From: Chthoniobacterales bacterium | GTDB lineage: Bacteria; Verrucomicrobiota; Verrucomicrobiia; Chthoniobacterales; UBA10450 | Assembly: GCA_035274845.1 (NCBI GenBank) | Contig: DATENU010000013.1 | Location: 1-64,000, forward strand | Reading direction: 5' to 3' | DNA: 64,000 nucleotides | Part shown: one piece after another, positions 1 through 64,000 of the stretch | Layout: each line of letters begins with the position of its first letter | Position numbering within the stretch: the first letter of the stretch is position 1 | The notes under the pieces: model-generated | The model's input: only the letters and a program-made list of their open reading frames with translations | What the model was told of the DNA's origin: nothing | Databases searched by the model: none | Program-made: the position numbers and the translations under genes

Positions 1-104
1 TCTTCAACTACATCGAGACCTTTTATAACCGCGTTCGCCTCCACTCCAGTCTTGCTTACCGCAGTCCCATTGTCTTTGAATCCCAACTAAACCAAAAGAA
101 TTGA
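1..104 (+). CDS. IS3-family transposase OrfB, C-terminal fragment (partial at window edge)
   Basis: Reading from base 3, the frame gives a 33-residue C-terminus containing [20 protein letters not shown], then a TGA stop at 102-104. The pattern Y-I-E-x-F-Y-N-R-x-R-x-H-S-x-L-x-Y-x-S-P is the signature end of the DDE integrase core (rve domain) of IS3-family OrfB proteins, just after the catalytic glutamate. The enzyme would catalyse copy-out/paste-in transposition. Only the tail is visible, so nothing can be said about whether the element is intact. The next gene starts about 200 bases downstream, outside the element. Confidence 0.8.
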
Positions 105-142
105 TCCCCAATTCACTGTCCGAAAAATCAGGGCAATCCCAC
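1..142 (+). mobile_element. 3' end of an IS3-family insertion sequence (partial)
   Basis: The window opens inside the last codons of an IS3-type transposase. About 10 bases after its stop comes a stretch (about 115-142) beginning CTGTCCGAAAAATC, which resembles the right inverted repeat of IS3/IS150-like elements (GTCC followed by an A- or T-run and a G-rich stretch). The exact outer boundary and any target-site duplication cannot be fixed because the left end lies outside the window. The transposase part is seen directly; the position of the terminal repeat is inferred. Confidence 0.6.
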
Positions 143-300
143 TCTGACCCTTTTTGGCGTTTTCATAGAACCATTTTCCATTCCTGCGGCCTTAACTCGC
201 TAATTCTGCCGGCTGGGCTGCCGCCGTGTCGAGTCTCCATAAATCGTTGCGCCGTCAGGCGGGGTAGCCCAACCTGTTTGATTCTTCGTCTTGAACAGCA

Positions 301-1188
301 ATGGCAAAAACGTGCGTTATTCTCAATCCCTCGGCTGGATCGGTGCGCGATCCGGACGAGCTCGCGAAACGGATCGGGCGGCTGCTTGACGCAGACGTTT
401 GCCTCACCACCAAAGTTGGCTCCGAGGCCCGCCTCGCCCGCACGGCAATTCGCAAGGGCGCGGAGCAGATTGTCGCCGCGGGAGGAGACGGCACCCTCAA
501 CGGCGTGATCAATGGAATAGCGGAAAATGCCGGGGACGTGCGGGTCGGATTGCTTCCGCTTGGGACTGGCAACGATTTCGGGCGCAGCCTTGGGTTACCG
601 ACCGACGTTGAGGCGGCCATCGACGTGATTCGCGGCGGCGAGACCCGTGCGATCGATCTGGTGCGCGTCACGAGTGACGAGGTTCGCTATTTCATCAACG
701 TTTCCGCGGGCGGCTTCAGCGGGTTGGTGAATGAGAAGCTGACAACGGAGATGAAAAAAACGTGGGGACCTCTGGCCTATTTGCGCAGCGCCGCTGCCGC
801 CTTGCCGGAATTGCGCGCCTATCAGACGACGCTCGCTTTCGATAATACCGAATCGTTGATGCTCGACCTTTACAATGTGGTGGTGGCCAATGGCCGCTAC
901 GTGGCGGGCGGGACTTTGATCGCGCCCGAGGCCTCGGTCGATGACGGGTTGCTCGACATTATCCTGATCCAGAAACGGTCCGCGCCGGAGCTGGCCTTGC
1001 TCGCCGGCTCCGTGGCGCTGGGCACGCATCTCTCGAGCGACGCGATAGTCTTCCGCCGGGCCGCCAAGCTCACGGTGAATTCGAAGCCGGGCATGTGGTT
1101 TAATGTCGACGGCGAACTGGTCGGAAATGAGCCGGCTCGTTTTGAAATTCTGCCGCGCGCATTACGTTTCGCAGTCCCAAAGCCATGA
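301..1188 (+). CDS. Diacylglycerol kinase-family lipid kinase (YegS/DgkB-like)
   Basis: A 295-residue protein of the usual length for soluble bacterial lipid kinases. The nucleotide-binding signature GGDGT lies at residues 61-65 and the PLGTGNDFG motif at about 86-94, both diagnostic of the DAGK catalytic domain. The C-terminal half (from about residue 120) fits the beta-sandwich domain of YegS-like kinases, including a conserved NVDGE-type motif near the end. It should phosphorylate a lipid alcohol such as diacylglycerol with ATP at the membrane. The exact substrate cannot be read from sequence. It is the first of three genes joined by ATGA overlaps (with rfaE2 at 1185-1188), so the three are probably co-transcribed although their functions differ. 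Confidence 0.9.
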   Translation: MAKTCVILNPSAGSVRDPDELAKRIGRLLDADVCLTTKVGSEARLARTAIRKGAEQIVAAGGDGTLNGVINGIAENAGDVRVGLLPLGTGNDFGRSLGLPTDVEAAIDVIRGGETRAIDLVRVTSDEVRYFINVSAGGFSGLVNEKLTTEMKKTWGPLAYLRSAAAALPELRAYQTTLAFDNTESLMLDLYNVVVANGRYVAGGTLIAPEASVDDGLLDIILIQKRSAPELALLAGSVALGTHLSSDAIVFRRAAKLTVNSKPGMWFNVDGELVGNEPARFEILPRALRFAVPKP

Positions 1189-1673
1189 GCGAAAAAATCG
1201 TCAACGCGGATCAGCTGGAAGCGATCGGCGAAAAAATGCGCGCGAATGGGCGGAAGCTGGTTTTCACCAATGGCTGTTTCGATTTGTTGCACACCGGCCA
1301 CGTTCGTTATCTCCAGGCGGCCCGGGCCCTGGGCGATGCGCTGGCCGTGGCGATCAATGGCGATGAATCGGTCCGCGCGTTGAAGGGAGACGGCCGGCCG
1401 CTGAATAGCGCGGCGGACCGGGCTGAAGTGGTGGCTGCGCTCGCCTGTGTAGATCACGTCACCATCTTTGCCGAGACCCGCGCGACCCACCTGCTCGCGA
1501 AAGTGCGCCCTTCGATTTATGTCAAAGGCGGCGACTACACGCGAGAGACGTTGGACGCCGACGAGCGGGCCGCTCTGGAACGGGCTGGCGCCGAGATTCG
1601 CATCCTGCCGTTCGAGAAAGGTTATTCCACTTCGAGCTTGCTGGAGAAGATCACGAAGGCCGGCGCGCCATGA
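1185..1673 (+). CDS. rfaE2: D-glycero-beta-D-manno-heptose 1-phosphate adenylyltransferase (RfaE2 / HldE C-domain)
   Basis: A 162-residue stand-alone nucleotidyltransferase matching the C-terminal domain of HldE. The start FTNGCFDLLHTGHVRYL carries the HxGH motif (H36-T-G-H39) of the cytidylyltransferase superfamily, and KGGDY near residue 115 is typical of RfaE2. It transfers AMP to heptose 1-phosphate, giving ADP-heptose for LPS inner core synthesis. The sugar kinase half (RfaE1) is absent here, so it must be encoded elsewhere or supplied by another enzyme. The gene overlaps the lipid kinase upstream and purN downstream by four bases each. A separate GDP-heptose route lies near 59-62 kb. 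Confidence 0.92.
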   Translation: MSEKIVNADQLEAIGEKMRANGRKLVFTNGCFDLLHTGHVRYLQAARALGDALAVAINGDESVRALKGDGRPLNSAADRAEVVAALACVDHVTIFAETRATHLLAKVRPSIYVKGGDYTRETLDADERAALERAGAEIRILPFEKGYSTSSLLEKITKAGAP

Positions 1674-2248
1674 AGAAGCTTGCGCTCGGAATCCTCGGCT
1701 CGGGCAAAGGCAGCAATTGCCGCGCGATCCTCGAACAAATCCGCGCGGGCAAGCTGGCGGCTGAAGCGCACCTGGTGGTGTCGGATGTCTTCGATGCCGG
1801 CATCCTCGATATCGCGCGCGAATTCGGGGTTCCGAACGCTTACCTGCCGCCGGGAAAATTCCGGACCCGTCTCGAGCCTACGGTGGAAATGGAACTGGTG
1901 AAGTTACTCGAAGACGCCGGTGTCGAGCTGGTGGTCCTGGCCGGTTTCATGCGGGTGTTGAAAGAACCGATGCTCGCCGCATTCCCCCGCCGCATCATCA
2001 ATATCCATCCCTCGTTGCTCCCAAAATTTCCGGGGATCGAATCGTGGAAACAGGCTCTCGCCGCCGGCGAAAACATGACCGGTTGCTCGGTCCATTACGT
2101 GGACGCTGGAATCGACAGCGGCGAAATCGTTGCGCAACGCAAAGTGCCCATCGTGCCCGGCGACACCGCGGAGTCGTTGCATGCACGCATTCAAATCGCA
2201 GAGCGCGCTCTTTATCCGGAAGTGATCGCGCGGTTCGCCGAAGCTTAG
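1670..2248 (+). CDS. purN: Phosphoribosylglycinamide formyltransferase (GAR transformylase 1)
   Basis: A 192-residue protein of standard PurN length. It has the N-terminal GSGKGSN phosphate-binding loop (about residues 10-16), the active-site segment INIHPSLLP in the middle, and a following DAGIDSGEIVAQ stretch carrying the catalytic aspartate. The reaction uses 10-formyltetrahydrofolate to formylate GAR in step three of purine synthesis. It is the last gene of the three-gene overlapping operon. Just past its stop lies a striking heptamer repeat that separates it from the convergent gpsA. Confidence 0.95.
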   Translation: MKKLALGILGSGKGSNCRAILEQIRAGKLAAEAHLVVSDVFDAGILDIAREFGVPNAYLPPGKFRTRLEPTVEMELVKLLEDAGVELVVLAGFMRVLKEPMLAAFPRRIINIHPSLLPKFPGIESWKQALAAGENMTGCSVHYVDAGIDSGEIVAQRKVPIVPGDTAESLHARIQIAERALYPEVIARFAEA

Positions 2249-2249
2249 A

Positions 2250-2310
2250 GTGAATAGTGATCAGTGACTGGTGAATAGAATCCATTCACCGATCACCTAT
2301 CACCATTCAC
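2250..2310. repeat. Heptanucleotide GTGANNN repeats forming an imperfect inverted repeat
   Basis: Four consecutive heptamers of the form GTGANNN (GTGAATA, GTGATCA, GTGACTG, GTGAATA; 2250-2277) are followed, after about 6 bases, by four complementary heptamers ending in TCACC or TCAC (2284-2310). The two arms pair at 22 of 27 positions with a short loop. The element fills the gap between the convergent purN and gpsA genes, so it may act as a bidirectional terminator or be a dispersed intergenic repeat. Confidence 0.75.
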
Positions 2311-2321
2311 AGTCTCAACGC

Positions 2322-3323
2322 CTACCGGCGTTCTGCTTTTTGATCGCGAGCGAGCAGCTCCTGCAGCGCCTGGTCAGGCCTCTTCCCTTCGTGCAGGATG
2401 GAATAAATCTGATCGATGATCGGCGTTTCGATGTTCAGTTTGCGCGCGCATTCGTAAGCGCTTCTCGCGGTCGGAACGCCTTCCGCCACCATGTGGGTGC
2501 CGGCTGCTATTTGCGCCAACGTTTCGCCGCGGCCGATGCGTTCTCCGAGTCGACGATTCCGGCTATGCTGGCTGAAACAGGTCGCGATCAAATCTCCCGC
2601 GCCGCTCAAGCCGTAGAACGTTCTCGGATTTCCTCCCATCGCAGTCCCCAGCCGAAGCAACTCGGCTAGCGCGCGAGTCACCAGCGCCGCTTTCGAGTTA
2701 TCGCCGAGCCTAAACCCGTCACTCACACCCGCCGCGATCGCGAACACATTCTTCAAAGCCCCGCCGAGCTCGATCCCGATCGTTTCGTCGCTCGAATAAA
2801 TCCGGAAACGTTCGCTGCCCAGATAAGATTGCAGCTCCTCCGCGCAGTCCGGATTGCGGCAACCGAGAACGGCTGCGGTCGGCAAATCCCGCGCGATTTC
2901 AGCGGCGAGGTTCGGACCGGAAAGGACCGCAATCGTGTTGTCGGGAAAGATCGTATTCAGGATCTCGCTCATCCGCAATCCGCTGCCGTGTTCGATCCCC
3001 TTGGTTCCGCTGAGGAGGATCGGTTTCGAATTCGAGAGCGCGTCGCGCAGCCTCGCCCCGACGGCGCGCAAGGCAGTGGATGGCGTGACGAAAACAATCA
3101 GGTCGGCGCCGGCGCACTCGGCGATGTCGCTCGTGACTTGCACCGAGTCGGGAAGCTTCACCCCCGGCAGGTAGTCGGCGTTTTCGCGGGACGCGCGCAA
3201 CTTCGCGGCCCGGTCGGGGTCGTTGCCCCAGAGGATCACATCGTTGCCGCGCTTCGCCCAAAGAATGGCCAGGGCGGTGCCCCAGCCGCCTGCCCCGACG
3301 ATTGCCGTGCGTTGAATGCTCAC
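2322..3323 (-). CDS. gpsA: NAD(P)H-dependent glycerol-3-phosphate dehydrogenase
   Basis: A 333-residue protein of normal GpsA length. The N-terminal Rossmann motif GAGGWGTALA and the downstream GTKGIE and GGALKNVFAIAAG segments (the last with the catalytic lysine) are family signatures. It reduces dihydroxyacetone phosphate to sn-glycerol 3-phosphate, the backbone for phospholipids. The start is a GTG at 3321-3323 overlapping the TGA of plsY by four bases (GTGA), which strongly supports this start and translational coupling. PlsY uses the product of GpsA, so the pair forms a functional module at the end of the TVP38-like / mnmG / plsY / gpsA operon. Confidence 0.95.
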   Translation of the reverse strand: MSIQRTAIVGAGGWGTALAILWAKRGNDVILWGNDPDRAAKLRASRENADYLPGVKLPDSVQVTSDIAECAGADLIVFVTPSTALRAVGARLRDALSNSKPILLSGTKGIEHGSGLRMSEILNTIFPDNTIAVLSGPNLAAEIARDLPTAAVLGCRNPDCAEELQSYLGSERFRIYSSDETIGIELGGALKNVFAIAAGVSDGFRLGDNSKAALVTRALAELLRLGTAMGGNPRTFYGLSGAGDLIATCFSQHSRNRRLGERIGRGETLAQIAAGTHMVAEGVPTARSAYECARKLNIETPIIDQIYSILHEGKRPDQALQELLARDQKAERR

Positions 3324-3949
3324 TTCCGGGTGAAACGTTGTTCGGTCCCGTTAAGAAGACGAGAAAAATTCGAGCGATGCCGCCACAGCACCATCAGCGC
3401 GATCAGCGTGGAGAAATAAAGGAGCGCGGGGCCTTCAATAAAGTTCCAATGGAGAAAGAGGCCGACAACAACCGGCAACGAAATCGCGGCGACGATCGAA
3501 GCGACGGAAACATAGCGCGTCGTCTCGAAAACGATGATCCAAATCAGGAAGACGATCGGCACGGCCGCGGGCAGCAGGCCGAAGAGGACCCCGGCGGACG
3601 TTGCCACGCCTTTGCCGCCTTTGAATCGCAGCCAGACCGGAAAATTATGTCCGATGATGCACATGACGCCGGTAAGGATCGTCAGCTGAACACTGAACGG
3701 CTTGGCTTCCGGCCAAAATTGGATCAGGAGAAGGGCGAGGCGAACGGCCGCAAAACCTTTCAGCGCGTCGATAAAGAAAACCGCGTAGCCCCATTTTTTT
3801 CCAAGGACGCGGAGAACATTTGTCGCGCCAATGTTCCCGCTTCCGACGGTCCGAATATCAATGCCGGCGAGACGACCGGCCACGTATCCGGCGGGGAACG
3901 AGCCGAACAGGTAACCGAGCAGGGAAAGGATGAGAACGATCGACCACAC
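3320..3949 (-). CDS. plsY: Acyl-phosphate:glycerol-3-phosphate acyltransferase PlsY
   Basis: A 209-residue polytopic inner-membrane protein with about five hydrophobic segments. The PlsY signatures GSGNIGATN (residues 36-44) and RFKGGKGVAT (about 107-116) are both present; these form the acyl-phosphate and glycerol-3-phosphate binding loops. It acylates glycerol 3-phosphate at position 1, giving lysophosphatidic acid. The chosen start is GTG, giving MWSIVLIL as the first membrane segment. The gene lies 19 bases after mnmG and overlaps gpsA, whose product it consumes. Confidence 0.95.
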   Translation of the reverse strand: MWSIVLILSLLGYLFGSFPAGYVAGRLAGIDIRTVGSGNIGATNVLRVLGKKWGYAVFFIDALKGFAAVRLALLLIQFWPEAKPFSVQLTILTGVMCIIGHNFPVWLRFKGGKGVATSAGVLFGLLPAAVPIVFLIWIIVFETTRYVSVASIVAAISLPVVVGLFLHWNFIEGPALLYFSTLIALMVLWRHRSNFSRLLNGTEQRFTRK

Positions 3950-3968
3950 AGTTTTGTTCGCCGGTGCG

Positions 3969-5834
3969 CTAACCGCTCTTAGAATGCGTTAATTTCCGTT
4001 TCTGGAGCCAGATCGAAATGATTGAGACATCGGCTGGCGTGATCCCGCTCACCTGGGCTGCGTGGCCGAGCGACGGCGGCCGGATCGCTGATAATTTTTG
4101 GCGGGTCTCGCGCCGTAATCCGGAAATCATTTCGTAATCGATGTCGGGAGGGATTGGCCGCATCCGGTCTCGCTCGAGCTTGGCGTTTTGGGCGGCCTGG
4201 CGTTGCACATATCCTGCATACTTGAGATCGGTTTCCACCAAGTCCCATACTTCTCGAGTGGCGAGTTGCTGGATGTCTGCAGGCAGAGAATCGAAATCGA
4301 AGCCGGGCATTCTCAACAATGAACTGACCAGTTTGCCGTCGATCCGGACTTCATCGGTCGCTTGCCGCAACTTTTGCAGCTCCTCCATTTTCCCGCGGAA
4401 GGCGGCGTGGCGTGTCTGGTCGACCAATCCGGTCTCGAACCCTTTTGTGGTCAGGCGCTGGTCGGCATTGTCCTGGCGCAGCGAAAGTCGGTCTTCGGCT
4501 CGGCTGGTGAACATGCGATACGGCTCGTCGGTCCCGTTCGTGGTCAGGTCGTCGATCATGACGCCGATATAAGCTTCGCTCCGTGACAGGGTGAACGGTA
4601 CCTTGTGCTGAAGCTTCAAGGCTGCATTTGTGCCAGATATAAGTCCTTGAGCGGCAGCCTCTTCATACCCGGAAGTGCCATTTACCTGACCCGCAAAATA
4701 GAGGCCTTCTACCCGCTTTGTTTCGAGCGTGGCGTTAAGCTGGGTCGGCGGGAAATAATCGTACTCGACGGCGTAACCGGGGCGCATGATCTCAGCCTTT
4801 TCGAGGCCGGGAATAGAGCGAATGAACTCAACCTGCACCTCGTACGGAAGACTTGTCGACATTCCATTCACATAGAATTCGTCGGTATGCCGGCCCTCCG
4901 GCTCCAGGAAAACTTGGTGGCCAGTTTTGTCGGCAAACTTAACCACCTTGTCCTCGATCGAGGGGCAATAGCGCGGCCCGGTGCCTTCAATCCGGCCGGA
5001 ATAGAGGGCCGAACGATGAAGGTTTTTTCGGATAATGTCGTGCGTCTCGGGCGTAGTGTGGGTGATCCAGCAGGGTAATTGTTCCACGTGGAACCCGGCC
5101 TGATTCAGGGTAAAAACGTCGTTTGGTGCGACGGCCGAGGGACCAAGAAAGCTGAAAGGCGGGGGCGGCTCATCTCCCAGCTGTTTGTCGCACCGATCAA
5201 AATTGATGGAGCGACCGCTGATCCGACACGGCGTTCCAGTCTTGAAACGGCCTACGGTAAAACCCAACCGCCGCAAGGAATCACTCAGGCTCGAGCTCGT
5301 GTCGGCCATTCGCCCGCCCGGTTGAGAATGGGCGCCGACGTGAAGAAGGCCCCTCAAAAAAGTGCCTGAGGTAATCACGATCGCTCCAGCTGGGAATTCA
5401 ATGCCGAGATCTGTTTTTACCCCGGTCACCCGTCCGTCTGGACCGGTCAGAATTTCGGAAACTGTTGCCTGGCGAACTCGCAATCCCGGCGTCCGCTCCA
5501 AGACCGCTTTCATTCGGAATTGGTACGCCTTCTTGTCGCATTGGGCTCGCGGCGCCCGAACGCTTGGCCCTTTCGTCCGGTTCAGCATCCGAAACTGGAT
5601 CCCGGTGGCGTCGGCGTTAATTCCCATCGCCCCGCCGAGGGCATCGATTTCGCGAACGATATGGCCTTTGGCTAATCCCCCGATCGCTGGGTTGCAGGAC
5701 ATCTGAGCAATGGTGTCAAGATTTTGAGTGAGGAGAAGGGTGGGCGTGCCCAACCGGGCTGAGGCCAAGGCCGCTTCCACTCCGGCATGGCCGCTACCAA
5801 TAACGACAACTTGGGGGTCCGATTGAGGGTTCAT
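3969..5834 (-). CDS. mnmG: tRNA uridine-5-carboxymethylaminomethyl(34) synthesis enzyme MnmG (GidA)
   Basis: The protein is 621 residues from the ATG at 5834. This start is preferred because it overlaps the stop of the upstream gene as ATGA; an in-frame start seven codons earlier exists but gives an unusual N-terminus. The FAD-binding motif [12 protein letters not shown] opens the protein, followed by MSCNPAIGG and the [17 protein letters not shown] segment, all characteristic of MnmG. With MnmE it installs the (carboxymethyl)aminomethyl group on wobble U34 of certain tRNAs. Two GTTCCACGTGGAAC palindromes sit at its start codon and inside the gene (5081-5094, encoding FHVEQ), resembling parS centromere sites often found near gidA. 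Confidence 0.95.
5080..5095. promoter_or_regulatory. parS-like palindrome inside mnmG
   Basis: A perfect 14-bp palindrome GTTCCACGTGGAAC occupies 5081-5094 and matches the core of the ParB-binding consensus TGTTNCACGTGNAACA, with the outer base pair differing on one side. It lies within the mnmG coding sequence, where it encodes part of FHVEQLP. An identical 14-mer is found about 750 bp away at 5835-5848. That ParB binds here is inferred. Confidence 0.6.
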
Positions 5835-6631
5835 GTTCCACGTGGAACGTGCCAATTCCTAGGCTTGGCCAAAGCAGGCTCGGGTGCCATTATGGTGCTA
5901 GTTGCTTCGGGTGGCCTCTCTCGAGATGCATCCTGTTCAACTTTTTGCATTAAACGTAATGCTATTCGGCCCAATATGATAAGTACTACTGCCGCGCTGG
6001 CAAAACCGCCCAGCCAAATCCAATATTCGATCGCCCGGGGATGCGTTTTCCCCCGGGCCAGATTGAGCCCATATTGCCCCAGCGTCCCCAGATACGAATA
6101 CAGGAAGAGCCCCGGCGCCTGGCCAATCGCTACCCATAACATACACGTCCGAAAACGGATCCGGGTGAGTCCGTAGAGGTAATTGAGCAGACTCGTCGGA
6201 AAGAGCGGGTGCAGCTGACTCAGCAGAATGATCTTCCACCCCTCTCTCTCCACCGCAGGCTCCAGCGCCACCAGAGTCCGATTTCGAAGCAGTTTCCGCC
6301 GCAGCCATTGCTTTCCAATCCAACGGCTTATAAAAAAGGAAATCGCGGCTCCCCCGACGTTTCCCAGCAGCGCAATCAGAAAACCCCACCAAAGCCCGAA
6401 GAAAAACCCCGCCCCAACGCTGAGGACACCGCCGGGCAGCAGAAGCACATTGCAGCAAGCATAAAGCAGCGGATACCAAATCGCGCTCCACGCTCCCCAC
6501 CGCATGACGTGTTGCTGAACCTCCGCGATGAAATCCACGACCGGGAAGAGGCGGGAAAGAACAAAGAGCGTCGTTACGACAAGCGCCAGCCCGGCAATCT
6601 GCATAATAATCGCGCGGCGCATTTTGACCAT
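5831..6631 (-). CDS. TVP38/TMEM64 family (SNARE-associated/DedA-like) membrane protein
   Basis: A 266-residue polytopic protein with an N-terminal anchor (residues about 6-28) and several further hydrophobic helices. The central segment from [17 protein letters not shown] through [17 protein letters not shown], then [15 protein letters not shown], follows the VTT/DedA domain pattern (re-entrant loops plus a conserved arginine-containing helix). Family members act as lipid scramblases or transport-related proteins; the substrate here is unknown. The tail is rich in charged and proline residues, and its last codons form a parS-like palindrome. The TGA stop overlaps the mnmG ATG, so it heads the mnmG-plsY-gpsA operon. 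Confidence 0.85.
5834..5849. promoter_or_regulatory. parS-like palindrome at the mnmG start codon
   Basis: The same perfect palindrome GTTCCACGTGGAAC (5835-5848) abuts the mnmG start codon and lies in the last codons (HVPRGT) of the upstream membrane protein gene. TGTTCCACGTGGAACG matches 15 of 16 positions of the parS consensus TGTTNCACGTGNAACA. Together with the copy at 5080-5095, it suggests a chromosome partition (ParABS) loading zone near gidA, as seen in many bacteria. Confidence 0.65.
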
Positions 6632-6706
6632 CGCGCAACACTCACCGCTGCAAACGCCTCACGCAAATCCGATTCGGTCCGTTGGCCTAACGACTTGTCG
6701 CCACTT

Positions 6707-7576
6707 TTAGCTCGAAGAATTTTCCGCGATCGCCTTTGCCAGCGCCGAGACGTGGTCGGGAGTCGTCCCGCAACAGCCACCGAGCAAACGCGCCCCCGTG
6801 ACGATCAACTCCCGCGCAGCATCCGCGAAGCAATCCGGTCCGACCTCGTAGACAAAACGGCCGGCGTTCTCCTTCGGCTGGCCGGCGCTGGGATAAACCG
6901 CGAGCCAATCTTGCGCGGGCAACCGCCGAAGCAATTCGACCATTCCCCGCGGGTCGTTCAGGCAATTCACTCCCAGCATTTTCGCGCCCTGTTCGCGAAG
7001 CTGCGCGAAAGCATCGGCCAGCAAAATCCCGTCCGACAGCCGGCCATCGGGCGCGCATGCGAACGAACAGATCTCGGGAACGCCGCCCACATCGTTCCTG
7101 GCCCGGAGCGCAATCGTCATTTCCTCGACGTTCGTGAACGTCTCGAAAAAGATAAGGTCGACCCCGCCTTCCAGGAGCGCACTGATCTGTTCGCGAAAAC
7201 AACCCTGCCGATCGATCCCGCGCCGCGCCGCTTCTTCACCGGTAATACCGAGCGGTCCGACACTTCCGGCCACATACACTTCCTTGTTCCTGGCGGCTTC
7301 ACTGGCGACCGCCACCGCCGCGCGGTTGATCTCCCCGACTCGCCCTTCCAATCCAAACCGCGCTAAACGCACTGCGTTCGCGCCAAAACTGTTCGTCTCG
7401 ATCACCCGAGCTCCGGCGCGAATGTATTCATCGTGGATCTTTCGAATCCGGCCCCGCTCAGACACGCACAATTCCTCGAAACATCTGGTCAGCGGAACAC
7501 CCGCTTCGAGCAGCATCGTGCCGATTGCCCCGTCTCCGCAGACGACCCTGGTTCCGATCTCGTCGAGCAAATTCAT
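6707..7576 (-). CDS. Homocysteine S-methyltransferase family protein
   Basis: A 289-residue TIM-barrel protein resembling the N-terminal homocysteine-binding module of MetH/BhmT. It opens with GDGAIGTMLLEAG and carries ETNSFGAN, VAGSVGPLG and the zinc-ligand segments GVNC and GGCCGTTP near the C-terminus, giving the three cysteines expected for zinc binding. It should transfer a methyl group to homocysteine or a related thiol. The methyl donor (for example S-methylmethionine, betaine or a folate) cannot be told from sequence. No corrinoid or MTHFR domain is attached. It follows the cyclase gene on the same strand with a 36-base gap. Confidence 0.88.
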   Translation of the reverse strand: MNLLDEIGTRVVCGDGAIGTMLLEAGVPLTRCFEELCVSERGRIRKIHDEYIRAGARVIETNSFGANAVRLARFGLEGRVGEINRAAVAVASEAARNKEVYVAGSVGPLGITGEEAARRGIDRQGCFREQISALLEGGVDLIFFETFTNVEEMTIALRARNDVGGVPEICSFACAPDGRLSDGILLADAFAQLREQGAKMLGVNCLNDPRGMVELLRRLPAQDWLAVYPSAGQPKENAGRFVYEVGPDCFADAARELIVTGARLLGGCCGTTPDHVSALAKAIAENSSS

Positions 7577-7612
7577 TCGAATCGCGACCGCTCGATTCGT
7601 CCTGTCAGTTCG

Positions 7613-8440
7613 TCAGCGCGGACAAATCGCAAATATGCGCGCCGGGAATCCTGAGCCGCCTTTCGGTTTCGGAAAACTCACCACCACAATCGCCCCGCTT
7701 TCGGGGACCTGGTCCAGATTCGTGAGCAACTCTATTTGATAATGATTTGTCTGCAGGACAAACGTCTCAAGGGAGTAGTCGTCCTTTGTCGTTGCGACGC
7801 CGGGATCTGTGTCTGTCGTCTCATGGCCCGAAGCGGTGATTTTGCGGTCCTCATACAAGTATTTAAGCGCCGGCAGGCTCCAACCTGGATAATGCGAAAC
7901 CCCGGCCGAATCCGCATTCTCCATCGCGGCCGAATCGGGCCAGCGCTTCGACCAATCGGTTCGCATCGCGACGAAGGCGCCGGTCGGGATGCGCCCGTGG
8001 TCGGTCTCCCATTTCTTGACCCGCTCAAGGCTCAAGGTGTAGTCAGGATTTTTTGCCGCCTCCGCGTGAACATCGATCACCACGAGCGGCAGGATCATTT
8101 CCTGGAGCGTGATTTGATCCACGGTTCGCAGGCCTTTAACGAAGTGGGCCGGCGGATCCACATGCGTTCCCCACTGCCCGACGTGAGTGAATATTTCGCT
8201 GAAAAATCCTTCGCCGCGCGTGCCTCGCCCTTTCTCGTACCAATACGCGACCTCCCGCTTTTCATCGGGGAACCCTTTCCACTTCGGAATGCCCGGCTCG
8301 AAGGGATGGGTCAGATCGACCATCTTCTTCCCGGTCAAAATCTTTTGGATCTCCAAGAGCGTCGGTTCGCCCGCGAAGCTGGCGGGAATAAAACAGCCGA
8401 GGAGGAGTCCTACGAGCCCGCCAATCTTATTGATCCTCAT
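7613..8440 (-). CDS. Secreted cyclase-family (kynurenine formamidase-like) metal hydrolase
   Basis: A 275-residue protein with a signal peptide (basic start MRINK, hydrophobic core, cleavage likely after ASFA near residue 23). The mature part has the cyclase/KynB signature DLTHPFEPGIP followed by the metal-binding motif GTHVDPPAHF; its histidines and aspartate coordinate zinc or manganese. Family members hydrolyse cyclic amides or formamides. The substrate here is unknown, and export to the periplasm argues against a standard tryptophan-degrading role. It lies upstream of the homocysteine methyltransferase gene on the same strand. Confidence 0.85.
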   Translation of the reverse strand: MRINKIGGLVGLLLGCFIPASFAGEPTLLEIQKILTGKKMVDLTHPFEPGIPKWKGFPDEKREVAYWYEKGRGTRGEGFFSEIFTHVGQWGTHVDPPAHFVKGLRTVDQITLQEMILPLVVIDVHAEAAKNPDYTLSLERVKKWETDHGRIPTGAFVAMRTDWSKRWPDSAAMENADSAGVSHYPGWSLPALKYLYEDRKITASGHETTDTDPGVATTKDDYSLETFVLQTNHYQIELLTNLDQVPESGAIVVVSFPKPKGGSGFPARIFAICPR

Positions 8441-8665
8441 TCCGCGTTGTTAAACGATCCCTCAACAAGAAGCCAACAAGTTCGAATAAGCCCCAATAGG
8501 TTTCGTCTGGTTTTAGCGCGAACCGATTTGTCGGGTTCCGCGCCCAGTGTTATCAACAAGGCGCGTTTCGCTCAGTTTGAGAGGCGAAATCAAGAGTCCA
8601 CCAGAGTTGTTCGCGACGATAAGATTAAGAACTGGAGCGCGATTAAAATCTAAATCTTAAAGAAG

Positions 8666-9430
8666 GTGTTAAAAACTCTCCCGCAAACCCCGACAACGCT
8701 CTCGGAACAAGCCGTGTTCCCGATGCCTTCGGCTGCCGCCCCAGAAGCGATCGCGGCCATTCCTCATCAGGAAGAGAGCGACGTCTCGAGCGACAGTCTA
8801 TTTGAGCATTTTGCGTGGCTTTACATCTTCTGCCGCGAAAGGCTTTTCCGAGACGATACCAGGAGGATGATTGAGACTCTTTGGCCGAGCCGAGAGCCGG
8901 CCACGGGAGAGAAAGTGATCGAGCTAGGTTGCGGACCGGGGTTCTATTCCTGTCGATTAGCGGAACGCTTCCCTCAGATTTCCGTGTTGGGAGTGGATCG
9001 TTCTCCCAGCCAGCTGAGCTGGGCCCGGGAAAAAAGGAACAAGCTTGGCCTGAAAAACTGCCGGTTTCACAGCGACAACGTGCTCGAGTTATCGCTGCCG
9101 GACGAAAGTTTCGACGTCTTGATCGCCTCGCGACTTTTTACGGTGCTGCCCAACCGGCGACAGGCTGTCGCGAAAATGCATCGCGTGTTGCGGCCGGGAG
9201 GGCGTTGTTTTATCGCAGAGCCGCGATGGGCGTTCTGGGCGTCGATCCCGCTGTTCATGATGTGGCTGTTGGCCGGGCTTACCCACTTTAAGAATGGATA
9301 CCGGGAGCCGACACGAGCCCGAGTCTTGTCGACCCGCGAAATGAACCGGCTTTTCGCCACCCAACCATGGAGGCGGATCGAAACCTGGCGCGAGGGACGA
9401 TATCAATACGCGCTCTGCGAAAAGGACTAA
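8666..9430 (+). CDS. Class I SAM-dependent methyltransferase
   Basis: A 254-residue protein from a GTG at 8666; an ATG about 57 bases further in (MPSAAAP) is an alternative start, since the N-terminal ~35 residues look non-conserved. Motif I VIELGCGPGFYS, the acidic loop GVDRSPSQ, and the later SFDVLIASRLFTVLPNR and LRPGGRCFIAEP segments are classic for the Methyltransf_11/25 fold. The C-terminus carries a hydrophobic stretch (SIPLFMMWLLAGL), unusual for a soluble enzyme and perhaps a membrane contact. The substrate is unknown. It starts a plus-strand run that continues with a DUF2064 protein, an epimerase and a transporter-like gene. Confidence 0.82.
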   Translation: MLKTLPQTPTTLSEQAVFPMPSAAAPEAIAAIPHQEESDVSSDSLFEHFAWLYIFCRERLFRDDTRRMIETLWPSREPATGEKVIELGCGPGFYSCRLAERFPQISVLGVDRSPSQLSWAREKRNKLGLKNCRFHSDNVLELSLPDESFDVLIASRLFTVLPNRRQAVAKMHRVLRPGGRCFIAEPRWAFWASIPLFMMWLLAGLTHFKNGYREPTRARVLSTREMNRLFATQPWRRIETWREGRYQYALCEKD

Positions 9431-9456
9431 CGGGCAGCGGCTGTTCGGAACGCCTG

Positions 9457-10239
9457 ATGAATGCGACTCATCGCATCCTTGATCCGCGCGCTGGCACCCA
9501 GGTCCCGCCGGGAGTATGCGCCCTGGCGGTCATGACCAAGGCGCCCCAAGCCGGCCGGGTAAAAACGCGCCTGACGCCGCCGTTAACGCCAGAAGAAGCC
9601 GCGGACCTGAATGTTTGTTTCCTTCGGGACACGGCCGCGGCGATCGCGAGCGCTGACAAGAAACGTTCGCAGGTGGTGGCGGTCTATACGCCGGTGGGAG
9701 CCGAGGGAGCGTATGCCCAGATTCTACCGGACGATTTTGTCTTGATGCCGCAACGAGGCGAAGCCTTCGGGGAACGACTTGCGGCGGCAACGGAAGATTT
9801 GCTTCAACTCGGGTTCGCTTCGCTCTGCCTGATCAATTCCGACAGCCCTACAGTGCCCGCGACGGCTTTCGCGCAGGCCGTCGAATATCTGGCCGGCGCT
9901 GAAGATTGCGTGGTGTTGGGCCCCTCCCATGACGGCGGCTATTACCTGATCGGGCTGAAGAAACGTCACCACAGATTGTTCGAGCAAATCGACTGGAGCA
10001 CCGAGCGCGTGCTCGAACAAACAATGGCCGCCGCGCGCGAACTCGCTTTGCCGGTTCACTTATTGCCAACGTGGTACGACGTGGATGACCGAACAACCCT
10101 CGCGCAGCTCTGCGGCGAGTTTTTTGACTCGAATGGGAGCGGCGCCGGAGGATTCGCAGCGCCGGCAACGCGTGACTTTCTGTCTGCATTACTGGAGCGC
10201 GAAGGCCGGAGCCGGATCTGGCCTGCAGGCGTGGCCTAA
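9457..10239 (+). CDS. DUF2064 / TIGR04282-family nucleotidyl- or glycosyltransferase-like protein
   Basis: About 260 residues from the ATG at 9457; the frame is open further upstream, but that extension overlaps the preceding methyltransferase gene. The start VMTKAPQAGRVKTRLTPPL and the later LINSDSPTVP and GPSHDGGYYLIGLK segments are diagnostic of the TIGR04282 family, which has a GT-A-like fold and has been linked to arsenosugar or modified-sugar synthesis. The real reaction in this organism is not established. The gene follows a methyltransferase by 26 bases and precedes an epimerase, so a small-molecule sugar modification role fits. Confidence 0.82.
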   Translation: MNATHRILDPRAGTQVPPGVCALAVMTKAPQAGRVKTRLTPPLTPEEAADLNVCFLRDTAAAIASADKKRSQVVAVYTPVGAEGAYAQILPDDFVLMPQRGEAFGERLAAATEDLLQLGFASLCLINSDSPTVPATAFAQAVEYLAGAEDCVVLGPSHDGGYYLIGLKKRHHRLFEQIDWSTERVLEQTMAAARELALPVHLLPTWYDVDDRTTLAQLCGEFFDSNGSGAGGFAAPATRDFLSALLEREGRSRIWPAGVA

Positions 10240-10251
10240 CGAATTGAGCAA

Positions 10252-11379
10252 ATGAAGCCTCACCCGAAACGGGCCTTGGTCACCGGTGGCGCGGGCCTGA
10301 TTGGATCGCACGTTACCGATCTGTTGCGCCGCGAAGGCTGGACGGTGCGAGTCCTCGACAATCTCGAGCCGCAAACGCATCGCAAAGGCAAGCCGGCCTG
10401 GGTCAGCGCCGATGCGGAATTTGTCGAAGGCGATGTAACCGACCGTGAAACAATTTCCGCTGCGTTGCGCGACATCGACGTCGTTTTTCACCAGGCGGCC
10501 TATGGCGGCTACATGCCGGAAATCGCAAAATACGTCCGGGTTAACAGCTTCGGGACGGCCCAGATGCTCGAGGTCATTCGTGAACAGAACCTGCCGATTA
10601 AGAAGATCGTCGTCGCCTCTTCGCAGGCGGTTTACAGCGAGGGCGCCGGCACCTGCCCGGAACACGGCCTCGTTTTTCCGGACGTTCGCCCGGTTGAGCA
10701 ATTGCAACGGGGCGATTGGTCGGTCCGTTGCCCAATCTGCCAGGCCGTCACGAAAAGTGCGGCGACTCCAGAGCGCGCGCCGGTCGGCGGCGAAACCGTT
10801 TATGGCCTGACCAAAGTGGACCAGGAAAAACTGGTCCTGCTCTGGGGCAAACAAATCGGGATCCCGACGGTCGCGCTCCGCTATTCCTGCACCTACGGCC
10901 CGCGCCAATCGATCTTCAATCCTTACACCGGCGTGATCGCCATTTTTTGCACCCGGCTGCTGAATGATCTGCCGCCGGTCCTATTCGAAGATGGGGAACA
11001 GACCCGCGACTTCTCGTTTGTCGAAGACATCGCGCGGGCGAACCTCCTCGCGGCCGAGAGCGACCAGCTCGATGGGCTTCCGGTCAACGTCGGGAGCGGC
11101 GCCGGCGTCAGCATTCGCAGGATCGCCGATTACATCTCGGACGCGCTTGGAATCCGGCTCGCGCCGGAAGTGAACGGCGAATTCCGTCCCGGCGAAATGC
11201 GCCACCTAACGAGCGACACGGGACGCATTCGCGCGGCCGGCTACACGCCGCAAGTTGATCTCGTCGCCGGAATCAGCCGCTATCTCGATTGGATCCGACA
11301 ACAGGCCGATGTGCGCGATTACTTTGGCGAAGCGGCGGACATTCTTCGCAGCAAAGGCATCGTTCATCGCGTAAGGTAG
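10252..11379 (+). CDS. NAD-dependent epimerase/dehydratase (extended SDR) with Cys/His insertion
   Basis: A 375-residue extended SDR. The NAD-binding GGAGLIGSH lies at residues 11-20 and the catalytic pair is Y184xxxK188 (ETVYGLTK). Between the active-site serine region (VASSQAVYS) and the tyrosine there is an extra ~45-residue segment with C135-P-E-H138 and C160-P-I-C163, spaced like a zinc ribbon. This insertion is absent from ordinary UDP-glucose 4-epimerases or RmlB. The protein should act on a nucleotide sugar, but the substrate is unknown. The gene begins 12 bases after the DUF2064 gene and ends 3 bases before the CBS/MgtE-like gene. Confidence 0.85.
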   Translation: MKPHPKRALVTGGAGLIGSHVTDLLRREGWTVRVLDNLEPQTHRKGKPAWVSADAEFVEGDVTDRETISAALRDIDVVFHQAAYGGYMPEIAKYVRVNSFGTAQMLEVIREQNLPIKKIVVASSQAVYSEGAGTCPEHGLVFPDVRPVEQLQRGDWSVRCPICQAVTKSAATPERAPVGGETVYGLTKVDQEKLVLLWGKQIGIPTVALRYSCTYGPRQSIFNPYTGVIAIFCTRLLNDLPPVLFEDGEQTRDFSFVEDIARANLLAAESDQLDGLPVNVGSGAGVSIRRIADYISDALGIRLAPEVNGEFRPGEMRHLTSDTGRIRAAGYTPQVDLVAGISRYLDWIRQQADVRDYFGEAADILRSKGIVHRVR

Positions 11380-11382
11380 GCG

Positions 11383-12399
11383 GTGAGCGAGACGGTCGGG
11401 CTCCCGGATTTCAATTCATCGGTCGCCGAGCATGCGCGGAAGGATTTTCCGCTGCTCGATGCGCGGATGACTGTGGCCGAAGCGCTCGACCGCATCCGAC
11501 GCGAAGGCATTGGCGAACGCGTAATTTATTTTTTCGCGACCGACGCCGACGAAAAGCTGGTTGGTGTTTTACCGACCCGGCGTCTGCTGACCGCGCCGCT
11601 CGAGACGCGGTTGGAGGAAATCATGGTGCGAAAGGTGGTCGCTATTCCAGCGAGCGCGAGCGTCCTGGAGGCGTGCGAGTTTTTCGTGCTCTACAAATTT
11701 TTTGCCTTTCCGGTGGTGGACAGCGAGCGGCGCGTGATCGGCGTCGTGGATGTGAGTCTGTTCGCCGAAGAAATGCTTGAGGCCGGCGAGCGGGAAGAAG
11801 AGCGACGAACCGTCGCCCAGGTGGCGGACGATGTTTTCGAAGCGCTCGGCTTTCGTCTTTCCCAGGTTCGGGGCGCTTCGCCCTGGCGGGTGTTCCGTTA
11901 CCGTTTCCCCTGGCTGCTTGCGACGGTTGGGGCGGGGACGGCCTGCGCTCTGCTCGCCGGCGCGTTTGAAACGACGCTCGCCGGCAGTCTCGTGATCACC
12001 TTTTTTCTTACGATGGTCCTCGGCCTCAACGAAAGCGTGAGCATGCAATCGATGACCCTGACGATCCAAGCCTTGCGCGCGAACACCCTCACGCGCCGCT
12101 GGTTTCTGCACAATCTCCGGCGCGAACTGGCGATCGCGGTTCTGCTCGGGCTGGCGCTGGGAATTGTCGTCGGCCTCATCGTTTTGGTCTGGCGGCACCA
12201 CCCGAAAGGCGCCGTCGTCGTTGGCGCCAGCATCGCCGTCTCACTCGTGAGCGCGTGTTTGTTCGGCTTCAGCGTCCCATCGTTCTTGCATTGGCTGAAA
12301 CTGGATCCGAAAATCGCGGCCGGCCCTGTCACGCTCGCCGTGACCGATTTTTGCGCGCTGGCGTTTTATTTTTCGCTGGCCTGGTTCCTTCTCGGATGA
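11383..12399 (+). CDS. CBS-domain protein with MgtE-like membrane domain (divalent cation transporter-like)
   Basis: A 338-residue protein from a GTG three bases after the previous stop. Residues about 20-135 hold a CBS pair (LPTRRLLTAPLETRLEEIM, then FFAFPVVDSERRVIGVVDVS). After a charged linker, about five hydrophobic helices (from about residue 165) follow the MgtE pore-domain pattern, including LGLNESVSMQSMTLTIQAL and LDPKIAAGPVTLAVTDF. The MgtE N-terminal superhelical sensor domain is missing, so gating probably differs from standard MgtE. Magnesium transport is inferred from the membrane domain only. The stop overlaps the GT2 gene as ATGA. Confidence 0.82.
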   Translation: MSETVGLPDFNSSVAEHARKDFPLLDARMTVAEALDRIRREGIGERVIYFFATDADEKLVGVLPTRRLLTAPLETRLEEIMVRKVVAIPASASVLEACEFFVLYKFFAFPVVDSERRVIGVVDVSLFAEEMLEAGEREEERRTVAQVADDVFEALGFRLSQVRGASPWRVFRYRFPWLLATVGAGTACALLAGAFETTLAGSLVITFFLTMVLGLNESVSMQSMTLTIQALRANTLTRRWFLHNLRRELAIAVLLGLALGIVVGLIVLVWRHHPKGAVVVGASIAVSLVSACLFGFSVPSFLHWLKLDPKIAAGPVTLAVTDFCALAFYFSLAWFLLG

Positions 12400-13085
12400 G
12401 GATCTCCGTAATTATTCCGGCGCTAAACGAAGAGGAGCCGATCGCCGCGGTCGTGCGGGATTGTCTGGCGACCGGGTTGCCCGACGAGGTGATCGTGGTG
12501 GACAACGGCAGCACCGATCGCACCGCCGAACGAGCGCGGGGCGCCGGGGCCAAGGTGGTGGCGGAGCCGACGCCCGGCTACGGGCGCGCCTGCGCCGCGG
12601 GCGTGAGCGCGCTCTCGCCCGACTGCGAGATCGTGGTTTTCCTGGACGGCGACGGGAGTGATTGTCCCGAGTTCATGGGGCAGCTGGTCGCGCCTGTCGT
12701 TCGGGGCGACCAAGATTTTGTGATTGGATCGCGCACCCGCGGGAATCGCGAACCGGGCAGCATGAATTTCCAGCAGGTTTTCGCGGGGCGAATCGCCGGC
12801 TTTCTTCTTCGGCTACTCTATGGCGTTCGCTATTCCGACATGTGCCCGTTCCGGGCGATCCGGCGCGGCGCGCTCGAACGCCTTGGGATGAAAGAAGAGA
12901 CCTACGGATGGAATCTCGAAATGCAGATGCGGGCCGCCCGGGCGCGATTGCGAATCCTGGAGGTCCCCGTTGATCATCGGTGCCGGACGGGTGGCGAGTC
13001 CAAGGTCTCGGGGACCCTCCGAGGCACATTCGTGGCCGGCATTCGCATCATCGCCACGCTCTTTCGCGTGGCTTTCGAGCGTTGA
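12396..13085 (+). CDS. Family 2 glycosyltransferase (DPM1/GtrB-like)
   Basis: A 229-residue GT-A enzyme from the ATG at 12396, which overlaps the upstream TGA. It starts MRISVIIPALNEEEPI, has DNGSTDRT for nucleotide binding and FLDGDGSDCP as the metal-binding DxD region. The following GSRTRG and MCPFRAIRR motifs are seen in dolichyl/polyprenyl-phosphate hexose synthases. No transmembrane helices follow the catalytic domain, unlike GtrB. It probably transfers a hexose to a polyprenyl phosphate or related lipid; donor and acceptor are unknown. Confidence 0.88.
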   Translation: MRISVIIPALNEEEPIAAVVRDCLATGLPDEVIVVDNGSTDRTAERARGAGAKVVAEPTPGYGRACAAGVSALSPDCEIVVFLDGDGSDCPEFMGQLVAPVVRGDQDFVIGSRTRGNREPGSMNFQQVFAGRIAGFLLRLLYGVRYSDMCPFRAIRRGALERLGMKEETYGWNLEMQMRAARARLRILEVPVDHRCRTGGESKVSGTLRGTFVAGIRIIATLFRVAFER

Positions 13086-13104
13086 TCCTGCCAATCTCGA
13101 CCCC

Positions 13105-14652
13105 ATGACGCGGCTTCGCGCAATCGGCTCCGGCGCTCTGGCTGGATTCATTGCCGGATTGCTCATGACCGTAACGATGCTGTTGCTCGCCTGGCTCTTC
13201 GGCGTGGCGACGCCGCTGGTGATTTTCGGCGACCGCATCTCGGTCTTCATCCCGGCCGATACCTTCCTTTCGCTGATGGGTCGCGTGGGCGGTTACAACA
13301 ACATGAAACAACTCGGCGTCGGGTCGGTCATGGGCGGTCAACTGCTCGTTGGGGCGCTCGGCGGAATGATCTACGGCCTGGCCATGCGACGCCGTGATCG
13401 CAATTCATTCCCCGCGTCGGTTGCGATTTTCACTCTTCTTCCGCTGGTCGCAGTTGGGATTTTCCTGTGGCCCGTGCTCGGCACCCATTACCACGGTCTG
13501 CCAATCAATCGCGGAGCTGTCGTCACCCTGGCGGGATTGCTGGCGAGCTTCGTCGTCTTCGAGAGAACGCTCGCGCTCGTCTTTCGGTATCTCACCCAGC
13601 CGCGCGTCAAGATTAACGGCGAAGAATTTAGCCCCCCGATTGGGCGTCGCGCCCTGATTACCGGCGGCCTCGCGCTCCTGGCTGCGGGCGGCGGCGCCGC
13701 GCTTCTCCGCCGGCTGTATCAGATCGCCACTTTCAGTTACGACGGAACGCAGTACAAAGGCCGGGTCGTCCGGGCGATCACGCCTAACGACCTGTTCTAT
13801 TGCGTCACCAAAAATGTCGTCGACCCCAAGGTAGATCCAAATCTCTGGCGCCTCGAAATCACAGGGCTGGTGAAAACGCCCCAGACCTACCAGCTCGATC
13901 GATTGAAGGCGCTTTCAGCGGTCGAACAGGAGACGACCCTCATGTGCATCAGCAACGGACTCGACGCCGGCCTGATGAGCAATGCGAAATGGAAGGGCGT
14001 GCCAATGAGCGCGCTCCTGAACGCGGCGACAACGCTTCCCGGCGCAACAAAAGTCCGCCTCCATGGCGTCGATAATTACACCGACACTTTCCCGCTCGAG
14101 AAGGCGATGGATCCAACCACGCTTGTCGTTTACGAAATGAACGGCGAGACGTTGCCGGACCGTCACGGGTTCCCGGCGCGAGTCATTGTCCCCGGATATT
14201 TCGGCGAGAAACATGTGAAATGGATCACGCGCATCGAAGTGGCTGACGACAGCGCGGTTGGCTTTTATGAGAAACAAGGATGGGGCCCGGATTTCATCGT
14301 GCCGACGCGCTCGCGCTTCGACGAGCCGGACGCGGAATCGGTTATTCCGAGCGCGACCGCGGCGAATGGAGTCGCGGTCCGCGGGGTGGCTTTCGGCGGC
14401 GATCGTGGGATCTCGCGGGTCGAAGTCAGCTTCGACGACGCCGCGACCTGGCAGGAAGCGAAGCTCGATTATCCCGGGACGAAGTTGACCTGGGCGCTCT
14501 GGAGTTACGACTGGCGGCCCATGGCGGCCGGCAATTACGCGCTGGTCGTCCGCGCCACCGACGGCGAAGGAGAGGTCCAGGAGTTGGACGAAGATCGTCC
14601 CTTCAAATCAGGCACAACCGGATTCCACCGGATCATGGTTTATGTGACGTGA
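13105..14652 (+). CDS. Membrane-anchored molybdopterin (sulfite oxidase fold) oxidoreductase
   Basis: A 515-residue protein from the ATG at 13105, 19 bases after the GT2 gene. The N-terminal ~165 residues hold about four membrane helices. Then comes a twin-arginine-like stretch (R181-R182-ALITGGLALLA) and a sulfite-oxidase-type Moco domain with the molybdenum-ligand cysteine in LMCISN (C281) and conserved GVPMSALL. The last ~100 residues match the Moco dimerisation (Ig-like) domain. Activity as a periplasmic molybdoenzyme is expected; the substrate (sulfite, sulfoxide or other) is unknown. The coupling of a membrane bundle to an internal Tat-like motif is unusual. It ends 5 bases before the convergent fpg. 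Confidence 0.87.
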   Translation: MTRLRAIGSGALAGFIAGLLMTVTMLLLAWLFGVATPLVIFGDRISVFIPADTFLSLMGRVGGYNNMKQLGVGSVMGGQLLVGALGGMIYGLAMRRRDRNSFPASVAIFTLLPLVAVGIFLWPVLGTHYHGLPINRGAVVTLAGLLASFVVFERTLALVFRYLTQPRVKINGEEFSPPIGRRALITGGLALLAAGGGAALLRRLYQIATFSYDGTQYKGRVVRAITPNDLFYCVTKNVVDPKVDPNLWRLEITGLVKTPQTYQLDRLKALSAVEQETTLMCISNGLDAGLMSNAKWKGVPMSALLNAATTLPGATKVRLHGVDNYTDTFPLEKAMDPTTLVVYEMNGETLPDRHGFPARVIVPGYFGEKHVKWITRIEVADDSAVGFYEKQGWGPDFIVPTRSRFDEPDAESVIPSATAANGVAVRGVAFGGDRGISRVEVSFDDAATWQEAKLDYPGTKLTWALWSYDWRPMAAGNYALVVRATDGEGEVQELDEDRPFKSGTTGFHRIMVYVT

Positions 14653-14657
14653 CCCCG

Positions 14658-15452
14658 CTACTTCTGGCAGCGCGGACACCAGGCGGTGGTCCGGCCGCCG
14701 ATCATCGCTTTCTCCAACGGCGTTCGGTGGCGCGGGCACACGCCGTTGCGCTTCCACTTTTGATGGATCAGCCAATCGCGCGGCGGATCGGCGAATTTTG
14801 GCGCGATGATCCGGAGCGATTCGGTCGCGACAAATCGGGTTTGGCGGAAAAGACGCGCGCGCTCGGCGGCGGATAAACTGTTAACCATTCGGCGTGGCGC
14901 GATCCTGGCCCGCCAGAGAATTTCGTCCGCCATCCAGTTTCCGATCCCGGCGAATCCGCGCTGCAAAAGAATGACGGCTTTTACAGGCGCGCGACCGTGC
15001 CGGCGAAGAAAGGTGTCGAAGAAGTTTCGATCGAACTCGGCGGACGCGATATCCGGCGCTCCGTTCCGCCACCAATCCGGCGCGGATTTGCCGTGATGAA
15101 ACCGGACCCGCCCGAAGAGCCGGGCGTCGCGAAAAACCAGGGCGCGCTTGGCCTGCTGCAGCACGAGGTGGTCGTGCTTTTGCGGCCGAAACCCGGCGCG
15201 CTCGACACGCAGTTTGCCTGTCATTCCAAGATGAATCCCGATCCAGTTCCCGCCTGAGAATTCGAACAGCATTTGTTTTCCCCAAGCTTCCGAGCGCAAG
15301 AGCCGGGAGCCGGTGAGCTCGCGGACGATCGCGCGCGAATTGTTTCCCCGGAAAATCCGTTTCTGACGGTGGAGCTGGACCTTCTGGATTTTTTGTCCCA
15401 AGCCGGGGTCCCATTGCCGGCGAAAGTATTCCACTTCGGCGAGCTCAGGCAT
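14658..15452 (-). CDS. mutM: Formamidopyrimidine-DNA glycosylase / Fpg-Nei family
   Basis: A 264-residue DNA repair glycosylase. The mature N-terminus PELAEVE keeps the catalytic proline and glutamate, with alanine replacing the usual proline of PELPEVE. The helix-two-turn-helix segment is seen at GFAGIGNWMADEILWRA. The C-terminal zinc finger is CPRH followed by CPRC, so the second ligand is histidine instead of cysteine. It should excise oxidised purines and cut the backbone. Whether it is Fpg or an Nei-type variant cannot be decided from sequence alone. It faces the molybdoenzyme gene and diverges from trxB. Confidence 0.85.
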   Translation of the reverse strand: MPELAEVEYFRRQWDPGLGQKIQKVQLHRQKRIFRGNNSRAIVRELTGSRLLRSEAWGKQMLFEFSGGNWIGIHLGMTGKLRVERAGFRPQKHDHLVLQQAKRALVFRDARLFGRVRFHHGKSAPDWWRNGAPDIASAEFDRNFFDTFLRRHGRAPVKAVILLQRGFAGIGNWMADEILWRARIAPRRMVNSLSAAERARLFRQTRFVATESLRIIAPKFADPPRDWLIHQKWKRNGVCPRHRTPLEKAMIGGRTTAWCPRCQK

Positions 15453-15470
15453 CGGAGAAAATAGCGGGAG

Positions 15471-15624
15471 AAACTCGAAATTCGAATTTCGAAATCCGAA
15501 ACGAGCTCGAATTAGGGAAAAAAGAGGAAAAGCTCAAAACATTCCACGCCGGGCAAGTTTCGGTCATTGGGCAATTTGGATATTTGGTAATTGTTTCGAA
15601 ATTCGGTTTTCGGATTTCGAGTTT
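15471..15624. repeat. Imperfect inverted repeat built of TCGAAAT-like units between mutM and trxB
   Basis: Two 32-base arms (15471-15502 and 15593-15624), both rich in the repeated unit CGAAAT or CGAATT, are inverted copies that match at 26 of 32 positions and lie 90 bases apart. They fill the divergent gap between mutM and trxB. The unit style suggests a dispersed intergenic repeat family more than an operator, but both readings remain possible. No clear promoter could be chosen within the gap. Confidence 0.6.
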
Positions 15625-15675
15625 TAGCGGGTTGCTTGCGCGACGCGCCCTTGCTTCCTGTGCTAGGTTTCAGCG

Positions 15676-16599
15676 ATGGAGAAGGTGATTATCGTCGGCA
15701 GCGGTTGCGCGGGATTGACGGCTGCCATTTATGCCGCGCGCGCGAACCTCAGCCCGCTGGTCCTAGAAGGCCGGCAGCCGGGCGGCCAATTGTCTACCAC
15801 CACGCTCGTGGAGAATTTCCCCGGCTTTCCCGAGGGGATTGATGGGCCGCAACTCATCATCAACATGCACGCGCAGGCCGAAAAATTCGGCGCCCGCTTT
15901 GCCTATTCTGAAGTGACCGATTTCGAGCCCCTTGCGGATCATGTTCGGATCAAAGCCGACGACGAATGGCTGGAAACCCGCGCCCTGATCGTGGCGAGCG
16001 GCGCCTCAGCCCGCTGGCTCGGACTGGAGAACGAAGAAAAACTGGTCGGCCACGGACTGACCTCATGCGCGACCTGCGACGGAGCGTTCTATCGAAATGT
16101 GCCGGTCTGCGTGATCGGCGGCGGCGATTCCGCGGCGGAGGAAGCGCTTTTCCTGACCCGGTTCGCCTCGAAAGTTTACCTCATTCATCGACGGGACCAG
16201 CTCCGCGCTTCGAAGATCATGGCGGACCGGGTCCTGGCCTGCGAACAAATCGAGCCGATCTGGAACACGGTCGTCACGCGTTACATCCCGGATGAAAAAG
16301 GGGAAATGCGCGCGGTCCTGTTGCGCAATGTCGAGACGCACGAGGAGCGCGAGCTGCCGGTCGCGTGCGTGTTTGTTGCCATCGGTCACGATCCGAACAC
16401 GAAAGCGTTCCAAGGAAAGCTCGAGACCGACCCCGATGGCTACCTGATCGCGAGACATCTGGCCGAGAGCAAACACCCCGGCGTTTTCATCGCCGGCGAC
16501 GTCGCCGATCGCGTTTACAAACAAGCGATCACCGCGGCCGGCTCCGGCTGCGCGGCGGCGATGGAGGCGGAGAAGTATTTGGCCGCCAGAGGCGGCTAG
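15676..16599 (+). CDS. trxB: Thioredoxin-disulfide reductase
   Basis: A 307-residue flavoprotein of standard low-molecular-weight TrxB length. The FAD motif GSGCAGLTAAIYAARA is at the start, the redox-active CATC (C131-C134) sits in the middle, and the NADPH-binding GGGDSAAEEALFL follows. The C-terminal GDVADRVYKQAITAAGSGCAAA motif is typical. It transfers electrons from NADPH to thioredoxin. The gene is followed by low-complexity repeats and a four-helix-bundle protein gene. Confidence 0.95.
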   Translation: MEKVIIVGSGCAGLTAAIYAARANLSPLVLEGRQPGGQLSTTTLVENFPGFPEGIDGPQLIINMHAQAEKFGARFAYSEVTDFEPLADHVRIKADDEWLETRALIVASGASARWLGLENEEKLVGHGLTSCATCDGAFYRNVPVCVIGGGDSAAEEALFLTRFASKVYLIHRRDQLRASKIMADRVLACEQIEPIWNTVVTRYIPDEKGEMRAVLLRNVETHEERELPVACVFVAIGHDPNTKAFQGKLETDPDGYLIARHLAESKHPGVFIAGDVADRVYKQAITAAGSGCAAAMEAEKYLAARGG

Positions 16600-16600
16600 C

Positions 16601-16635
16601 GGATTTGCGAATTGCGATTTGCAATTTGCGATTGA
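16601..16635 (+). repeat. Left flank repeat (ATTTGCGA / AATTTGCG units)
   Basis: Directly after the trxB stop, short units such as GATTTGCGAATTGC and GATTTGCAATTTGC are strung together. A matching inverted array lies at 16993-17034 on the other side of the four-helix-bundle gene. Both share the core ATTTGCAATTTGCGATTT (the right copy on the complementary strand). Confidence 0.7.
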
Positions 16636-16645
16636 GGAACCCCCC

Positions 16646-17038
16646 ATGAACGAACAAGAATTGATCACGCGAACAAAGCAGTTCGCATTGCGAATTATGA
16701 AATTGGTTGGCGCGCTGCCGAAATCGATCGAAGGCCGCGCGATTGGAAATCAAATAATGCGAAGCGGCACCTCAGTGGGAGCGAATTACCGCGCAGCCTG
16801 CCGGGCACGATCCAAAGTGGAGTTCATTTCCAAACTCGGAACGGTCGAGGAAGAAGCGGACGAGACAGCATTTTGGCTTGAACTGATCATTGAAGGAAAG
16901 TTGTTGCGCGCGAAACAGACCCAACCATTGCTCACCGAGGCGATCGAACTTGTTGCCATTACCGCGGCTTCCAAGAAAACTGCCTCGAACTCGCTTGCGA
17001 AATCGCAAATCGCAAATCGCAAATTGCAAATATCTTGA
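16646..17038 (+). CDS. Four-helix-bundle protein (S23/IVP-like, TIGR02436)
   Basis: A 130-residue protein from the ATG at 16646, which has a GAGGA ribosome-binding site about 7 bases upstream. The pattern of RIMKLVGALPKS, then GNQIMRSGTSVGANYREA-like residues (here SGTSVGANYRAA), then KLGTVEEEADETAFWLELI is diagnostic for the four-helix-bundle family first seen as intervening sequences in 23S rRNA genes. The related Avd proteins work with diversity-generating retroelements, but no reverse transcriptase is nearby. The last ~15 residues (SLAKSQIANRKLQIS) are encoded by the right flanking repeat, suggesting the repeat has moved into the gene. The function of the family is unknown. Confidence 0.85.
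   Translation: MNEQELITRTKQFALRIMKLVGALPKSIEGRAIGNQIMRSGTSVGANYRAACRARSKVEFISKLGTVEEEADETAFWLELIIEGKLLRAKQTQPLLTEAIELVAITAASKKTASNSLAKSQIANRKLQIS
16993..17034 (-). repeat. Right flank repeat (inverted copy of the AATTTGCGA units)
   Basis: A run of CGCAAAT / CGCAAATTGCAAAT units at the 3' end of the four-helix-bundle gene is the inverted counterpart of the array at 16601-16635, about 360 bases away. The repeat encodes the C-terminus of that protein and ends just before the TTG start of the next gene. Confidence 0.7.
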
Positions 17039-18207
17039 AGGTCTGCGACCTGACCCAATTCTATTCTCCGCTCAGCGGCGGCGTGAAACGGTACGTTCAC
17101 GAGAAGGCCAGTTACATTCGTGAGCAGACGAGCGACGAACATGTCCTGATTGTGCCTGGGGAAAAGACAGAGAGGACAAGTGACGGTCGAACTTCGGTTT
17201 ATTCGATTCGGTCGCCGATAATTTCCAAGACAGCGCGTTATCGCGCGCTCCTTGATCTGCGGACGGTCGGCGAAATTTTGGAGCGCGAGCGGCCGGACAT
17301 CGTCGAATCGAGCGATCCTTATCAGGTAGGGTGGAAGGCGATCTCGTTCGGCAAATCGGCAGGCGTTCCGATTGTCGCCTTTTATCATTCCCATTTTCCC
17401 GAGGCTTATTTGCGGAGTGCCTCGAAGCTGCTCGGGGCGCGCGCGGGAAAATCGCTGATGTCCGCGGCGCAACGCTACGTCCGCAAGATGTATAACCGGT
17501 TTGAGGCGACGCTTGTCCCGTCGGAACCCCTCGCGGAAACCCTGAGGGAGTGGGGTGTCACGAACACGAGACTCGTTCCGCTGGGCGTGAACACGAACAA
17601 TTTTCACCCGGAACCGGACCAGGGCGCCGCGACGCCTGGAGTGGCCGTCGACTCCGGTGAAACGCTCCTTCTGTACGTCGGCCGACTGGCGCCGGAGAAG
17701 AATACCGCCACGCTTTTCGAGGCGTTCCGAATCCTGGCGAAGCGCAGGCCGGACTTTGCCTTCCTCGTCATCGGCGATGGGCCGCAACGCGAACAACTGC
17801 GTCTTCTTCAAGCGGATACGCCTCAGGTGAGCTGGCTGCAGTATTGCACCGATCCGCTGGAGCTGGCGCGCTATTATCGCGCCGCCGACCTGTTCGTTCA
17901 TCCCGGAAGGCAGGAGACATTTGGATTGGTGGCCCTAGAGAGCCAGGCCTGCGGGACACCGGTAGTCGGTATCCGCGGCTCCCGGCTTGACGGAATAATT
18001 CTGCACGACCAGGAATCATGGGCGGAACAAAACGAGCCGGAAGCGTTAGCGGATGCGATCGAACGATTTAGCCACCGCGACTTGAGCGAGCTCGGGCGCG
18101 TCGCCGCGGAGAAGGCTGCGGAGCAATATGCTTGGCCGCGAGTTTTCGAGAGACTCCTTTGCATTTATCGCGAGGTCTGCTCAAACTACAAGGCGTCAAC
18201 CAGATGA
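17035..18207 (+). CDS. Family 4 glycosyltransferase
   Basis: A 390-residue GT-B enzyme. The start is a TTG overlapping the stop of the previous gene (TTGA), giving LKVCDLTQFYSPLSGGVKRYV, whose G-G-V/I-x-x-Y/H loop is the usual GT4 donor-site start. The C-terminal half has YVGRLAPEKN, IGDGPQ and the ExxxxxxxE motif in ETFGLVALESQACGTPVVG. It transfers a sugar from a nucleotide donor; specificity is unknown. The stop overlaps the downstream GNAT gene (ATGA). Confidence 0.9.
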   Translation: MKVCDLTQFYSPLSGGVKRYVHEKASYIREQTSDEHVLIVPGEKTERTSDGRTSVYSIRSPIISKTARYRALLDLRTVGEILERERPDIVESSDPYQVGWKAISFGKSAGVPIVAFYHSHFPEAYLRSASKLLGARAGKSLMSAAQRYVRKMYNRFEATLVPSEPLAETLREWGVTNTRLVPLGVNTNNFHPEPDQGAATPGVAVDSGETLLLYVGRLAPEKNTATLFEAFRILAKRRPDFAFLVIGDGPQREQLRLLQADTPQVSWLQYCTDPLELARYYRAADLFVHPGRQETFGLVALESQACGTPVVGIRGSRLDGIILHDQESWAEQNEPEALADAIERFSHRDLSELGRVAAEKAAEQYAWPRVFERLLCIYREVCSNYKASTR

Positions 18208-18893
18208 AGGAAGAGAGAGCATTCACGATTCGCAGCTACCGGGCGTCCGACCGCGGGGCGGTGCGGCGTTTATGCTGCCAAACGGGCTTTTTGGGCGAGC
18301 CGATCGACCCTGTTTTTCAGGACCACGAACTTTTCGCGGACTTCCTCACCACCTACTACACCGATAAGGAGCCGGAATCCTCGTTCGTCCTCGAGATCGA
18401 CGGCGAAATTCGGGGCTATTTGCTCGGCTCGCGCAAGCCGCTCTGGAACCAGTTCTACGCGTTTCGCCAGAATGTCCGGCTCTTCCTGCGCGCGCTTTGG
18501 CGTTACCCGCGCTACGACGAGCGCTCCCGGCGTTTCATCCGCTGGATGATCAGCAACGGCTGGCGCGAAGTCCCGGCCGCGCCCCGGCGCACCCCGCATT
18601 TTCACATCAACCTGCTGGCGGACGCGCGCAAAATGTCGACCACGCGCGCCCTGATGAGCGCTTATCTGAGTTACCTCTACCGGTGCGGCGAAAAGCACGT
18701 TTACGGGCAGATCGTGACCTTCGAGAGCCGGCGCGGGGAGAAAATGTTCGAGCGCTACGGATTCAAGGTCATGAACCGGTCGGAGATCACGAAATACAAA
18801 GCCTACTATCCGGAATCGGTTTACCTGAGCACGGTGATCAAGACGCTCGAGACCGCCGAGCCGCTCTCGGTCGATATCCGTTCGCGGATGTAG
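18204..18893 (+). CDS. GNAT-like N-acetyltransferase
   Basis: A 229-residue protein from the ATG at 18204, overlapping the GT4 stop. The start TIRSYRASDRGAVRRLC is typical of GNAT proteins, as is SSFVLEIDGEIRGYLLGS (beta-strand platform). The later GEKMFERYGFKVM matches the C-terminal GNAT beta-hairpin. The central acetyl-CoA loop is not canonical, so confidence in the acetyl donor is moderate. With the coupled GT4, it may acylate an amino sugar or a protein; the acceptor is unknown. Confidence 0.7.
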   Translation: MKEERAFTIRSYRASDRGAVRRLCCQTGFLGEPIDPVFQDHELFADFLTTYYTDKEPESSFVLEIDGEIRGYLLGSRKPLWNQFYAFRQNVRLFLRALWRYPRYDERSRRFIRWMISNGWREVPAAPRRTPHFHINLLADARKMSTTRALMSAYLSYLYRCGEKHVYGQIVTFESRRGEKMFERYGFKVMNRSEITKYKAYYPESVYLSTVIKTLETAEPLSVDIRSRM

Positions 18894-18943
18894 CCGGCCC
18901 GCTTGTGGCGTCCCCTTCGCTGCGCTAAACTGCGCGCGTTATT

Positions 18944-19016
18944 GCCGGCATAGCTCAGTTGGTAGAGCAGCTGATTTGTAATCAGCAGGTCATCGGTTCG
19001 AGCCCGATTGCCGGCT
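18944..19016 (+). tRNA. tRNA-Thr (anticodon UGU)
   Basis: A 73-nucleotide cloverleaf: acceptor stem GCCGGCA paired with TGCCGGC, D-arm GCTCAGTTGGTAGAGC, anticodon stem GCTGA/TCAGC with loop TTTGTAA (anticodon TGT at 18977-18979), and T-arm ATCGG-TTCGAGC-CCGAT. The discriminator base is T and the 3' CCA is not encoded. It decodes ACA and, by wobble, other Thr codons. Confidence 0.96.
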
Positions 19017-19063
19017 CAGTTTTTGCAAAGCGCTCAAACCGGCGTCTCCTTTCCGCCTAACTG

Positions 19064-19876
19064 ATGACTGCCGCCGACCATCTCGACGAGCTCGAAAACC
19101 ACAGCGTTTTCATTTTGCGCGAGGCTCATCATGCCTTTCGCAATCTCGCGATGCCGTGGTCGATGGGGAAAGATTCCAATGTTCTCCTCTGGCTCTCGCT
19201 GAAAGCGTTCTTTGGCAAGGTGCCGTACCTGCTTCTCCATATCGACACGACCTACGAATTTCCCGAGATGATCGCGTTCCGCGAGTGGGCGATCAAACAT
19301 TACGGCATCGATGTAATCGTGAAGGTGAACACGGAGGCGCGAGCGCGCGGCGTCGGGTACGAGACCCATGACCCCGTGACCGTGACGCATGAGTTGAAAA
19401 CAGTGGCGTTGAAACAGGCGCTGGCCGAACACAAATGGGACGCGCTCATCACCGGGATTCGCCGGGACGAAGATCCGACCCGGGCCAAGGAACGCTATTT
19501 TTCTCCGCGCGATGCTGATTCGGAATGGCATTACAAACACCAGCCGCCGCAGTTCTGGGGGCAATTCGCGATCAAGAACGCGCCTGGAGAACATGTCAGG
19601 GTGCAGCCATTGCTGGATTGGACCGAGACAGATATCTGGCGGTATATCCAGCGAGAAAAAATTCCGATTCCAACCCTTTATTTTGCGCGGGACGGCAAGC
19701 GCTACCGCTCGTTGGGCTGTACGCCTATCACGCATCCGATCGAGAGCAACGCTGCGACGATCGAAGAAATCATCGCCGAACTCGAAGCCACTCGCACGAG
19801 CGAGCGGGCTGGCCGCGCCCAGGACCATTACGAACCACACGCGATGCAAAAGCTGCGCGCAAAAGGATTCATGTGA
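19064..19876 (+). CDS. cysD: Sulfate adenylyltransferase subunit 2
   Basis: A 270-residue N-type ATP pyrophosphatase. The PP-loop is SMGKDS (residues 33-38), and THELKTVALKQAL, GIRRDEDPTRAKER and DWTETDIWRYI are CysD signatures. With the GTPase CysN it forms ATP sulfurylase, which makes APS from ATP and sulfate. The stop overlaps the GTG of cysNC by four bases (GTGA), so the two subunits are translationally coupled. It starts 47 bases after the tRNA-Thr gene. Confidence 0.95.
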   Translation: MTAADHLDELENHSVFILREAHHAFRNLAMPWSMGKDSNVLLWLSLKAFFGKVPYLLLHIDTTYEFPEMIAFREWAIKHYGIDVIVKVNTEARARGVGYETHDPVTVTHELKTVALKQALAEHKWDALITGIRRDEDPTRAKERYFSPRDADSEWHYKHQPPQFWGQFAIKNAPGEHVRVQPLLDWTETDIWRYIQREKIPIPTLYFARDGKRYRSLGCTPITHPIESNAATIEEIIAELEATRTSERAGRAQDHYEPHAMQKLRAKGFM

Positions 19877-21717
19877 AAATCGTGTTCGTCGGCCATGTGG
19901 ATCATGGCAAATCGACTTTGATTGGCCGGATCCTGGAAGAGACCGGTTCGCTGCCGGAAGGGAAACTCGAGGCACTGCGGGCCAGTTGTGTGGCCGAAGG
20001 ACGTCCGTTCGAATACGCGTTTGTCCTCGATGCCCTGGCGGAAGAGCAGCAGCAGAACGTGACGATCGATACGACGCAGATTCATTTTCGTACGGCGAAA
20101 CGCAGTTATGTCATCATCGACGCGCCGGGGCATGAGGAATTCCTGAAGAATATGATCACCGGCGCGGCGAGCGCCGACGCGGCGGTGATGGTGGTCGCGG
20201 CGGACGAAGGCGCCCGCGAGCAAAGTCGGCGGCACGGTCAGTTGTTGGGGCTGTTGGGAATTCGACAGGTGATCGTGGCGGTCAATAAAATGGATTTGGC
20301 GAATTATGCGGAGACGCGGTTTCGGGAGATCGAACACGAGTTTAGCGGTTTTTTGAAGAGCCTGGGGTTAAGCGCTCGCGGCTTCATTCCAATATCGGCG
20401 GGCGCAGGGGCGAACATTGCGCAGAAGCAGGATAAGCTGGCGTGGTTCCAAGGACCTACGTTGCTGGAAGCGATCGAAGGCTTTGATGAAGTTCCATCGG
20501 CGGCGCAGCAACCTCTGCGGTTTCCGGTGCAGGACGTTTACCGGATGGGAAACCAGCGGATCGTCGCCGGCCGGATCGAGTCCGGGACCCTGCGCGTGGG
20601 CGACCAACTGCTCTTCTCGCCACGACACAAAACCGCGCGGATAGCGACTATCGAACGCTGGCCCAGTTCGGCAACGGACGCGGCGGGCGCCGGAGAATCG
20701 ATTGGGCTCACTTTGCGTGATCAAATCTTCATCGAGCGCGGCCATGTTGGATCGCACCCGGTCGATCCCCCCGTCGAATCCAATCGAATCCACGCGAAGG
20801 TTTTTTGGATCGGTCCGGAACCGCTTCGCGTCGGCGCCCGCTATCGATTGAAGCTCGTGACCCAGAGCGTGGATTGCGAAGTAGTCGCGATCGCGAATGT
20901 GATGGATGCGGCGACACTTGATTCGACCGCCTCGCAGTCCACGGAGATTCGCATCAACGAAGTCGGCCAGGTGACCCTGCAAACTCGCGCGCCGCTGGTA
21001 TTCGACAATCACGATCGTGTGCCAGGCCTGGGCCGATTCGTCCTCGCGGACGCCGACCATCTGGCTGGCGGCGGCATTATCTCCGGCGCGCTTTATCCCG
21101 GGTCGAGCACGATCAAGAGCGACAACATTTTCTGGAGCGAAAGCGAGATCACCGCGGAGCGACGCGCTCAGCGCAACCGGCATCGCGGCGCGGTGGTCTG
21201 GCTCACCGGGCTTTCAGGCGCGGGGAAATCGACGATCGCGCGCGGCCTGGAAAAAGAGCTGTTTCAGTTATCGATGAATACTTACGTGCTCGACGGCGAC
21301 AACCTGCGCCACGGGTTGAACGCCAACCTCGGGTTCGCGCCGGAAGATCGCGCGGAGAATATCCGGCGGGTCAGCGAAGTCGCCAAGCTCATGGCCGATG
21401 CCGGCACCGTCGTGATCACGTCGTTCATTTCGCCATATCGGAACGATCGGGCCCGGGCGCGCGCGATTGCGCTTCAGGCCGGGGCTGAGTTCGTGGAAAT
21501 ATTTGTCGACGCGCCCCTGGCGGTTTGCGAAGAACGCGATCCGAAGGGCCTTTACCAAAAGGCGCGAGCTGGACAACTGAAGGGCTTTACGGGAATCGAC
21601 GCGCCTTACGAGTCGCCGAACGATCCTGAAATCGTGGTCAGGACCCATGAGCAGAGCGCCGAAGAATCTGTGGATCAGATTCTCGGTGAGCTCCTGCCCC
21701 GGCTTCGTTTAAGATAG
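19873..21717 (+). CDS. cysNC: Bifunctional sulfate adenylyltransferase subunit 1 / adenylylsulfate kinase
   Basis: A 614-residue fusion starting with GTG at 19873, in agreement with the overlap with cysD. The GTPase half has GHVDHGKST (residues 7-15), DAPGHEEF and NKMDLANY; beta-barrel domains follow. The last ~180 residues are an APS kinase with GLSGAGKST (about 446-454), the DGDNLRHGLNANLGF segment and GIDAPYE. The product makes PAPS from sulfate. It may feed cysteine synthesis or sulfotransferases; no sulfotransferase is visible in this window. Confidence 0.95.
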   Translation: MKIVFVGHVDHGKSTLIGRILEETGSLPEGKLEALRASCVAEGRPFEYAFVLDALAEEQQQNVTIDTTQIHFRTAKRSYVIIDAPGHEEFLKNMITGAASADAAVMVVAADEGAREQSRRHGQLLGLLGIRQVIVAVNKMDLANYAETRFREIEHEFSGFLKSLGLSARGFIPISAGAGANIAQKQDKLAWFQGPTLLEAIEGFDEVPSAAQQPLRFPVQDVYRMGNQRIVAGRIESGTLRVGDQLLFSPRHKTARIATIERWPSSATDAAGAGESIGLTLRDQIFIERGHVGSHPVDPPVESNRIHAKVFWIGPEPLRVGARYRLKLVTQSVDCEVVAIANVMDAATLDSTASQSTEIRINEVGQVTLQTRAPLVFDNHDRVPGLGRFVLADADHLAGGGIISGALYPGSSTIKSDNIFWSESEITAERRAQRNRHRGAVVWLTGLSGAGKSTIARGLEKELFQLSMNTYVLDGDNLRHGLNANLGFAPEDRAENIRRVSEVAKLMADAGTVVITSFISPYRNDRARARAIALQAGAEFVEIFVDAPLAVCEERDPKGLYQKARAGQLKGFTGIDAPYESPNDPEIVVRTHEQSAEESVDQILGELLPRLRLR

Positions 21718-21801
21718 TCCGGGCGCCCGATAAGACTGACGCGAAAAACACAGGTGCGGGCCTCTTCATCAGCCTAGAACACAGTTAAGATACTCTCCAT
21801 C

Positions 21802-24117
21802 ATGTCGAATCTGGCGGTGTTCGCTCTCTCGCGATATTTGTTGGTATTACTCTTTTGCGCAGCCGCCTATCCGATCGGCCTGGCGCTTCTTCGTCGCCTT
21901 CGATTCGACGGATTCGCTGAGCGCTTTTCCATTTGCACCAGCCTTGGGCTGGGAGTGATTTCGCACCTGGTGCTGTTGTGTGGACTGGTGGGATGGCTAA
22001 CCGCGCCGGGCATAATCGCTGTCATCCTGGTGGCGACCACCTTGGGCATAGTTTTTCGTCCGACATTAAGACTCGACGGCACCGGGGTCGCTGCGCGCTC
22101 TCAGTCGCGGTCCGCACTGATCGCACTGGCGATTGGCCTTGCCCTGGCTGCCTTCGCGATGTTTCCCGTGTTATTGCTTCCGCTGTATCCTCCCACGGAG
22201 TATGACGTTACCGCCTACCATCTTGTAGCGCCCAAACAGTGGCTGCGCTTGCATTGGATGGCCCCGACGCCATTTCTCCGCTACCAGGTAGCGCCAAGCC
22301 TGGCCCATCTGCTGTTTACCGCCTTGATGTCAACCCACGATGACATCAGTCCCCAGATTTTGTCGCTTGCCGCCACAGGCCTGGTCGCGATCGCCATCTA
22401 CGCCCTGGGCAAAAGGCTGCGCGGGCCCGGCGTCGGGTTGGTCGCGGCGTCCTTTTGGATGGGCAGTCCGCTGGCGCTCGAATGCTCTCACATCGCTGGT
22501 TACCATGCCCTCGCGGCCCTGTTTTGCTTCGCGGGCATCTATGCTCTGTCGGTTTACGCGATCGATCGCCAGCTCGGCTTTTTGTTCGTCGCCGGAGTTT
22601 TCACCGGATTCGCCCAGAGCACCTGGTCAGGCGCCTTTTATTTTGTGCCCATAATTGTCGCCGCGGCAGTGTTCTTCTGGCTTCGAGAACGCCGGGTTAC
22701 TCCTGCCTGGATCGTGACTGCGGGACTCCTCGCAGGCTGGGGGCCAACCCTCCTGCGCTCTGTCTGGTACACGGGAAACCCGACTTATCCGTTGTTCACG
22801 CAACTGTTCGGAACCGGGCCGTGGTGGACCTCGGAAGACTTCCGCGGAATTGCGAACGACATTCAGAGCTACGGCGTTCCTCGCACTTTCAAGGACTTCG
22901 TCACGCTTCCGTATTCTCTCCTTGTCTCGCCGAATCGGTTTCAGCAGACCTGCTCTTTTTCTCCGGCCCTTGTTATCCTCGCCCCACTCATTTTGGTCCG
23001 CGCCGTCTGGGACAACGTCGTCCGCTGGCTCGCTGTCCTTGCGATCTACTATCTGCTCTGCTGGTTTTTTATCGGGCAGGTAATGCGGTATCTCGTCCCA
23101 ATTGTCCCGGTGGTTTGCGTCGCCGTTGCCTTGACTGTCTGCTGGGCGGTCGATGCGCTATTTCGTGATCGGCGCGCCAGCGTTGGTAAACTTACTATTT
23201 TGCTGGCTTCGTTAGCTCTTCTGCTTCCTGGCGCCGAGTTCGCCTGGAAGGGGATACAGGCACGCGGCCGCATTCCCGTAACTAAAGAGGAAGAAGCAGA
23301 CTACATCCGGGCGAGACTTCCCGAATACAACGCGGTCATGGCAACCAATGTCGTGCCAGGTCCGATGTATGCATTGCTAGCAAACAATTGTGCATACTAT
23401 TCGGACAGCGATGTCATGGGAGATTGGTTCGGGCCCGGTCGATACCCTCAGGTCTTAAGCGCGATGGGCGATGCCGAAAAACTCAACTTCACCTTGCGAA
23501 GGCTCGGTGCCGATTACTTCCTGATCAATCAACCACACACCATTGACGCCCAAATCCTGGCTGGGGCCGGCTTTGATCGGTACTTCGAACCGATCTACGG
23601 AGACTCAGCAGTCGAAGTATACCGGGTCCTAAGCTCCGCCAAATCGGACCCGGTCGAACGGAAGAATCTGTTGGCCAACCCCGGCTTCGACGAATTGTCG
23701 GGGGGAATACCGACTTCCTGGTATCGTCGCGGGGCTCCGGTCGTAGGAGCGCCTGAGGGCGGCGTTTCATCCGGAACAGTCGCGGTGGAGGTAAGCGACA
23801 GCGATGGATTCCAGCAAATCGTCGAAGTAACTCCGGGTCGCACATACGAACTGGCGCTTCACGCCAAAGCGGGCCCTCGGGGTAAGACATTTCGGCTCCA
23901 GGTCACGTGGCTTGACGAGAAAAACGAAACCCGAGACCTCTGCATCCGGTTATTCGAAGCCACGAACGACTGGCGGCGCTATCTCGGGCGCTTTACTGCT
24001 CCGCCGCGTGCCACCCGGGCCCAGATATATGTCAGCGGACACCAACCGGACTGGGTTTGGATGGATAGCTTCGAGTTTAACGACATGGGCGGGCACAACC
24101 CATCTTCAAGCCCGTAG
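21802..24117 (+). CDS. Polytopic membrane protein (GT39-like) with C-terminal carbohydrate-binding-like module
   Basis: A 771-residue protein with about 12 hydrophobic segments in the first ~500 residues. The first large loop carries PPTEYDVTAYHLVAPKQWL, with the acidic residue and pattern expected of GT-C enzymes such as PMT/ArnT-like glycosyltransferases. After a non-membrane stretch, the last ~150 residues (beginning NLLANPGFDELSGG and ending WVWMDSFEF) follow the pattern of a CBM-like beta-sandwich. It probably transfers sugars from a lipid-linked donor on the periplasmic side, but this is inferred from architecture. No close partner gene is evident other than the next membrane protein. 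Confidence 0.65.
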   Translation: MSNLAVFALSRYLLVLLFCAAAYPIGLALLRRLRFDGFAERFSICTSLGLGVISHLVLLCGLVGWLTAPGIIAVILVATTLGIVFRPTLRLDGTGVAARSQSRSALIALAIGLALAAFAMFPVLLLPLYPPTEYDVTAYHLVAPKQWLRLHWMAPTPFLRYQVAPSLAHLLFTALMSTHDDISPQILSLAATGLVAIAIYALGKRLRGPGVGLVAASFWMGSPLALECSHIAGYHALAALFCFAGIYALSVYAIDRQLGFLFVAGVFTGFAQSTWSGAFYFVPIIVAAAVFFWLRERRVTPAWIVTAGLLAGWGPTLLRSVWYTGNPTYPLFTQLFGTGPWWTSEDFRGIANDIQSYGVPRTFKDFVTLPYSLLVSPNRFQQTCSFSPALVILAPLILVRAVWDNVVRWLAVLAIYYLLCWFFIGQVMRYLVPIVPVVCVAVALTVCWAVDALFRDRRASVGKLTILLASLALLLPGAEFAWKGIQARGRIPVTKEEEADYIRARLPEYNAVMATNVVPGPMYALLANNCAYYSDSDVMGDWFGPGRYPQVLSAMGDAEKLNFTLRRLGADYFLINQPHTIDAQILAGAGFDRYFEPIYGDSAVEVYRVLSSAKSDPVERKNLLANPGFDELSGGIPTSWYRRGAPVVGAPEGGVSSGTVAVEVSDSDGFQQIVEVTPGRTYELALHAKAGPRGKTFRLQVTWLDEKNETRDLCIRLFEATNDWRRYLGRFTAPPRATRAQIYVSGHQPDWVWMDSFEFNDMGGHNPSSSP

Positions 24118-24250
24118 AATTTTAGCCTACGCCATTTTCAAGATGATGATTCGTCATTTCGCCCATCGAATCTGGGAAGCCACGAAAAGAAATTCGACTG
24201 CGTGGGACGGCCCTATTGACGCGCCGACCATTAGCCTCGAAGGCTAAGCG

Positions 24251-25735
24251 ATGGAGACGCGCCAGGGCAAAATCACACCTCTGGAAAATCCGCGGCGTTC
24301 CGAAGAGCGCGGGTGGTGGCTGTTCTGTTTGGCCATATTTCTTATCAAGTTCATTCTCCTCGCCGCCGACCCGTCGCCGAAGATGTTTATGGGGGATTCG
24401 GGTAGTTACATCTGGACCGCCTTGACCGGTTGGATTCCTGACGATCGCTCTTACTTTTACGGTTATGTCATACGGTTAACCGCAGTGGTGACCGAAAGCC
24501 TAACCCCGCTTCTCTTATTTCAAGTTTGCCTCGGGGCTGCGGCCTCCATAATTGTTTCGGTAATCTGTCGATCGATTTTCCGGCTCCCGGCTGTCTATTC
24601 GTATGGTTTCGGAGTTGTATGCGCCATCGACCCACTTCACCTCGTTTGGGAGCACTATATTCTCGCGGAAACGATCAGCATTTTCCTGTATGCCCTGCTT
24701 CTGGAAAGGTCGTTCCGATATCTGCGTGACCGAAAGATTCTCGATCTCGCGATCATTCAACTGGTGGGGGTTATTTTGATTGGTTTCCGGATGAGCTACC
24801 TGCTGGCGGTGCAAATGACGGCGATAGTGTTGCCGCTTCTCGCCTTTTGGCCCGACGCCGTGGCGCTCGTCCGTCAGAAGCTGCGCGGGGTATCGCCCCA
24901 GTGGAGAGTCGCGCGGACGGGTGCTATCCACGTGTTCGTTAGTATTTTAGTGATGTTGGTCTTGCACACAGGCTACAAACGGGCGAACGGGCGCCTTTCC
25001 GAGCGAGAACCAGCTTACCTGTATGCCACCGGCCTGCATTTGCTTTGCGCCTGGGCCCCCATCCTTACTCCCGCAGACGCTTCCGATCCGCGGATGGCCG
25101 AGCTAATCGCGCGGGGCGACGAGTTCGCTCTGAAAGATCTTCTGCGCAGAGGCCACCAACGTTTTGCGGACGGCTTCCTCGTCGACCTTTTTTCCAAGAT
25201 GGAACCGAACCCGGCGATCCAGGAAAGCGTGGCGAAGCAGACGGCCCTGAACGCGCTCTTCCACCGGCCCCAGGATATTCTGTGGCTATCGTTTAAAACA
25301 TTCGCGGGGTATTGGGACGTGGAAGGGATAAAACATTTCGCGACGACTGACCTGGGACATGTCGATCTGCCGCCCGAGGAAGTTGACCTTCTGGCCAAAA
25401 ACTTCCATTGGTCGACGCCGGCCGCGATAACAGAGTCGAAAACGCTGCTACAAAACTATTTCCTGGGCGCATGGCCCTATTATTTCGTGGCGTTGCTCGC
25501 GCCTGTTTGGTGCGCCTTGTCTGCCTTTTTTTTCCGAGGTCGTGTCAGCTATTCTTTGCTTTTATTGTTTCACAGCGGCTTGTTATTTACCACCACCGTT
25601 GCCCTGAGCGAACAACCGAGCATCAGGTATCTTCAACCATTGTCTCTTTTGACGGTCCTGTGCGCCGCCCTCTGCCTTAGTAGCGTGCTCGGTAAGCTGT
25701 CGCAACGAGAGATCGGCGTCCCGGAAAAGGCCTGA
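24251..25735 (+). CDS. Polytopic membrane protein, possible GT-C-type glycosyltransferase
   Basis: A 494-residue protein with about ten hydrophobic segments. The first loop after the N-terminal helix holds MGDSGSYIWTALTG, an acidic residue in the position where GT-C enzymes keep their catalytic aspartate, followed by further helices and a periplasmic-looking C-terminal half. No strong family motif was recognised, so the call rests on topology and on its location after another GT-C-like gene. It may polymerise or decorate a lipid-linked glycan. The 130 bases before it contain a small palindrome TTAGCCT/AAGGCTAA close to the start codon. Confidence 0.5.
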   Translation: METRQGKITPLENPRRSEERGWWLFCLAIFLIKFILLAADPSPKMFMGDSGSYIWTALTGWIPDDRSYFYGYVIRLTAVVTESLTPLLLFQVCLGAAASIIVSVICRSIFRLPAVYSYGFGVVCAIDPLHLVWEHYILAETISIFLYALLLERSFRYLRDRKILDLAIIQLVGVILIGFRMSYLLAVQMTAIVLPLLAFWPDAVALVRQKLRGVSPQWRVARTGAIHVFVSILVMLVLHTGYKRANGRLSEREPAYLYATGLHLLCAWAPILTPADASDPRMAELIARGDEFALKDLLRRGHQRFADGFLVDLFSKMEPNPAIQESVAKQTALNALFHRPQDILWLSFKTFAGYWDVEGIKHFATTDLGHVDLPPEEVDLLAKNFHWSTPAAITESKTLLQNYFLGAWPYYFVALLAPVWCALSAFFFRGRVSYSLLLLFHSGLLFTTTVALSEQPSIRYLQPLSLLTVLCAALCLSSVLGKLSQREIGVPEKA

Positions 25736-25894
25736 CCGATGGCCTCGCTTCCAAGGTGGACGAAGCAAGCTTTGAATTGATGCTTGGCGGGATCGTGGCA
25801 CCCGCGACCGCGGCCGGGTGCACGAGGGAACGAATGCGGGCGCACCGCCAAAAAGCGGCTTGCGTTCGGGCTTCAAAAGCCGCTAGTTGACGGG

Positions 25895-26620
25895 ATGAGC
25901 ACGGCTATCCTGGAAAAGCTCCCGATCAAGATTTTTGCGGACGGCGCGGATCTCGAGGGCATCATCGACCTCTATCGCAAGCCGTTCATCCAGGGGTTGA
26001 CCACCAACCCCACGCTGATGAGAAAAGTAGGGGTCAGCGATTACGAAACGTTTGCCCGTTCCGTTCTGGAAAGCGTGACCGACAAGCCGATTTCGTTCGA
26101 AGTATTTTCGGATGAATTTCCCGAGATGCGCCGCCAGGCCCTCAAGATCAGGGATTGGCAGGACAATGTTTACGTCAAGATTCCAATCACCAACACGAAG
26201 GGCGAATCGGCTCTTCCCATCATCGGCGAGCTGGCGAAAGAGAACGTGAAGCTCAACGTCACGGCGATCCTCACGGAGGAGCAGGTAAAAGGGGTAGCCG
26301 GCGCGCTGCGGAAGGATCTTCCAGCGGTCGTTTCGGTATTTGCCGGGCGAATCGCCGATACCGGGGTCGATCCGATTCCGGCCATGAAGAAATCGCTCGA
26401 ATTGCTGCGGGACCTCCCGCAGGCCGAGCTTCTTTGGGCGAGCGTTCGCGAAGTTCTAAATATTTTCCAGGCCGCCGATTGTGGCTGCCACATTGTGACG
26501 GTTCCGCACGATATTCTGGCCAAAGCGACGAAGTTGGGCGGAATGGACCTCGGAGAGCTTTCCCTCGACACCGTTCGGATGTTTTACGCCGATGCCGTGG
26601 CAGCGGGATTTAAGCTCTAA
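25895..26620 (+). CDS. Transaldolase / fructose-6-phosphate aldolase-like
   Basis: A 241-residue protein from the ATG at 25895; the open frame extends upstream but without conserved residues. It resembles the short TalC/FSA class: IKIFADGADLEGI, GLTTNPTLMRK, then NVYVKIPIT with the Schiff-base lysine, and later AGRIADTGVDP and LLWASVREVLN. It acts on keto-sugar phosphates. In polysaccharide clusters such enzymes may supply sedoheptulose 7-phosphate, the starting point of the heptose pathway found at 59-62 kb; this link is an inference. The methyltransferase gene starts 12 bases later. Confidence 0.82.
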   Translation: MSTAILEKLPIKIFADGADLEGIIDLYRKPFIQGLTTNPTLMRKVGVSDYETFARSVLESVTDKPISFEVFSDEFPEMRRQALKIRDWQDNVYVKIPITNTKGESALPIIGELAKENVKLNVTAILTEEQVKGVAGALRKDLPAVVSVFAGRIADTGVDPIPAMKKSLELLRDLPQAELLWASVREVLNIFQAADCGCHIVTVPHDILAKATKLGGMDLGELSLDTVRMFYADAVAAGFKL

Positions 26621-26632
26621 TGGGTTTCCTGG

Positions 26633-27412
26633 ATGGGAGAAGCCACGGATCCCAACACGTCCGGCTTCACCTGTAATATTTGTGGCGCTCAGTGTCTGGT
26701 CGCACACTCTCACCTCCAACGTGAAGTCGCTTCCTGTGCAAGTTGTGGTTCCACGCCGAGAGCACGGGCTATCATTCGGGCGCTTTCCCTGGGGCTATTT
26801 GGACAGAATATCGTCTTACCTGAATTCCCTGTGAACCGCGAAATCAGCGGATTGGGAATGAGCGATTGGGAAGGGTACGCGGCGAGGTTGGCCGACAAAT
26901 TTTGGTATACTAACACATACTACCACAAGGAGCCCAGGCTCGACATCGCCAGCCGCGACATTCCGGAATCCCTTGTCCAGTCCAGCGATTTCGTTATTTC
27001 ATCCGAAGTTTTCGAGCACGTTGTTCCTCCTGTTGGAAGGGCATTTGAAAATATTTTCAAGATGCTCAAACCGGGTGGACTCCTCGTTCTGACCGTGCCG
27101 TACGGGGCTCGGAAAGAGACGATCGAACATTTCCCTGACCTCTACGACTTCACCATCATCGAAGACAATGGTAGTTACCGGCTCAAGAACGTAACCCGGT
27201 CCGGCGAGGTGCAAGAGTTTGATGATTTGATTTTTCACGGTGGGGCGGGCGCAACCTTGGAAATGCGCATCTTCGGAGAGGGGGCGTTGCTTCAGCACCT
27301 TGCCGACGCGGCATTTGAAGCCATCACCGTCCATCGCACGCCCGATTTTTCGCATGGCATCTGGTGGCCAGAGCCGTGGTCTCTCCCCATTACTGCGAGG
27401 AGACCGCGGTAG
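26633..27412 (+). CDS. SAM-dependent methyltransferase with N-terminal zinc-ribbon-like cysteines
   Basis: A 259-residue protein. The N-terminus has CNIC and, 20-odd residues on, CASC, a CxxC/CxxC pair typical of small zinc ribbons. The later SSEVFEHVVPPVGRAFENI and LKPGGLLVLTVPYG segments identify a Methyltransf_11-type fold; the motif I glycine loop is poorly conserved. Related proteins are frequent in surface polysaccharide loci and often methylate sugars or lipid-linked precursors. It ends 86 bases before the stop of the convergent membrane protein gene. Confidence 0.75.
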   Translation: MGEATDPNTSGFTCNICGAQCLVAHSHLQREVASCASCGSTPRARAIIRALSLGLFGQNIVLPEFPVNREISGLGMSDWEGYAARLADKFWYTNTYYHKEPRLDIASRDIPESLVQSSDFVISSEVFEHVVPPVGRAFENIFKMLKPGGLLVLTVPYGARKETIEHFPDLYDFTIIEDNGSYRLKNVTRSGEVQEFDDLIFHGGAGATLEMRIFGEGALLQHLADAAFEAITVHRTPDFSHGIWWPEPWSLPITARRPR

Positions 27413-27498
27413 AAGCGGACTTGGATGAACGACATCGCGATCGGGGCTGGCATCGCGGCCTTTCAGTGCTGTGCGGACCAGCCGGCGTCGCGCTTGGC

Positions 27499-29370
27499 TC
27501 AGTTAGGACTCGCCGGTGGCATGGGCGTCCCTGATGGTTTGATTGAGGCGGCGTCGGGCGAGGGCATCGTCACAATTAGTTGTGCGAGAAGCCTGTGGTC
27601 AGCGTGACTGTATAACCGAAATTCGGTGGAACCCGGCTTAATCCAGCGAGCCTCTTGGGAGCCATTAGGCGCGCTCGCGAAAAGCCTTTCGCTCCCGGAA
27701 GTGCCCGTATAGACGTCGCCTAACGTGCCGGGCCCTGCATCCCAGATGATCGTCGTTTTGCCTGTCACAGTCCCACCGGGGAGCGGATTTGGATCGGCGC
27801 GGAGGACGACCCCGGCGGACGCTGCTTCGATCAGGGCTGTCGGGGCCGAAGGCGCCTTGTCAGCATGACGGAGCCCCGGAAACTGGGTGAAGCCGCCTTT
27901 ATCGAATATTGCTTGTGCGTCGCGTCGTGAGTATGAGCCCACCAATCTGGCGTCGGGACTAAAAACAAAAACGTGATCATAGGCCAGTGAAACAAGGTCA
28001 GAGCCGTGGATCACTTGCGTCGTCAGCTTGTTCGTCTTACGAAATGTGTCTGGTAGAACTACCGTCCAGTGAGTATCGGTCCCGAGAGACTTGCGAATAT
28101 AGCCCGGCACCGCAAACGGCTGGAAGGGTATGCTCGGAGCAATGACTAATTCACGCTCACCCGGGCCCGCGATATTTTTCATTATAGGCCACGACTGCAG
28201 GTAGATCCGTTGGGCCTGCTCCTGTTTACGCAGCCAGCTCGCCATACCCTTCGAAATCGACGACGTATATTCCATCATCGTTGCCGCGCATACTGCAACA
28301 GCTCCAATTGCAGCCAGCACCAGTGGCACCCCGCGCTTCGGTATAACTGCGTCTACCAACAGAACGGGTGTGAAAAGGAAAAATGCTCCCAACCAGGCAT
28401 ATAGGTCTTCCAGGTGGTTTGGCAAGAGCGTGTGTGGAAATAGAGTGGTTACGACAAACAGCAGGGAAACAAGCCCGATCCAAAGCTCTTTCCGGCTCCT
28501 CCGCCCTACCGCTACCAAAGCGCCGATCACGAGAATAGCCGGCACAGGAAAGATGAGAAACTTTAGCAGATGGGAATAGCCAAATCCGATCGACATCGGA
28601 GACCAGTCCTGAAAATAAATATCAGTGGAAGCGTGGCGCGTATTAACGAACGGCGATCTCCCCGTGTTATAAATCAGGGAGAGCCCGCCGATGAGAACAA
28701 TCGCGATAGCGAGGGCAAAAGCAGTCTTTCTCCGTTGAGGGAAGGCCAGCGCCTGGACCAGAAAGAAGATCGCGAGCGTCGCGAAATATGTTTCCTTAAT
28801 GTAGCTCGAGAAAAGAGCCAGCGCGATGATACCAACAACATTCCAGCCCAAGCCTGACTGGAGATAGTTCTGCCAAAGGTGAAAAATAACCAGGACGCAG
28901 GACAGGCAGACGACGGCGAGTATGTCCTCCTTGACGCTCCAGTAACTCTGAGGATTAGCGAAAACGAGAACGAAAAAGAAAGTGATAGTGAAAACACTCA
29001 CCGCGCGAGACGTAAGACGCTCGACATAACGAATCAACAAAGCCGCGTTGACTAGAGTCAGGGCAAATATCGGTACGAGCATCCCTCGGGTCCCGAGTCG
29101 CCCGATCAGATCAGTGATTATGAATCCGATCGGTCTGGGGTAATACCGAATGTAACGCATTAAGCCATACCCATCCGCGCTTTCTCCCAGGATAGAAAAA
29201 TGGTCAACATGGTACGGCACAAACGGATCGAGATAACCGGGGAAGAAAAAGATCAAGAGCAGAATCCAAACAGTCGAGCCGAGTCCAAGGATCAGCAGGA
29301 AATGTCTTCTGATCGATCTGGCTTGAGGCGCACGTACGTTCGGCGCTATACTACTGAGCTCGGCGCTCAT
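27499..29370 (-). CDS. Polytopic membrane protein with C-terminal DPNP/SWDTG-type domain
   Basis: About 623 residues from the ATG at 29370; a TTG further upstream could add 12 residues. About ten hydrophobic segments precede a non-membrane region. The last ~100 residues hold an 84-residue domain (codons 27562-27813) of the form ADPNPLP..TTIIWDAG..GDVY..LFA..GSQEARWIKPGSTEFRLYS..DHRLLAQL. The same domain is found alone in two lipoproteins (29658-30089 and 33027-33464). The membrane portion resembles GT-C or O-antigen-type proteins in topology only. The function is unknown; the location beside O-acetylation genes suggests a cell-surface glycan role. Confidence 0.7.
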   Translation of the reverse strand: MSAELSSIAPNVRAPQARSIRRHFLLILGLGSTVWILLLIFFFPGYLDPFVPYHVDHFSILGESADGYGLMRYIRYYPRPIGFIITDLIGRLGTRGMLVPIFALTLVNAALLIRYVERLTSRAVSVFTITFFFVLVFANPQSYWSVKEDILAVVCLSCVLVIFHLWQNYLQSGLGWNVVGIIALALFSSYIKETYFATLAIFFLVQALAFPQRRKTAFALAIAIVLIGGLSLIYNTGRSPFVNTRHASTDIYFQDWSPMSIGFGYSHLLKFLIFPVPAILVIGALVAVGRRSRKELWIGLVSLLFVVTTLFPHTLLPNHLEDLYAWLGAFFLFTPVLLVDAVIPKRGVPLVLAAIGAVAVCAATMMEYTSSISKGMASWLRKQEQAQRIYLQSWPIMKNIAGPGERELVIAPSIPFQPFAVPGYIRKSLGTDTHWTVVLPDTFRKTNKLTTQVIHGSDLVSLAYDHVFVFSPDARLVGSYSRRDAQAIFDKGGFTQFPGLRHADKAPSAPTALIEAASAGVVLRADPNPLPGGTVTGKTTIIWDAGPGTLGDVYTGTSGSERLFASAPNGSQEARWIKPGSTEFRLYSHADHRLLAQLIVTMPSPDAASIKPSGTPMPPASPN

Positions 29371-29657
29371 CCTTTCGGCAACCTTAGCCCGCCCAGCCGG
29401 GAACAACGTGACGTCATCATAATCGAGCCAGGGGTCGGGGGGATTATTGAGGGAGACGGTAGCGGACTGTCAAGCGGTAAACAGCTAACGCGATCCATAC
29501 TCCATGAGAGCGAATCGTTAGCTGCACCTGACTCAAACAGCGCGGCTGATCTTTCGAAGACGTGGGCACTGGCGGGTTGCCAGCTGCGATGGCGCCGGCC
29601 CTCAGCGAGATCTGGCGGTTCCAGTCTTGCAGCTCCCTGCTAGACGCGATTGCACCC

Positions 29658-30089
29658 TTACGGGTTGGGTGATGTCGCCGGCATCGTCACATTTAACCGC
29701 GCGAGGAGTTTGTGGTCGGATTGGCTGTACAACCTAAATTCGTTAGACCCCGGTTGAATCCATGGAGCGTTTTGGGATCCCTTGGGTGAGCTCGCGAAAA
29801 GCTTCTCCTTTCCAGCGTCGAGAACATATACGTCTCCCACGGCATCACTGCCTGTGTCCCAGGTGATCATCGTTCTGCCTTTTGGATCGGTAGGGGGAAC
29901 CGGGTTAGGATCGGCGGAAAACACCACGCCAGGCGCCAAAATTTCTGCCCCTGAGTTCCGGGCCGGACCGGTGGTCCCGTCGGTGGCCGCGCGGTCGCAA
30001 CTCACGACGGAAAGCCCTGCGAGAATAAGACAAATTGCAAGCGCCGACCGAACCATCCTTCGTAACGATTGTCTTTTTTCTGTAGACAT
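29658..30089 (-). CDS. Small lipoprotein with DPNP/SWDTG-type domain
   Basis: A 143-residue protein with a lipoprotein signal peptide (basic start, hydrophobic core, lipobox VVSC around residue 31). After a short linker, residues 54-137 form a single domain with ADPNPVP, TWDTG, GDVYVL, LFASSPKGSQNAPWIQPGS, EFRLYS and DHKLLARL. This matches the C-terminal domain of the neighbouring membrane protein and the lipoprotein at 33027-33464. Predicted secondary structure looks all-beta. Not assigned to a named family here; the role is unknown. Confidence 0.75.
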   Translation of the reverse strand: MSTEKRQSLRRMVRSALAICLILAGLSVVSCDRAATDGTTGPARNSGAEILAPGVVFSADPNPVPPTDPKGRTMITWDTGSDAVGDVYVLDAGKEKLFASSPKGSQNAPWIQPGSNEFRLYSQSDHKLLARLNVTMPATSPNP

Positions 30090-30255
30090 ATCGCATTAAA
30101 GAACGCGAATTCCCGGGGGGCAAGAAAGTTCTTCGAATGATACCTCCCGTTGCACTTGCGCAAACCTCAGCGCGTTAGGCTCGGCCAAGGAGCGGTTAGT
30201 CGTGGCGGTATAGGGGCGCTACAACTCTGGTGAGTTCCCAGGGGATCGGAAACAT

Positions 30256-31389
30256 TTACTGCCACTCGGCCTGAGCAGGCAATTCGAGTTCCCTGACCAG
30301 TCCGGTAGGCAAGCGTATTTCGATAAATTGATAGATGAAATATCGGACGTCAGAGGGCACTTGCGCCCAAACGTCACGCATCGGGAGCTGCATCCGATAC
30401 ACCGTATCGAAACGACCAAGTAATCCCGCTCGCAGCGTCCCATCCATGAACGAATCCCCGTAGAGCATGATTGCCGGTAATGTCTCGTTATTTTGACCTG
30501 TTTTGCGGATTATTTCTTTGAAATACGGAGCCTCGGGTTGAACAAATTCATAGCTTCCTTCAGCAGGGTTTGGATCAATAGCGAGTGCCTGCTCGGTAGG
30601 CGGATAAAAAAGCGGCAGAAACCTGGCTTCCCCTCCGCTCATCTTCAGGATCTTGATATTTAACGGATACCGCCAAAAAGGGACCTCTCTTCCCTCGAGA
30701 ACGGCGACGCTATTGACTAGCGTCTCGGCTACCTCGGCGGCCGCTGGATCGTTCCAGTGCAAATCCGTTTTGTGGAAAATACGTCGCTTACTTTTCAGCG
30801 GCTCCAGTATCTTTGTCGAGTCGATGTAGGTTATCCCGCTAACCTGGCGGAGTTTGCCCTTGAAGTCCTCAAACCGGTGACGCGGGAGGTGCAACCGTGC
30901 GGCGCGCGGGAGATATTCCGGGTAGAAGCGGTCTTTCATCTCGTTTGTAAGTACGATCAACCTGACCCCCCGTGATTTTAGAAAATCCCGCAGGAGAACA
31001 AACTGCGCAATAATCTCGTCGAGCTGCTGGTCGGTCATGGCCTCCTCCGCTGGCTCTTCGTTGTCCATAATATTTCGGTGATAAAGCCATCCTTCCTTCC
31101 CGATGTAAACCTTGTCCGAAACACCAAAGACCGAGTAATCAATTTGGGTTTTTGCGCGAATCAACCAATCCCGGTAGCCGTAGTGATCCGCAAACCATTT
31201 CTGGGCCTGCGCGAGCAATGCGACTGGTTTTGTGATTTCGGAAAGATATGGTGGGCGTTCGCGGTTGCGATTCTCGTCGAGCAATGGCACTCGGGGAAAA
31301 CCAGTGACCATCTGCAGGCCCGGCAGCAATAACAGGAAGAAGAAAATGGAAACAACCGCGCATTTTTCGATTTCACGGCCCCGGTTCAT
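30256..31389 (-). CDS. AlgJ/AlgX-like SGNH-hydrolase-fold acetyltransferase
   Basis: A 377-residue protein with a single N-terminal membrane anchor (hydrophobic stretch VVSIFFFLLLLPGLQMV). The periplasmic part has KEGWLYHR, the catalytic-type KTDLHWN (DxH) motif and LYGDSFMDG with the nucleophilic serine, the order seen in AlgJ/AlgX/PatB-type proteins. With an MBOAT partner these proteins O-acetylate exopolysaccharides in the periplasm. Here the MBOAT gene ends only 5 bases upstream, making the pairing strong. Which sugar is acetylated is unknown. Confidence 0.88.
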   Translation of the reverse strand: MNRGREIEKCAVVSIFFFLLLLPGLQMVTGFPRVPLLDENRNRERPPYLSEITKPVALLAQAQKWFADHYGYRDWLIRAKTQIDYSVFGVSDKVYIGKEGWLYHRNIMDNEEPAEEAMTDQQLDEIIAQFVLLRDFLKSRGVRLIVLTNEMKDRFYPEYLPRAARLHLPRHRFEDFKGKLRQVSGITYIDSTKILEPLKSKRRIFHKTDLHWNDPAAAEVAETLVNSVAVLEGREVPFWRYPLNIKILKMSGGEARFLPLFYPPTEQALAIDPNPAEGSYEFVQPEAPYFKEIIRKTGQNNETLPAIMLYGDSFMDGTLRAGLLGRFDTVYRMQLPMRDVWAQVPSDVRYFIYQFIEIRLPTGLVRELELPAQAEWQ

Positions 31390-31394
31390 AGGTC

Positions 31395-32807
31395 TTAGAA
31401 GCGGAAATAAATAAAGGGGTTAAACCCGTTTACCGACATCACAATAATAGCAAGGACGACGACAACCAGGGAGGCCATCGCGGCCAGCGGAGGGAAAAAA
31501 TACCGACTGGCTCGAAAGCCGGTGAGCGATCGGTAGGGTATGAAACAAAATGATACCGCCAGGATGAAATAGGTGACCTTATCGGCTGTCATGGTGGATA
31601 CGATAAGGGGAGTCGCTATCTTCATGTCCCGAAAGGTAAACATTGCTCGAAGGTACGCCGTCGCGGCGGTAAGGCCTTCCGATCGGAAGAAGACCCAGCC
31701 CACCATGATGGCCAAAAGCGTGTAAATCCTGCCTGCCCAGGACGGGATCGCCAGTTTCACCCACGATTTAGCCAGTCTCTCCGCAACCAGTAGCCCGCCA
31801 TGGTAAAGACCCCAGACGACGAACGTATAAGCCGCTCCATGCCATAATCCGCAGAGAAAAAAGACCGCGAAGAGATTGAATAATGTTCGGGCTGTCCCTC
31901 CACGGTTTCCCCCAAGTGGAATGTATACGTAGTCTTTAAACCACCGCGAAAGGGTCATGTGCCACCGGCGCCAGAACTCCGTCACGCTGTGCGAGCGATA
32001 CGGCTGATCGAAGTTTTCCGGGTACCAAAAACCCAGGACGCGCCCGAGCCCTATCGCCATGTCCGAATACCCGGAAAAGTCGAAGTATATCTGCAACGTG
32101 TACGCAGCTACGCCAAGCCATGCCTCGGGAGTATCGAGGGCGTTCGGCGCGACTTTGAAAACTCTATCAGCGATAAAACCCATGTTGTCCGCAAACACGA
32201 CTTTCTTCCCCAAACCAAAGCAGAACTGGCAAACACCATTATAAATGTCATCGAGCCGAATTTTGCGCAGGTGGACCTGGCTTTCGATCTCCTCGTAACG
32301 CACAATGGGACCGGCTATCAACTGAGGGAAACAGGAATGATACATCCCAAAATCAATCAAGTTCCTGGCCGGCTTCACCCGCGCCATGTATACATCCGCG
32401 ATATAAGAAATTGCTTGAAAGGTGAAAAACGAAATTCCGATTGGCAGAATTGGATTCACTTCGGGTAGCGCCGCTTTTGACCCAAGAGCCGAGAAGATGT
32501 CGGCCAGGGTCGCCAGGAAAAACCTCGAATATTTATAATAGAGAAGCGGAGCGATGTTGATCGCGACACCTATCCAGAGCAAAAGAGTTCTTCGTCGCCC
32601 TGATAGTTTATTGATGCTTAGGGCGAGATAGTAATTAAATATTACCGAAAGAGCGAGGACGGCCGTGAGTTCGCCGGAAGTGGTGAAGTAAAAGAAAAGG
32701 CTGGCGAAAAAGAGGATCGCATTCTTGCTCCTGCCAGGACTGACAAAATACAAGAGGAGAAATGCGGGAAGAAAAGCAAAGACGAACTCGGGAGAATTAA
32801 ACAGCAC
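31395..32807 (-). CDS. MBOAT O-acyltransferase (AlgI/DltB-like)
   Basis: A 470-residue polytopic protein starting with GTG (MLFNSPEFVF, a typical MBOAT N-terminus). The conserved FWRRWHMTLSRWFKDYVYIPLGGN and LWHGAAYTFVVWG segments carry the two family histidines of the acyl-transfer pore. It should pass acetyl groups across the membrane to the AlgJ-like partner encoded downstream. The two genes form an acetylation pair inside a glycan cluster. The 219 bases upstream hold no further gene. Confidence 0.93.
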   Translation of the reverse strand: MLFNSPEFVFAFLPAFLLLYFVSPGRSKNAILFFASLFFYFTTSGELTAVLALSVIFNYYLALSINKLSGRRRTLLLWIGVAINIAPLLYYKYSRFFLATLADIFSALGSKAALPEVNPILPIGISFFTFQAISYIADVYMARVKPARNLIDFGMYHSCFPQLIAGPIVRYEEIESQVHLRKIRLDDIYNGVCQFCFGLGKKVVFADNMGFIADRVFKVAPNALDTPEAWLGVAAYTLQIYFDFSGYSDMAIGLGRVLGFWYPENFDQPYRSHSVTEFWRRWHMTLSRWFKDYVYIPLGGNRGGTARTLFNLFAVFFLCGLWHGAAYTFVVWGLYHGGLLVAERLAKSWVKLAIPSWAGRIYTLLAIMVGWVFFRSEGLTAATAYLRAMFTFRDMKIATPLIVSTMTADKVTYFILAVSFCFIPYRSLTGFRASRYFFPPLAAMASLVVVVLAIIVMSVNGFNPFIYFRF

Positions 32808-33026
32808 GGCTTATAGATATCGGTTCTGCGATTCGCTCGCCCTGCAGGAAAGTTCCTCTACGGAAGATGTGCCGACTGTTTTGATCCCACGCCAGGTGAT
32901 TATGATTCCTTGGGAATTGAGGTCAGCCAGCGCAGAATTCGGCTAAGTATCTCCGAGAGGATTGGGTATTTAGAGAAGGGCTTCGGGTTCCTGTATCCCT
33001 GAAGGCGAAATTGAGTTGTTCAAGAC

Positions 33027-33464
33027 TTACGGCGCCGGAGTCGAGGAAACCGTTAACTGTGGTCTGCTGACGGTTAATTCCGCCACAAGTTTGTGATCCG
33101 GCCGGGAATACATGCGAAACTCTGTCGATCCAGGTTGAATCCAGGCGGCGGGCTGGGAGATTTTTGCGCCCCGTCCAAATATTATTTCCTTGTCCCCACT
33201 CACGAGGTAAACATCGGCCTCGGCGGCACTTCCTGTATCCCAACTAATCGTCGTGGTTCCCACTCCAGTTCCAGCCGGCACAGGATTCGGGTCCGCGCGT
33301 AGAACCGCCTTAGCCCAAGTATTTGCAGGCGTGGGCGAGGATTCCTGGGTCGATGTCGCGGTGGGTCGTTCGCATCCCATGACAGCCAGGTAACAAGCTG
33401 CCAGGATGGCAAGCGGGGAAAACCGTCCCCATTTTTTTATCCGATCCATTTTTGGCCCGATCAT
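33027..33464 (-). CDS. Small lipoprotein with DPNP/SWDTG-type domain
   Basis: A 145-residue protein. Its ATG at 33464 overlaps the stop of the large glycosyltransferase (ATGA); a second in-frame Met five codons on is an alternative. The lipobox is AVMGC (cysteine near residue 30), followed by a Ser/Thr/Pro-rich linker and, at residues 52-135, [32 protein letters not shown] and DHKLVAEL. This third copy of the domain is closest in pattern to the lipoprotein at 29658-30089. Role unknown; tethering to the outer membrane beside glycan assembly proteins is inferred. Confidence 0.75.
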
Positions 33465-36115
33465 TGGTTGGTTTCCATCTTGGGGCGAAGCACGCCCAAT
33501 TCAGTGAGTAATTCTGCCAAGTTACGTCTGGCCGCCGCAAGCGAGAAGTATTGCTCGACGTTCTTTATTCCGTTTTTCGACAGCCGTTCCCAGAGTTGGG
33601 CATCGCGATGAAGCCGGACGACTTCCTTTGCAAAATCTGCCGCCGTGTCCGCCACCAGGACGTTTTCGCCATGAGTCAGGTGCATTCCTTCCACCCCGAT
33701 CGTGGTTGAGACGACCGGGACTCCAAAACTCATGCTCTGATTGATCTTGCCTTTGACCCCCGCGCCCCAGCGCAACGGAGCGACCGAAAGAAGGCAGGTC
33801 TCGAAAAACGCATCCACATTCTCAACGTAGCCGTGGGCAAGAACGTCATCGCAGGCCAAGGTGCGAACCGCCTCTGGCATTTTGCTGCCCACAATGTGAA
33901 ATATTGCTTGCGGCAGCTGCTTCCGTATCAGGGGCATGATTCGGCCGACGAACCAAAGCATGGCATCCACGTTGGGCGTGTGCTCGAAACCACCGATGAA
34001 CAGGAAATCCCGGCGAGCATGGTAGGGCGGAATGGTTGCCTTCGTCTCATGGATATTCGAAACGATCTCGATTCGCTGCCGAGGCAGCCTTTCGGCCAGG
34101 ATTTCCTTTTCATCCGGACTCACCACCAGGACGGCATCGCATTCCGCCGCGAGCTTCAACTCCATGAGCTGCGTTTCTCCTGCTACTTCATGGACTGTCT
34201 TGTCGCCCGTTAGCTCGGCTTCGCGCTGCTGGCGGACAAAATGCAGGTCAACAGTGTCGAAGATAATCGGCGTGGAAGGCGCGTAGGTTCGACAAGCCGG
34301 CATGACCTTGGCCGCGGTTTCGGCGCGGGACAAAATGATGACATCAAAGGCCTGTTTTCGTTGCGCGAAGAACGCCTCGAAGTTCACAAAGAACGGGTCG
34401 TAAAGACATTCGATGCCCAACTCCTGCATCCGCTCCGTGTAGGGCGAAAGATGCTGGGCATTATAAGGGGCGAAGGTCACGTGAAAACCGAGGTCCTGCA
34501 GGATGGTCAATAACTTGAGCATTCGCACCGAGCCGGAGTCCTGGTCCGGGCAGAGAACGCGGGCGTCCACGACAAAGGCGCGTCTAGTGACCGAGCGTTC
34601 TTTAGCATCGGCGAGATCTTCCGAATGCCCTTCGAATTGTTGCGCCAGCGCCGAAGCCCATTTCTTCCGGAATTTCTTCTGGTTGATCGGTTGATAGCTT
34701 TTTACTCCACTCTCGGTGCTCGTTCCGCTGGTCTGACCTTCGTGGTGGATGATTTTCGCCAGGGGCTGGTAATAGACCTTGCGTCCCGCGGCGCGGATCT
34801 TGAAGGCGAGATCGGTGTCCTCATAGTAGGCCGGAGCATAGATCGGATCGAAACTACCGAGCTGGTGGAAAAGGGCCTTGGGAATCAGGATGCAGGCTCC
34901 GGAGCAATAATCGACTTCGCGCAGGTAGTTGTACTCCGGCTTGTCGGCGTGATCGCCCTTTCCGTAGTTTACGCCGGAAGCATCACGCCAAATGATTCCT
35001 CCCGCTTCCTGAAGACGGCCGTCGGGATAAACGAGCTTGGCCCCGGCTAACCCGGCGTCCGGACGTCGTTCGAACACTCTTAGCAGGGCCGACAGCCATC
35101 CTGCCGTTACTTCGGTGTCGTTGTTCAGGAAGAGGAGGTATTCTCCCCGGGCAGCCGCGGCGGCTTCGTTGCAGCTGCGCAGGAACCCGCGATTTGTTTG
35201 GTGGCGGATAATGTGCACACCCTTAACGTTCTGAAGACATCGAGCGGTCAATTTCGACGAGTTATCATCGACGATTACGACCTCGTAGCTGCACTCCCCG
35301 GTTTGGGAGGTGATGGACTTGAGGCAGGCCAGAGTCACCTCGATCTGCTCGTAAACCGGGATCAAAACGGAGACCTTCGGTTTTTCGTAAGATGGAAACG
35401 CCAAAAGGGACGCACGACGTTCATCCAGGGTCCGTAGGAAGGCCGTAGCCGGCCGGTTTCTCACCGTGATTTGCTTGTCGAGCGGGTGAACGACAATGCG
35501 GCCGGATTTCAACCGCGCCTTGATTTTGAGAGGGGTCTTATCCAGCGGAATCCTGAGCTGACAATGAAAGCCGGATTGTTTGCTATTGGGCAGCTCGGGG
35601 AAAATAGCAGCCAGATCGAGGCGCGGTTTACCGTAATAGCAGGCAAAGGAATTGCCTCCTGCCTGAATAGAGAGTTGCTCGATGGCCTCCTGCGGGTGAA
35701 GGGCCCAGCCGGACACGGTGACGGGATTTTCATCAACGGTATCGCTCACGGGAAAATCGATGCGAGCAATCAAGGGCGCTATTTCGGCGCACAACGGCAG
35801 ACTTGCCAGGCGGGTCCACGCTTTTCCATCAGGGCTGACTTCCAAATAGGCTTTCCGATAACCGGGTGGCATCCAGCTCTTGAGCGCGAATCCGCAATCC
35901 GCAGCCTGAGGAAAATCCGGGAATGTGGCGCCCACATCCGGGCGGGGCATCCGGGAGGTACAAAGATAGGATCGATCCTCCACTGTGAGCCGGACCAGGG
36001 GCGCAACGTTCGTCGATTCGTCGAAGCACCAGCCGGAAAAGTGAATGCCGCCGTGAGTGGCAAACAACGGATGCGGCTGATCAATGCAGACGCGGCATTT
36101 CGCTGGATCAATCAT
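33461..36115 (-). CDS. Multidomain glycosyltransferase: duplicated N-domain, GT2, GT4
   Basis: An 884-residue protein with several domains. Residues about 23-95 and 132-205 are two copies of a beta-rich module sharing GWxxx, RLD/RPDV, FP-x-x-P and GF features. From about residue 247 a GT2 domain begins with [12 protein letters not shown], then [18 protein letters not shown] and [16 protein letters not shown]. From about residue 515 a GT4-type domain follows, with [33 protein letters not shown] and [13 protein letters not shown]. It likely adds two sugars in sequence. It overlaps the coiled-coil methyltransferase (8 bases) and the lipoprotein (4 bases). Confidence 0.87.
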
Positions 36116-37802
36116 GGGCGCGGGGGACGGCCATTAATTGCTGAAGTTTTCTTTGTGATCGTCCGAAGGGAAGAATCAGCTTTCCCGCAGTGTCCCTCCG
36201 AAGCCGGTCCAACTGTTTTTGATAGAGCCGCAGTTCCTTTGTCGACTTCGTCAACTGATCTTGCGCGGACCTTAATTCTTCCAGGCTGGCTTGCCGCAAT
36301 TGCTCGAGATCTCTTTGCGAAGAGAGTTCGGCCTGTTCGAGATCTCTTTGGAGGCCGACCACCATTTCGCGCAAGTGATCGCGGTCGCTTTCGGCCAGTT
36401 CCGCCCGGTTCTGTAATTCCAGAGTCTGAGAGATCGCGGGGTCGACCGAGTCGGCTTTGCGCAGGGCCGTCCCACGCAACGTCAGGGCTTCCCATTCCGC
36501 ATCCAGCAAGTCCTTGGAGGCTCGTGCCAGTCGATCATCCTTCTGTTCCAGCTGGGCTTTGAGAGTATCGATGAGCCGCGCTTGTTGGTCGTTTTCGCGC
36601 TGCAACGTTGTGATCTCATGATTAAGTTGCGCAACGTGCTCTAGCCCTTTCTCGATCTGCTGAGGAAGCGCCGCCACCTCCGCCGACTTGGTCTCAATCG
36701 CGCTTTGCAACTGGGCAATCCGGTCGGCCTTTGCCTGGACCTCTCGCTTTAGGTTCGCAATTTGGCCTTCTTTGGATTCGCCCGCTTGCCGCAGCCGCGG
36801 CATGTCGGCGCCGGTGGCCGGCTGCCCCAGCAAATCGTGCCAAAGCGCGAGCGCGGCCGCGGCGTCCGCGTAGAACCGATTCATATCGCGTCTTTCGGCC
36901 TCGCCTGCGCCCATCAGTTTGCGGAGCAACGCGGGACTGCTCTCTGTCACGGGCTCTTTCTTCCAGACCCCAAGGCCGTGACCGAACTCAAACAAGAACG
37001 AATTACGTTCGCCGACGATTTCTTCCCACACCTTCCAAACGCCGAAGCCTCCGTCGCGGACCACGACGTCATGAAAAAGGATGACACCATGGGGGGATAA
37101 TTTGGGGAGCCAGGATTCGAAATCCGTTTTGACATCGTTGTAGGTATGGGTGCCATCGATGTGGAGAAGATCGATGCTGCCATCAGCGAATTCGCCGAGC
37201 GCCTCGGCAAAGAGCATTACCTTCAGCTCAGAGAAACTTGAATAACGCCAGTTATACTCCGCCACCTCATGCTCGATCTCGGGATCGAGGTTTCCCGTCT
37301 GGATATCTCCCCGCCATGAATCGATGCCATAACATCGAACGCTGATCTTGTTCTCGGCGGCTGACTGGCAAAACGCGAAATACGACTCGCCCTGTTTCAC
37401 GCCAAGCTCGACGAACACTTTCGGGGCAAGCTCGCGCATCAAATCGTAGGCAAACGGGAGATGCATACACCAGGAATCGCCCAGATAGCGCTCGATACGC
37501 GGTCCGAGATAGACCGGGGTAACCAGCTCCGTGAAATCCAGGGTCCGTGGTGGTTGGAGCCTGGGATGGCGCTCGGGCGAGACCAGCGGGGTCGGCGCCG
37601 GGGCGCCATTTTTTTTGAAATCCGGGCCAGTCTGCGCCTGAGCGGCGGCGTTTTGCTGCTCCGCGAAGGCGATAGCTTCAGCTTCGGTGACAAAATAGCT
37701 ACGCTTCCATTTTCCATCGATTTTCCCTCGGACGAGGAATTTATACTTGGCGTTAGCGTAGGGCTTCACGCGGAACGGCGGCTTCCACATATCGCCGTTC
37801 AT
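36108..37802 (-). CDS. SAM methyltransferase with long C-terminal coiled coil
   Basis: A 564-residue protein. A short N-terminal module (residues 1-55) contains [22 protein letters not shown]-like sequence. Residues about 100-290 form a Methyltransf_24-type domain: [36 protein letters not shown] and GVILFHDV. From about 335 to 545 the protein is an almost continuous heptad-rich, Glu/Gln/Lys/Leu-rich coiled coil. The layout recalls O-antigen chain-length regulators such as WbdD, in which a methyltransferase is joined to a coiled coil that measures chain length; that parallel is an inference. It overlaps the large glycosyltransferase gene. Confidence 0.82.
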
Positions 37803-37951
37803 AGCTATTTATCGCTACAAAGCAACAGCGAATTAGCGATTCGACGCGTCCCATCCCAAGTCGAAGGCGCCCTGGCGACCCGGATCGACTGAGAACCGCC
37901 CTTTCGCCGGATGCGACTCCGCGGGTGCCAATGGGCTGGGACGCTTCCAGG

Positions 37952-37979
37952 TTGACCAGTTTTTGGCCGCGGCTACGCT
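37952..37979 (+). promoter_or_regulatory. Possible sigma70-type promoter upstream of the plus-strand glycosyltransferase
   Basis: TTGACC (37952-37957) and TACGCT (37974-37979) are separated by 16 bases in the divergent gap between the coiled-coil methyltransferase and the glycosyltransferase. The -10 match is only moderate. The rest of the 264-base gap shows no other gene. Confidence 0.3.
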
Positions 37980-38066
37980 TCGCCGACGCCGGGCTTCGTT
38001 GTGGTCGGCCAGAAAGGAAGTGTGGCCCGGTCCGCCAAAGGGCTCCTGCCTGGGACCGTAACAAAC

Positions 38067-39440
38067 GTGAAATTTATTTTGTACTCCCAGTTCAACGAAG
38101 AGGTGATTCAAAGCCACCTCGGCGAGCCCGGATACAGCTATTACTTTATCCTAAAGGCGTTTCAGCATGTGCTGGCCGACCTTGGGACGGTTCAGGTCGT
38201 GCGGCAGCCAGAACTGGAGGTCGACGCGATTTTTGAAGATTGCCGGGCGCGCGGTGAGCCTTGCGTTTTCCTGCCCTTCGCGCCGGCCGGGAAGATACCG
38301 CTCGATCTCAAGTGCCCGACCGTGCCGGTGGTTGCCTGGGAGTTCAGCACATTCCCGGACGCTTCGCTGGATGAAGGCTCGCGCAACGAATGGCGTGTTG
38401 CGCTCGCCAAGCTGGGCCGTGCCATCGCGCTTTCGCGTTATTCGGCGCGCGTCATCGCGGAAGCAATGGATCGAGATTTCCAAATCAGCGCTGTTCCGCC
38501 GCCCCTCCCCGCTCGGAAGATTGATGACCCGACAAAGGAGTCGGCGAGTATCGGCCTGGACATTGAATCCGGAGAGACAACTCTCGACACGGCGGTGATG
38601 AATTTGCAGGCTGATCTGCTGGCCCCGGCCACGCGGCCGGCGAACGTCGCTTCGGGAGCAATCGAAGAATCGCCACTCGCCACTGGCAGGCATTTCCCTG
38701 AGTTCACGTCGGCGCGTGAGACGCGGGTGCGGCTTGACGCGGCTAGCGTGGTTTACACGGCGGTATTGAATCCAAACGATCGGACGAAGAATGTGTCCGA
38801 TCTGGTGACGGGGTTTTGCTGGGCATTTCGAGAAATTCCGGACGCGACCCTGGTGCTAAAGGTGGGCCATCCCAGCTGGCAAAGCTTTTCCACCAGGCTG
38901 ACTCCCATTCTTCACCAGTTGTCCCCCTTCAAATGCCGGGTCTGTGTCATTCCCGGTTTTTTGCCGGCGATCGAGTACGAGAAGCTAATTCGGGCTACCA
39001 CTTACTACGTCAACACGTCGAGCGCGGAGGGGGTTTGTCTGCCGTTGATGGAATTCATGTCCTGCGGGAAGCCGGCGATTGCTCCGGCTCACACCGCGAT
39101 GTCAGACTATGTCGATCACGACGTTGCCTTCCTGCTGCGCGCAAGCCGTCAAATAACGAGCTGGCCCAACGATCCGCTCGAGAGGCTCTGCACGATGTCT
39201 TTCCGGCTGGACTGGGAATCGCTTCGGGAGGCATACCGGCAAAGCTATGAGCTGGCCAGGATCAACCCGGCGGGTTATCGGGAGATGTCCGAACGGGCGC
39301 GGGAGAGAATGCGGGAATACGCTTCGCCGGCGAGTATTACCGAACAGCTTCGGCGCTTCTTTGCGCCGAACGCAGTCTCATCGGCCGGCCCTTCGCATGG
39401 CCGTCATTCCGCGACCGAACAAGTCGCGGGGCGGGGTTAG
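38067..39440 (+). CDS. Glycosyltransferase (GT-B, group 1-like), paralogue of the next gene
   Basis: About 457 residues from the GTG at 38067 (VKFILYSQFNEEVI); longer ATG starts exist but give low-quality N-termini, and the next gene's N-terminus aligns at this GTG. It shares with that gene SYYFILKAF, PLDLKCPTVPVVAWEFST and the C-terminal RATTYYVNTSSAEGVCLPL and MSCGKPAIAPAHTAM pattern. The late SxxEGxxLPL and GKPAxAP motifs are those of GT4-type donor sites. A ~90-residue insertion separates the two halves. Two bases separate it from the next gene. Confidence 0.75.
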   Translation: MKFILYSQFNEEVIQSHLGEPGYSYYFILKAFQHVLADLGTVQVVRQPELEVDAIFEDCRARGEPCVFLPFAPAGKIPLDLKCPTVPVVAWEFSTFPDASLDEGSRNEWRVALAKLGRAIALSRYSARVIAEAMDRDFQISAVPPPLPARKIDDPTKESASIGLDIESGETTLDTAVMNLQADLLAPATRPANVASGAIEESPLATGRHFPEFTSARETRVRLDAASVVYTAVLNPNDRTKNVSDLVTGFCWAFREIPDATLVLKVGHPSWQSFSTRLTPILHQLSPFKCRVCVIPGFLPAIEYEKLIRATTYYVNTSSAEGVCLPLMEFMSCGKPAIAPAHTAMSDYVDHDVAFLLRASRQITSWPNDPLERLCTMSFRLDWESLREAYRQSYELARINPAGYREMSERARERMREYASPASITEQLRRFFAPNAVSSAGPSHGRHSATEQVAGRG

Positions 39441-39442
39441 TT

Positions 39443-41206
39443 ATGGTCATCATCGTCTATTCAGGGACGACTAGCGCGCTCATCGAACGCAATTTGGGCA
39501 AGTCGGAATACAGTTACTACTTTGTCCTGACAGCGTTTCTTCCAGTCCTGGAGCAACTGGGCCGGGTCGTCACCGTGACTGACGCGGTGAGGGAGGTCGA
39601 CGCGATCCATCGGCGCGCGGTCGAGGAAGGTGAAGAGTGCATATTCTTCTCCTTCTCGCCGCCGCACCGAATCCCTCTGGACCTCGCTTGTCCGACCGTT
39701 CCGGTGATCGCCTGGGAGTACGATACGATCCCCAGCGAGACCTGGTCCGGGGAACGGCACCAGGACTGGCGTTTCGCGCTTAATAAATTCGGCCGGGCGA
39801 TTACTCTTTCGAGCTTTAGCGCCAATGCCGTTCGCTCGGCGATGGGGCCTGATTTCCCGGTCGCACCCATTCCGGCTCCCGTTTTCGGCCGGCTGGATTC
39901 TCTCCGCGCAAAATCGGTGACACCCGCCGGGCCCGGTCGAAGCGACCTGCGCTTTCACACTCGCGTCGTGGACACACGAGCCGCCGCTTCGGATTCCACG
40001 AATGAAGGGGACGTTTCCAATCCGGTCTCCCTTCAGCTCGACGGTGTGATCTATAGCGCCGTTCTGAATCCCGATGACGAGCGAAAGAATTGTTTCGATT
40101 TGCTCTCCGGATTTTGCTGGACTTTTCGACAGGTCGAAGACGCCACTCTTGTTCTGAAGCTAAGCCATCACGATGCCGAGATTCCCGTGCGCAACATGAT
40201 GGCATACCTTTCCCGGCTGCGCCCGTTTAAGTGCCGGGTCGTTTTGATTGGCGGATATTTGAGCGACGAGGATTACGGTAATCTCCTTTTGGCGACAACC
40301 TATGGGGTCAACACCTCCGAGGGAGAAGGGCAATGCATTCCGCTGATGGAATCAATGTCGCTCGGCAAGCCGGCCGTGGCGCCGCGCCATACTGCCATGA
40401 TCGATTATCTTTCAACGGCCAACGCCTTCCTGGTAGCATCCAGCCTGGAACCGGCAGCCTGGCCGCAGGATCCTCGCGGGGCCTATCGTGCCCTCAGTCA
40501 TCGCATCGATTTTGAATCGCTTTCAAACGCATTTAAGGAGAGTTACCGCGTAGCTACGCAACAACCGCAGCAATACAGAACGATGGCCGAAGAGGCGAAG
40601 AAAACCCTGGAACGGCACAATTCGGACGCGGTGACGCTGCAACGGGTTCGCTCATTTCTCGCGATGACACCGCGCCCGGTGAACCCCCGCGATGTTTACG
40701 GAATAATCCCGCCGCCGCTTAATGTTTATTCGGTGGGAGAGCTCATTGATTTTGCGGTGGAGTTTAGTGCGCGCCGCTACCTTGGTTCAGGGTGGGCCTA
40801 CACGGAGCTTGGACAGGGGGTGTGGTCCAATGCGCCGAGCGTCGAATTGCATTTTCGTCTTGCACAGCGGCCCGCGGGACCGCTTCGGCTCAGGATGAAT
40901 CTTACGGCGTTCGTCCTGAAGGAGCATCCGGAGATTACTGTCCACGTCAGGGCCGAAGACTTTGATATCGCAGAATGGAATTTCAGCGTCGCGCAACCGG
41001 ATTTGATCCATGGCTCGTGGCGGGAGGCAGTGATCCCCGTCGAGGTGACTTGCAACAAGGCATTCTCAGTCAAACTCACGATCGACGAACCCGCCTCGCC
41101 GCGGAAATTAGGGCTGTCCGGCGACATTCGATTGCTCGGTATCATGCTGCACAGGTTTTTGATCCTAACGGAAGCAAGCACTCCGCTGGAGCCGGCTACG
41201 TTATGA
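39443..41206 (+). CDS. Glycosyltransferase with C-terminal beta-sandwich accessory domain
   Basis: A 587-residue protein, paralogue of the previous gene over its first ~410 residues (SYYFVLTAFLPVLEQLG, PLDLACPTVPVIAWEYDT, TTYGVNTSEGEGQCIPLMES). Residues about 428-587 form an extra domain with GSGWAYTELGQGVWSNAPS and LGLSGDIRLLGIMLHRFLI at its end. The same domain is attached to a GT2 enzyme at 49844-51517. It probably helps bind the glycan acceptor; this is inferred. The stop overlaps the ATG of the epimerase gene. Confidence 0.78.
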   Translation: MVIIVYSGTTSALIERNLGKSEYSYYFVLTAFLPVLEQLGRVVTVTDAVREVDAIHRRAVEEGEECIFFSFSPPHRIPLDLACPTVPVIAWEYDTIPSETWSGERHQDWRFALNKFGRAITLSSFSANAVRSAMGPDFPVAPIPAPVFGRLDSLRAKSVTPAGPGRSDLRFHTRVVDTRAAASDSTNEGDVSNPVSLQLDGVIYSAVLNPDDERKNCFDLLSGFCWTFRQVEDATLVLKLSHHDAEIPVRNMMAYLSRLRPFKCRVVLIGGYLSDEDYGNLLLATTYGVNTSEGEGQCIPLMESMSLGKPAVAPRHTAMIDYLSTANAFLVASSLEPAAWPQDPRGAYRALSHRIDFESLSNAFKESYRVATQQPQQYRTMAEEAKKTLERHNSDAVTLQRVRSFLAMTPRPVNPRDVYGIIPPPLNVYSVGELIDFAVEFSARRYLGSGWAYTELGQGVWSNAPSVELHFRLAQRPAGPLRLRMNLTAFVLKEHPEITVHVRAEDFDIAEWNFSVAQPDLIHGSWREAVIPVEVTCNKAFSVKLTIDEPASPRKLGLSGDIRLLGIMLHRFLILTEASTPLEPATL

Positions 41207-41736
41207 TCTTCAGTGAAACAAAGCTAAAAGGCGCGTTCGTCATGGAGCCGGAGAGATTCGAGGACGAGCGCGGTTTTTTCGCCCACGGTTGGTCCCCGGG
41301 CGAGTTAGCCGCGCACGGCCTGGAGGCGCCGCTGGCGGAGAGCGCCATCTCGTTCAATAAGAGGAAGGGCACGCTTCGCGGAATGCATTATCAGGCGTCG
41401 CCGCACGGCCAGATCAAAATCGTGCGCTGCACCATGGGCGCCATCTACGATGTTATCATCGATCTCCGGAAGGATTCTCCGACTTTCAAACAGTGGGTCG
41501 GAATCGAGCTATCCGCCGCGAATCGGCTCATGTTATACATTCCAAAGGAGTTTGCGCACGGCTTTCAAACTTTGGAAGATGAAGCCGAACTTTGTTATCA
41601 CATGTCCCATGCCTACGCTCCGGAAGCCGCCATGGGTGTTCGCTGGAACGATCCCGCGTTTAACATCTCCTGGCCCCAGGCGGTAAGTATCATGGCCGAG
41701 AGGGACAGGTCCTATCCTGATTTGGATCTGGCATGA
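41203..41736 (+). CDS. dTDP-4-dehydrorhamnose 3,5-epimerase family protein
   Basis: A 177-residue cupin from the ATG at 41203 (ATGA overlap with the previous stop). FEDERGFFAHGW, KGTLRGMHYQ and GAIYDVIIDLRKDSPTF contain the active-site residues (histidine and aspartate) of RmlC-like epimerases, and PKEFAHGFQTLEDEAEL is characteristic. It epimerises positions 3 and/or 5 of 4-keto-6-deoxy nucleotide sugars. No RmlA/B/D set for dTDP-rhamnose was found in the window, so the substrate may be the CDP-4-keto-6-deoxyhexose expected from rfbF/rfbG. Confidence 0.88.
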   Translation: MIFSETKLKGAFVMEPERFEDERGFFAHGWSPGELAAHGLEAPLAESAISFNKRKGTLRGMHYQASPHGQIKIVRCTMGAIYDVIIDLRKDSPTFKQWVGIELSAANRLMLYIPKEFAHGFQTLEDEAELCYHMSHAYAPEAAMGVRWNDPAFNISWPQAVSIMAERDRSYPDLDLA

Positions 41737-42542
41737 CCTTTGCCAAAGCAGAACTCGAAGCGATGGCCCGAAGCGTTCCATCCTGGTTTCACTCCATTGA
41801 TTTCGGAGAAGGAGTGGTGACCAAAGGCTGGAAATCGCTCTCTCACCTGGAACATGAAGTCGAGAGCTTCCGCCTGCCGGATCTGCGTCGCAAAACCGTG
41901 CTCGATATCAACACCTGGGACGGGTTTTTTGCTTTTGAAGCGGAACGACGAGGCGCAGCCCGGGTCGTTGCCCTGGATCATTACATGTGGGCGATGGATC
42001 CCCTCCCTCATCACAATTATTGGAAGGAATGCAGGGAGCGCGGCGTCGTGCCGCAGCCCTATCACACCATGCCCTACTACAAGCCGGATGAGATGCCCGG
42101 CAAGGCGGGGTTCGATACCGCACACCGCGCCCTGGGCAGCAAAGTCGAGGGGATGGTCGCCGATTTCATGGAAATGGACGTGGCGGGGTTAGGTACGTTC
42201 GATGTCGTTTTCTATTTTGGATCCCTCTATCATATGGAGAACCCGCTCGGCGCGATGAGACGCGTCGCTACCGTGACCAAGGAACTGGCTATTATCGAGA
42301 CGGAGGCCGCCTCATTTCGAGGATTCGAACACCACGCGTTGTGCGAATTCTTTGAGTCCAATGAATTGAATGCGGATGTTTCCAATTGGTGGGCGCCCAA
42401 CGAGAAGGCCCTCGCCGGCCTGTGCCGGGCGGCGGGTTTCAGGCGCGTGGAGTCTGTGGTTGGTCCGCCGGCGGCAACCGAGACAGAGACCGATCCGGGC
42501 AAGGTGGTTCGATACCGATCGGTTGTGCACGCGTGGAAATGA
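41733..42542 (+). CDS. SAM methyltransferase (DUF1698/CmoB-like)
   Basis: A 269-residue protein overlapping its neighbours by four bases at both ends. The start VPSWFHSIDFGEGVVTKG and VLDINTWDGFFAFEAERRGA match the CmoB-like (DUF1698) group, where the usual G-x-G of motif I is replaced by N-T-W-D-G. The segment VFYFGSLYHMENPLGAMRRV is the second conserved block. Despite the resemblance to tRNA-modifying CmoB, the location between sugar-modifying genes points to a methylated glycan substrate. Confidence 0.8.
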   Translation: MTFAKAELEAMARSVPSWFHSIDFGEGVVTKGWKSLSHLEHEVESFRLPDLRRKTVLDINTWDGFFAFEAERRGAARVVALDHYMWAMDPLPHHNYWKECRERGVVPQPYHTMPYYKPDEMPGKAGFDTAHRALGSKVEGMVADFMEMDVAGLGTFDVVFYFGSLYHMENPLGAMRRVATVTKELAIIETEAASFRGFEHHALCEFFESNELNADVSNWWAPNEKALAGLCRAAGFRRVESVVGPPAATETETDPGKVVRYRSVVHAWK

Positions 42543-43369
42543 GCCTGATCACACTTCTGGGCGGATCTGGGTTCATTGGCTCTGCTCTTACGCGGAGGCT
42601 AGCCGAGAAGAATCTCACTTACGTCGCGCCAGACAGGGCTCAGGAACTCGCCGGCACTGATCTGGGGGACGTCATCTATTGCGTCGGATTGACGGCAGAT
42701 TTCCGCTCTCAACCGCTCGCGACGGTGGAGGCCCACGTTTGCCACCTCCTGCATATCCTCAAGGACTGCGAATTTCGATCGCTCGTCTACCTCTCTTCGA
42801 CGCGAGTTTATCGCAATCAGGACGGCATCGCGCGGGAAGGCGATCCGCTGATAGTCGAAAGTGCCAATTCTGACGATCTCTATGCCATCTCGAAATTGAT
42901 GGGCGAAGCAGTCGCGCTGGCGTCCGGCCGGCACGTGAAGGTCGTTCGGATTTCCAACGTCTACGGACCGGACTTCGCTTCCGAGAATTTTCTCTCCTCG
43001 ATCATTCGAGACGCCATGTCCAAACAACATCTTACCGTTCATTCCTCACCTGACTCGGAAAGGGATTACATCAGCATTCACGATGTGGTGGACGGCCTCC
43101 TTCGTATTGTCCTGGAGGGCAAACAGACTCTTTATAATCTGGCCAGCGGGACGAACTTTGCGAACCGGCAAGTGATCGAAAAGATCAGCGAGATAACAAA
43201 CTGCCGCATTACTTTCGACCCCGCGGTTGGCAAGGTAAACTCTCCGAGGATCAGTATCGATCGGATGCGATCCGAGTTTGAGTTTCAACCTTCATCTGTG
43301 CTTCAAGATTTGCCCCAGGTTATCGAGGCCTACAAAGCCCACGCCGGAAAGACACTCCATCCGAGTTAA
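42539..43369 (+). CDS. NAD-dependent epimerase/reductase (SDR), short variant
   Basis: A 276-residue SDR from the ATG at 42539 (overlap ATGA). GGSGFIGSALTRRL is the cofactor loop; LVYLSSTRVYRNQDG and DLYAISKLMGEAV provide the serine and Y-x-x-x-K. It is shorter than typical epimerases. It may be the 4-reductase that completes a 6-deoxy sugar after the 3,5-epimerase encoded two genes upstream, which is an inference from operon order. Confidence 0.82.
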   Translation: MSLITLLGGSGFIGSALTRRLAEKNLTYVAPDRAQELAGTDLGDVIYCVGLTADFRSQPLATVEAHVCHLLHILKDCEFRSLVYLSSTRVYRNQDGIAREGDPLIVESANSDDLYAISKLMGEAVALASGRHVKVVRISNVYGPDFASENFLSSIIRDAMSKQHLTVHSSPDSERDYISIHDVVDGLLRIVLEGKQTLYNLASGTNFANRQVIEKISEITNCRITFDPAVGKVNSPRISIDRMRSEFEFQPSSVLQDLPQVIEAYKAHAGKTLHPS

Positions 43370-43396
43370 TCCCCGCAAGTCGGCCGACCTAGAGCG

Positions 43397-45025
43397 ATGA
43401 TTATCTTAGGACTACATCGAGACCCATGGCATAACGCTGGGGTTGCAATCATCAGAGAGGATGCCGAAGGAGTTCGGTTCGCCAGTCTGAGCGAGGAGCG
43501 CGCCAATCGGGAAAAGGATTCCCGGAAGTTTCCGCACCGCTCCTTAAAAGCGTGCCTGGATGACCTCGAGATTTCTTCCCCGGAAGAGATCGATCTGGTT
43601 GTCTTGGACTACATCGTCAGGCCGGATTGGTCTAACGACTGGTATCGCGAGCCGAGCGAGGCCAACAATTTCTTAAGGGAATTCGATCCCCGGAAAATCA
43701 GGGTCATTAACCACCACCTCGCTCATGCCTATGCCGTATTTTACTCCTCCGGCTTCGAGACGGCGGCGGTGTTGATCGTTGATGGCCGCGGTTCGGAGAA
43801 AGAAACCCAAAGCCTGTTTGCGGCCACGCAAGACAAGATCGAGCTGATTGAATCAACGACGGCAATCGGGATAGGCCTTCTTTACGCCGCGGTAACCCAG
43901 GCCATTGGCTTCGGTTTACTGCAGGAGGGAAAAACGATGGGCCTCGCTCCGTACGGAGCTGCCGTGAACAAGCAGATTTTCCAATTTCCCCGGCGCTATG
44001 CCGGGGTGGCGACCGACTATAGTTCGGTCTGTGTGCAGGACAGTTATGAAATGGGCGCGCCGCATGCGCCGATCGTGACCTTCGACGACAAGGCGCGAGC
44101 CGCGTTCGAAGTGCAGGAGGAAACCGAAGCGGCTCTTCTCCATCTGGCCGAGCATGCGTTCAATCGAACGGGCGCGGATCATCTCTGTATTTCCGGTGGC
44201 GTTGCGCTGAATTCAGTCGCGAATTACAAGGTTCTCCGGTCCGGAATCTTCAAAGATATTTTCATCAATCCCGCCGCTTCCGACACGGGCATCCCGCTGG
44301 GCGCGGCTCTCTATGGGTACCACGCGATCTCGAGGAGGAATAAGAGTTACCCAGGAATCTCCCCCTATCTCGGACCGTCGTATTCTGATGAGCGGATCAC
44401 CGCGGCCATCGAGGCCTATCGGGGTAGCACCTTCAACCAGGAGGCGTTCGAAGGATTTTCGCTCGCGAACCAGAACGCGCTGGAACTAGCTGTGCAGATG
44501 CTGGCAGATAACAGAATTGTCGCGCGCTTTCATGGCCGGTCGGAGACGGGGCCGAGGGCGCTCGGAAATCGCAGCATCCTCATGAGCCCGGTGGTTGCGG
44601 AGAACAAGGACATTCTTAACCGCGATGTAAAGCATCGGGAGGCATTCCGCCCGTTTGCCCCGGCGATTTTGGAAGAGTTTGCGCATGAGTACTTCGAGAT
44701 CGACCGCCCGAGCCCCTATATGCTGCTTGTTCCGCCCGCCCGGGAGGGAAAGAGGGATCGCATTCCGGCCGTGATCCACGTTGATGAGACCGGCCGTCTC
44801 CAAACGGTCAGCAAAACGTCGAATCAGGATTTCTATTCCTTGATTGAGCAATTCCATCAGAAAACAGGCGTGCCCGTGCTCCTGAACACTTCGTTCAACG
44901 TAGCGAACGAGCCCATCGTTGAAACGCCTGAAGATGCGATCCGGTGCTTTCTCAGCACTGGCATTGACGCGTTGCTTATCGGCGACTACCTGCTCGTGAA
45001 GGAGAACAAGGCTGGACCGGTATGA
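43397..45025 (+). CDS. Carbamoyltransferase (NodU/TobZ family)
   Basis: A 542-residue protein. The N-terminal Kae1-like domain starts GLHRDPWHNAGVAI and has NHHLAHAYAVFYSSGF and VLIVDGRGSEKET, the histidine-rich carbamoyladenylate site. The C-terminal part has GRSETGPRALGNRSIL and NTSFNVANEPIV. It makes carbamoyl-adenylate from carbamoyl phosphate and ATP and carbamoylates a hydroxyl group, here probably on a sugar of the surface glycan. It ends overlapping the next gene (ATGA). Confidence 0.9.
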   Translation: MIILGLHRDPWHNAGVAIIREDAEGVRFASLSEERANREKDSRKFPHRSLKACLDDLEISSPEEIDLVVLDYIVRPDWSNDWYREPSEANNFLREFDPRKIRVINHHLAHAYAVFYSSGFETAAVLIVDGRGSEKETQSLFAATQDKIELIESTTAIGIGLLYAAVTQAIGFGLLQEGKTMGLAPYGAAVNKQIFQFPRRYAGVATDYSSVCVQDSYEMGAPHAPIVTFDDKARAAFEVQEETEAALLHLAEHAFNRTGADHLCISGGVALNSVANYKVLRSGIFKDIFINPAASDTGIPLGAALYGYHAISRRNKSYPGISPYLGPSYSDERITAAIEAYRGSTFNQEAFEGFSLANQNALELAVQMLADNRIVARFHGRSETGPRALGNRSILMSPVVAENKDILNRDVKHREAFRPFAPAILEEFAHEYFEIDRPSPYMLLVPPAREGKRDRIPAVIHVDETGRLQTVSKTSNQDFYSLIEQFHQKTGVPVLLNTSFNVANEPIVETPEDAIRCFLSTGIDALLIGDYLLVKENKAGPV

Positions 45026-45807
45026 CAAGATCCTCAGGGGAGAAAATCACCGTCGACACAGGGACAGGCGAGGTGCGAGTGGAGAATGCCGCCGGCGAGG
45101 CAATCTACGCGATGGGCACGCCGGAAGCGTTCAGCGCGATTTCGAGGGCCTGGCTAAGGTCTGGCTGGGACGCGAAATATGTTTATAGCTTCACCTGGCT
45201 GGGACGGCCAGTCATCCAGCTGCCGGAAGACTTGATTCGCATTCAGGAGGTCATCTATCGCGTCAAGCCGGATGTCATTATCGAAACGGGGGTCGCTCAC
45301 GGCGGCTCGCTTGTCTTTTATGCTTCGCTCCTGGCTGCGATGGGCCATGGACGCGTCATCGGCCTCGACATAGAAATTCGCCCGCAAAACCGCGCGGCTA
45401 TCGAAGCCCACCCAATGAGCTCGCGAATCACGCTGATCGAAGCGGATTCAATCCGGCCCGAAACTGTCGATAGAGTGGCGAACGAAATCGGGCGGCCGGG
45501 CGCGGCTTTCGTCGTCCTCGACAGCAAGCACACGAAGGATCACGTCCTCTCCGAACTGAAACTCTACTCGCGCTTCGTGACGGTCGATTCCTACATCGTG
45601 GTGGCGGACGGGATCATGGAAGCGGTCGCCGGCGCGCCGCGCACGAGTCCTGATTGGACCTGGAATAATCCGCGGAGTGCCATCGCCGAATTTCTCGAAG
45701 AGAATCCGGATTTCGAAATCTCGGAGCCAGCCTGGTTATTTAACGAGGGAACCGTTTCCTCTCGCGTGACCTATTGGCCGGACGCGTACCTGCGGCGCAT
45801 TCGGTGA
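45022..45807 (+). CDS. Cephalosporin-hydroxylase-family (CmcI-like) methyltransferase
   Basis: A 261-residue protein. VIIETGVAHGGSLVFYASLL, VIGLDIEIRPQN and VVLDSKHTKDHVLSELKLYS are the hallmarks of the CmcI/rhamnosyl O-methyltransferase group, SAM-dependent O-methyltransferases despite the family name. In this cluster it most likely O-methylates a sugar residue. The TGA stop overlaps the GTG of the next gene. Confidence 0.85.
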   Translation: MTRSSGEKITVDTGTGEVRVENAAGEAIYAMGTPEAFSAISRAWLRSGWDAKYVYSFTWLGRPVIQLPEDLIRIQEVIYRVKPDVIIETGVAHGGSLVFYASLLAAMGHGRVIGLDIEIRPQNRAAIEAHPMSSRITLIEADSIRPETVDRVANEIGRPGAAFVVLDSKHTKDHVLSELKLYSRFVTVDSYIVVADGIMEAVAGAPRTSPDWTWNNPRSAIAEFLEENPDFEISEPAWLFNEGTVSSRVTYWPDAYLRRIR

Positions 45808-46520
45808 GGACCTTCAGCGTCGATCACTCGCAGTTCGGCGAGTTTTCGCTTTTCCTCAAAGTCGCGCGTCCCAGGCGTCACGGGCTCATCGTTGATGTCG
45901 GGGTCTTGGGAAAGGATGGATCAAACTCCTATGATCTAATGTGGCAGCTTGGATGGCGCGGGATTTTGGTCGAGGCCAATCCGAATTCGTGGGAGGAGAT
46001 CGAGCGTGATTTTTCGGGGCTGAATTCAACTCTGGTAAGATGCGCGGTTTCGGATGTTGAGGGGCCGGTGGTCTTTCACTTGGGAGTAGTCGACGGCGTA
46101 TCGTCAATCATTCGCGCCATGGCCGAGGCGTGGGGTCCCTCGAGAGGTGAGGTTGAAGTGCCGGCGCGAAGACTGGGCGATATCCTGGATGAGCAGCAGG
46201 TCCCGATGAATTTTGACCTGCTCAGTCTCGATATCGAAGGCATGGATATGCCGGTATTGAACGACCTCATTGCCAATACCAATTACCGCCCACGGTGGAT
46301 TTTCCTGGAAGCGTCACTTGATTTTCAAACGAAATCGCTGGCCGACCTCGATCTGTTGTCGGCTGTTCAAGACCAATACGAGATCGTGGGGCAGACGGTG
46401 CCAAACCTGTTGCTGGCTCACCGCGATGTCCTTTCCATATCCGCCAGGGCCAGGGCGAAGTTCCACCTTTGGCTGGCCAGGTGGAAGAGATCCCGGCAAG
46501 CGGGTCCCAGCCTCAAATGA
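45804..46520 (+). CDS. FkbM-family methyltransferase
   Basis: A 238-residue protein from the GTG at 45804, supported by the GTGA overlap. LIVDVGVLGKDGSNSYDLM, GILVEANPNSWEEI and FDLLSLDIEGMDMPVL follow the FkbM pattern (motif I, acidic loop and the SxDIEGxE-like region). FkbM enzymes O-methylate sugars in many polysaccharide clusters. It overlaps the 3' end of the convergent C-methyltransferase gene by 8 bases. Confidence 0.87.
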   Translation: MRTFSVDHSQFGEFSLFLKVARPRRHGLIVDVGVLGKDGSNSYDLMWQLGWRGILVEANPNSWEEIERDFSGLNSTLVRCAVSDVEGPVVFHLGVVDGVSSIIRAMAEAWGPSRGEVEVPARRLGDILDEQQVPMNFDLLSLDIEGMDMPVLNDLIANTNYRPRWIFLEASLDFQTKSLADLDLLSAVQDQYEIVGQTVPNLLLAHRDVLSISARARAKFHLWLARWKRSRQAGPSLK

Positions 46521-47739
46521 TTTCAAGCCGCGGAACCGGAAACACGAAGTGGCCGCCCCACTGTTTGATTCCTTCCATCGTGCGGAGGATTTCCTCTTTC
46601 AGGTTCCAGGCGAGAACGAACAGATAATCGGGTTTGGTTTCGAACACATGGACTGGGGCGTGAATGGGAAGGCGCACCCCCGGCATAAGCAATCTCTGCT
46701 TATGGGGATTCCGATCCACGACATATTCCATCGATTCTTCGCCGATGTCACAATAGTTGAGGAGTGTGCTCCCTTTCGCCGCGGCTCCGTATCCGGCCAC
46801 GCGTTTTCCGGCCCGCCGGGCTTCGGTGAAGAAGTCGAGGATGTCCTGCCTGGCTGCGGCGACCGCTGGCGCGAACGCTGAATAGGTAGAGATCTGGTCA
46901 AGACCGGCGGTGAGTTCCGCCTCGCGCACCGAAGTATACCCTCCGCCGGCCGTCCGGCCCGCTTCGGTGTGCGATACAAAAAGCCTTAACGAGCCGCCAT
47001 GGGTCGCGAGCGTTTCCACATCGTAAACCGCCAGATCGTGCCGCAACAGAGCCGCCTCGGCCGCGAGCAACGAGAAGTAAGAGAAATGCTCGTGATAAAT
47101 CGTATCGAACTGGCGCTCGCTGATCAGCCGCGCGAGATGGGGAAATTCGATGGTGATCGTGCCGGATGGCGCGAGGAGGAGCTTGAGACCGGCGATGAAA
47201 TCGTTCAGGTCGGGGACGTGGGCCAGGACGTTGTTCGCGACGATAAGATCGGCGGCAAAATCGCTCCGAATACCTCGCGCCGTCTCGCGACCGAAGAATC
47301 CGATCTCGGTAGGAATACCTTTTTCGATGGCCGTGTGAGCGACGTTGGCGGCCGGCTCTATACCCAAGACATTCAGCCCGCGTTTCCGAAAGAACTGGAG
47401 CAGCGCGCCATCGTTGCTCGCGATTTCCACGATTCGTGATTCAGGACCCAGACGCAGGAGCGGCACCATCTTGCCGACGTAGCGATCGCAATGTTCCAGC
47501 CAGGTATCGGAATATGAGGAGAAATACGGATAGTTGGAGAAGATTTTCTCGGGCGAAACGAATTCACCAAGCTGGACGAGAAAGCAGTGGTCGCAGACGT
47601 GCGCGTGCAGCGGATAACGCGGCTCCGGGACGTCCGCCTCTTCTGGGTGAATCAAATTATTCGCCAGGGGAGAGACGCCAAGATCGAGGAATGTTGTCGT
47701 CAATCCGGCCCCGCAAGAGCGGCAGGTGCGCGGTGCCAT
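46513..47739 (-). CDS. Sugar C-methyltransferase (NovU/TylC3-like)
   Basis: A 408-residue protein from the ATG at 47739, two bases after the rfbG stop. The N-terminal zinc-binding segment (CRSCG and CDHC) and LGVSPLANN are Methyltransf_13 features; SRIVEIASNDGALLQFF is the SAM site; YHEHFSYFS and the C-terminal GKRVAGYGAAAKGSTLLNY (Methyltransf_14) complete the pattern. These enzymes methylate C3 of NDP-4-keto-6-deoxy sugars. With the CDP-glucose genes rfbF and rfbG, this predicts a 3-C-methyl-6-deoxyhexose. Confidence 0.9.
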   Translation of the reverse strand: MAPRTCRSCGAGLTTTFLDLGVSPLANNLIHPEEADVPEPRYPLHAHVCDHCFLVQLGEFVSPEKIFSNYPYFSSYSDTWLEHCDRYVGKMVPLLRLGPESRIVEIASNDGALLQFFRKRGLNVLGIEPAANVAHTAIEKGIPTEIGFFGRETARGIRSDFAADLIVANNVLAHVPDLNDFIAGLKLLLAPSGTITIEFPHLARLISERQFDTIYHEHFSYFSLLAAEAALLRHDLAVYDVETLATHGGSLRLFVSHTEAGRTAGGGYTSVREAELTAGLDQISTYSAFAPAVAAARQDILDFFTEARRAGKRVAGYGAAAKGSTLLNYCDIGEESMEYVVDRNPHKQRLLMPGVRLPIHAPVHVFETKPDYLFVLAWNLKEEILRTMEGIKQWGGHFVFPVPRLEII

Positions 47740-47741
47740 GC

Positions 47742-48815
47742 TTACGTTCCCGTCACCAGGTAGCGTTCGATTTGTTCGCGGCACAACGCTGAGGCGTTGG
47801 CGCCACCTTGCCAGCGCCGATACCAGTCAATTGTCCACGCGAGGGTTTCGTCGAATTCGAGCCGCGGACGCCAATCCAGGCGATCTCTCGCCTTGGCGGC
47901 ATTAAGGCGTAAGATCATTGTCTCGTGAGGATTTGAAGTTTCAGCCGGCCGCCAGCTGGCGCCTTCCTGCCATAGCTCCTTCGACAGGCGGACTACTTCT
48001 TCCACGGAACGTGCCTGGTTTTCGTCAGGTCCGAAGTTCCAGGCTTCGGCGAAAAGATTCGGCTCGTTCCAGAGCCGTTCCGCCAGGGCAAGATATCCGA
48101 TCAACGGCTCCAGAACATGAATCCACGCCCGGACCGCGCTGGGGTTCCGGATTTGTGCCGGAACCCCGCTTGTGAAGGCACGGACCAGATCGGGAATGAG
48201 TCGATCTTGGGCCCAGTCCCCACCCCCAACGACATTGCCGGCGCGCGCGGTTGCCAGGCCCACGGGCTGGGGTTGGCTGGTGAAAAAGGAGAGACGCCAA
48301 CTCGCGACGGTCAATTCCACACAAGCCTTGCTGCTGCTATAAGGGTCATGGCCGCCGAGCTCATCAGTTTCACGATAGGCTACAGGGAGATTCACGTTTC
48401 GATACACTTTGTCGCTGGTTACGACCACGATGCCGCGGACCGAAGGCGTGGAGCGAAGGGCCTCGAGCAGGTGGGTTGTCCCCATCACGTTAGTCGAGTA
48501 AGTCTCGACCGGTTGCGCGTAGGAACGTCGGACGAGCGATTGAGCGGCGAGGTGAAACACGATCTCGGGCTCTGCCTCCCCCACTTTGCGCGCGAGCAGA
48601 TCCCGCTCTCGGATATCGAGGCAGTGAGATTGCGGATGATCCGGTAATCCAAGAATGGCGGATAAGCTGGGATCAGTATCTGGCGGCAAACCAATTCCGG
48701 TCGGTTCGGCGCCCAGGGCCAGCAGGAGCTGCCAAAGCCAGGCTCCTTTGAAACCGGTGTGCCCGGTTACAAGGACGCGGCGCCCATTCCAGAACTGCGG
48801 CGAAGGGTTCACCAT
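47742..48815 (-). CDS. rfbG: CDP-glucose 4,6-dehydratase
   Basis: A 357-residue extended SDR starting at the ATG at 48815. RRVLVTGHTGFKGAWLWQ is the cofactor loop with the phenylalanine-lysine pattern of CDP-glucose 4,6-dehydratases; FHLAAQSLVRRSY, VTSDKVYRN and YSSSKACVEL give the catalytic residues. It converts CDP-glucose to CDP-4-keto-6-deoxyglucose. Its partner rfbF sits about 4 kb upstream on the same strand, separated by two glycosyltransferases and an opposite-strand methyltransferase. Confidence 0.93.
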   Translation of the reverse strand: MVNPSPQFWNGRRVLVTGHTGFKGAWLWQLLLALGAEPTGIGLPPDTDPSLSAILGLPDHPQSHCLDIRERDLLARKVGEAEPEIVFHLAAQSLVRRSYAQPVETYSTNVMGTTHLLEALRSTPSVRGIVVVTSDKVYRNVNLPVAYRETDELGGHDPYSSSKACVELTVASWRLSFFTSQPQPVGLATARAGNVVGGGDWAQDRLIPDLVRAFTSGVPAQIRNPSAVRAWIHVLEPLIGYLALAERLWNEPNLFAEAWNFGPDENQARSVEEVVRLSKELWQEGASWRPAETSNPHETMILRLNAAKARDRLDWRPRLEFDETLAWTIDWYRRWQGGANASALCREQIERYLVTGT

Positions 48816-48999
48816 GTCCTGCGAAGAGTGCGCCTTCGATTCGCGGAATTCTTCACAGCCATCCTCCCGGGAAAGATATCTGTGGGCATGAGTGAGTTTG
48901 CATAATTGGCCACGAGGTAGCAATTCGCAATCAAGGCAGGGAGATGCTACACCTCAGGCACTGATTCAGAGTTTATCGGATTGAATCGAACGAACGTCG

Positions 49000-49842
49000 A
49001 TGATGGCTGAGAAGTCAGGAGAACAAAGCGAGTTGTTTGCGCCGGAACCGCCCTGGCCGGCACCGGAGCTCGGCGATTGCTATTTTTATCACAGTCTTGA
49101 TTTCCCGGACGGCACGTCGATTCAAGGGTGTTGGGACATTCGCGGTCGCTTCGACGAGTACATTGGTCGATACCCGCTCGCCGGGAAGACCGTCCTTGAT
49201 GTCGGCACCGCAACCGGATTCCTGGCCTTTTCCGCGGAAGCAGCCGGCGCGCGGGTTACGGCCTTGGATGCACGCGACTCCGGGCAGTTCGAACGAATTC
49301 CTTTTAGTGATTCGCTCTATCATCGGGATCGATCCGCCTGGATCAAAGACTTTGAGGCGACGAGTCACCGGCCGCTGAGGAATGGCTTTTGGCACGCCTG
49401 GCACAGGCTCCAAAGCAAGGTGGAAGTGATATACGCGTCCGCTGGCAAGCTCCATTCCTGGGATCGCCGGTTCGACGTCGTCCTCGCTGGGGCCATTATC
49501 GAACATCTCGCTGATCCAGTTTCGGCGATTGGAAATATGGCTCGGCTGGCGAACGAGGCCGTCATTATTGCCTTTACCGACGTGCATGATTCAGAAGAAT
49601 TGATCATGCGCGCCAATGGCGACTGGTCGAACCCCGCCTGCGATTATGAATGGTGGGCTCTCTCTCGCGGTCTTTACTGTCAGGTGCTCAAGAATCTTGG
49701 GTTTGAGATGGAGATCACCGCGTGCACCGCTCTTTGTAATCCCAACCCGTTTAACGACCTGAGTGCTCCGCAGGAAGTTACCCGACCGACAATTATTGCA
49801 CGCAGGGTAAAAGTGAAGCCGCCAACCGGTGTCTCGCCCTGA
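49000..49842 (+). CDS. SAM-dependent methyltransferase
   Basis: A 280-residue protein on the plus strand between minus-strand genes. VLDVGTATGFLAFSAEAAGARVTALDAR is the SAM site, and FDVVLAGAIIEHLADPVSAIG the second block. The N-terminal ~45 residues resemble the CmoB-like group (YFYHSLDFPDGTSIQG). The substrate is unknown; the setting suggests a sugar. The isolated orientation suggests separate regulation or a later insertion. It converges with a GT2 gene two bases away. Confidence 0.8.
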   Translation: MMAEKSGEQSELFAPEPPWPAPELGDCYFYHSLDFPDGTSIQGCWDIRGRFDEYIGRYPLAGKTVLDVGTATGFLAFSAEAAGARVTALDARDSGQFERIPFSDSLYHRDRSAWIKDFEATSHRPLRNGFWHAWHRLQSKVEVIYASAGKLHSWDRRFDVVLAGAIIEHLADPVSAIGNMARLANEAVIIAFTDVHDSEELIMRANGDWSNPACDYEWWALSRGLYCQVLKNLGFEMEITACTALCNPNPFNDLSAPQEVTRPTIIARRVKVKPPTGVSP

Positions 49843-49843
49843 T

Positions 49844-51517
49844 TCAGGGGATGCTGGCTGACTGTTTATTGGATGCGACAGAAATTTCAACACGATGCAA
49901 ACCGAATCCCAGTTTGCGAATATCGTCACTGAGGCCAAGCTCCACCGGGCTGTCACAATGGTCGAAGGCAAAGATGGTCCGTAGTTTTATCGATGACAAT
50001 TCCGCCGGAATAGTGATCGGACCAAGTTCGAGGGCGACGGCTTCAGTTTCAATCGGAGCCTCATGCTCAAAGAGGATCAGCGAATCGTGTTCGATAAGAA
50101 GCCGCAGTCTTCTGGGTGGGTGAAATAGCTGTCCGTGGATCGAGATCCGAAGGGGACCACAAACCTCTCCGCTCAAGGGGAGGAACAGGTCCGAGCGCGG
50201 CCCGTCCGACCAGACGCCCCAACTTTCGATGTTGCTCCAGCCCAGTCCGAGGAGAATCGCACCGTTTCCCGCAGCGGAGAAATCCAGGATGGTTTGAACG
50301 GAATTATCGAGAGCAATGACTTCGATTTGGTTCGGTTCGACTAGAAAACGGGAGGAATCAATGGCCGGCTTCGGCATGAGGCGATCGAGTATCTTCGTGG
50401 CATCGAACACATTCGAGGCCGCGGCCGACTGTCCGTCCACGGTCTCCAGGATAGTGCCCAGAGCAGCTTGATGGCGACCCGGGCGCGGGCGCGCAGGCCT
50501 GGGTCCAGGCGGGACTATGTCACGCTCATCAATCGTTAGGCCGTTCCGTTTCGCAATCTCCCGGCAATGTTCCAGAACGAGGTCATACTCTTCGGGGATG
50601 TCGTTGAGAGACTGGAGGGCTGCCTGCAGCATGGCCACATAATCGAACTCGGGTTCCCCATCCGGGAACACCCTCTCTTTCACGATCAAAAACTCATTTC
50701 CGACCGCGAGCGGGAAACTATGACTGGGGACCATCGTGGGATGGATTGGAATACCACTCCCGAAGGCGCTGCTCTTGATCTTGGTTTGTAACTCTGGCTT
50801 TCCACTTCCAAAGTTATGGCCGGTGCTATGGCGGGAAACTCCGCTGATAGAGAGCGGACGGTTACAACGAAGAAATTGGCTCGAATAACAAAGATTGATT
50901 ACTCCCGATACCACATCGGGCATCGATCCAATGAAGTAGCGGTCGTGCGATTGATAAACCCTTTCAATCAATCTCCGGGAGACAAAAGAGTTATAGATCA
51001 TTGGTAACTCAATGTAGTAATCCCGAAAGTGATAGGTAGGATAAAGGGTTGCCCGAGAGCTCTTCAAAGTGCATTCCAACTCCGTGCCGTAGATTGCGAT
51101 AATCTTGTCCCGGGCATCGGCTTCGAAAAAGTCGGGCCAAAAATACAGGGCTGGGCGCCAGGAAAGGATCCCGGCGGGTTGCTTTTCCAGAAGGTGGCGA
51201 GCAATCATGCATGCCTTCGGGAGCAAGCCGTCATCATCGCCCAGAACAAATAAATAGTCGCCTGTCGCCCGCTGAAGGGCGCGCTCCCAGTTTTCAGTCA
51301 TCCGCACCGGCTCAATTGTTTTGAACGAAAGGATCCGGGGGTCGTCGAACTCGGCGAGGACCCCGGCGGTCGCCGGATCATCCCCGCTCTCGTGCACAAT
51401 GATCTCCAGGTCTCGCTCTTCCTGAGCAACCACCGTTCTTAAGGCATGGCGCAGGGTATCAGGACGGGCCCGGGTGGGGATGATCACTGAAAACATCGGC
51501 CTGGATGAAAGCGACAT
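49844..51517 (-). CDS. Family 2 glycosyltransferase with C-terminal beta-sandwich accessory domain
   Basis: A 557-residue protein. FSVIIPTRARPDTLRHAL, VHESGDDPAT and FVLGDDDGLLPKA give the GT2 nucleotide site and the DDD metal-binding motif. Residues about 395-557 hold an accessory domain with GLGWSNIESWGVWSDG and VELGLSDDIRKLGFGLHRVEI, clearly related to the C-terminus of the GT-B enzyme at 39443-41206. Two unrelated glycosyltransferase folds thus share one tail. The upstream GT4 gene ends 9 bases away. Confidence 0.83.
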   Translation of the reverse strand: MSLSSRPMFSVIIPTRARPDTLRHALRTVVAQEERDLEIIVHESGDDPATAGVLAEFDDPRILSFKTIEPVRMTENWERALQRATGDYLFVLGDDDGLLPKACMIARHLLEKQPAGILSWRPALYFWPDFFEADARDKIIAIYGTELECTLKSSRATLYPTYHFRDYYIELPMIYNSFVSRRLIERVYQSHDRYFIGSMPDVVSGVINLCYSSQFLRCNRPLSISGVSRHSTGHNFGSGKPELQTKIKSSAFGSGIPIHPTMVPSHSFPLAVGNEFLIVKERVFPDGEPEFDYVAMLQAALQSLNDIPEEYDLVLEHCREIAKRNGLTIDERDIVPPGPRPARPRPGRHQAALGTILETVDGQSAAASNVFDATKILDRLMPKPAIDSSRFLVEPNQIEVIALDNSVQTILDFSAAGNGAILLGLGWSNIESWGVWSDGPRSDLFLPLSGEVCGPLRISIHGQLFHPPRRLRLLIEHDSLILFEHEAPIETEAVALELGPITIPAELSSIKLRTIFAFDHCDSPVELGLSDDIRKLGFGLHRVEISVASNKQSASIP

Positions 51518-51526
51518 AGCAGTTGA

Positions 51527-52609
51527 TCAGGATAATAGAGCTCGCCATTTCGCCTGGAAAACATCGGTGGAAAAAGCCCGCGCCCGCTCTTGTCCCCGGG
51601 CGCGCATTTCCTCCAATCGCGACTCAGGCAGGGACGCCAAGTGCAAGGTCCGCTCGGTTAATTCAGCAGTTGTCTCAAACGTCCAGCCATCGTGCCCGGA
51701 AGTGACTATTTCCGACGGTCCCCCTTGGGCAAGAACCAAGGGTAGGCAGCCCGCCGCCATCGCCTCGACCACGGTGATTCCGAAATGCTCGAATTTTTCC
51801 GGTTCCGTTAGCGGGTCAGCTCCGATTCCCGCTCCGTGCCAGTAACAAAGGCATTCGGAATAGAGCCGGCCAATCTCAGCCCGCGACGCGTTCGGGTAAA
51901 ATTTGACGGACAATCCCTCCGCGAGGCGGAGGCATTTGTCATACATCGCGTAACGCGTCTCGCCTTGATAAATTGCTCCAGCCAGATGGAGCGACCATCC
52001 CTGGCCGTCTAATTCTCGAAACGCCTCGATCAGTGCGTCCTGGCATTTGCTGCCCACATCGAAAAAACGGCCCACGGAGAGGATAGACTTGGGCTCTCTT
52101 TGATTCACCTCTCGCTCCGGCGAGATAAGGTCAGCGGCCGGATGGATTATCTGGATCGGTTTGGCCGGGGCGGAGAGTTCCGCCAGGCGGGCGCTCAGAT
52201 GCGCTTTCGCGTATTCCGAGTAGACGACAATACTTTCGCAATGGGAAAGGTAGATGAGTCTTATCGCGAGATCGTTGAGCTGCATCGGGAAAGGGAACTG
52301 GCAGACGAAGAAATTCCGGTCCGCTATCCCAGGTACCTGGGGCAGCGGTTCGTTCCCGAACGCGACCGCGTAGTTAAAAGGTCTGCCTAGAGCGCGAGTG
52401 TGAGCGTCTTCCCAGGATGTCGGAATAATGTGATCGGCCCAGATCCCCAACTCGGGGCCTACCGCGGCAATGGCCGCAACTGGCATTGCCATAGGAGTAA
52501 CAAGGTAAACTTGATAGGTATTCCGAAAAGCCTCGGCGATCCCGAGAATGTAGCGAGTTCCGCCCCCAGCGATAAGCTCGTAGGGTGTGAACAGGGCTAA
52601 CGTTTTCAT
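51527..52609 (-). CDS. Family 4 glycosyltransferase
   Basis: A 360-residue GT-B enzyme. The start LALFTPYELIAGGGTRYILGIAE has the glycine-rich acceptor loop; SILSVGRFFDVGSKCQDALIE and EKFEHFGITVVEAMAAGCLPLV carry the donor-site residues (E-x7-E). The nucleotide sugar is unknown. It lies between rfbF and the GT2 gene on the same strand, so it may use the CDP-derived or another local sugar. Confidence 0.87.
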   Translation of the reverse strand: MKTLALFTPYELIAGGGTRYILGIAEAFRNTYQVYLVTPMAMPVAAIAAVGPELGIWADHIIPTSWEDAHTRALGRPFNYAVAFGNEPLPQVPGIADRNFFVCQFPFPMQLNDLAIRLIYLSHCESIVVYSEYAKAHLSARLAELSAPAKPIQIIHPAADLISPEREVNQREPKSILSVGRFFDVGSKCQDALIEAFRELDGQGWSLHLAGAIYQGETRYAMYDKCLRLAEGLSVKFYPNASRAEIGRLYSECLCYWHGAGIGADPLTEPEKFEHFGITVVEAMAAGCLPLVLAQGGPSEIVTSGHDGWTFETTAELTERTLHLASLPESRLEEMRARGQERARAFSTDVFQAKWRALLS

Positions 52610-52712
52610 TGTTTGAACTGCGGATCGATCAAACCTGGATAGTCACACGGACTCGATTGTTGGACAATGGCAGGCGATCTGCCGCTCCGGGTTGGAATCC
52701 GCGATGGGCTGC

Positions 52713-53495
52713 CTACCAAACCTTCCACGGAGCGTTGCCTCCGTTCCAAAGGTTGTTCAGCAAAAGAAACTCCCGATAAGTATCCATCGGTTGCCAGAAG
52801 GTCTCATGCTTGTAAGCTGCCATTTGACCTTCCGCCGCGAGCTTTTGGAGCGGTTCCTCTTCCAGGATCAGGCCTGGCGGTCCTTCCAAGTATCGAAAGA
52901 GCGATGTGCTGCAAACCATGTAGCCGCCATTGATATATCCGCTCTCGGTCTGGGGCTTTTCGTTAAAGCCGCAGACCGTTGAATCGTCGTTCAAACTCAG
53001 CTCGCCAAACCTCCCCGGGGGATGCACCGCGGTTACCGTGCAAATTTTTCCCTTCTCGTGATGAAATTTGATTGATGCCGGGATGTCGATGTTTCCAACA
53101 CCGTCGCCGTAAGTGAGAAGAAACGTGTCATCAGGGTCCACGTATTTCCGGATTTGAGACACCCGGTCTCCGGTCGGTGAATCCTCGCCCGTATCGGCCA
53201 GCGTAACTTGCCAGTCTTCCTCCGCATGCCTGGTGTGAAACTCCGCTTTGGGATCCTGTCCGAGATGAAGAGTCGTGTCGCACGTGTTCCAGAGATAGTT
53301 CCGGAAATACTCCTTAATCATCTCGCCCTTGTATCCGAGGCAAAGGACAAACTCGTTGAAACCGTGATGAGAGTAGGTCTTCATGATATGCCAGAGGATA
53401 GGGCGATCGCCGATGGGCAGCATCGGTTTTGGACGGAACTCCGTTTCGGTCTGGAGACGGGTTCCCTTGCCGCCGCAAAGGATAACTACTTTCAT
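52713..53495 (-). CDS. rfbF: Glucose-1-phosphate cytidylyltransferase
   Basis: A 260-residue nucleotidyltransferase. ILCGGKGTRLQTETEFRPKP is the family's nucleotide-binding signature, followed by MLPIGDRPILWHIMKTYSHHG and FLLTYGDGVGNIDI. The RfbF-specific RPKPM and FWQPMDTYREFLLLNNLW C-terminal segments are seen. It makes CDP-glucose, the substrate of rfbG. The 103 bases between it and the next GT4 gene hold no ORF of interest. Confidence 0.93.
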   Translation of the reverse strand: MKVVILCGGKGTRLQTETEFRPKPMLPIGDRPILWHIMKTYSHHGFNEFVLCLGYKGEMIKEYFRNYLWNTCDTTLHLGQDPKAEFHTRHAEEDWQVTLADTGEDSPTGDRVSQIRKYVDPDDTFLLTYGDGVGNIDIPASIKFHHEKGKICTVTAVHPPGRFGELSLNDDSTVCGFNEKPQTESGYINGGYMVCSTSLFRYLEGPPGLILEEEPLQKLAAEGQMAAYKHETFWQPMDTYREFLLLNNLWNGGNAPWKVW

Positions 53496-53627
53496 CGTCG
53501 CGTCCGTTGGTCCATGCTTGTCTGCAAATGGTGAAGCGGACCCTCCCCGGGCCCGCGGTTTGATAATAGGCCGCCCGGATCAGGCAACGCCACTGAATTT
53601 TGCCGACGTTCCTCGGCGACGAGCGAC

Positions 53628-53679
53628 AAAACGCCTAAAAGCAAATACGGCCTGAGCGTTAGTGACGCTCAGGCCGTAT
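53628..53679 (-). terminator. Rho-independent terminator for the beta-helix gene
   Basis: A perfect 15-bp stem (53645-53659 with 53665-53679) closed by a 5-base loop is followed, on the minus strand, by a T-rich tract (TTTGCTTTTAGGCGTTTT). It lies about 60 bases after the stop of the beta-helix gene and would separate it from rfbF. Confidence 0.82.
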
Positions 53680-53735
53680 CGTTAACGATCAGCGAGTTCC
53701 TCCCGGTTGGAGGCTACGCGCCCAAAATGTGCCGC

Positions 53736-54677
53736 CTATTTGACGGTGATGACGTTGCTGACATTTCCGTCAGTCCCGTTACCGCGGAATCGATTGTTGT
53801 TGGCCGATTCGGCCGTGCCACCGCCGATGCCGGTGGTGTTGTTGAAGAAGTCGTTGTTCGTCAGGCGAATGGTGCCGCCGGCGATATTCGCGCCGGTGCC
53901 GCAGTTGGCGAACATGCTGTCCGAGACGTTGACCTGGCAGCCGGTGTTGGCGCGAACGCCGCCGTTGGCGCCCGTCACTCCGGCGAACATGGAATTGCGA
54001 ACGGTGACGAAGGCGTTGGAGGTGGTATTAACCCCGCCCGTCAGCGTGTTGAAACGGCAATTGTCGACCTGGGCGACGGCGAAACCCGCGCTGGTGGTCA
54101 CCAGCATGCCGGTGCCGACGTTATCGAAAACGCAATCCTCCACCCGCAGGCTGGTTGTGGTCGCCGCCGAGCCCTGGGTAATGCCGGTGGTAGAGACGTT
54201 CTCGAATTGGCAATGCTCGATGATCAATTGCGCGGCTTTGATGTAATTGATGCACTGGGTTGCCCCGACGGTTGGGCTCTGAATCGCGCCATTGAAGGTG
54301 AGATTGCGCAGAATCACCACCGCATCGCTAACGTGAGTGCCGCCTGTGACGTTGACGACGAATCCACTCGGAGATCCAGCAGAGAGAGTATGACCCCAGC
54401 CCGACCCTGTCCCGCCATCGACCGTGATGGCTTTGGTGATGGTGAGCGTTCCGTATCCGGCTGGATCGAGGGGATCGATTTCGCCCCCTTCCGCGGTCTT
54501 CGAGATCGCGCCGGCCCATGTTTTGCAGGGAGCGGTGCGGCTGCATGGATTGACGTCGTCGCCGACGCCGGAAACCCACGTGCGAGTGGCCTGGGCAAAG
54601 GCCCCCGTTGAAAAGCCCACAACGAGTGCGAGGCCCAAAGCTAAGCGAAGTGTTCTGGGAATTCTGGAGAAGTGCAT
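53736..54677 (-). CDS. Secreted right-handed beta-helix protein
   Basis: A 313-residue protein with a clear signal peptide (SRIPRTLRLALGLALVVGF..., cleavage near GAFA). The mature start RTWVSGVGDDVNPCSRTAPC is a conserved cysteine-bearing cap, and the remainder repeats short segments such as NLTFNG, HCQFENVS, DCVFDNVG, NCRFNTLTG and NNDFFNN at ~22-residue spacing, typical of a parallel beta-helix. Such folds often bind or cleave polysaccharides, but no catalytic residues could be picked out. It has its own promoter and terminator, so it is expressed separately from the glycan genes around it. Confidence 0.82.
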   Translation of the reverse strand: MHFSRIPRTLRLALGLALVVGFSTGAFAQATRTWVSGVGDDVNPCSRTAPCKTWAGAISKTAEGGEIDPLDPAGYGTLTITKAITVDGGTGSGWGHTLSAGSPSGFVVNVTGGTHVSDAVVILRNLTFNGAIQSPTVGATQCINYIKAAQLIIEHCQFENVSTTGITQGSAATTTSLRVEDCVFDNVGTGMLVTTSAGFAVAQVDNCRFNTLTGGVNTTSNAFVTVRNSMFAGVTGANGGVRANTGCQVNVSDSMFANCGTGANIAGGTIRLTNNDFFNNTTGIGGGTAESANNNRFRGNGTDGNVSNVITVK

Positions 54678-54996
54678 AAGTAGTTGGTGTTAAGTTTTTT
54701 TTGTTAACTGACGTTGAGCCGCCATCGTAGGGATTCTGGAGGAAAGGGTCAAGCATAAATTTGGGCGCCCGTCGTTGCCCGCGCGCCTCAGCCTGGGGAG
54801 GAATCCTCCGCGCGAAACAGTGTGAAAACGCTTCCGCCTTGCGGGATCCGTTTTTTGCCAAACCAAGCCGTTCCCGCCGTGAATCAGCGATACGAGGTTC
54901 GAGTCGCCTGGAGCGAAGCGGTGAAAAACGGCCGATCCCTTCCTTGTCGGGCAAACCGATCATTGACTCCCCTGCCTGTTGCTGAAAGACATTACC
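54678..54996. other. 319-base gap between divergent genes
   Basis: The gap separates the beta-helix gene from the broken methyltransferase. It holds the leader of the beta-helix gene (A-rich, with no clear ribosome-binding site) and its promoter at 54724-54752. The rest, 54760-54990, is GC-rich and shows no convincing gene or RNA. Confidence 0.6.
54724..54752 (-). promoter_or_regulatory. Sigma70-type promoter of the beta-helix gene
   Basis: On the minus strand, TTGACC (54747-54752) is followed after exactly 17 bases by TACGAT (54724-54729). This is close to the TTGACA-N17-TATAAT consensus. Transcription would start near 54716, giving a leader of about 40 bases rich in A residues before the ATG at 54677. 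Confidence 0.7.
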
Positions 54997-55704
54997 ATGC
55001 CGGAGACCCTCGAAGAGATTGCGAGGCGCATCTGCGCCAATGCCGACTTTACTGCCAAGCCGGTCACGTTTTATGCAATCTACGATCGATATTTCAGCGG
55101 GTTATCTGATCGGGCGATAACGCTATTAGAGCTTGGCGTTTATACAGGAGAATCGCTCAAGGTTTGGGCTTCTTATTTCCGCCATGGGACTATCATTGGG
55201 GTCGACATCGAGGAGAGCGCAGCAGATTTTTCTGGTTACCCGAACATCGTTTTTGAGCTTGGAGATCAAGCTAACCAGGATCGCTTGAGGGAAATCCTTC
55301 GTATTCATGCGGCGGATGGGGTCGACATCATCGTCGACGACGCGTCGCACATTGGACTTAACAGCCTGGCCTCTTACGAAATCCTCTTCCCGTATTTGAA
55401 GCCGGGCGGCCTTTACATCATTGAAGACTAGGGGACAGGATATTTCGACGATTGGCCGGATGGCGGTCATTTGCAGGGTTTCCGCCCCGAGTCGGTCGAT
55501 GGTCAGATTGCCAAGCGCATGCCCAGCCATGACTTCGGCATGGTTGGCTTTGTTAAGTGTCTGGTAGATCAAGTGGCTGGCGCTAACGTAAAGCCTTCCC
55601 ACGCGGCCCCCCCGACCCGCTTGGGTACCATGTCGTATCTGCACTTTTACCAGGAAATGGTAATCATTGAGAAGAAGCCCCTCTCAACGGCGGCCAGCGG
55701 TTAG
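54997..55704 (+). pseudogene. SAM-dependent methyltransferase gene interrupted by an in-frame TAG
   Basis: From the ATG at 54997 (GAAAG ribosome-binding site 7 bases upstream) the frame runs through LLELGVYTGESLKVWASYF, IIGVDIEESAADF and DIIVDDASHIG to YIIED, then hits TAG at 55429-55431. The same frame continues with GTGYFDDWPDGGH and on to the end at 55704 (235 codons in total). Family members normally read IEDWGTGYW or similar here, so TGG to TAG is the simplest explanation. It could be a true nonsense mutation, suppression, or a sequencing error. No frameshift is involved. Confidence 0.8.
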
Positions 55705-55811
55705 GTAATATTCGAAGCTGGAGACGATTATCCGCGAGAGCAATCCCGCACTGGTAGCGGGGGCACCGCGCTCAGGTTGACACTTTCGCGACTGGCAGCA
55801 TTGTCGCTCTC

Positions 55812-56795
55812 GTGCCGGCCAATTTTAGTGAATGGAAGAGAGTCTTTGTTTCCGGCGGCGCCGGCTTCATCGGGAGCCATCTGGTTCGATCATTATTGGA
55901 ACGCGATCGGACTGAACGCGTGGTTATCTTCGACAACTTTACGTCAGGCCAGCAATCGTATGTCGCGGAGGCCTGTCGGGACCCGCGGGTTGAAGTGGTT
56001 AGGGCCGACCTCAAGGAACTCGGCGCGGTGAGCGCCGCGATGGCCGGCTGTGACACGGTGTTCCATTTGGCCGCAAATCCCGATATCGCGAAGGCAGTCA
56101 CCCAGCCGGACATCGATTTCTGGGAGGGAACTTATCTCACTCAGAATGTCCTCGAGGCGATGCGAACGAACCGCGTTCGCAAGATTCTGTACACGTCCGG
56201 CAGCGGTGTGTATGGCGAAAATCCGAGCGTTGCTTTCAGGGAAGATTACGGGCCGGCGATCCCGATTTCGACCTATGGCGCGAGCAAACTCGCCTGCGAA
56301 GGGCTGATCGCATCCTATTGCCATATGTTCGAGTTAACGGGAAGGGCCTTCCGTTTTGCCAATGTGGTGGGCGGGCGTCAGACCCATGGCGTCGGGTATG
56401 ATTTTGTCCGCCGCTTGCAAGCCGACCCGGCGCGGCTACGCATCCTGGGCGACGGCACCCAACGAAAAAGCTACATCCATGTGGAGGACGTCCTCGCCGC
56501 TATTCGCCTCGCCGACGAGCACACGACCCGGTCATATGATGTCTTCAACGTAGCGACCGACGACTACATTACGGTCCGCGAGATCGCTGATCTCGCCGTT
56601 GAAGTCAGCGGAATTGCACCGGGGACAACGAGCTACGAATTCACGGGCGGCGATCGCGGCTGGAAGGGCGATGTTCCAGTGGTTCGCTTCGATTGCTCGA
56701 AAATCAAGAGCCTCGGATGGCAGGCCCGGCGAACCTCGGCCGAAGCAGTCACCGCGGCGATGAGAGCCATGCTCGAGGAACTGCGGCATGGCTGA
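55812..56795 (+). CDS. NAD-dependent epimerase/dehydratase (SDR)
   Basis: A 327-residue extended SDR starting with GTG. RVFVSGGAGFIGSHLVRSLL is the cofactor loop; VFHLAANPDIAKAVTQPD, LYTSGSGVYGEN and STYGASKLACEGL give the serine and Y-x-x-x-K. The C-terminal RILGDGTQRKSYIHVEDV is common in UDP-sugar epimerases. The substrate is unknown. The stop overlaps the GT2 gene by 8 bases. It leads the overlapping series running to 62.2 kb. Confidence 0.87.
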   Translation: MPANFSEWKRVFVSGGAGFIGSHLVRSLLERDRTERVVIFDNFTSGQQSYVAEACRDPRVEVVRADLKELGAVSAAMAGCDTVFHLAANPDIAKAVTQPDIDFWEGTYLTQNVLEAMRTNRVRKILYTSGSGVYGENPSVAFREDYGPAIPISTYGASKLACEGLIASYCHMFELTGRAFRFANVVGGRQTHGVGYDFVRRLQADPARLRILGDGTQRKSYIHVEDVLAAIRLADEHTTRSYDVFNVATDDYITVREIADLAVEVSGIAPGTTSYEFTGGDRGWKGDVPVVRFDCSKIKSLGWQARRTSAEAVTAAMRAMLEELRHG

Positions 56796-57993
56796 AGAGA
56801 TTCCGGTCATTGAGCACTGCCTCCCGGTGAATTCAGAGCCGGGGCCCGTCGAAGTGAGCATCGTCGTCCCGGCCTTGAATGAAGAGATCACGGCAGGCGA
56901 ATTTGTGGACTGGTGTAAACAGGGCCTGGAACGAGCGGGCGTGAAAGGCCAGATTCTGATCGTAGATAGCTCCACCGACAAGACACCGGAGATCGTTCTT
57001 GCGCATGGAGGAGAAGTCCTCCGCACTCCAAAGCGTGGCCTGGGCCGCGCTTACATCGACGCGGCCCGCTACATTCGGGGAAAGTGGATCATTATGGGTG
57101 ACGCCGACCTCACCTATGATTTCCGCGAGCTCACCCCTTTCGTGGAAGCTTTTCGGAACGGCGCCGAGTTTGTCATGGGGAGCCGGTTTCGGGGCAGCAT
57201 CGAGAAAGGAGCGATGCCGGGATTACACCGGTATTTTGGCACCCCTTTCACGACCTGGATTTTGAACCGGATCTACGGGAGTCGTTATTCGGACATCCAT
57301 TGCGGGATGCGGGGCTTGACGCGAGCGGCCCTGGAACGAATCGATCTGAAGTCGCAGTCGTGGGAGTACGCCAGCGAGATGGTTCTAAAAGCGGCCCGCC
57401 TGAAGCTGAGGATCGCTGAGGTCCCGGTAAAATTCTACAAGGACAGAGAAGGGCGATTCAGTCATCATCGGCGGATGGGCTGGCTTTCGCCCTGGATTGC
57501 TGGCTGGCTGAATCTCAAAGTCATGCTGGTTTACACTCCCGACTCCTTCTTGCTTAGGCCGGGCGTTGTTCTTACCCTGATCGGCGCCTTCATCGCCATC
57601 GCCTTGTCCAAGGGGCCTGTCACGGTCGGTGGCGTTGGCTTTAGTCTCTACTGGATGCTGCTGGGAGTAACCTTTGTAACTCTGGGTTATAGCTCGATTC
57701 AAATCGGCGTGCTGGCGCGCGTCATGCACGGACTGCGCCCGCAGTCACTCCGACGCCTTCGCCAGATTCTGACTTACGATCGCGGTATGCTTCTGGCCGG
57801 GAGTTGTGTCTTTCTGGGAGCTGTCCTTCTCAGTATCCTGATCTATCACTATCTGACTTCTGAATTCATGCTGTTTGAAATCTCGCATCCGGCCATTTTT
57901 GGATTGCTCCTGATTATCGTCGGGTTCCAAACTTTTTGCTTTACCCTCTTACTGGAGATGGCGCAACGAGTGGCGCCAGAGCAGAAGCTTTGA
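56788..57993 (+). CDS. Family 2 glycosyltransferase with C-terminal membrane helices
   Basis: A 401-residue protein. VSIVVPALNEEITAGEFVDWC, DSSTDKTPEI and MGDADLTYDFRELTPF form the GT-A donor site, and GSRFRGSIEKGAMPGLHRYFG resembles polyprenyl-phosphate hexosyltransferases. After about residue 250, four hydrophobic helices follow. It probably makes a lipid-linked sugar at the inner membrane for a GT-C enzyme. The next gene starts with a TTG overlapping its stop. Confidence 0.88.
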   Translation: MAEEIPVIEHCLPVNSEPGPVEVSIVVPALNEEITAGEFVDWCKQGLERAGVKGQILIVDSSTDKTPEIVLAHGGEVLRTPKRGLGRAYIDAARYIRGKWIIMGDADLTYDFRELTPFVEAFRNGAEFVMGSRFRGSIEKGAMPGLHRYFGTPFTTWILNRIYGSRYSDIHCGMRGLTRAALERIDLKSQSWEYASEMVLKAARLKLRIAEVPVKFYKDREGRFSHHRRMGWLSPWIAGWLNLKVMLVYTPDSFLLRPGVVLTLIGAFIAIALSKGPVTVGGVGFSLYWMLLGVTFVTLGYSSIQIGVLARVMHGLRPQSLRRLRQILTYDRGMLLAGSCVFLGAVLLSILIYHYLTSEFMLFEISHPAIFGLLLIIVGFQTFCFTLLLEMAQRVAPEQKL

Positions 57994-58607
57994 CCGCGCG
58001 AGCAGACGAGGCCTATGGACAAAAGGGCCTGACTTTTTTGGACCGAGCCGGGGTCTGGCTGTCTCAACGCGCGATCTCGCGTCACCTGCCAAAGCGCGCG
58101 AACCTGAGAGTGCTGGAATTGGGTTGCGGATACCGTGCCACGCAACTGGTGGCGATGGCTCCGTATCTGGAGGCCGGTGTCGGCGTGGACTTCCGCCTCG
58201 CGCCGGAGCTGGCCGGGCTGGAGAAATTCGCCTTCCATCAGGGAACAATCGAAGAAACTCTGCCGAAGCTGACAGCAGAGAGTTTCGACGTGGTGATGCT
58301 TATCTCGGTCCTGGAGCACTTGCGCGATCCCCTCCTGGTTATCGAGTCGTGCCTTGGCTTGCTCAAGCCGGCGGGGGTGCTTCTTATTAATGTCCCGACG
58401 TGGCTGGGTAAGGGTTTCCTGGAGTTTTCCGCCTTCCGACTGGGCTGGAGTTCAAAGACCGAAATGGAGGACCATAAAATGTATTACGACAAACGCGATC
58501 TCTGGCCCTTGCTAGTGCGGGCCGGGTTCAAACCGAGCTCCATCCACCTGCATTATCACAAGTTTCGCCTTAACCTCTTTGCCGTGGCCCGGCGCGAAGA
58601 TGTCTAG
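57990..58607 (+). CDS. SAM-dependent methyltransferase
   Basis: About 205 residues from a TTG overlapping the upstream stop (TTGA); a longer frame exists inside the preceding gene. LRVLELGCGYRATQLVAM is motif I, and SFDVVMLISVLEHLRDPLLVIESCLGLLKPAGVLLINVP the second block of Methyltransf_11 proteins. The acceptor is unknown. The end overlaps the following methyltransferase gene by 8 bases. Confidence 0.8.
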   Translation: MTARADEAYGQKGLTFLDRAGVWLSQRAISRHLPKRANLRVLELGCGYRATQLVAMAPYLEAGVGVDFRLAPELAGLEKFAFHQGTIEETLPKLTAESFDVVMLISVLEHLRDPLLVIESCLGLLKPAGVLLINVPTWLGKGFLEFSAFRLGWSSKTEMEDHKMYYDKRDLWPLLVRAGFKPSSIHLHYHKFRLNLFAVARREDV

Positions 58608-59379
58608 CCAATCGCCTGTTTCACCGGACGATTGGGACGCGCACTGGAAACATTACGCCGCGTCCGCCGCCGAAAACCCGGCGCAGCGGATGCGCCATGA
58701 AATTATCGCAAGACTGCTCTGTGAAGATGCCGGCAAAGGCGCGATGTCCGTTTTCGACCTCGGCAGCGGCCAGGGCGATCTCGTTCAAAAGCTCGCCCCA
58801 TTACTCCCCGAGGCGCGATTTGTGGGTGCGGAGCTCAGTGAAAGCGGCGTCGCTATTTCTCAACGAAAGGTTCCGGGCGCGACCTTTCTGGTGGCTGATA
58901 TTTTTCGGCCGCCCTCCGAGTTAAACCAATTTTCCGGCTGGGCGACGCACGCGGTTTGTTCCGAGGTGCTGGAGCATGTGGACGATCCAGTCGCGTTCCT
59001 GGAGCGCGCCGGGACATATCTGGCGGCGAAGGCGCGACTGATTGTCACCGTGCCGGGAGGTCCCATGTCGGCGTTCGACCGGCATATCGGGCATCGCCAG
59101 CATTTCGATCGCAGCAAGATTCGATCTGTCCTGGAGCGAGCAGGCTACTCCGTTGAGCGGACCTACCTGTCAGGGTTTCCATTCTTTAATCTCTATCGGC
59201 TGATGGTCATCGCGCGCGGCGAGCGCCTCGCGCAGGATGTCGAGTCGGCCGGCGCCTGGAGGTCGTCGGGCCCCGCGAGCGCTGCGATGAAACTGTTTCG
59301 GGTTCTTTTTCATGCTAATCTTCTCGACTCACCTTTTGGCTGGCAGGTAGTAGCTACGGCTCGGAAAACTTCCTCATGA
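58600..59379 (+). CDS. SAM-dependent methyltransferase
   Basis: A 259-residue protein from the ATG at 58600. SVFDLGSGQGDLVQKLAPLL is motif I; VCSEVLEHVDDPVAFLERAG and ARLIVTVPGGPMSAFDRHIGHRQHF follow the pattern of methyltransferases in heptose and O-antigen clusters. With the previous gene it forms a methyltransferase pair placed just upstream of the GDP-heptose genes. It overlaps the kinase gene (ATGA). Confidence 0.83.
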   Translation: MSSQSPVSPDDWDAHWKHYAASAAENPAQRMRHEIIARLLCEDAGKGAMSVFDLGSGQGDLVQKLAPLLPEARFVGAELSESGVAISQRKVPGATFLVADIFRPPSELNQFSGWATHAVCSEVLEHVDDPVAFLERAGTYLAAKARLIVTVPGGPMSAFDRHIGHRQHFDRSKIRSVLERAGYSVERTYLSGFPFFNLYRLMVIARGERLAQDVESAGAWRSSGPASAAMKLFRVLFHANLLDSPFGWQVVATARKTSS

Positions 59380-60356
59380 TCATTACCCGCTCGCCTCTTC
59401 GAATCTCGCTTGGCGGCGGGGGCACCGATCTGCCTTCGTATTATAAAGAGCACTCCGGGTTCCTGATTGCGGCCGCGATCGACAAGTACGTCTATATCAA
59501 CGTCCACCGCCGGTTCGTAGAAGGTTTTCTGCTCAAGTACTCCCACCTGGAAGAGGCCGATGCCATCGATGAAATCAAACATCCTATTATCCGGGAGGCG
59601 CTCAAGCTGGTTAACATCCAGGAGCGCAACCTCGAGATCACAAGCATGGCTGATATCCCCGCGGGAACCGGGCTGGGCTCATCGGGCAGCTTTACGACCG
59701 CGTTGCTCAAAGCCTTTCATGCTTTAAGGAAGGATCTGGTGCATCCAGCCGAGCTGGCGGAGCAAGCCTGCTGCATCGAGCTGGAGAAACTGGGCGAACC
59801 GATCGGAAAGCAGGACCAGTATATCGCGGCCTTTGGCGGGATCACCTGCTTTCGCTTTCTCCCGGATGGCCGGGTGGAAGCCGCGCCTCTGAAGATTTCG
59901 GAGGAGACTTTGTACAACCTCGAGGACAATCTCCTGCTCTTCTTTACCGGATACTCGCGAGCCGCCTCCGCCATTCTCCAGGAACAGGATGTCCGAAGTA
60001 AACAGGCCGATCCGGTGATGACCGAGAACCTTCACTTTACCAAGGAACTCGGGAAGCAAAGCCAGGTAGCCCTGGAAGCAGGCGATCTGGAGGAGTTCGC
60101 GCGCCTTATGGATGTCCACTGGCAGCGAAAGAAGGAGCGCTCGAAGGGGATGAGTAACACCGACATCAACGCCTGGTACGATTGCGCCATGGCCAACGGC
60201 GCGCTGGGCGGGAAGCTCATCGGCGCGGGTGGCGGCGGCTTCCTGATGTTTTATGCCGGCGACAAAATCAGGCTCCGGCATGCCATGCGCGACAAGGGTC
60301 TCACTGAAGTGCGCTTCCGTTTCGATTTTGAAGGAACGCGGATCCTTAATCAATGA
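59376..60356 (+). CDS. hddA: D-glycero-D-manno-heptose 7-phosphate kinase-like GHMP kinase
   Basis: A 326-residue GHMP kinase. It opens RSPLRISLGGGGTDLPSYY, the signature of sugar GHMP kinases such as HddA; the ATP loop is IPAGTGLGSSGSFTTALL, and the C-terminal LIGAGGGGFLMFYA motif is intact. It phosphorylates D-glycero-D-manno-heptose 7-phosphate at C1 in the GDP-heptose path. It overlaps its neighbours by four bases at both ends. Confidence 0.88.
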   Translation: MIITRSPLRISLGGGGTDLPSYYKEHSGFLIAAAIDKYVYINVHRRFVEGFLLKYSHLEEADAIDEIKHPIIREALKLVNIQERNLEITSMADIPAGTGLGSSGSFTTALLKAFHALRKDLVHPAELAEQACCIELEKLGEPIGKQDQYIAAFGGITCFRFLPDGRVEAAPLKISEETLYNLEDNLLLFFTGYSRAASAILQEQDVRSKQADPVMTENLHFTKELGKQSQVALEAGDLEEFARLMDVHWQRKKERSKGMSNTDINAWYDCAMANGALGGKLIGAGGGGFLMFYAGDKIRLRHAMRDKGLTEVRFRFDFEGTRILNQ

Positions 60357-61096
60357 GCGCGCCGGATAGGTCGAGCCTGGCGGACTGGCCGGTCGCCATT
60401 CTGGCTGGCGGGCTGGCGACCCGATTGAGGCCGGTGACAGAGAAAATTCCGAAAGCTCTCGTCTCGGTGGCTGACCAGCCCTTCCTCGCGCATCAATTGC
60501 GGCTGTTGCGGAGCGCCGGAATTCGGAAAGTCATCCTCTGTGTCGGTTACCTCGGAGAGATGATCGAGTCGGAGTTTGGCGATGGAGGCAGCTTCGGAAT
60601 GGAATTATCCTACTCGTTTGACGGGCCCACTTTGCTCGGCACCGGCGGCGCCCTGAAAAACGCGCTTCCGCTGGCCGGCGAGAAATTCCTCGTCTTATAT
60701 GGCGATTCCTATTTGCCGATTGATTATGCGGCGCCGATCGGGGCGTTTGCCGCCAGCGGAAAACTGGGTTTGATGACGGTATTCCAAAACGCCAACCGCT
60801 GGGACTCGAGCAACGTTTGGTTCGAGGCCGGGGAAATCAAAAGCTACGACAAGGAAAACCGCACGCCCGAGATGAAATATATCGATTACGGACTGGGAAT
60901 CCTGAGAGCCGAAGCTCTCGCGCCCTGGCCTAACGACAGGCCTTTCGACCTCGCGGAGGTCTACCAGGATTTAATCGGCCGGAGGGAGCTCGCCGGCTTC
61001 GAGGTCGGGCAGCGTTTTTATGAGGCCGGCTCCCGGGAAGGACTCGCCGAGCTTGACGCCATGCTTCGCGGCCAGCAACTCTCCGTCACCTTATGA
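60353..61096 (+). CDS. hddC: Heptose 1-phosphate nucleotidyltransferase (HddC-like)
   Basis: A 247-residue nucleotidyltransferase. AILAGGLATRLRPVTEKIPKAL is the pyrophosphorylase signature; VSVADQPFLAHQLRLL and GTGGALKNALPLAGEKFLVLYGDSYLP follow. In the order kinase-transferase-isomerase-phosphatase it should make GDP-D-glycero-alpha-D-manno-heptose. The nucleotide (GTP) is inferred from context. ATGA overlaps flank it. Confidence 0.85.
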   Translation: MSAPDRSSLADWPVAILAGGLATRLRPVTEKIPKALVSVADQPFLAHQLRLLRSAGIRKVILCVGYLGEMIESEFGDGGSFGMELSYSFDGPTLLGTGGALKNALPLAGEKFLVLYGDSYLPIDYAAPIGAFAASGKLGLMTVFQNANRWDSSNVWFEAGEIKSYDKENRTPEMKYIDYGLGILRAEALAPWPNDRPFDLAEVYQDLIGRRELAGFEVGQRFYEAGSREGLAELDAMLRGQQLSVTL

Positions 61097-61689
61097 GCTA
61101 TTCCGAACAACATCTTCGCGAAACCGCCGAAGTGGTCGCGGGGCTCGATGCTGCGCTTTGTGAAAAAGCCGTCGAGCTTCTGGCCAGCGTGCGAGCTCGC
61201 GGCGGCCGGCTCTTCATTTTGGGCGTTGGCGGCAGCGCCGCGAACGCTTCCCACGCGGTGAACGATTTTCGCAAGATCGCCGGCATGGAATGCTACGCCC
61301 CGACCGATAACGTTTCCGAGCTCACCGCGCGCACGAACGACGAAGGCTGGAGCACGGTTTTCGTGGAATGGCTGAAAGGCAGCCGCCTGAACGGGAAAGA
61401 TGCGCTGCTCGTCTTCTCGGTCGGCGGCGGCGACGTGGAAAGAAATGTCAGCCCGAATCTGGTCGCGGCCTTGCAGCTGGCGAAGGAACGGGAGAGCGCC
61501 ATTCTTGGAATTGTCGGCCGGGACGGCGGCTTCACCGCGAAGGTTGCGGATGTCTGCATCATCATTCCGACCGTGAACCCAATGAATACCACGCCTCACG
61601 CCGAGGCATTTCAAGCCGTCGTCTGGCACCTCTTCGTTTCGCATCCCGCGCTTAAGGCGGCACAGACGAAATGGGAGAGCACGAAGTAA
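61093..61689 (+). CDS. gmhA: Sedoheptulose 7-phosphate isomerase (SIS domain)
   Basis: A 198-residue SIS-domain protein. GGRLFILGVGGSAANASHAVNDFRK is the sugar-phosphate site, and LVFSVGGGDVERNVSPNL and IIPTVNPMNTTPHAEAFQAVVWH complete the fold. It converts sedoheptulose 7-phosphate to D-glycero-D-manno-heptose 7-phosphate. The stop lies inside the start of the next gene (19-base overlap). Confidence 0.88.
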   Translation: MSYSEQHLRETAEVVAGLDAALCEKAVELLASVRARGGRLFILGVGGSAANASHAVNDFRKIAGMECYAPTDNVSELTARTNDEGWSTVFVEWLKGSRLNGKDALLVFSVGGGDVERNVSPNLVAALQLAKERESAILGIVGRDGGFTAKVADVCIIIPTVNPMNTTPHAEAFQAVVWHLFVSHPALKAAQTKWESTK

Positions 61690-62234
61690 AAAAACGCGCG
61701 GTCTTTCTGGACCGGGACGGAGTGCTCAATCGGCCGGTGGTCCGCGACGGACTTTCCTTTCCACCGGCGCGGCTCGATGATTTCGAGCTCTATCCGGACG
61801 CGGTTGAGGGTTGTGAAAAGCTTAAGGACGCCGGCTTCCTCCTCATCGTGGTGACCAACCAACCCGATGTGGGGCGCGGCACGCAGACGCGAGAGGTCGT
61901 TGAAGCAATCCATGCGAAACTGCGCACCCTCCTTCCCTCACTCGATGGGATCGAAGTTTGTTTCCACGGCGGCGCGACTCATGGCGATCCGTGCGATTGC
62001 CGGAAGCCCGCGCCCGGCATGCTGCAACGCGCAGCCGCAGCTCATGGAATCGATTTGAAACGAAGCTTCCTTATCGGTGATCGCTGGCGCGACGTCGATT
62101 GCGCCCACGCGGCCGGCTGTCGCGCGATCTTTATTGACCACGGCTATCGTGAAGCCCTGCGGCAGACGCCGGAGTTTACGGTGGCGAACTTCAGGGACGC
62201 AGTCCTCGCGGTCTTGCAGGCAGCGAATGCCTGA
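61671..62234 (+). CDS. gmhB: D,D-heptose 1,7-bisphosphate phosphatase (HAD)
   Basis: A 187-residue HAD-IIIA phosphatase. VFLDRDGVLNRPVVRDG contains the nucleophile and acid aspartates, TNQPDVGRGTQTREVVE the second HAD motif, CDCRKPAPGML the zinc-binding loop, and FLIGDRWRDVDCAHAAGCRAI motifs III and IV. It removes the C7 phosphate after the HddA step. It converges with the epimerase gene, 19 bases apart. Confidence 0.92.
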   Translation: MGEHEVKKRAVFLDRDGVLNRPVVRDGLSFPPARLDDFELYPDAVEGCEKLKDAGFLLIVVTNQPDVGRGTQTREVVEAIHAKLRTLLPSLDGIEVCFHGGATHGDPCDCRKPAPGMLQRAAAAHGIDLKRSFLIGDRWRDVDCAHAAGCRAIFIDHGYREALRQTPEFTVANFRDAVLAVLQAANA

Positions 62235-62253
62235 ACCTGCTTTCGATCAGTCG

Positions 62254-63237
62254 CTACAAGTAGTGAGGCATTGCCTCCCGGAAGTAACGCAAAGTAGACT
62301 CGAGGGTGTCGCGCAACTTTCGTTGCGGTGTCCAGCCCAGTTCGGTCCGGATCTTCGAGAAATCGCCGTAGTAATCGCCGATGTCGATCGCGCGTCGATC
62401 CGTTGGGAACTCGCGAATCGCGTATTCGCCAGAACCATTAATCTCGACCATCAACTTCGCCAGGCTTTCGAGATCGAGAACTTCGGGGCCGCCCAGATTA
62501 TAGACCTGGCCGCTGGTAGAAGGGTTCGCCGCGGCCAGAAGAAAAGCGTCCACCGCATCTTCGACGTCGGTAAAGTCGCGGAGTTGCTTGCCGCCCCAGA
62601 CTTCGATCGGCTTGTCTTCGATTAGCTGCCGCACCCAAAGACCAACGAAGGTCTGCCGGGCATCCTTGATCCGCATTCGTGGCCCGATCGTATTGGTCAG
62701 GCGCAACGCCGTAGCGGGAATTCCGTAAAGGTCGCTGTAAAGAAGATGATATTTTTCTCCGGCCATCTTGTTGATCCCATTCACATCCACCGGATTGATT
62801 GGGTGACTCTCGGTCACCGGAAGGTGATTGGGCCGTCCGTAAATCTGACGCGTGCTGGCAAAGACGATTTTGATTTTAGGATTGTAAGCGCGGCAGGTTT
62901 CGAGAATCGAAAGCTGCGCCTGGCAATTGATCTCCAAATCGGGCATGGGATTGCGCATCGAATCGAGATGGCTGGTTTGCCCGGCCAGGTTAAACAAGTA
63001 GTCCTTGCCTTGGACGAGGTAGCGCAGGCTATGGGTGTCGCGGACGTCCGAGACGTTGACCTGAATGCGGTCCTGCAAGCCTTCGATGTTGTGGAGATTG
63101 CCGCCGTAATCCGGAATCAGGCTGTCCACCACCGTGATGACGGCGCCAAAGCTCTCCAGACGCCGGGCAAGATTCGAACCGATAAAGCCGAGGCCTCCCG
63201 TTATCAGGACGCGCGCTCCGTTAAACTCGCTCTTCAT
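62254..63237 (-). CDS. NAD-dependent epimerase/dehydratase (SDR)
   Basis: A 327-residue extended SDR. RVLITGGLGFIGSNLARRL is the cofactor loop; FNLAGQTSHLDSM, FASTRQIYGRPN and NGINKMAGEKYHLLY give the catalytic residues; the usual tyrosine of Y-x-x-x-K is not in its normal place (NGINK), which makes the activity uncertain. LRDFTDVEDAVDAFLLAA and YNLGGPEVL are common in UDP-sugar epimerases. It is paired with the aminotransferase 6 bases away. Confidence 0.82.
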   Translation of the reverse strand: MKSEFNGARVLITGGLGFIGSNLARRLESFGAVITVVDSLIPDYGGNLHNIEGLQDRIQVNVSDVRDTHSLRYLVQGKDYLFNLAGQTSHLDSMRNPMPDLEINCQAQLSILETCRAYNPKIKIVFASTRQIYGRPNHLPVTESHPINPVDVNGINKMAGEKYHLLYSDLYGIPATALRLTNTIGPRMRIKDARQTFVGLWVRQLIEDKPIEVWGGKQLRDFTDVEDAVDAFLLAAANPSTSGQVYNLGGPEVLDLESLAKLMVEINGSGEYAIREFPTDRRAIDIGDYYGDFSKIRTELGWTPQRKLRDTLESTLRYFREAMPHYL

Positions 63238-63243
63238 GGCTCG

Positions 63244-64000
63244 CTAAATTTTCCAATCGTTGCAGGCGGCGATGACAGCATCAACTTCCGTCTCAGTCAA
63301 AAACGGATGGATCGTGAGCGAGAGTTCGCATTCAGCGAAGCGGCGGGCCTTGCCCAGTTCCAATCGCTTCTCCCACGAGCCGTCTCGCAGCGCCGGCTGC
63401 TCGCAGATCAGGCGGGGATAATGAACGCCGGTCGTGATGCCGCAGGAATCAAGATAACTTCGGAGCTGATCGCGAGAGCCTTCGGCGGCAAGAATAGGAA
63501 AGAGGTGCCAAACCGCTTTCATCGCCGGATCGGGCGAGAGGAGTTGAATAGACGGATTCCGGATCTGTTCGAGATATTTGTGGGCCGTGCGTCGCCGTGC
63601 CTTGGTCCATTGTTCCAGATTCGGCAGAAACGCATCCCGCAGCACCGCCGCATGCAGCTCATCGAGCCGGCTATTCAATCCGGGGGTGGAATGGAGATAA
63701 TGGGACGACTGACCGTAATTTCTCAGGTTCCTGGCTTTCTCCGCCAGGGCCGCGTCGTTCGTTAAGAGCGCACCGGCGTCTCCCATCGCTCCCAGATTCT
63801 TGGTTGGATAAAAACTGGTCGCCGCCATCTGGCCGACGGTTCCAGCGGCGATATTCCCAAACGACGCGCCAATGCATTGCGCGCAATCCTCCACGATTTG
63901 CAATCCGAAATCTGTCTTGAGCCGGGCGAGTTCCGGCATTGGCAAAGCGAATCCATAGAGGTGAACCGGCACGAGAAAGCGGATCGAGCGGTCCTGGGCC
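63244..64000 (-). CDS. DegT/DnrJ/EryC1/StrS aminotransferase (partial; N-terminus outside window)
   Basis: The frame is open to the window edge. About 250 residues are visible, from AQDRSIRFLVPVHLYG to the stop at 63244. IVEDCAQCIGASFGN contains the PLP-binding aspartate, and ATSFYPTKNLGAMGDAGA the Schiff-base lysine. SRLDELHAAVL and GVHYP are further family signatures. It transfers an amino group to a keto sugar. It forms a pair with the SDR, suggesting an amino sugar for the glycan. Confidence 0.9.
   Translation of the reverse strand, partial: AQDRSIRFLVPVHLYGFALPMPELARLKTDFGLQIVEDCAQCIGASFGNIAAGTVGQMAATSFYPTKNLGAMGDAGALLTNDAALAEKARNLRNYGQSSHYLHSTPGLNSRLDELHAAVLRDAFLPNLEQWTKARRRTAHKYLEQIRNPSIQLLSPDPAMKAVWHLFPILAAEGSRDQLRSYLDSCGITTGVHYPRLICEQPALRDGSWEKRLELGKARRFAECELSLTIHPFLTETEVDAVIAACNDWKI

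Follow-up and report, generated by a model that had tools for sequence, protein, structure and literature searches.

The GT-C enzyme ORF12 (GT136) of C. youngae has a C-terminal Ig-like, CBM-type domain that binds the O-polysaccharide acceptor/backbone (PMC11127046). AlgX, a CBM-bearing protein of alginate acetylation, binds the polymer; AlgJ does not (PMC4148444). The window analyzed here, a stretch of 64,000 nucleotides from a Chthoniobacterales bacterium (contig DATENU010000013.1), bears three copies of an 84-residue domain, all on the minus strand (Table 1). Their alignment is free of gaps, 38 of its 84 columns are invariant, and the identity of the other two with copy 1 is 61% and 52%, a similarity far beyond chance. 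Searched in six frames with the lipoprotein of copy 2, the whole genome (4.5 Mb) yielded the other two (E-values = 2.7e-30 and 5.4e-27). The next best match was at 0.19 and no further copy was found, so all copies detected in this genome sit at one locus.

Table 1. Coordinates of the features discussed, in the window and, for permuted copies, in relatives (the latter from simple ORF calling).
Feature	Coordinates	Strand	Details
Polytopic PMT_2 (GT-C) protein, C-terminal CBM_4_9	21802..24117	+	PF13231 2.7e-7, PF02018 3.2e-10
SAM methyltransferase without the domain	26633..27412	+	N-terminal Cys-rich (zinc-ribbon-like) motif; adjoins the cassette
Polytopic GT-C-like membrane protein, domain at its end	27499..29406	-	635 aa, 11 predicted TM
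Domain copy 1	27562..27813	-	C-terminal in the polytopic protein 27499-29406; orthologous to the L007 copy (100/98 in tree)
Small lipoprotein, domain only	29658..30089	-	143 aa, lipobox VVSC, Asp at +2
Domain copy 2	29679..29930	-	In lipoprotein 29658-30089; AlphaFold model with 7 beta strands, pLDDT 90
AlgX/AlgJ-type SGNH O-acetyltransferase partner	30256..31389	-	377 aa; PF16822 1.9e-18, residues 94-228
MBOAT O-acyltransferase (AlgI/DltB type)	31395..32807	-	PF03062 6e-34
Small lipoprotein, domain only	33027..33464	-	145 aa, lipobox VMGC, Glu at +2
Domain copy 3	33060..33311	-	In lipoprotein 33027-33464
Two-domain glycosyltransferase GT2 + GT4	33461..36115	-	884 aa; PF00535 2.2e-24, PF13692 2.3e-22
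Methyltransferase (Methyltransf_24), long coiled coil	36108..37802	-	PF13578 4e-25, SMC-like coiled-coil matches; synteny
Permuted copies in GT2s of relatives	L058:8321-9811, L062:2300-5649, L084:7091-11666, L059, L057, L043, L044		

A preliminary description of this locus had placed two copies alone behind a lipobox and a third at the C-terminus of a large polytopic membrane protein, all on the minus strand in one cassette with an MBOAT/AlgJ pair and a coiled-coil methyltransferase. The ungapped alignment returns the three copies at those positions, and the rest of that picture was confirmed as well. Both lipoproteins possess the basic n-region, the hydrophobic stretch and the lipobox Cys (VVSC followed by DR, VMGC followed by ER), and the domain is their only folded part. 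The genes for the MBOAT and the SGNH protein are adjacent, lie between the copies and are flanked by the two domain lipoproteins; the match of the SGNH protein spans its SGNH part only, and a separate carbohydrate-binding module was not detected in it. The MBOAT is the top scorer among the four of the host genome. Upstream, the same cassette continues with the GT2-GT4 gene, whose stop shares four bases with the start of the copy 3 lipoprotein, and with the coiled-coil methyltransferase gene, a layout reminiscent of chain terminators of the WbdD type, whose coiled coil serves as a ruler (PMC11127046). Many relatives show the same synteny, a GT2-GT4 homologue being followed by a domain lipoprotein or a domain-bearing methyltransferase. 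Wzt_C, the CBM of ABC exporters, was not found in the host genome.

Concerning the polytopic protein, hydropathy gave 11 TM helices with a positive-inside pattern and a VDH motif in loop 1, and the charge pattern predicts a periplasmic C-terminus. Neither Pfam nor PDB yielded a match, and a model of the whole protein from two sequences reached a pLDDT of 37; its topology and acidic first periplasmic loop point to a putative GT-C protein. A search for a domain-free version led to one full-length ortholog (G408/L007, 76-77% identical), which has the domain too, and to a partial match of 74 residues in G425. The SAM methyltransferase on the plus strand, absent from the preliminary description, matters because its homologues in related genomes bear the domain. 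They are fused to it in L068 and L069 (phmmer E = 8e-115 to the fused protein), which links this methyltransferase with the domain in the Rosetta-stone sense, and they adjoin a domain lipoprotein in L065 and L066. Additionally, the window holds many glycosyltransferases, epimerases and one carbamoyltransferase, together with sulfate-activation genes (19064-19876, CysD-like; 19525-21717, CysN/APS kinase). Given these CysD/CysN-type genes and the sulfotransferases near domain genes in relatives, the surface polymer may be sulfated.

Neither the window proteins nor 46 diverse family members gave a convincing sequence match to a Pfam, NCBIfam or PDB family. None of the 46 matched the Pfam FN3 model at E-values up to 0.1, neither they nor the window proteins matched an Ig-like family of Pfam or NCBIfam, no CBM family model matched the domain, and a description of the module was not found in the literature. 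Two members match the NCBIfam model NF038210 (MftG; mycofactocin GMC oxidoreductase) at 1.4e-5. The weak PDB profile matches include five FN3 domains or FN3-derived binders. AlphaFold with six sequences predicted seven strands for copy 2 (pLDDT 90, pTM 0.81; model m1a77ecaf8be7). The top matches from Foldseek and VIA were mostly Ig and FN3 domains and sandwiches like them; Z reached 9.3, at 2.0 A over 79 residues, and 7jgt FN3tt was among the best solved structures (TM 0.59/0.57). Model and matches agree on a seven-strand, two-sheet Greek-key sandwich, so that the predicted fold can be regarded as settled at the level of an Ig/FN3-like sandwich and at no finer one (FN3, Ig or other). The most conserved residues (P10, W26, W59, I60, F67, L69, Y70) look mainly like core or structural ones, and the stretch W-I-x-P-G-x-x-Y-x-F-R-L-Y resembles the FN3 E-F region. 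The domain is thus best described as a predicted Ig/fibronectin-III-like beta-sandwich module, undescribed and unnamed so far. PorZ (5m11, Z 8.5) and the mirolase CTD (8qb1) were also among the structural matches, which raises the idea that the domain is a sorting signal for C-termini like the type IX secretion CTD, itself of Ig-like fold. We consider this hardly credible: many Ig-like folds score alike against the domain, and the architecture led us to reject it, as the domain also occurs at N-termini, in a loop between TM helices, on lone lipoproteins and in proteins without signal peptides.

A profile built on the 46 members and run against 83 genomes of the family detected the domain in 41, with 73 full-length copies. 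Within the genus of the window, no copy was detected in five of eight genomes, and the domain is therefore accessory. It appears to be rare outside the family: among 338 phylum-wide genomes, only one was positive besides the window's own, with two tandem copies ending a polytopic protein. The sole match on plasmids is from another phylum, a secreted M23 peptidase with three tandem copies at its end on plasmid pHAU02 of Herpetosiphon aurantiacus (L085:3831-5495). Relatives were not found in phages and viral contigs. Two Acidimicrobiaceae matches (L009, L010) were rejected: the one in L009 runs antisense to an SDR gene, and no match was obtained in either genome.

A tree of 58 copies and 82 columns, in which many forks are open, joins the three window copies in one clade (96/88) with the polytopic copy of L007 and the lipoprotein copy of L008. 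Such a clade of the window and two congeners indicates duplication within this lineage. The earlier proposals of a local duplication, of one homologous family (one confident predicted fold, one clade) and of a domain without a recognised name in Pfam and NCBIfam are thereby borne out. Fusions to GT-C-type proteins require at least four label changes on branches with good support; such proteins have thus repeatedly acquired, or lost, the module.

The partners in relatives are diverse. Lone domain lipoproteins, often directly after the GT2-GT4 and coiled-coil methyltransferase genes, are present in the window, L008, L066, L067 and L072, covering two genera. At the C-terminus of polytopic proteins the domain occurs in the window, L007, L068 (PMT_2), L081 and L083, and tandem copies exist in L081, L083 and L085. 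It also lies in the loop between TM helices 1 and 2, predicted to be periplasmic, of a 560-600 aa protein that adjoins an MBOAT gene in about 18 genomes; this protein has no Pfam match and is SGNH-type by its invariant GDSR and DxxH motifs alone. Another carrier is a GSCFA protein, with the domain at its C-terminus; the GSCFA family belongs to the SGNH clan and has no known function (PMC9487903). Three kinds of SAM methyltransferase bear the domain N- or C-terminally. Finally, in GT2 glycosyltransferases it sits inside the C-terminal part in circularly permuted form, the C-half preceding the N-half with about 20 residues between them, flanked by 'HFP' and 'P.DS.EAI..LE'. Mapped on the model, the permutation places the new termini in the loop that joins strand 3 to strand 4, and L084 has three such GT2 genes in a row. 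A related but distinct repeat was noticed at L081:1820-4247 ('...TWTSYGTNxVEIHIxAPDG...HWVxxGMTFYLQNVSNGxPLTSANTLATVT'), three times in tandem and once on a methyltransferase; it adjoins domain genes and is weakly matched by the domain profile.

Such a number of unrelated partners and such varied positions (N-terminal, C-terminal, inserted, permuted), together with the patchy presence in the family and in the window's genus, would be expected of a ligand-free structural spacer or stabilising tail that is freely shuffled, its compact and harmless nature having let it spread through local duplications and fusions. A sharply conserved polar surface patch, moreover, could not be shown. We nevertheless hold this explanation to be unlikely, since partners and neighbours are largely glycan-related and not random, and since the domain also stands alone on lipoproteins, with nothing there to space, which are kept beside the same GT2-GT4 gene in several genomes.

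Regarding gene context, an MBOAT gene lies within 5 kb of 21 of the 73 full-length copies versus about 0.4 expected (taking 83 genomes of about 2.8 Mb each and about 125 MBOATs in all), the 21 being interdependent, as 18 are one orthologous group and three are those of this window. Most domain copies are not near MBOAT/AlgJ. Methyl-, sulfo- and O-acyltransferases are over-represented next to domain genes: the matches among 115 neighbouring genes were to methyltransferase (14), sulfotransferase (12), MBOAT (five) and phosphomannose isomerase (five) families, numbers that include repeated orthologous loci and so overstate independence. Among 115 control genes from arbitrarily chosen regions there were two sulfotransferases and, among the matches listed, no methyltransferase, MBOAT or phosphomannose isomerase. 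No Wzx/Wzy gene was found on this contig, the Polysacc_synt and Wzy_C matches of the genome being on other contigs.

In our view these data fit best with a non-catalytic accessory of surface-glycan assembly and modification, which would most likely bind the glycan chain and keep it close to an enzyme; we put the chances of this reading at about even. Glycan binding, argued here by analogy, is favored by the glycan-enzyme partners, the CBM_4_9 of the PMT_2 protein and the ORF12 and AlgX precedents, and also by the AlgX-like window protein without a detected CBM next to two module lipoproteins that flank the acetylation pair. One copy would hang from the periplasmic end of the GT-C-type membrane protein. 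The two lipoprotein-borne copies would stand beside the MBOAT/AlgX-type pair, in whose AlgX-like member no carbohydrate-binding domain was detected. By the E. coli rule, the Asp and Glu at +2 would keep at least one window lipoprotein in the inner membrane, and we infer both this location and a cooperation with MBOAT/AlgX. Asp at +2 is known as a Lol-avoidance residue in Gram-negative bacteria (PMC5727369), a rule that may not hold in Verrucomicrobia. Of the 13 lipoprotein copies detected, 7 (6 distinct proteins) had this Asp, versus 0 of 11 in a small background.

The domain-bearing methyltransferases and GT2s have no signal peptide or TM helix. On membrane proteins the domain is mostly predicted to be periplasmic, L068 being ambiguous by simple hydropathy. 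Judging from these sequences, the domain probably works in the cytosol too, and the preliminary idea of a common role in binding or guiding a glycan during export therefore keeps its tie to surface-glycan genes, including MBOAT/SGNH, and loses its export-specific part as too narrow. The cytosolic methyltransferases at the same time count against glycan binding, as a single ligand must then occur in cytosol and periplasm alike, unless the domain has more than one role. Ig/FN3 folds are mostly protein binders or spacers, and this counts against it as well, together with the mainly core-like conserved residues and the absence from most genomes of the window's genus. The CBM of the C. youngae GT-C enzyme, moreover, was dispensable for activity under the tested conditions (PMC11127046). 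A bolder form of the glycan-binding reading, quite unlikely in our estimate, is that of one glycan-reading handle across the whole decoration line, through which cytosolic methyltransferases, periplasmic glycosyl- and acetyltransferases and inner-membrane lipoproteins would recognise the same repeat unit or chain end. Recognition before and after membrane crossing would then let each enzyme find the same polymer.

Cytosolic and periplasmic carriers, several copies per operon, tandem copies and a fold common among protein binders would suit a protein-protein docking or oligomerising module, whose copies bind each other or a common partner and gather the glycan machinery in complexes on each membrane side. 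This we find rather doubtful: many family genomes hold one copy only, the partners are in different compartments, and copies of the same genome can diverge widely (the methyltransferase and GT-C copies of L068 are in different parts of the tree), which is unexpected for self-docking.

An unnamed module marking the enzymes of methylation, sulfation, acetylation and glycosyl transfer of surface glycans in soil Verrucomicrobia would make it possible to place many unannotated proteins in a single pathway. It would further give a small and testable entry to how such accessory domains direct glycan enzymes of the membrane to the polymer, a question still open for the GT-C enzyme whose domain of this kind was studied (PMC11127046).

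Compared with known systems, the module resembles the FN3 domains of bacterial secreted enzymes in its seven strands and the Trp in strand B, but its partners build glycans and do not degrade them, and it has no Pfam FN3 match. Like the C-terminal CBM of AlgX, it is an accessory of an MBOAT-partner SGNH O-acetyltransferase, in this case an Ig-like module fused to or encoded beside one; it differs in that it precedes the SGNH-type part or resides on a lipoprotein of its own, and no match to the AlgX CBM was seen. The PMT_2 protein with CBM_4_9 in the same window shows an arrangement analogous to that of the polytopic domain protein, with a known carbohydrate-binding fold; as it has no BLAST similarity to either domain-bearing GT-C protein and is not alignable with the polytopic protein of the cassette, the comparison is one of analogy only. 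A further likeness is to the Ig-like CBM-type domains of GT-C enzymes (ORF12/GT136, EmbC, AftD), beta-sandwiches on the extracytoplasmic side of a polytopic enzyme (PMC11127046). The module has 84 residues versus about 150 in ORF12, with which a shared sequence family was not detected, and, unlike these GT-C domains, it is also found on lipoproteins, SGNH-type proteins, methyltransferases and GT2s.

Follow-up and report, generated by a model that had tools for sequence, protein, structure and literature searches.

Organization of the methyltransferase locus

The window analysed here, a 64,000-nucleotide stretch of DNA from a Chthoniobacterales bacterium, carries a putative methyltransferase gene whose reading frame contains an in-frame amber codon (Table 1). 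Translation of the frame from its ATG bore out the single TAG described in the initial annotation; this codon takes the place of residue 145, about 60% of the way along the gene. It is the only damage to the frame, further stops or frame breaks being absent. A mechanical list of open reading frames splits the gene into two parts, 54979-55431 (with a TTG start) and 55471-55704. Scans for promoters and terminators near the gene returned nothing usable.

Table 1. Features of the interrupted methyltransferase gene and its downstream neighbour.
Feature	Position	Strand	Remarks
5′ part of the methyltransferase frame, SAM-binding half	54997-55428	+	144 aa; Methyltransf_24
In-frame amber codon (TAG)	55429-55431	+	Tryptophan at this position in L080 and L081, the two closest homologues
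3′ part, same frame, 90 codons	55432-55701	+	Homology to the C-terminal region of the closest relatives; would carry the final helix and the final two strands
Normal frame end (TAG)	55702-55704	+	From translation
NAD-dependent epimerase/dehydratase (next gene)	55812-56795	+	Detected in six of the seven genus mates

Given the base composition of the window, the chance that 90 further codons remain free of stops is 0.038, and the chance that 234 codons contain at most one stop is 0.002. The codon usage of the 3′ part is low for coding DNA, ranking at the 9th percentile among 167 genuine 90-codon chunks from the window; it exceeds that of every one of the 334 chunks read from the same genes in shifted sense frames, and is thus compatible with coding, if weakly so. 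Since the in-phase antisense frame of the 3′ part scores approximately the same (0.088 vs 0.073), it is homology, not codon usage, that settles that the 3′ frame was coding.

The epimerase gene is followed on the same strand by genes for a family 2 glycosyltransferase, two methyltransferases, a GHMP kinase, a nucleotidyltransferase, a SIS-domain protein and a HAD hydrolase, which together form what we take to be an activated-heptose and glycan cluster. On the other side of the methyltransferase gene lies a divergent neighbour (53736-54677) encoding a 313-aa protein that, by eye, is reminiscent of a right-handed beta-helix; searched without its first residue, this protein had no Pfam match at E values up to 0.001.

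The surroundings of the epimerase gene were compared among the genus mates. In all six epimerase loci a glycosyltransferase match was found downstream, with another ORF between the two in L099 and L100. No match to the methyltransferase (E 1e-3) was detected within ∼1.5 kb on either side of the epimerase in any of these six loci; a long ORF of 452-507 codons (truncated at the edge of the locus in most cases) is instead located directly upstream of the epimerase gene. At E 1e-10 none of the seven genus mates carries the methyltransferase, and one of them, G001, has a distant match (E 1.3e-6). The own genome, a 24-contig draft, contains a single match, the gene itself. In G173, a relative of the gene lies near FtsH-like and ABC-transporter-like genes (ORFs read by eye), and not in a glycan cluster. 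Given this distribution across the own genome, the genus mates and their epimerase loci, the gene looks accessory and dispensable.

Relatives of the methyltransferase

The 5′ half of the frame matched the Pfam family Methyltransf_24 (PF13578) over residues 44-144 with 30.4 bits (curated cut-off 26.3), which places it among the class I SAM methyltransferases, while the 3′ half alone gave no hit to Pfam or NCBIfam families at E values up to 1. Residues 25-155, including the DD and IED motifs, could be aligned with the solved structure 3ssm (E 1.4e-17), named Methyltransferase by its depositors and presumably MycE. The gene is best explained as an accessory class I SAM methyltransferase, apparently related to sugar O-methyltransferases of macrolide pathways. 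Among the papers listed in a literature search, none names it in its title or abstract opening.

A search of 213 genomes of the order (own included) at a threshold of E 1e-10 identified matches to the methyltransferase in 15 of them, again counting the own genome; none of the 15 other matches listed contains an internal stop. The best two outside the own genome were found in G173 (L080; query residues 25-199) and G183 (L081; 24-203). Their frames are intact, with no stop inside, and their identity to the window protein is about 44% and 41%, respectively. No relative above about 45% was detected, either in these genomes or in a set of 98 genomes (own included). A short-peptide scan of genome contigs pointed to two loci. 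Searches of viral contigs yielded no relatives; 11 phage records (matched with the first 144 residues as the query) and 19 plasmid records were all below 60%.

Twenty relatives fetched as loci (L003-L012 and L080-L089) were aligned with the window protein, leaving out the phage and plasmid matches. Across the site, L080 and L081 both read ...GGLYAIEDWGTGYLDD..., and the window reads ...GGLYIIED(stop)GTGYFDD.... Further downstream, DFGMVGFVKCLVDQ of the window is aligned with SYGMVGFVKELVDE of the nearest homologues, which corresponds to the block SYGMVGF[VI]KELVDE of L080 and L081. The frame thus runs on unshifted past the TAG and the family match resumes, as the initial annotation had proposed, and by homology the 3′ part is the real remainder of the methyltransferase gene. 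That proposal would have failed had the relatives lacked the downstream part; L080 and L081 retain it, together with the tryptophan. A frameshift or insertion at the site was also considered and rejected: the frame is not shifted and no indel occurs in the alignment at the amber codon, the gaps near the site being one of a single residue 9 residues before it and one of ten residues 12 residues after it.

A change from TGG to TAG at a conserved tryptophan had been suggested as the simplest origin of the stop. This agrees with the two nearest homologues, but the word "conserved" is an overstatement: in the 20 aligned relatives the amber column contains W in 7, V in 4, L in 3, I in 2, S in 2, G in 1 and T in 1, and in the two solved relatives it is M and L. 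Tryptophan is therefore characteristic of the two closest homologues and of one further group, but not of the family.

By eye, the methyltransferase of L081 (G183:C498) is extended at its C terminus by a segment that recurs at the end of a neighbouring ORF (L102:961-2148), and the window protein encoded at 27499-29406 finishes with a similar one. It is possibly a C-terminal domain shared by otherwise different proteins.

For the intact pair L080-L081, dN was 0.145 and dS 1.21 over 239 codons (NG86), i.e., this pair is under purifying selection. In the columns where both carry the same residue (query residues 25-227), the window protein agrees with them at 50 of 92 positions before the stop and at 23 of 60 after it (Fisher p 0.068). 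The lower agreement of the 3′ part hints weakly at relaxed constraint, or may just reflect a more variable C-terminal part, and these counts are neither clear evidence of 3′ decay nor proof of constraint. Taken with the absence of further stops and frame breaks, they suggest that the stop is either a recent event or an error. With all relatives at or below about 45% identity, the event cannot be dated.

Amber decoding in the genome

The genome encodes release factor RF1, recognized with 457.3 bits (cut-off 423.25); two further matches to the RF1 profile (253.1 and 59.9 bits) fall under the cut-off. No PylS above the curated cut-off was found in the genome, where the sole match reached 31.6 bits against the required 178.15; the PylS profile also matched 13 of 14 control genomes, one of them above the cut-off. 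Among the 48 likely genes of the window, selected by us as long open frames, 15 end with TAG, 26 with TGA and 7 with TAA. The methyltransferase frame itself ends with TAG, and a suppressor would therefore extend it too.

An amber suppressor tRNA, whose presence the initial annotation had proposed to test, was looked for at the 62 tRNA places indicated by Rfam (30 loci, 14 places inside one fetched array and 18 fetched stretches). At the normal threshold ARAGORN assigned an anticodon to 54 of them (30/30, 8/14 and 16/18, respectively), and at 80% it named five more places of the array (minus-strand calls only). None of the 59 places named in this way has a CTA anticodon, in a genome that is 95.92% complete, so that a tRNA may be missing. 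The other three were inspected by eye: one array place reads TCG, the weak C21:63099 reads CTT, and the weak C15:326048 was not readable.

With the threshold lowered to 60%, ARAGORN returned many chance structures per locus. At least two of those listed, in L022 and L070, were labelled Pyl (cta), and both were taken as chance; the call in L070 is the opposite strand of a tRNA-Leu(tag). A pattern combining the anticodon with the T-loop gave 18 matches, compared to 49 in the reversed control, i.e., no excess, and three of the 18 fall within tRNAs that ARAGORN identifies as Arg(tct), Glu(ttc) and Ser(gct). Pyrrolysine insertion or another form of suppression was rejected as a reading of the codon, given the presence of RF1, a PylS match below the cut-off, the lack of a CTA anticodon at the 59 named tRNA places and the use of TAG as an ordinary stop.

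The tRNA array mentioned above (G000:C12:37541-39955; L061) comprises at least 14 tRNA-like genes (35-59 bits) on the minus strand within 2.4 kb. Its anticodons mostly duplicate ones present elsewhere in the genome, and relaxed ARAGORN settings named 17 tRNAs in the array, none with CTA. It resembles tRNA arrays of phages and mobile elements. A tRNA-like sequence at G000:C15:326048-326135 (L078; 36 bits) appears by eye to have an anticodon loop of ∼23 bases and received no ARAGORN call.

Predicted structure of the product

A structure was predicted for the read-through protein, with the amber codon read as tryptophan and two sequences in the alignment. The quality of the model is moderate (mean pLDDT 66.3, pTM 0.71). 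Five strands were placed before the stop (residues 40-46, 63-69, 84-87, 109-115 and 134-143). After it, residues 146-180 are poorly predicted and are followed by a helix (182-193) and two further strands (212-218 and 221-226). In blocks of 10 residues the mean pLDDT is 62-90 up to residue 140 and 30-76 after the stop, averaging 30-57 in the blocks between residues 151 and 210. According to this moderate-confidence model, the stop comes immediately after the fifth core strand; without the final helix and the final two strands, the translated product would not have the complete seven-strand fold. Loss of these elements would be expected to abolish activity.

Origin and significance of the amber codon

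The three explanations offered in the initial annotation, namely inactivation, read-through and an assembly error, did not fare equally, as the first and the last still stand and read-through has become unlikely. We consider the frame most probably (with a probability of about three in four) an ordinary pseudogene created by a recent nonsense mutation. The main competing explanation, to which we attach a distinctly smaller though appreciable weight, is that the base results from an assembly or sequencing error, or is a minor strain allele in the consensus, and that the gene of the cell is intact. The sole lesion is one base, read in one assembly, in an otherwise intact frame, and the genome is a draft in 24 contigs with a completeness of 95.92%, all of which would fit such an error. 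None of the 48 chosen window genes contains an internal stop, which weakly opposes it, since these genes were picked as long open frames and the argument is nearly circular.

Production of a full-length enzyme by amber read-through or suppression would account for the 90 open codons after the stop and the preserved 3′ homology. It is highly improbable in a genome with RF1, a PylS match under the cut-off and no CTA at the 59 named tRNA places, in which TAG ends 15 of 48 likely genes as well as this frame; moreover, the two nearest relatives have tryptophan and not a stop at this position, so that it is not a conserved read-through site. We give just as little credence to the idea that low-level read-through maintains a small amount of full-length methyltransferase and thereby a switchable modification of a surface sugar. 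Less probable still is that the 144-residue product is functional by itself, or that the two halves are synthesized as separate chains that then associate. The break is located at the edge of the low-confidence stretch 146-180 of the model and a TTG start is available at 55471, but the short product would be predicted to miss two strands of the core sheet, and no internal stop is recorded for any of the other matches in the 98-genome and 213-genome searches.

According to the preferred explanation, a recent nonsense mutation, an accessory Methyltransf_24 gene, which probably once served to modify a surface sugar, would have been inactivated by a single substitution, provided that the base is real, at a codon that specifies tryptophan in the nearest relatives. 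Translation would end at residue 144, immediately beyond the fifth core strand, and the rest of the frame would be undamaged because the event is recent. For annotation purposes, the frame is best listed as a probable pseudogene, without entering either half as a functional gene in its own right. It may serve as a small example of the loss of an accessory glycan-modifying gene from a polysaccharide cluster, with little import beyond annotation.

The solved relatives 3ssm and 8ia9 (demethylmacrocin O-methyltransferase) are, like the window gene, class I SAM methyltransferases of the Methyltransf_24 family. However, only the catalytic part can be aligned: the solved chains have 419 and 397 residues, the window gene lacks the ∼180-200 residues found ahead of the aligned region in them, and, unlike them, it is interrupted by a stop. 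Nothing was found to set it apart from bacterial pseudogenes caused by a single nonsense mutation. As in those, a premature in-frame stop is followed by continued homology in an otherwise intact frame, the affected gene is accessory, and intact homologues are present elsewhere.
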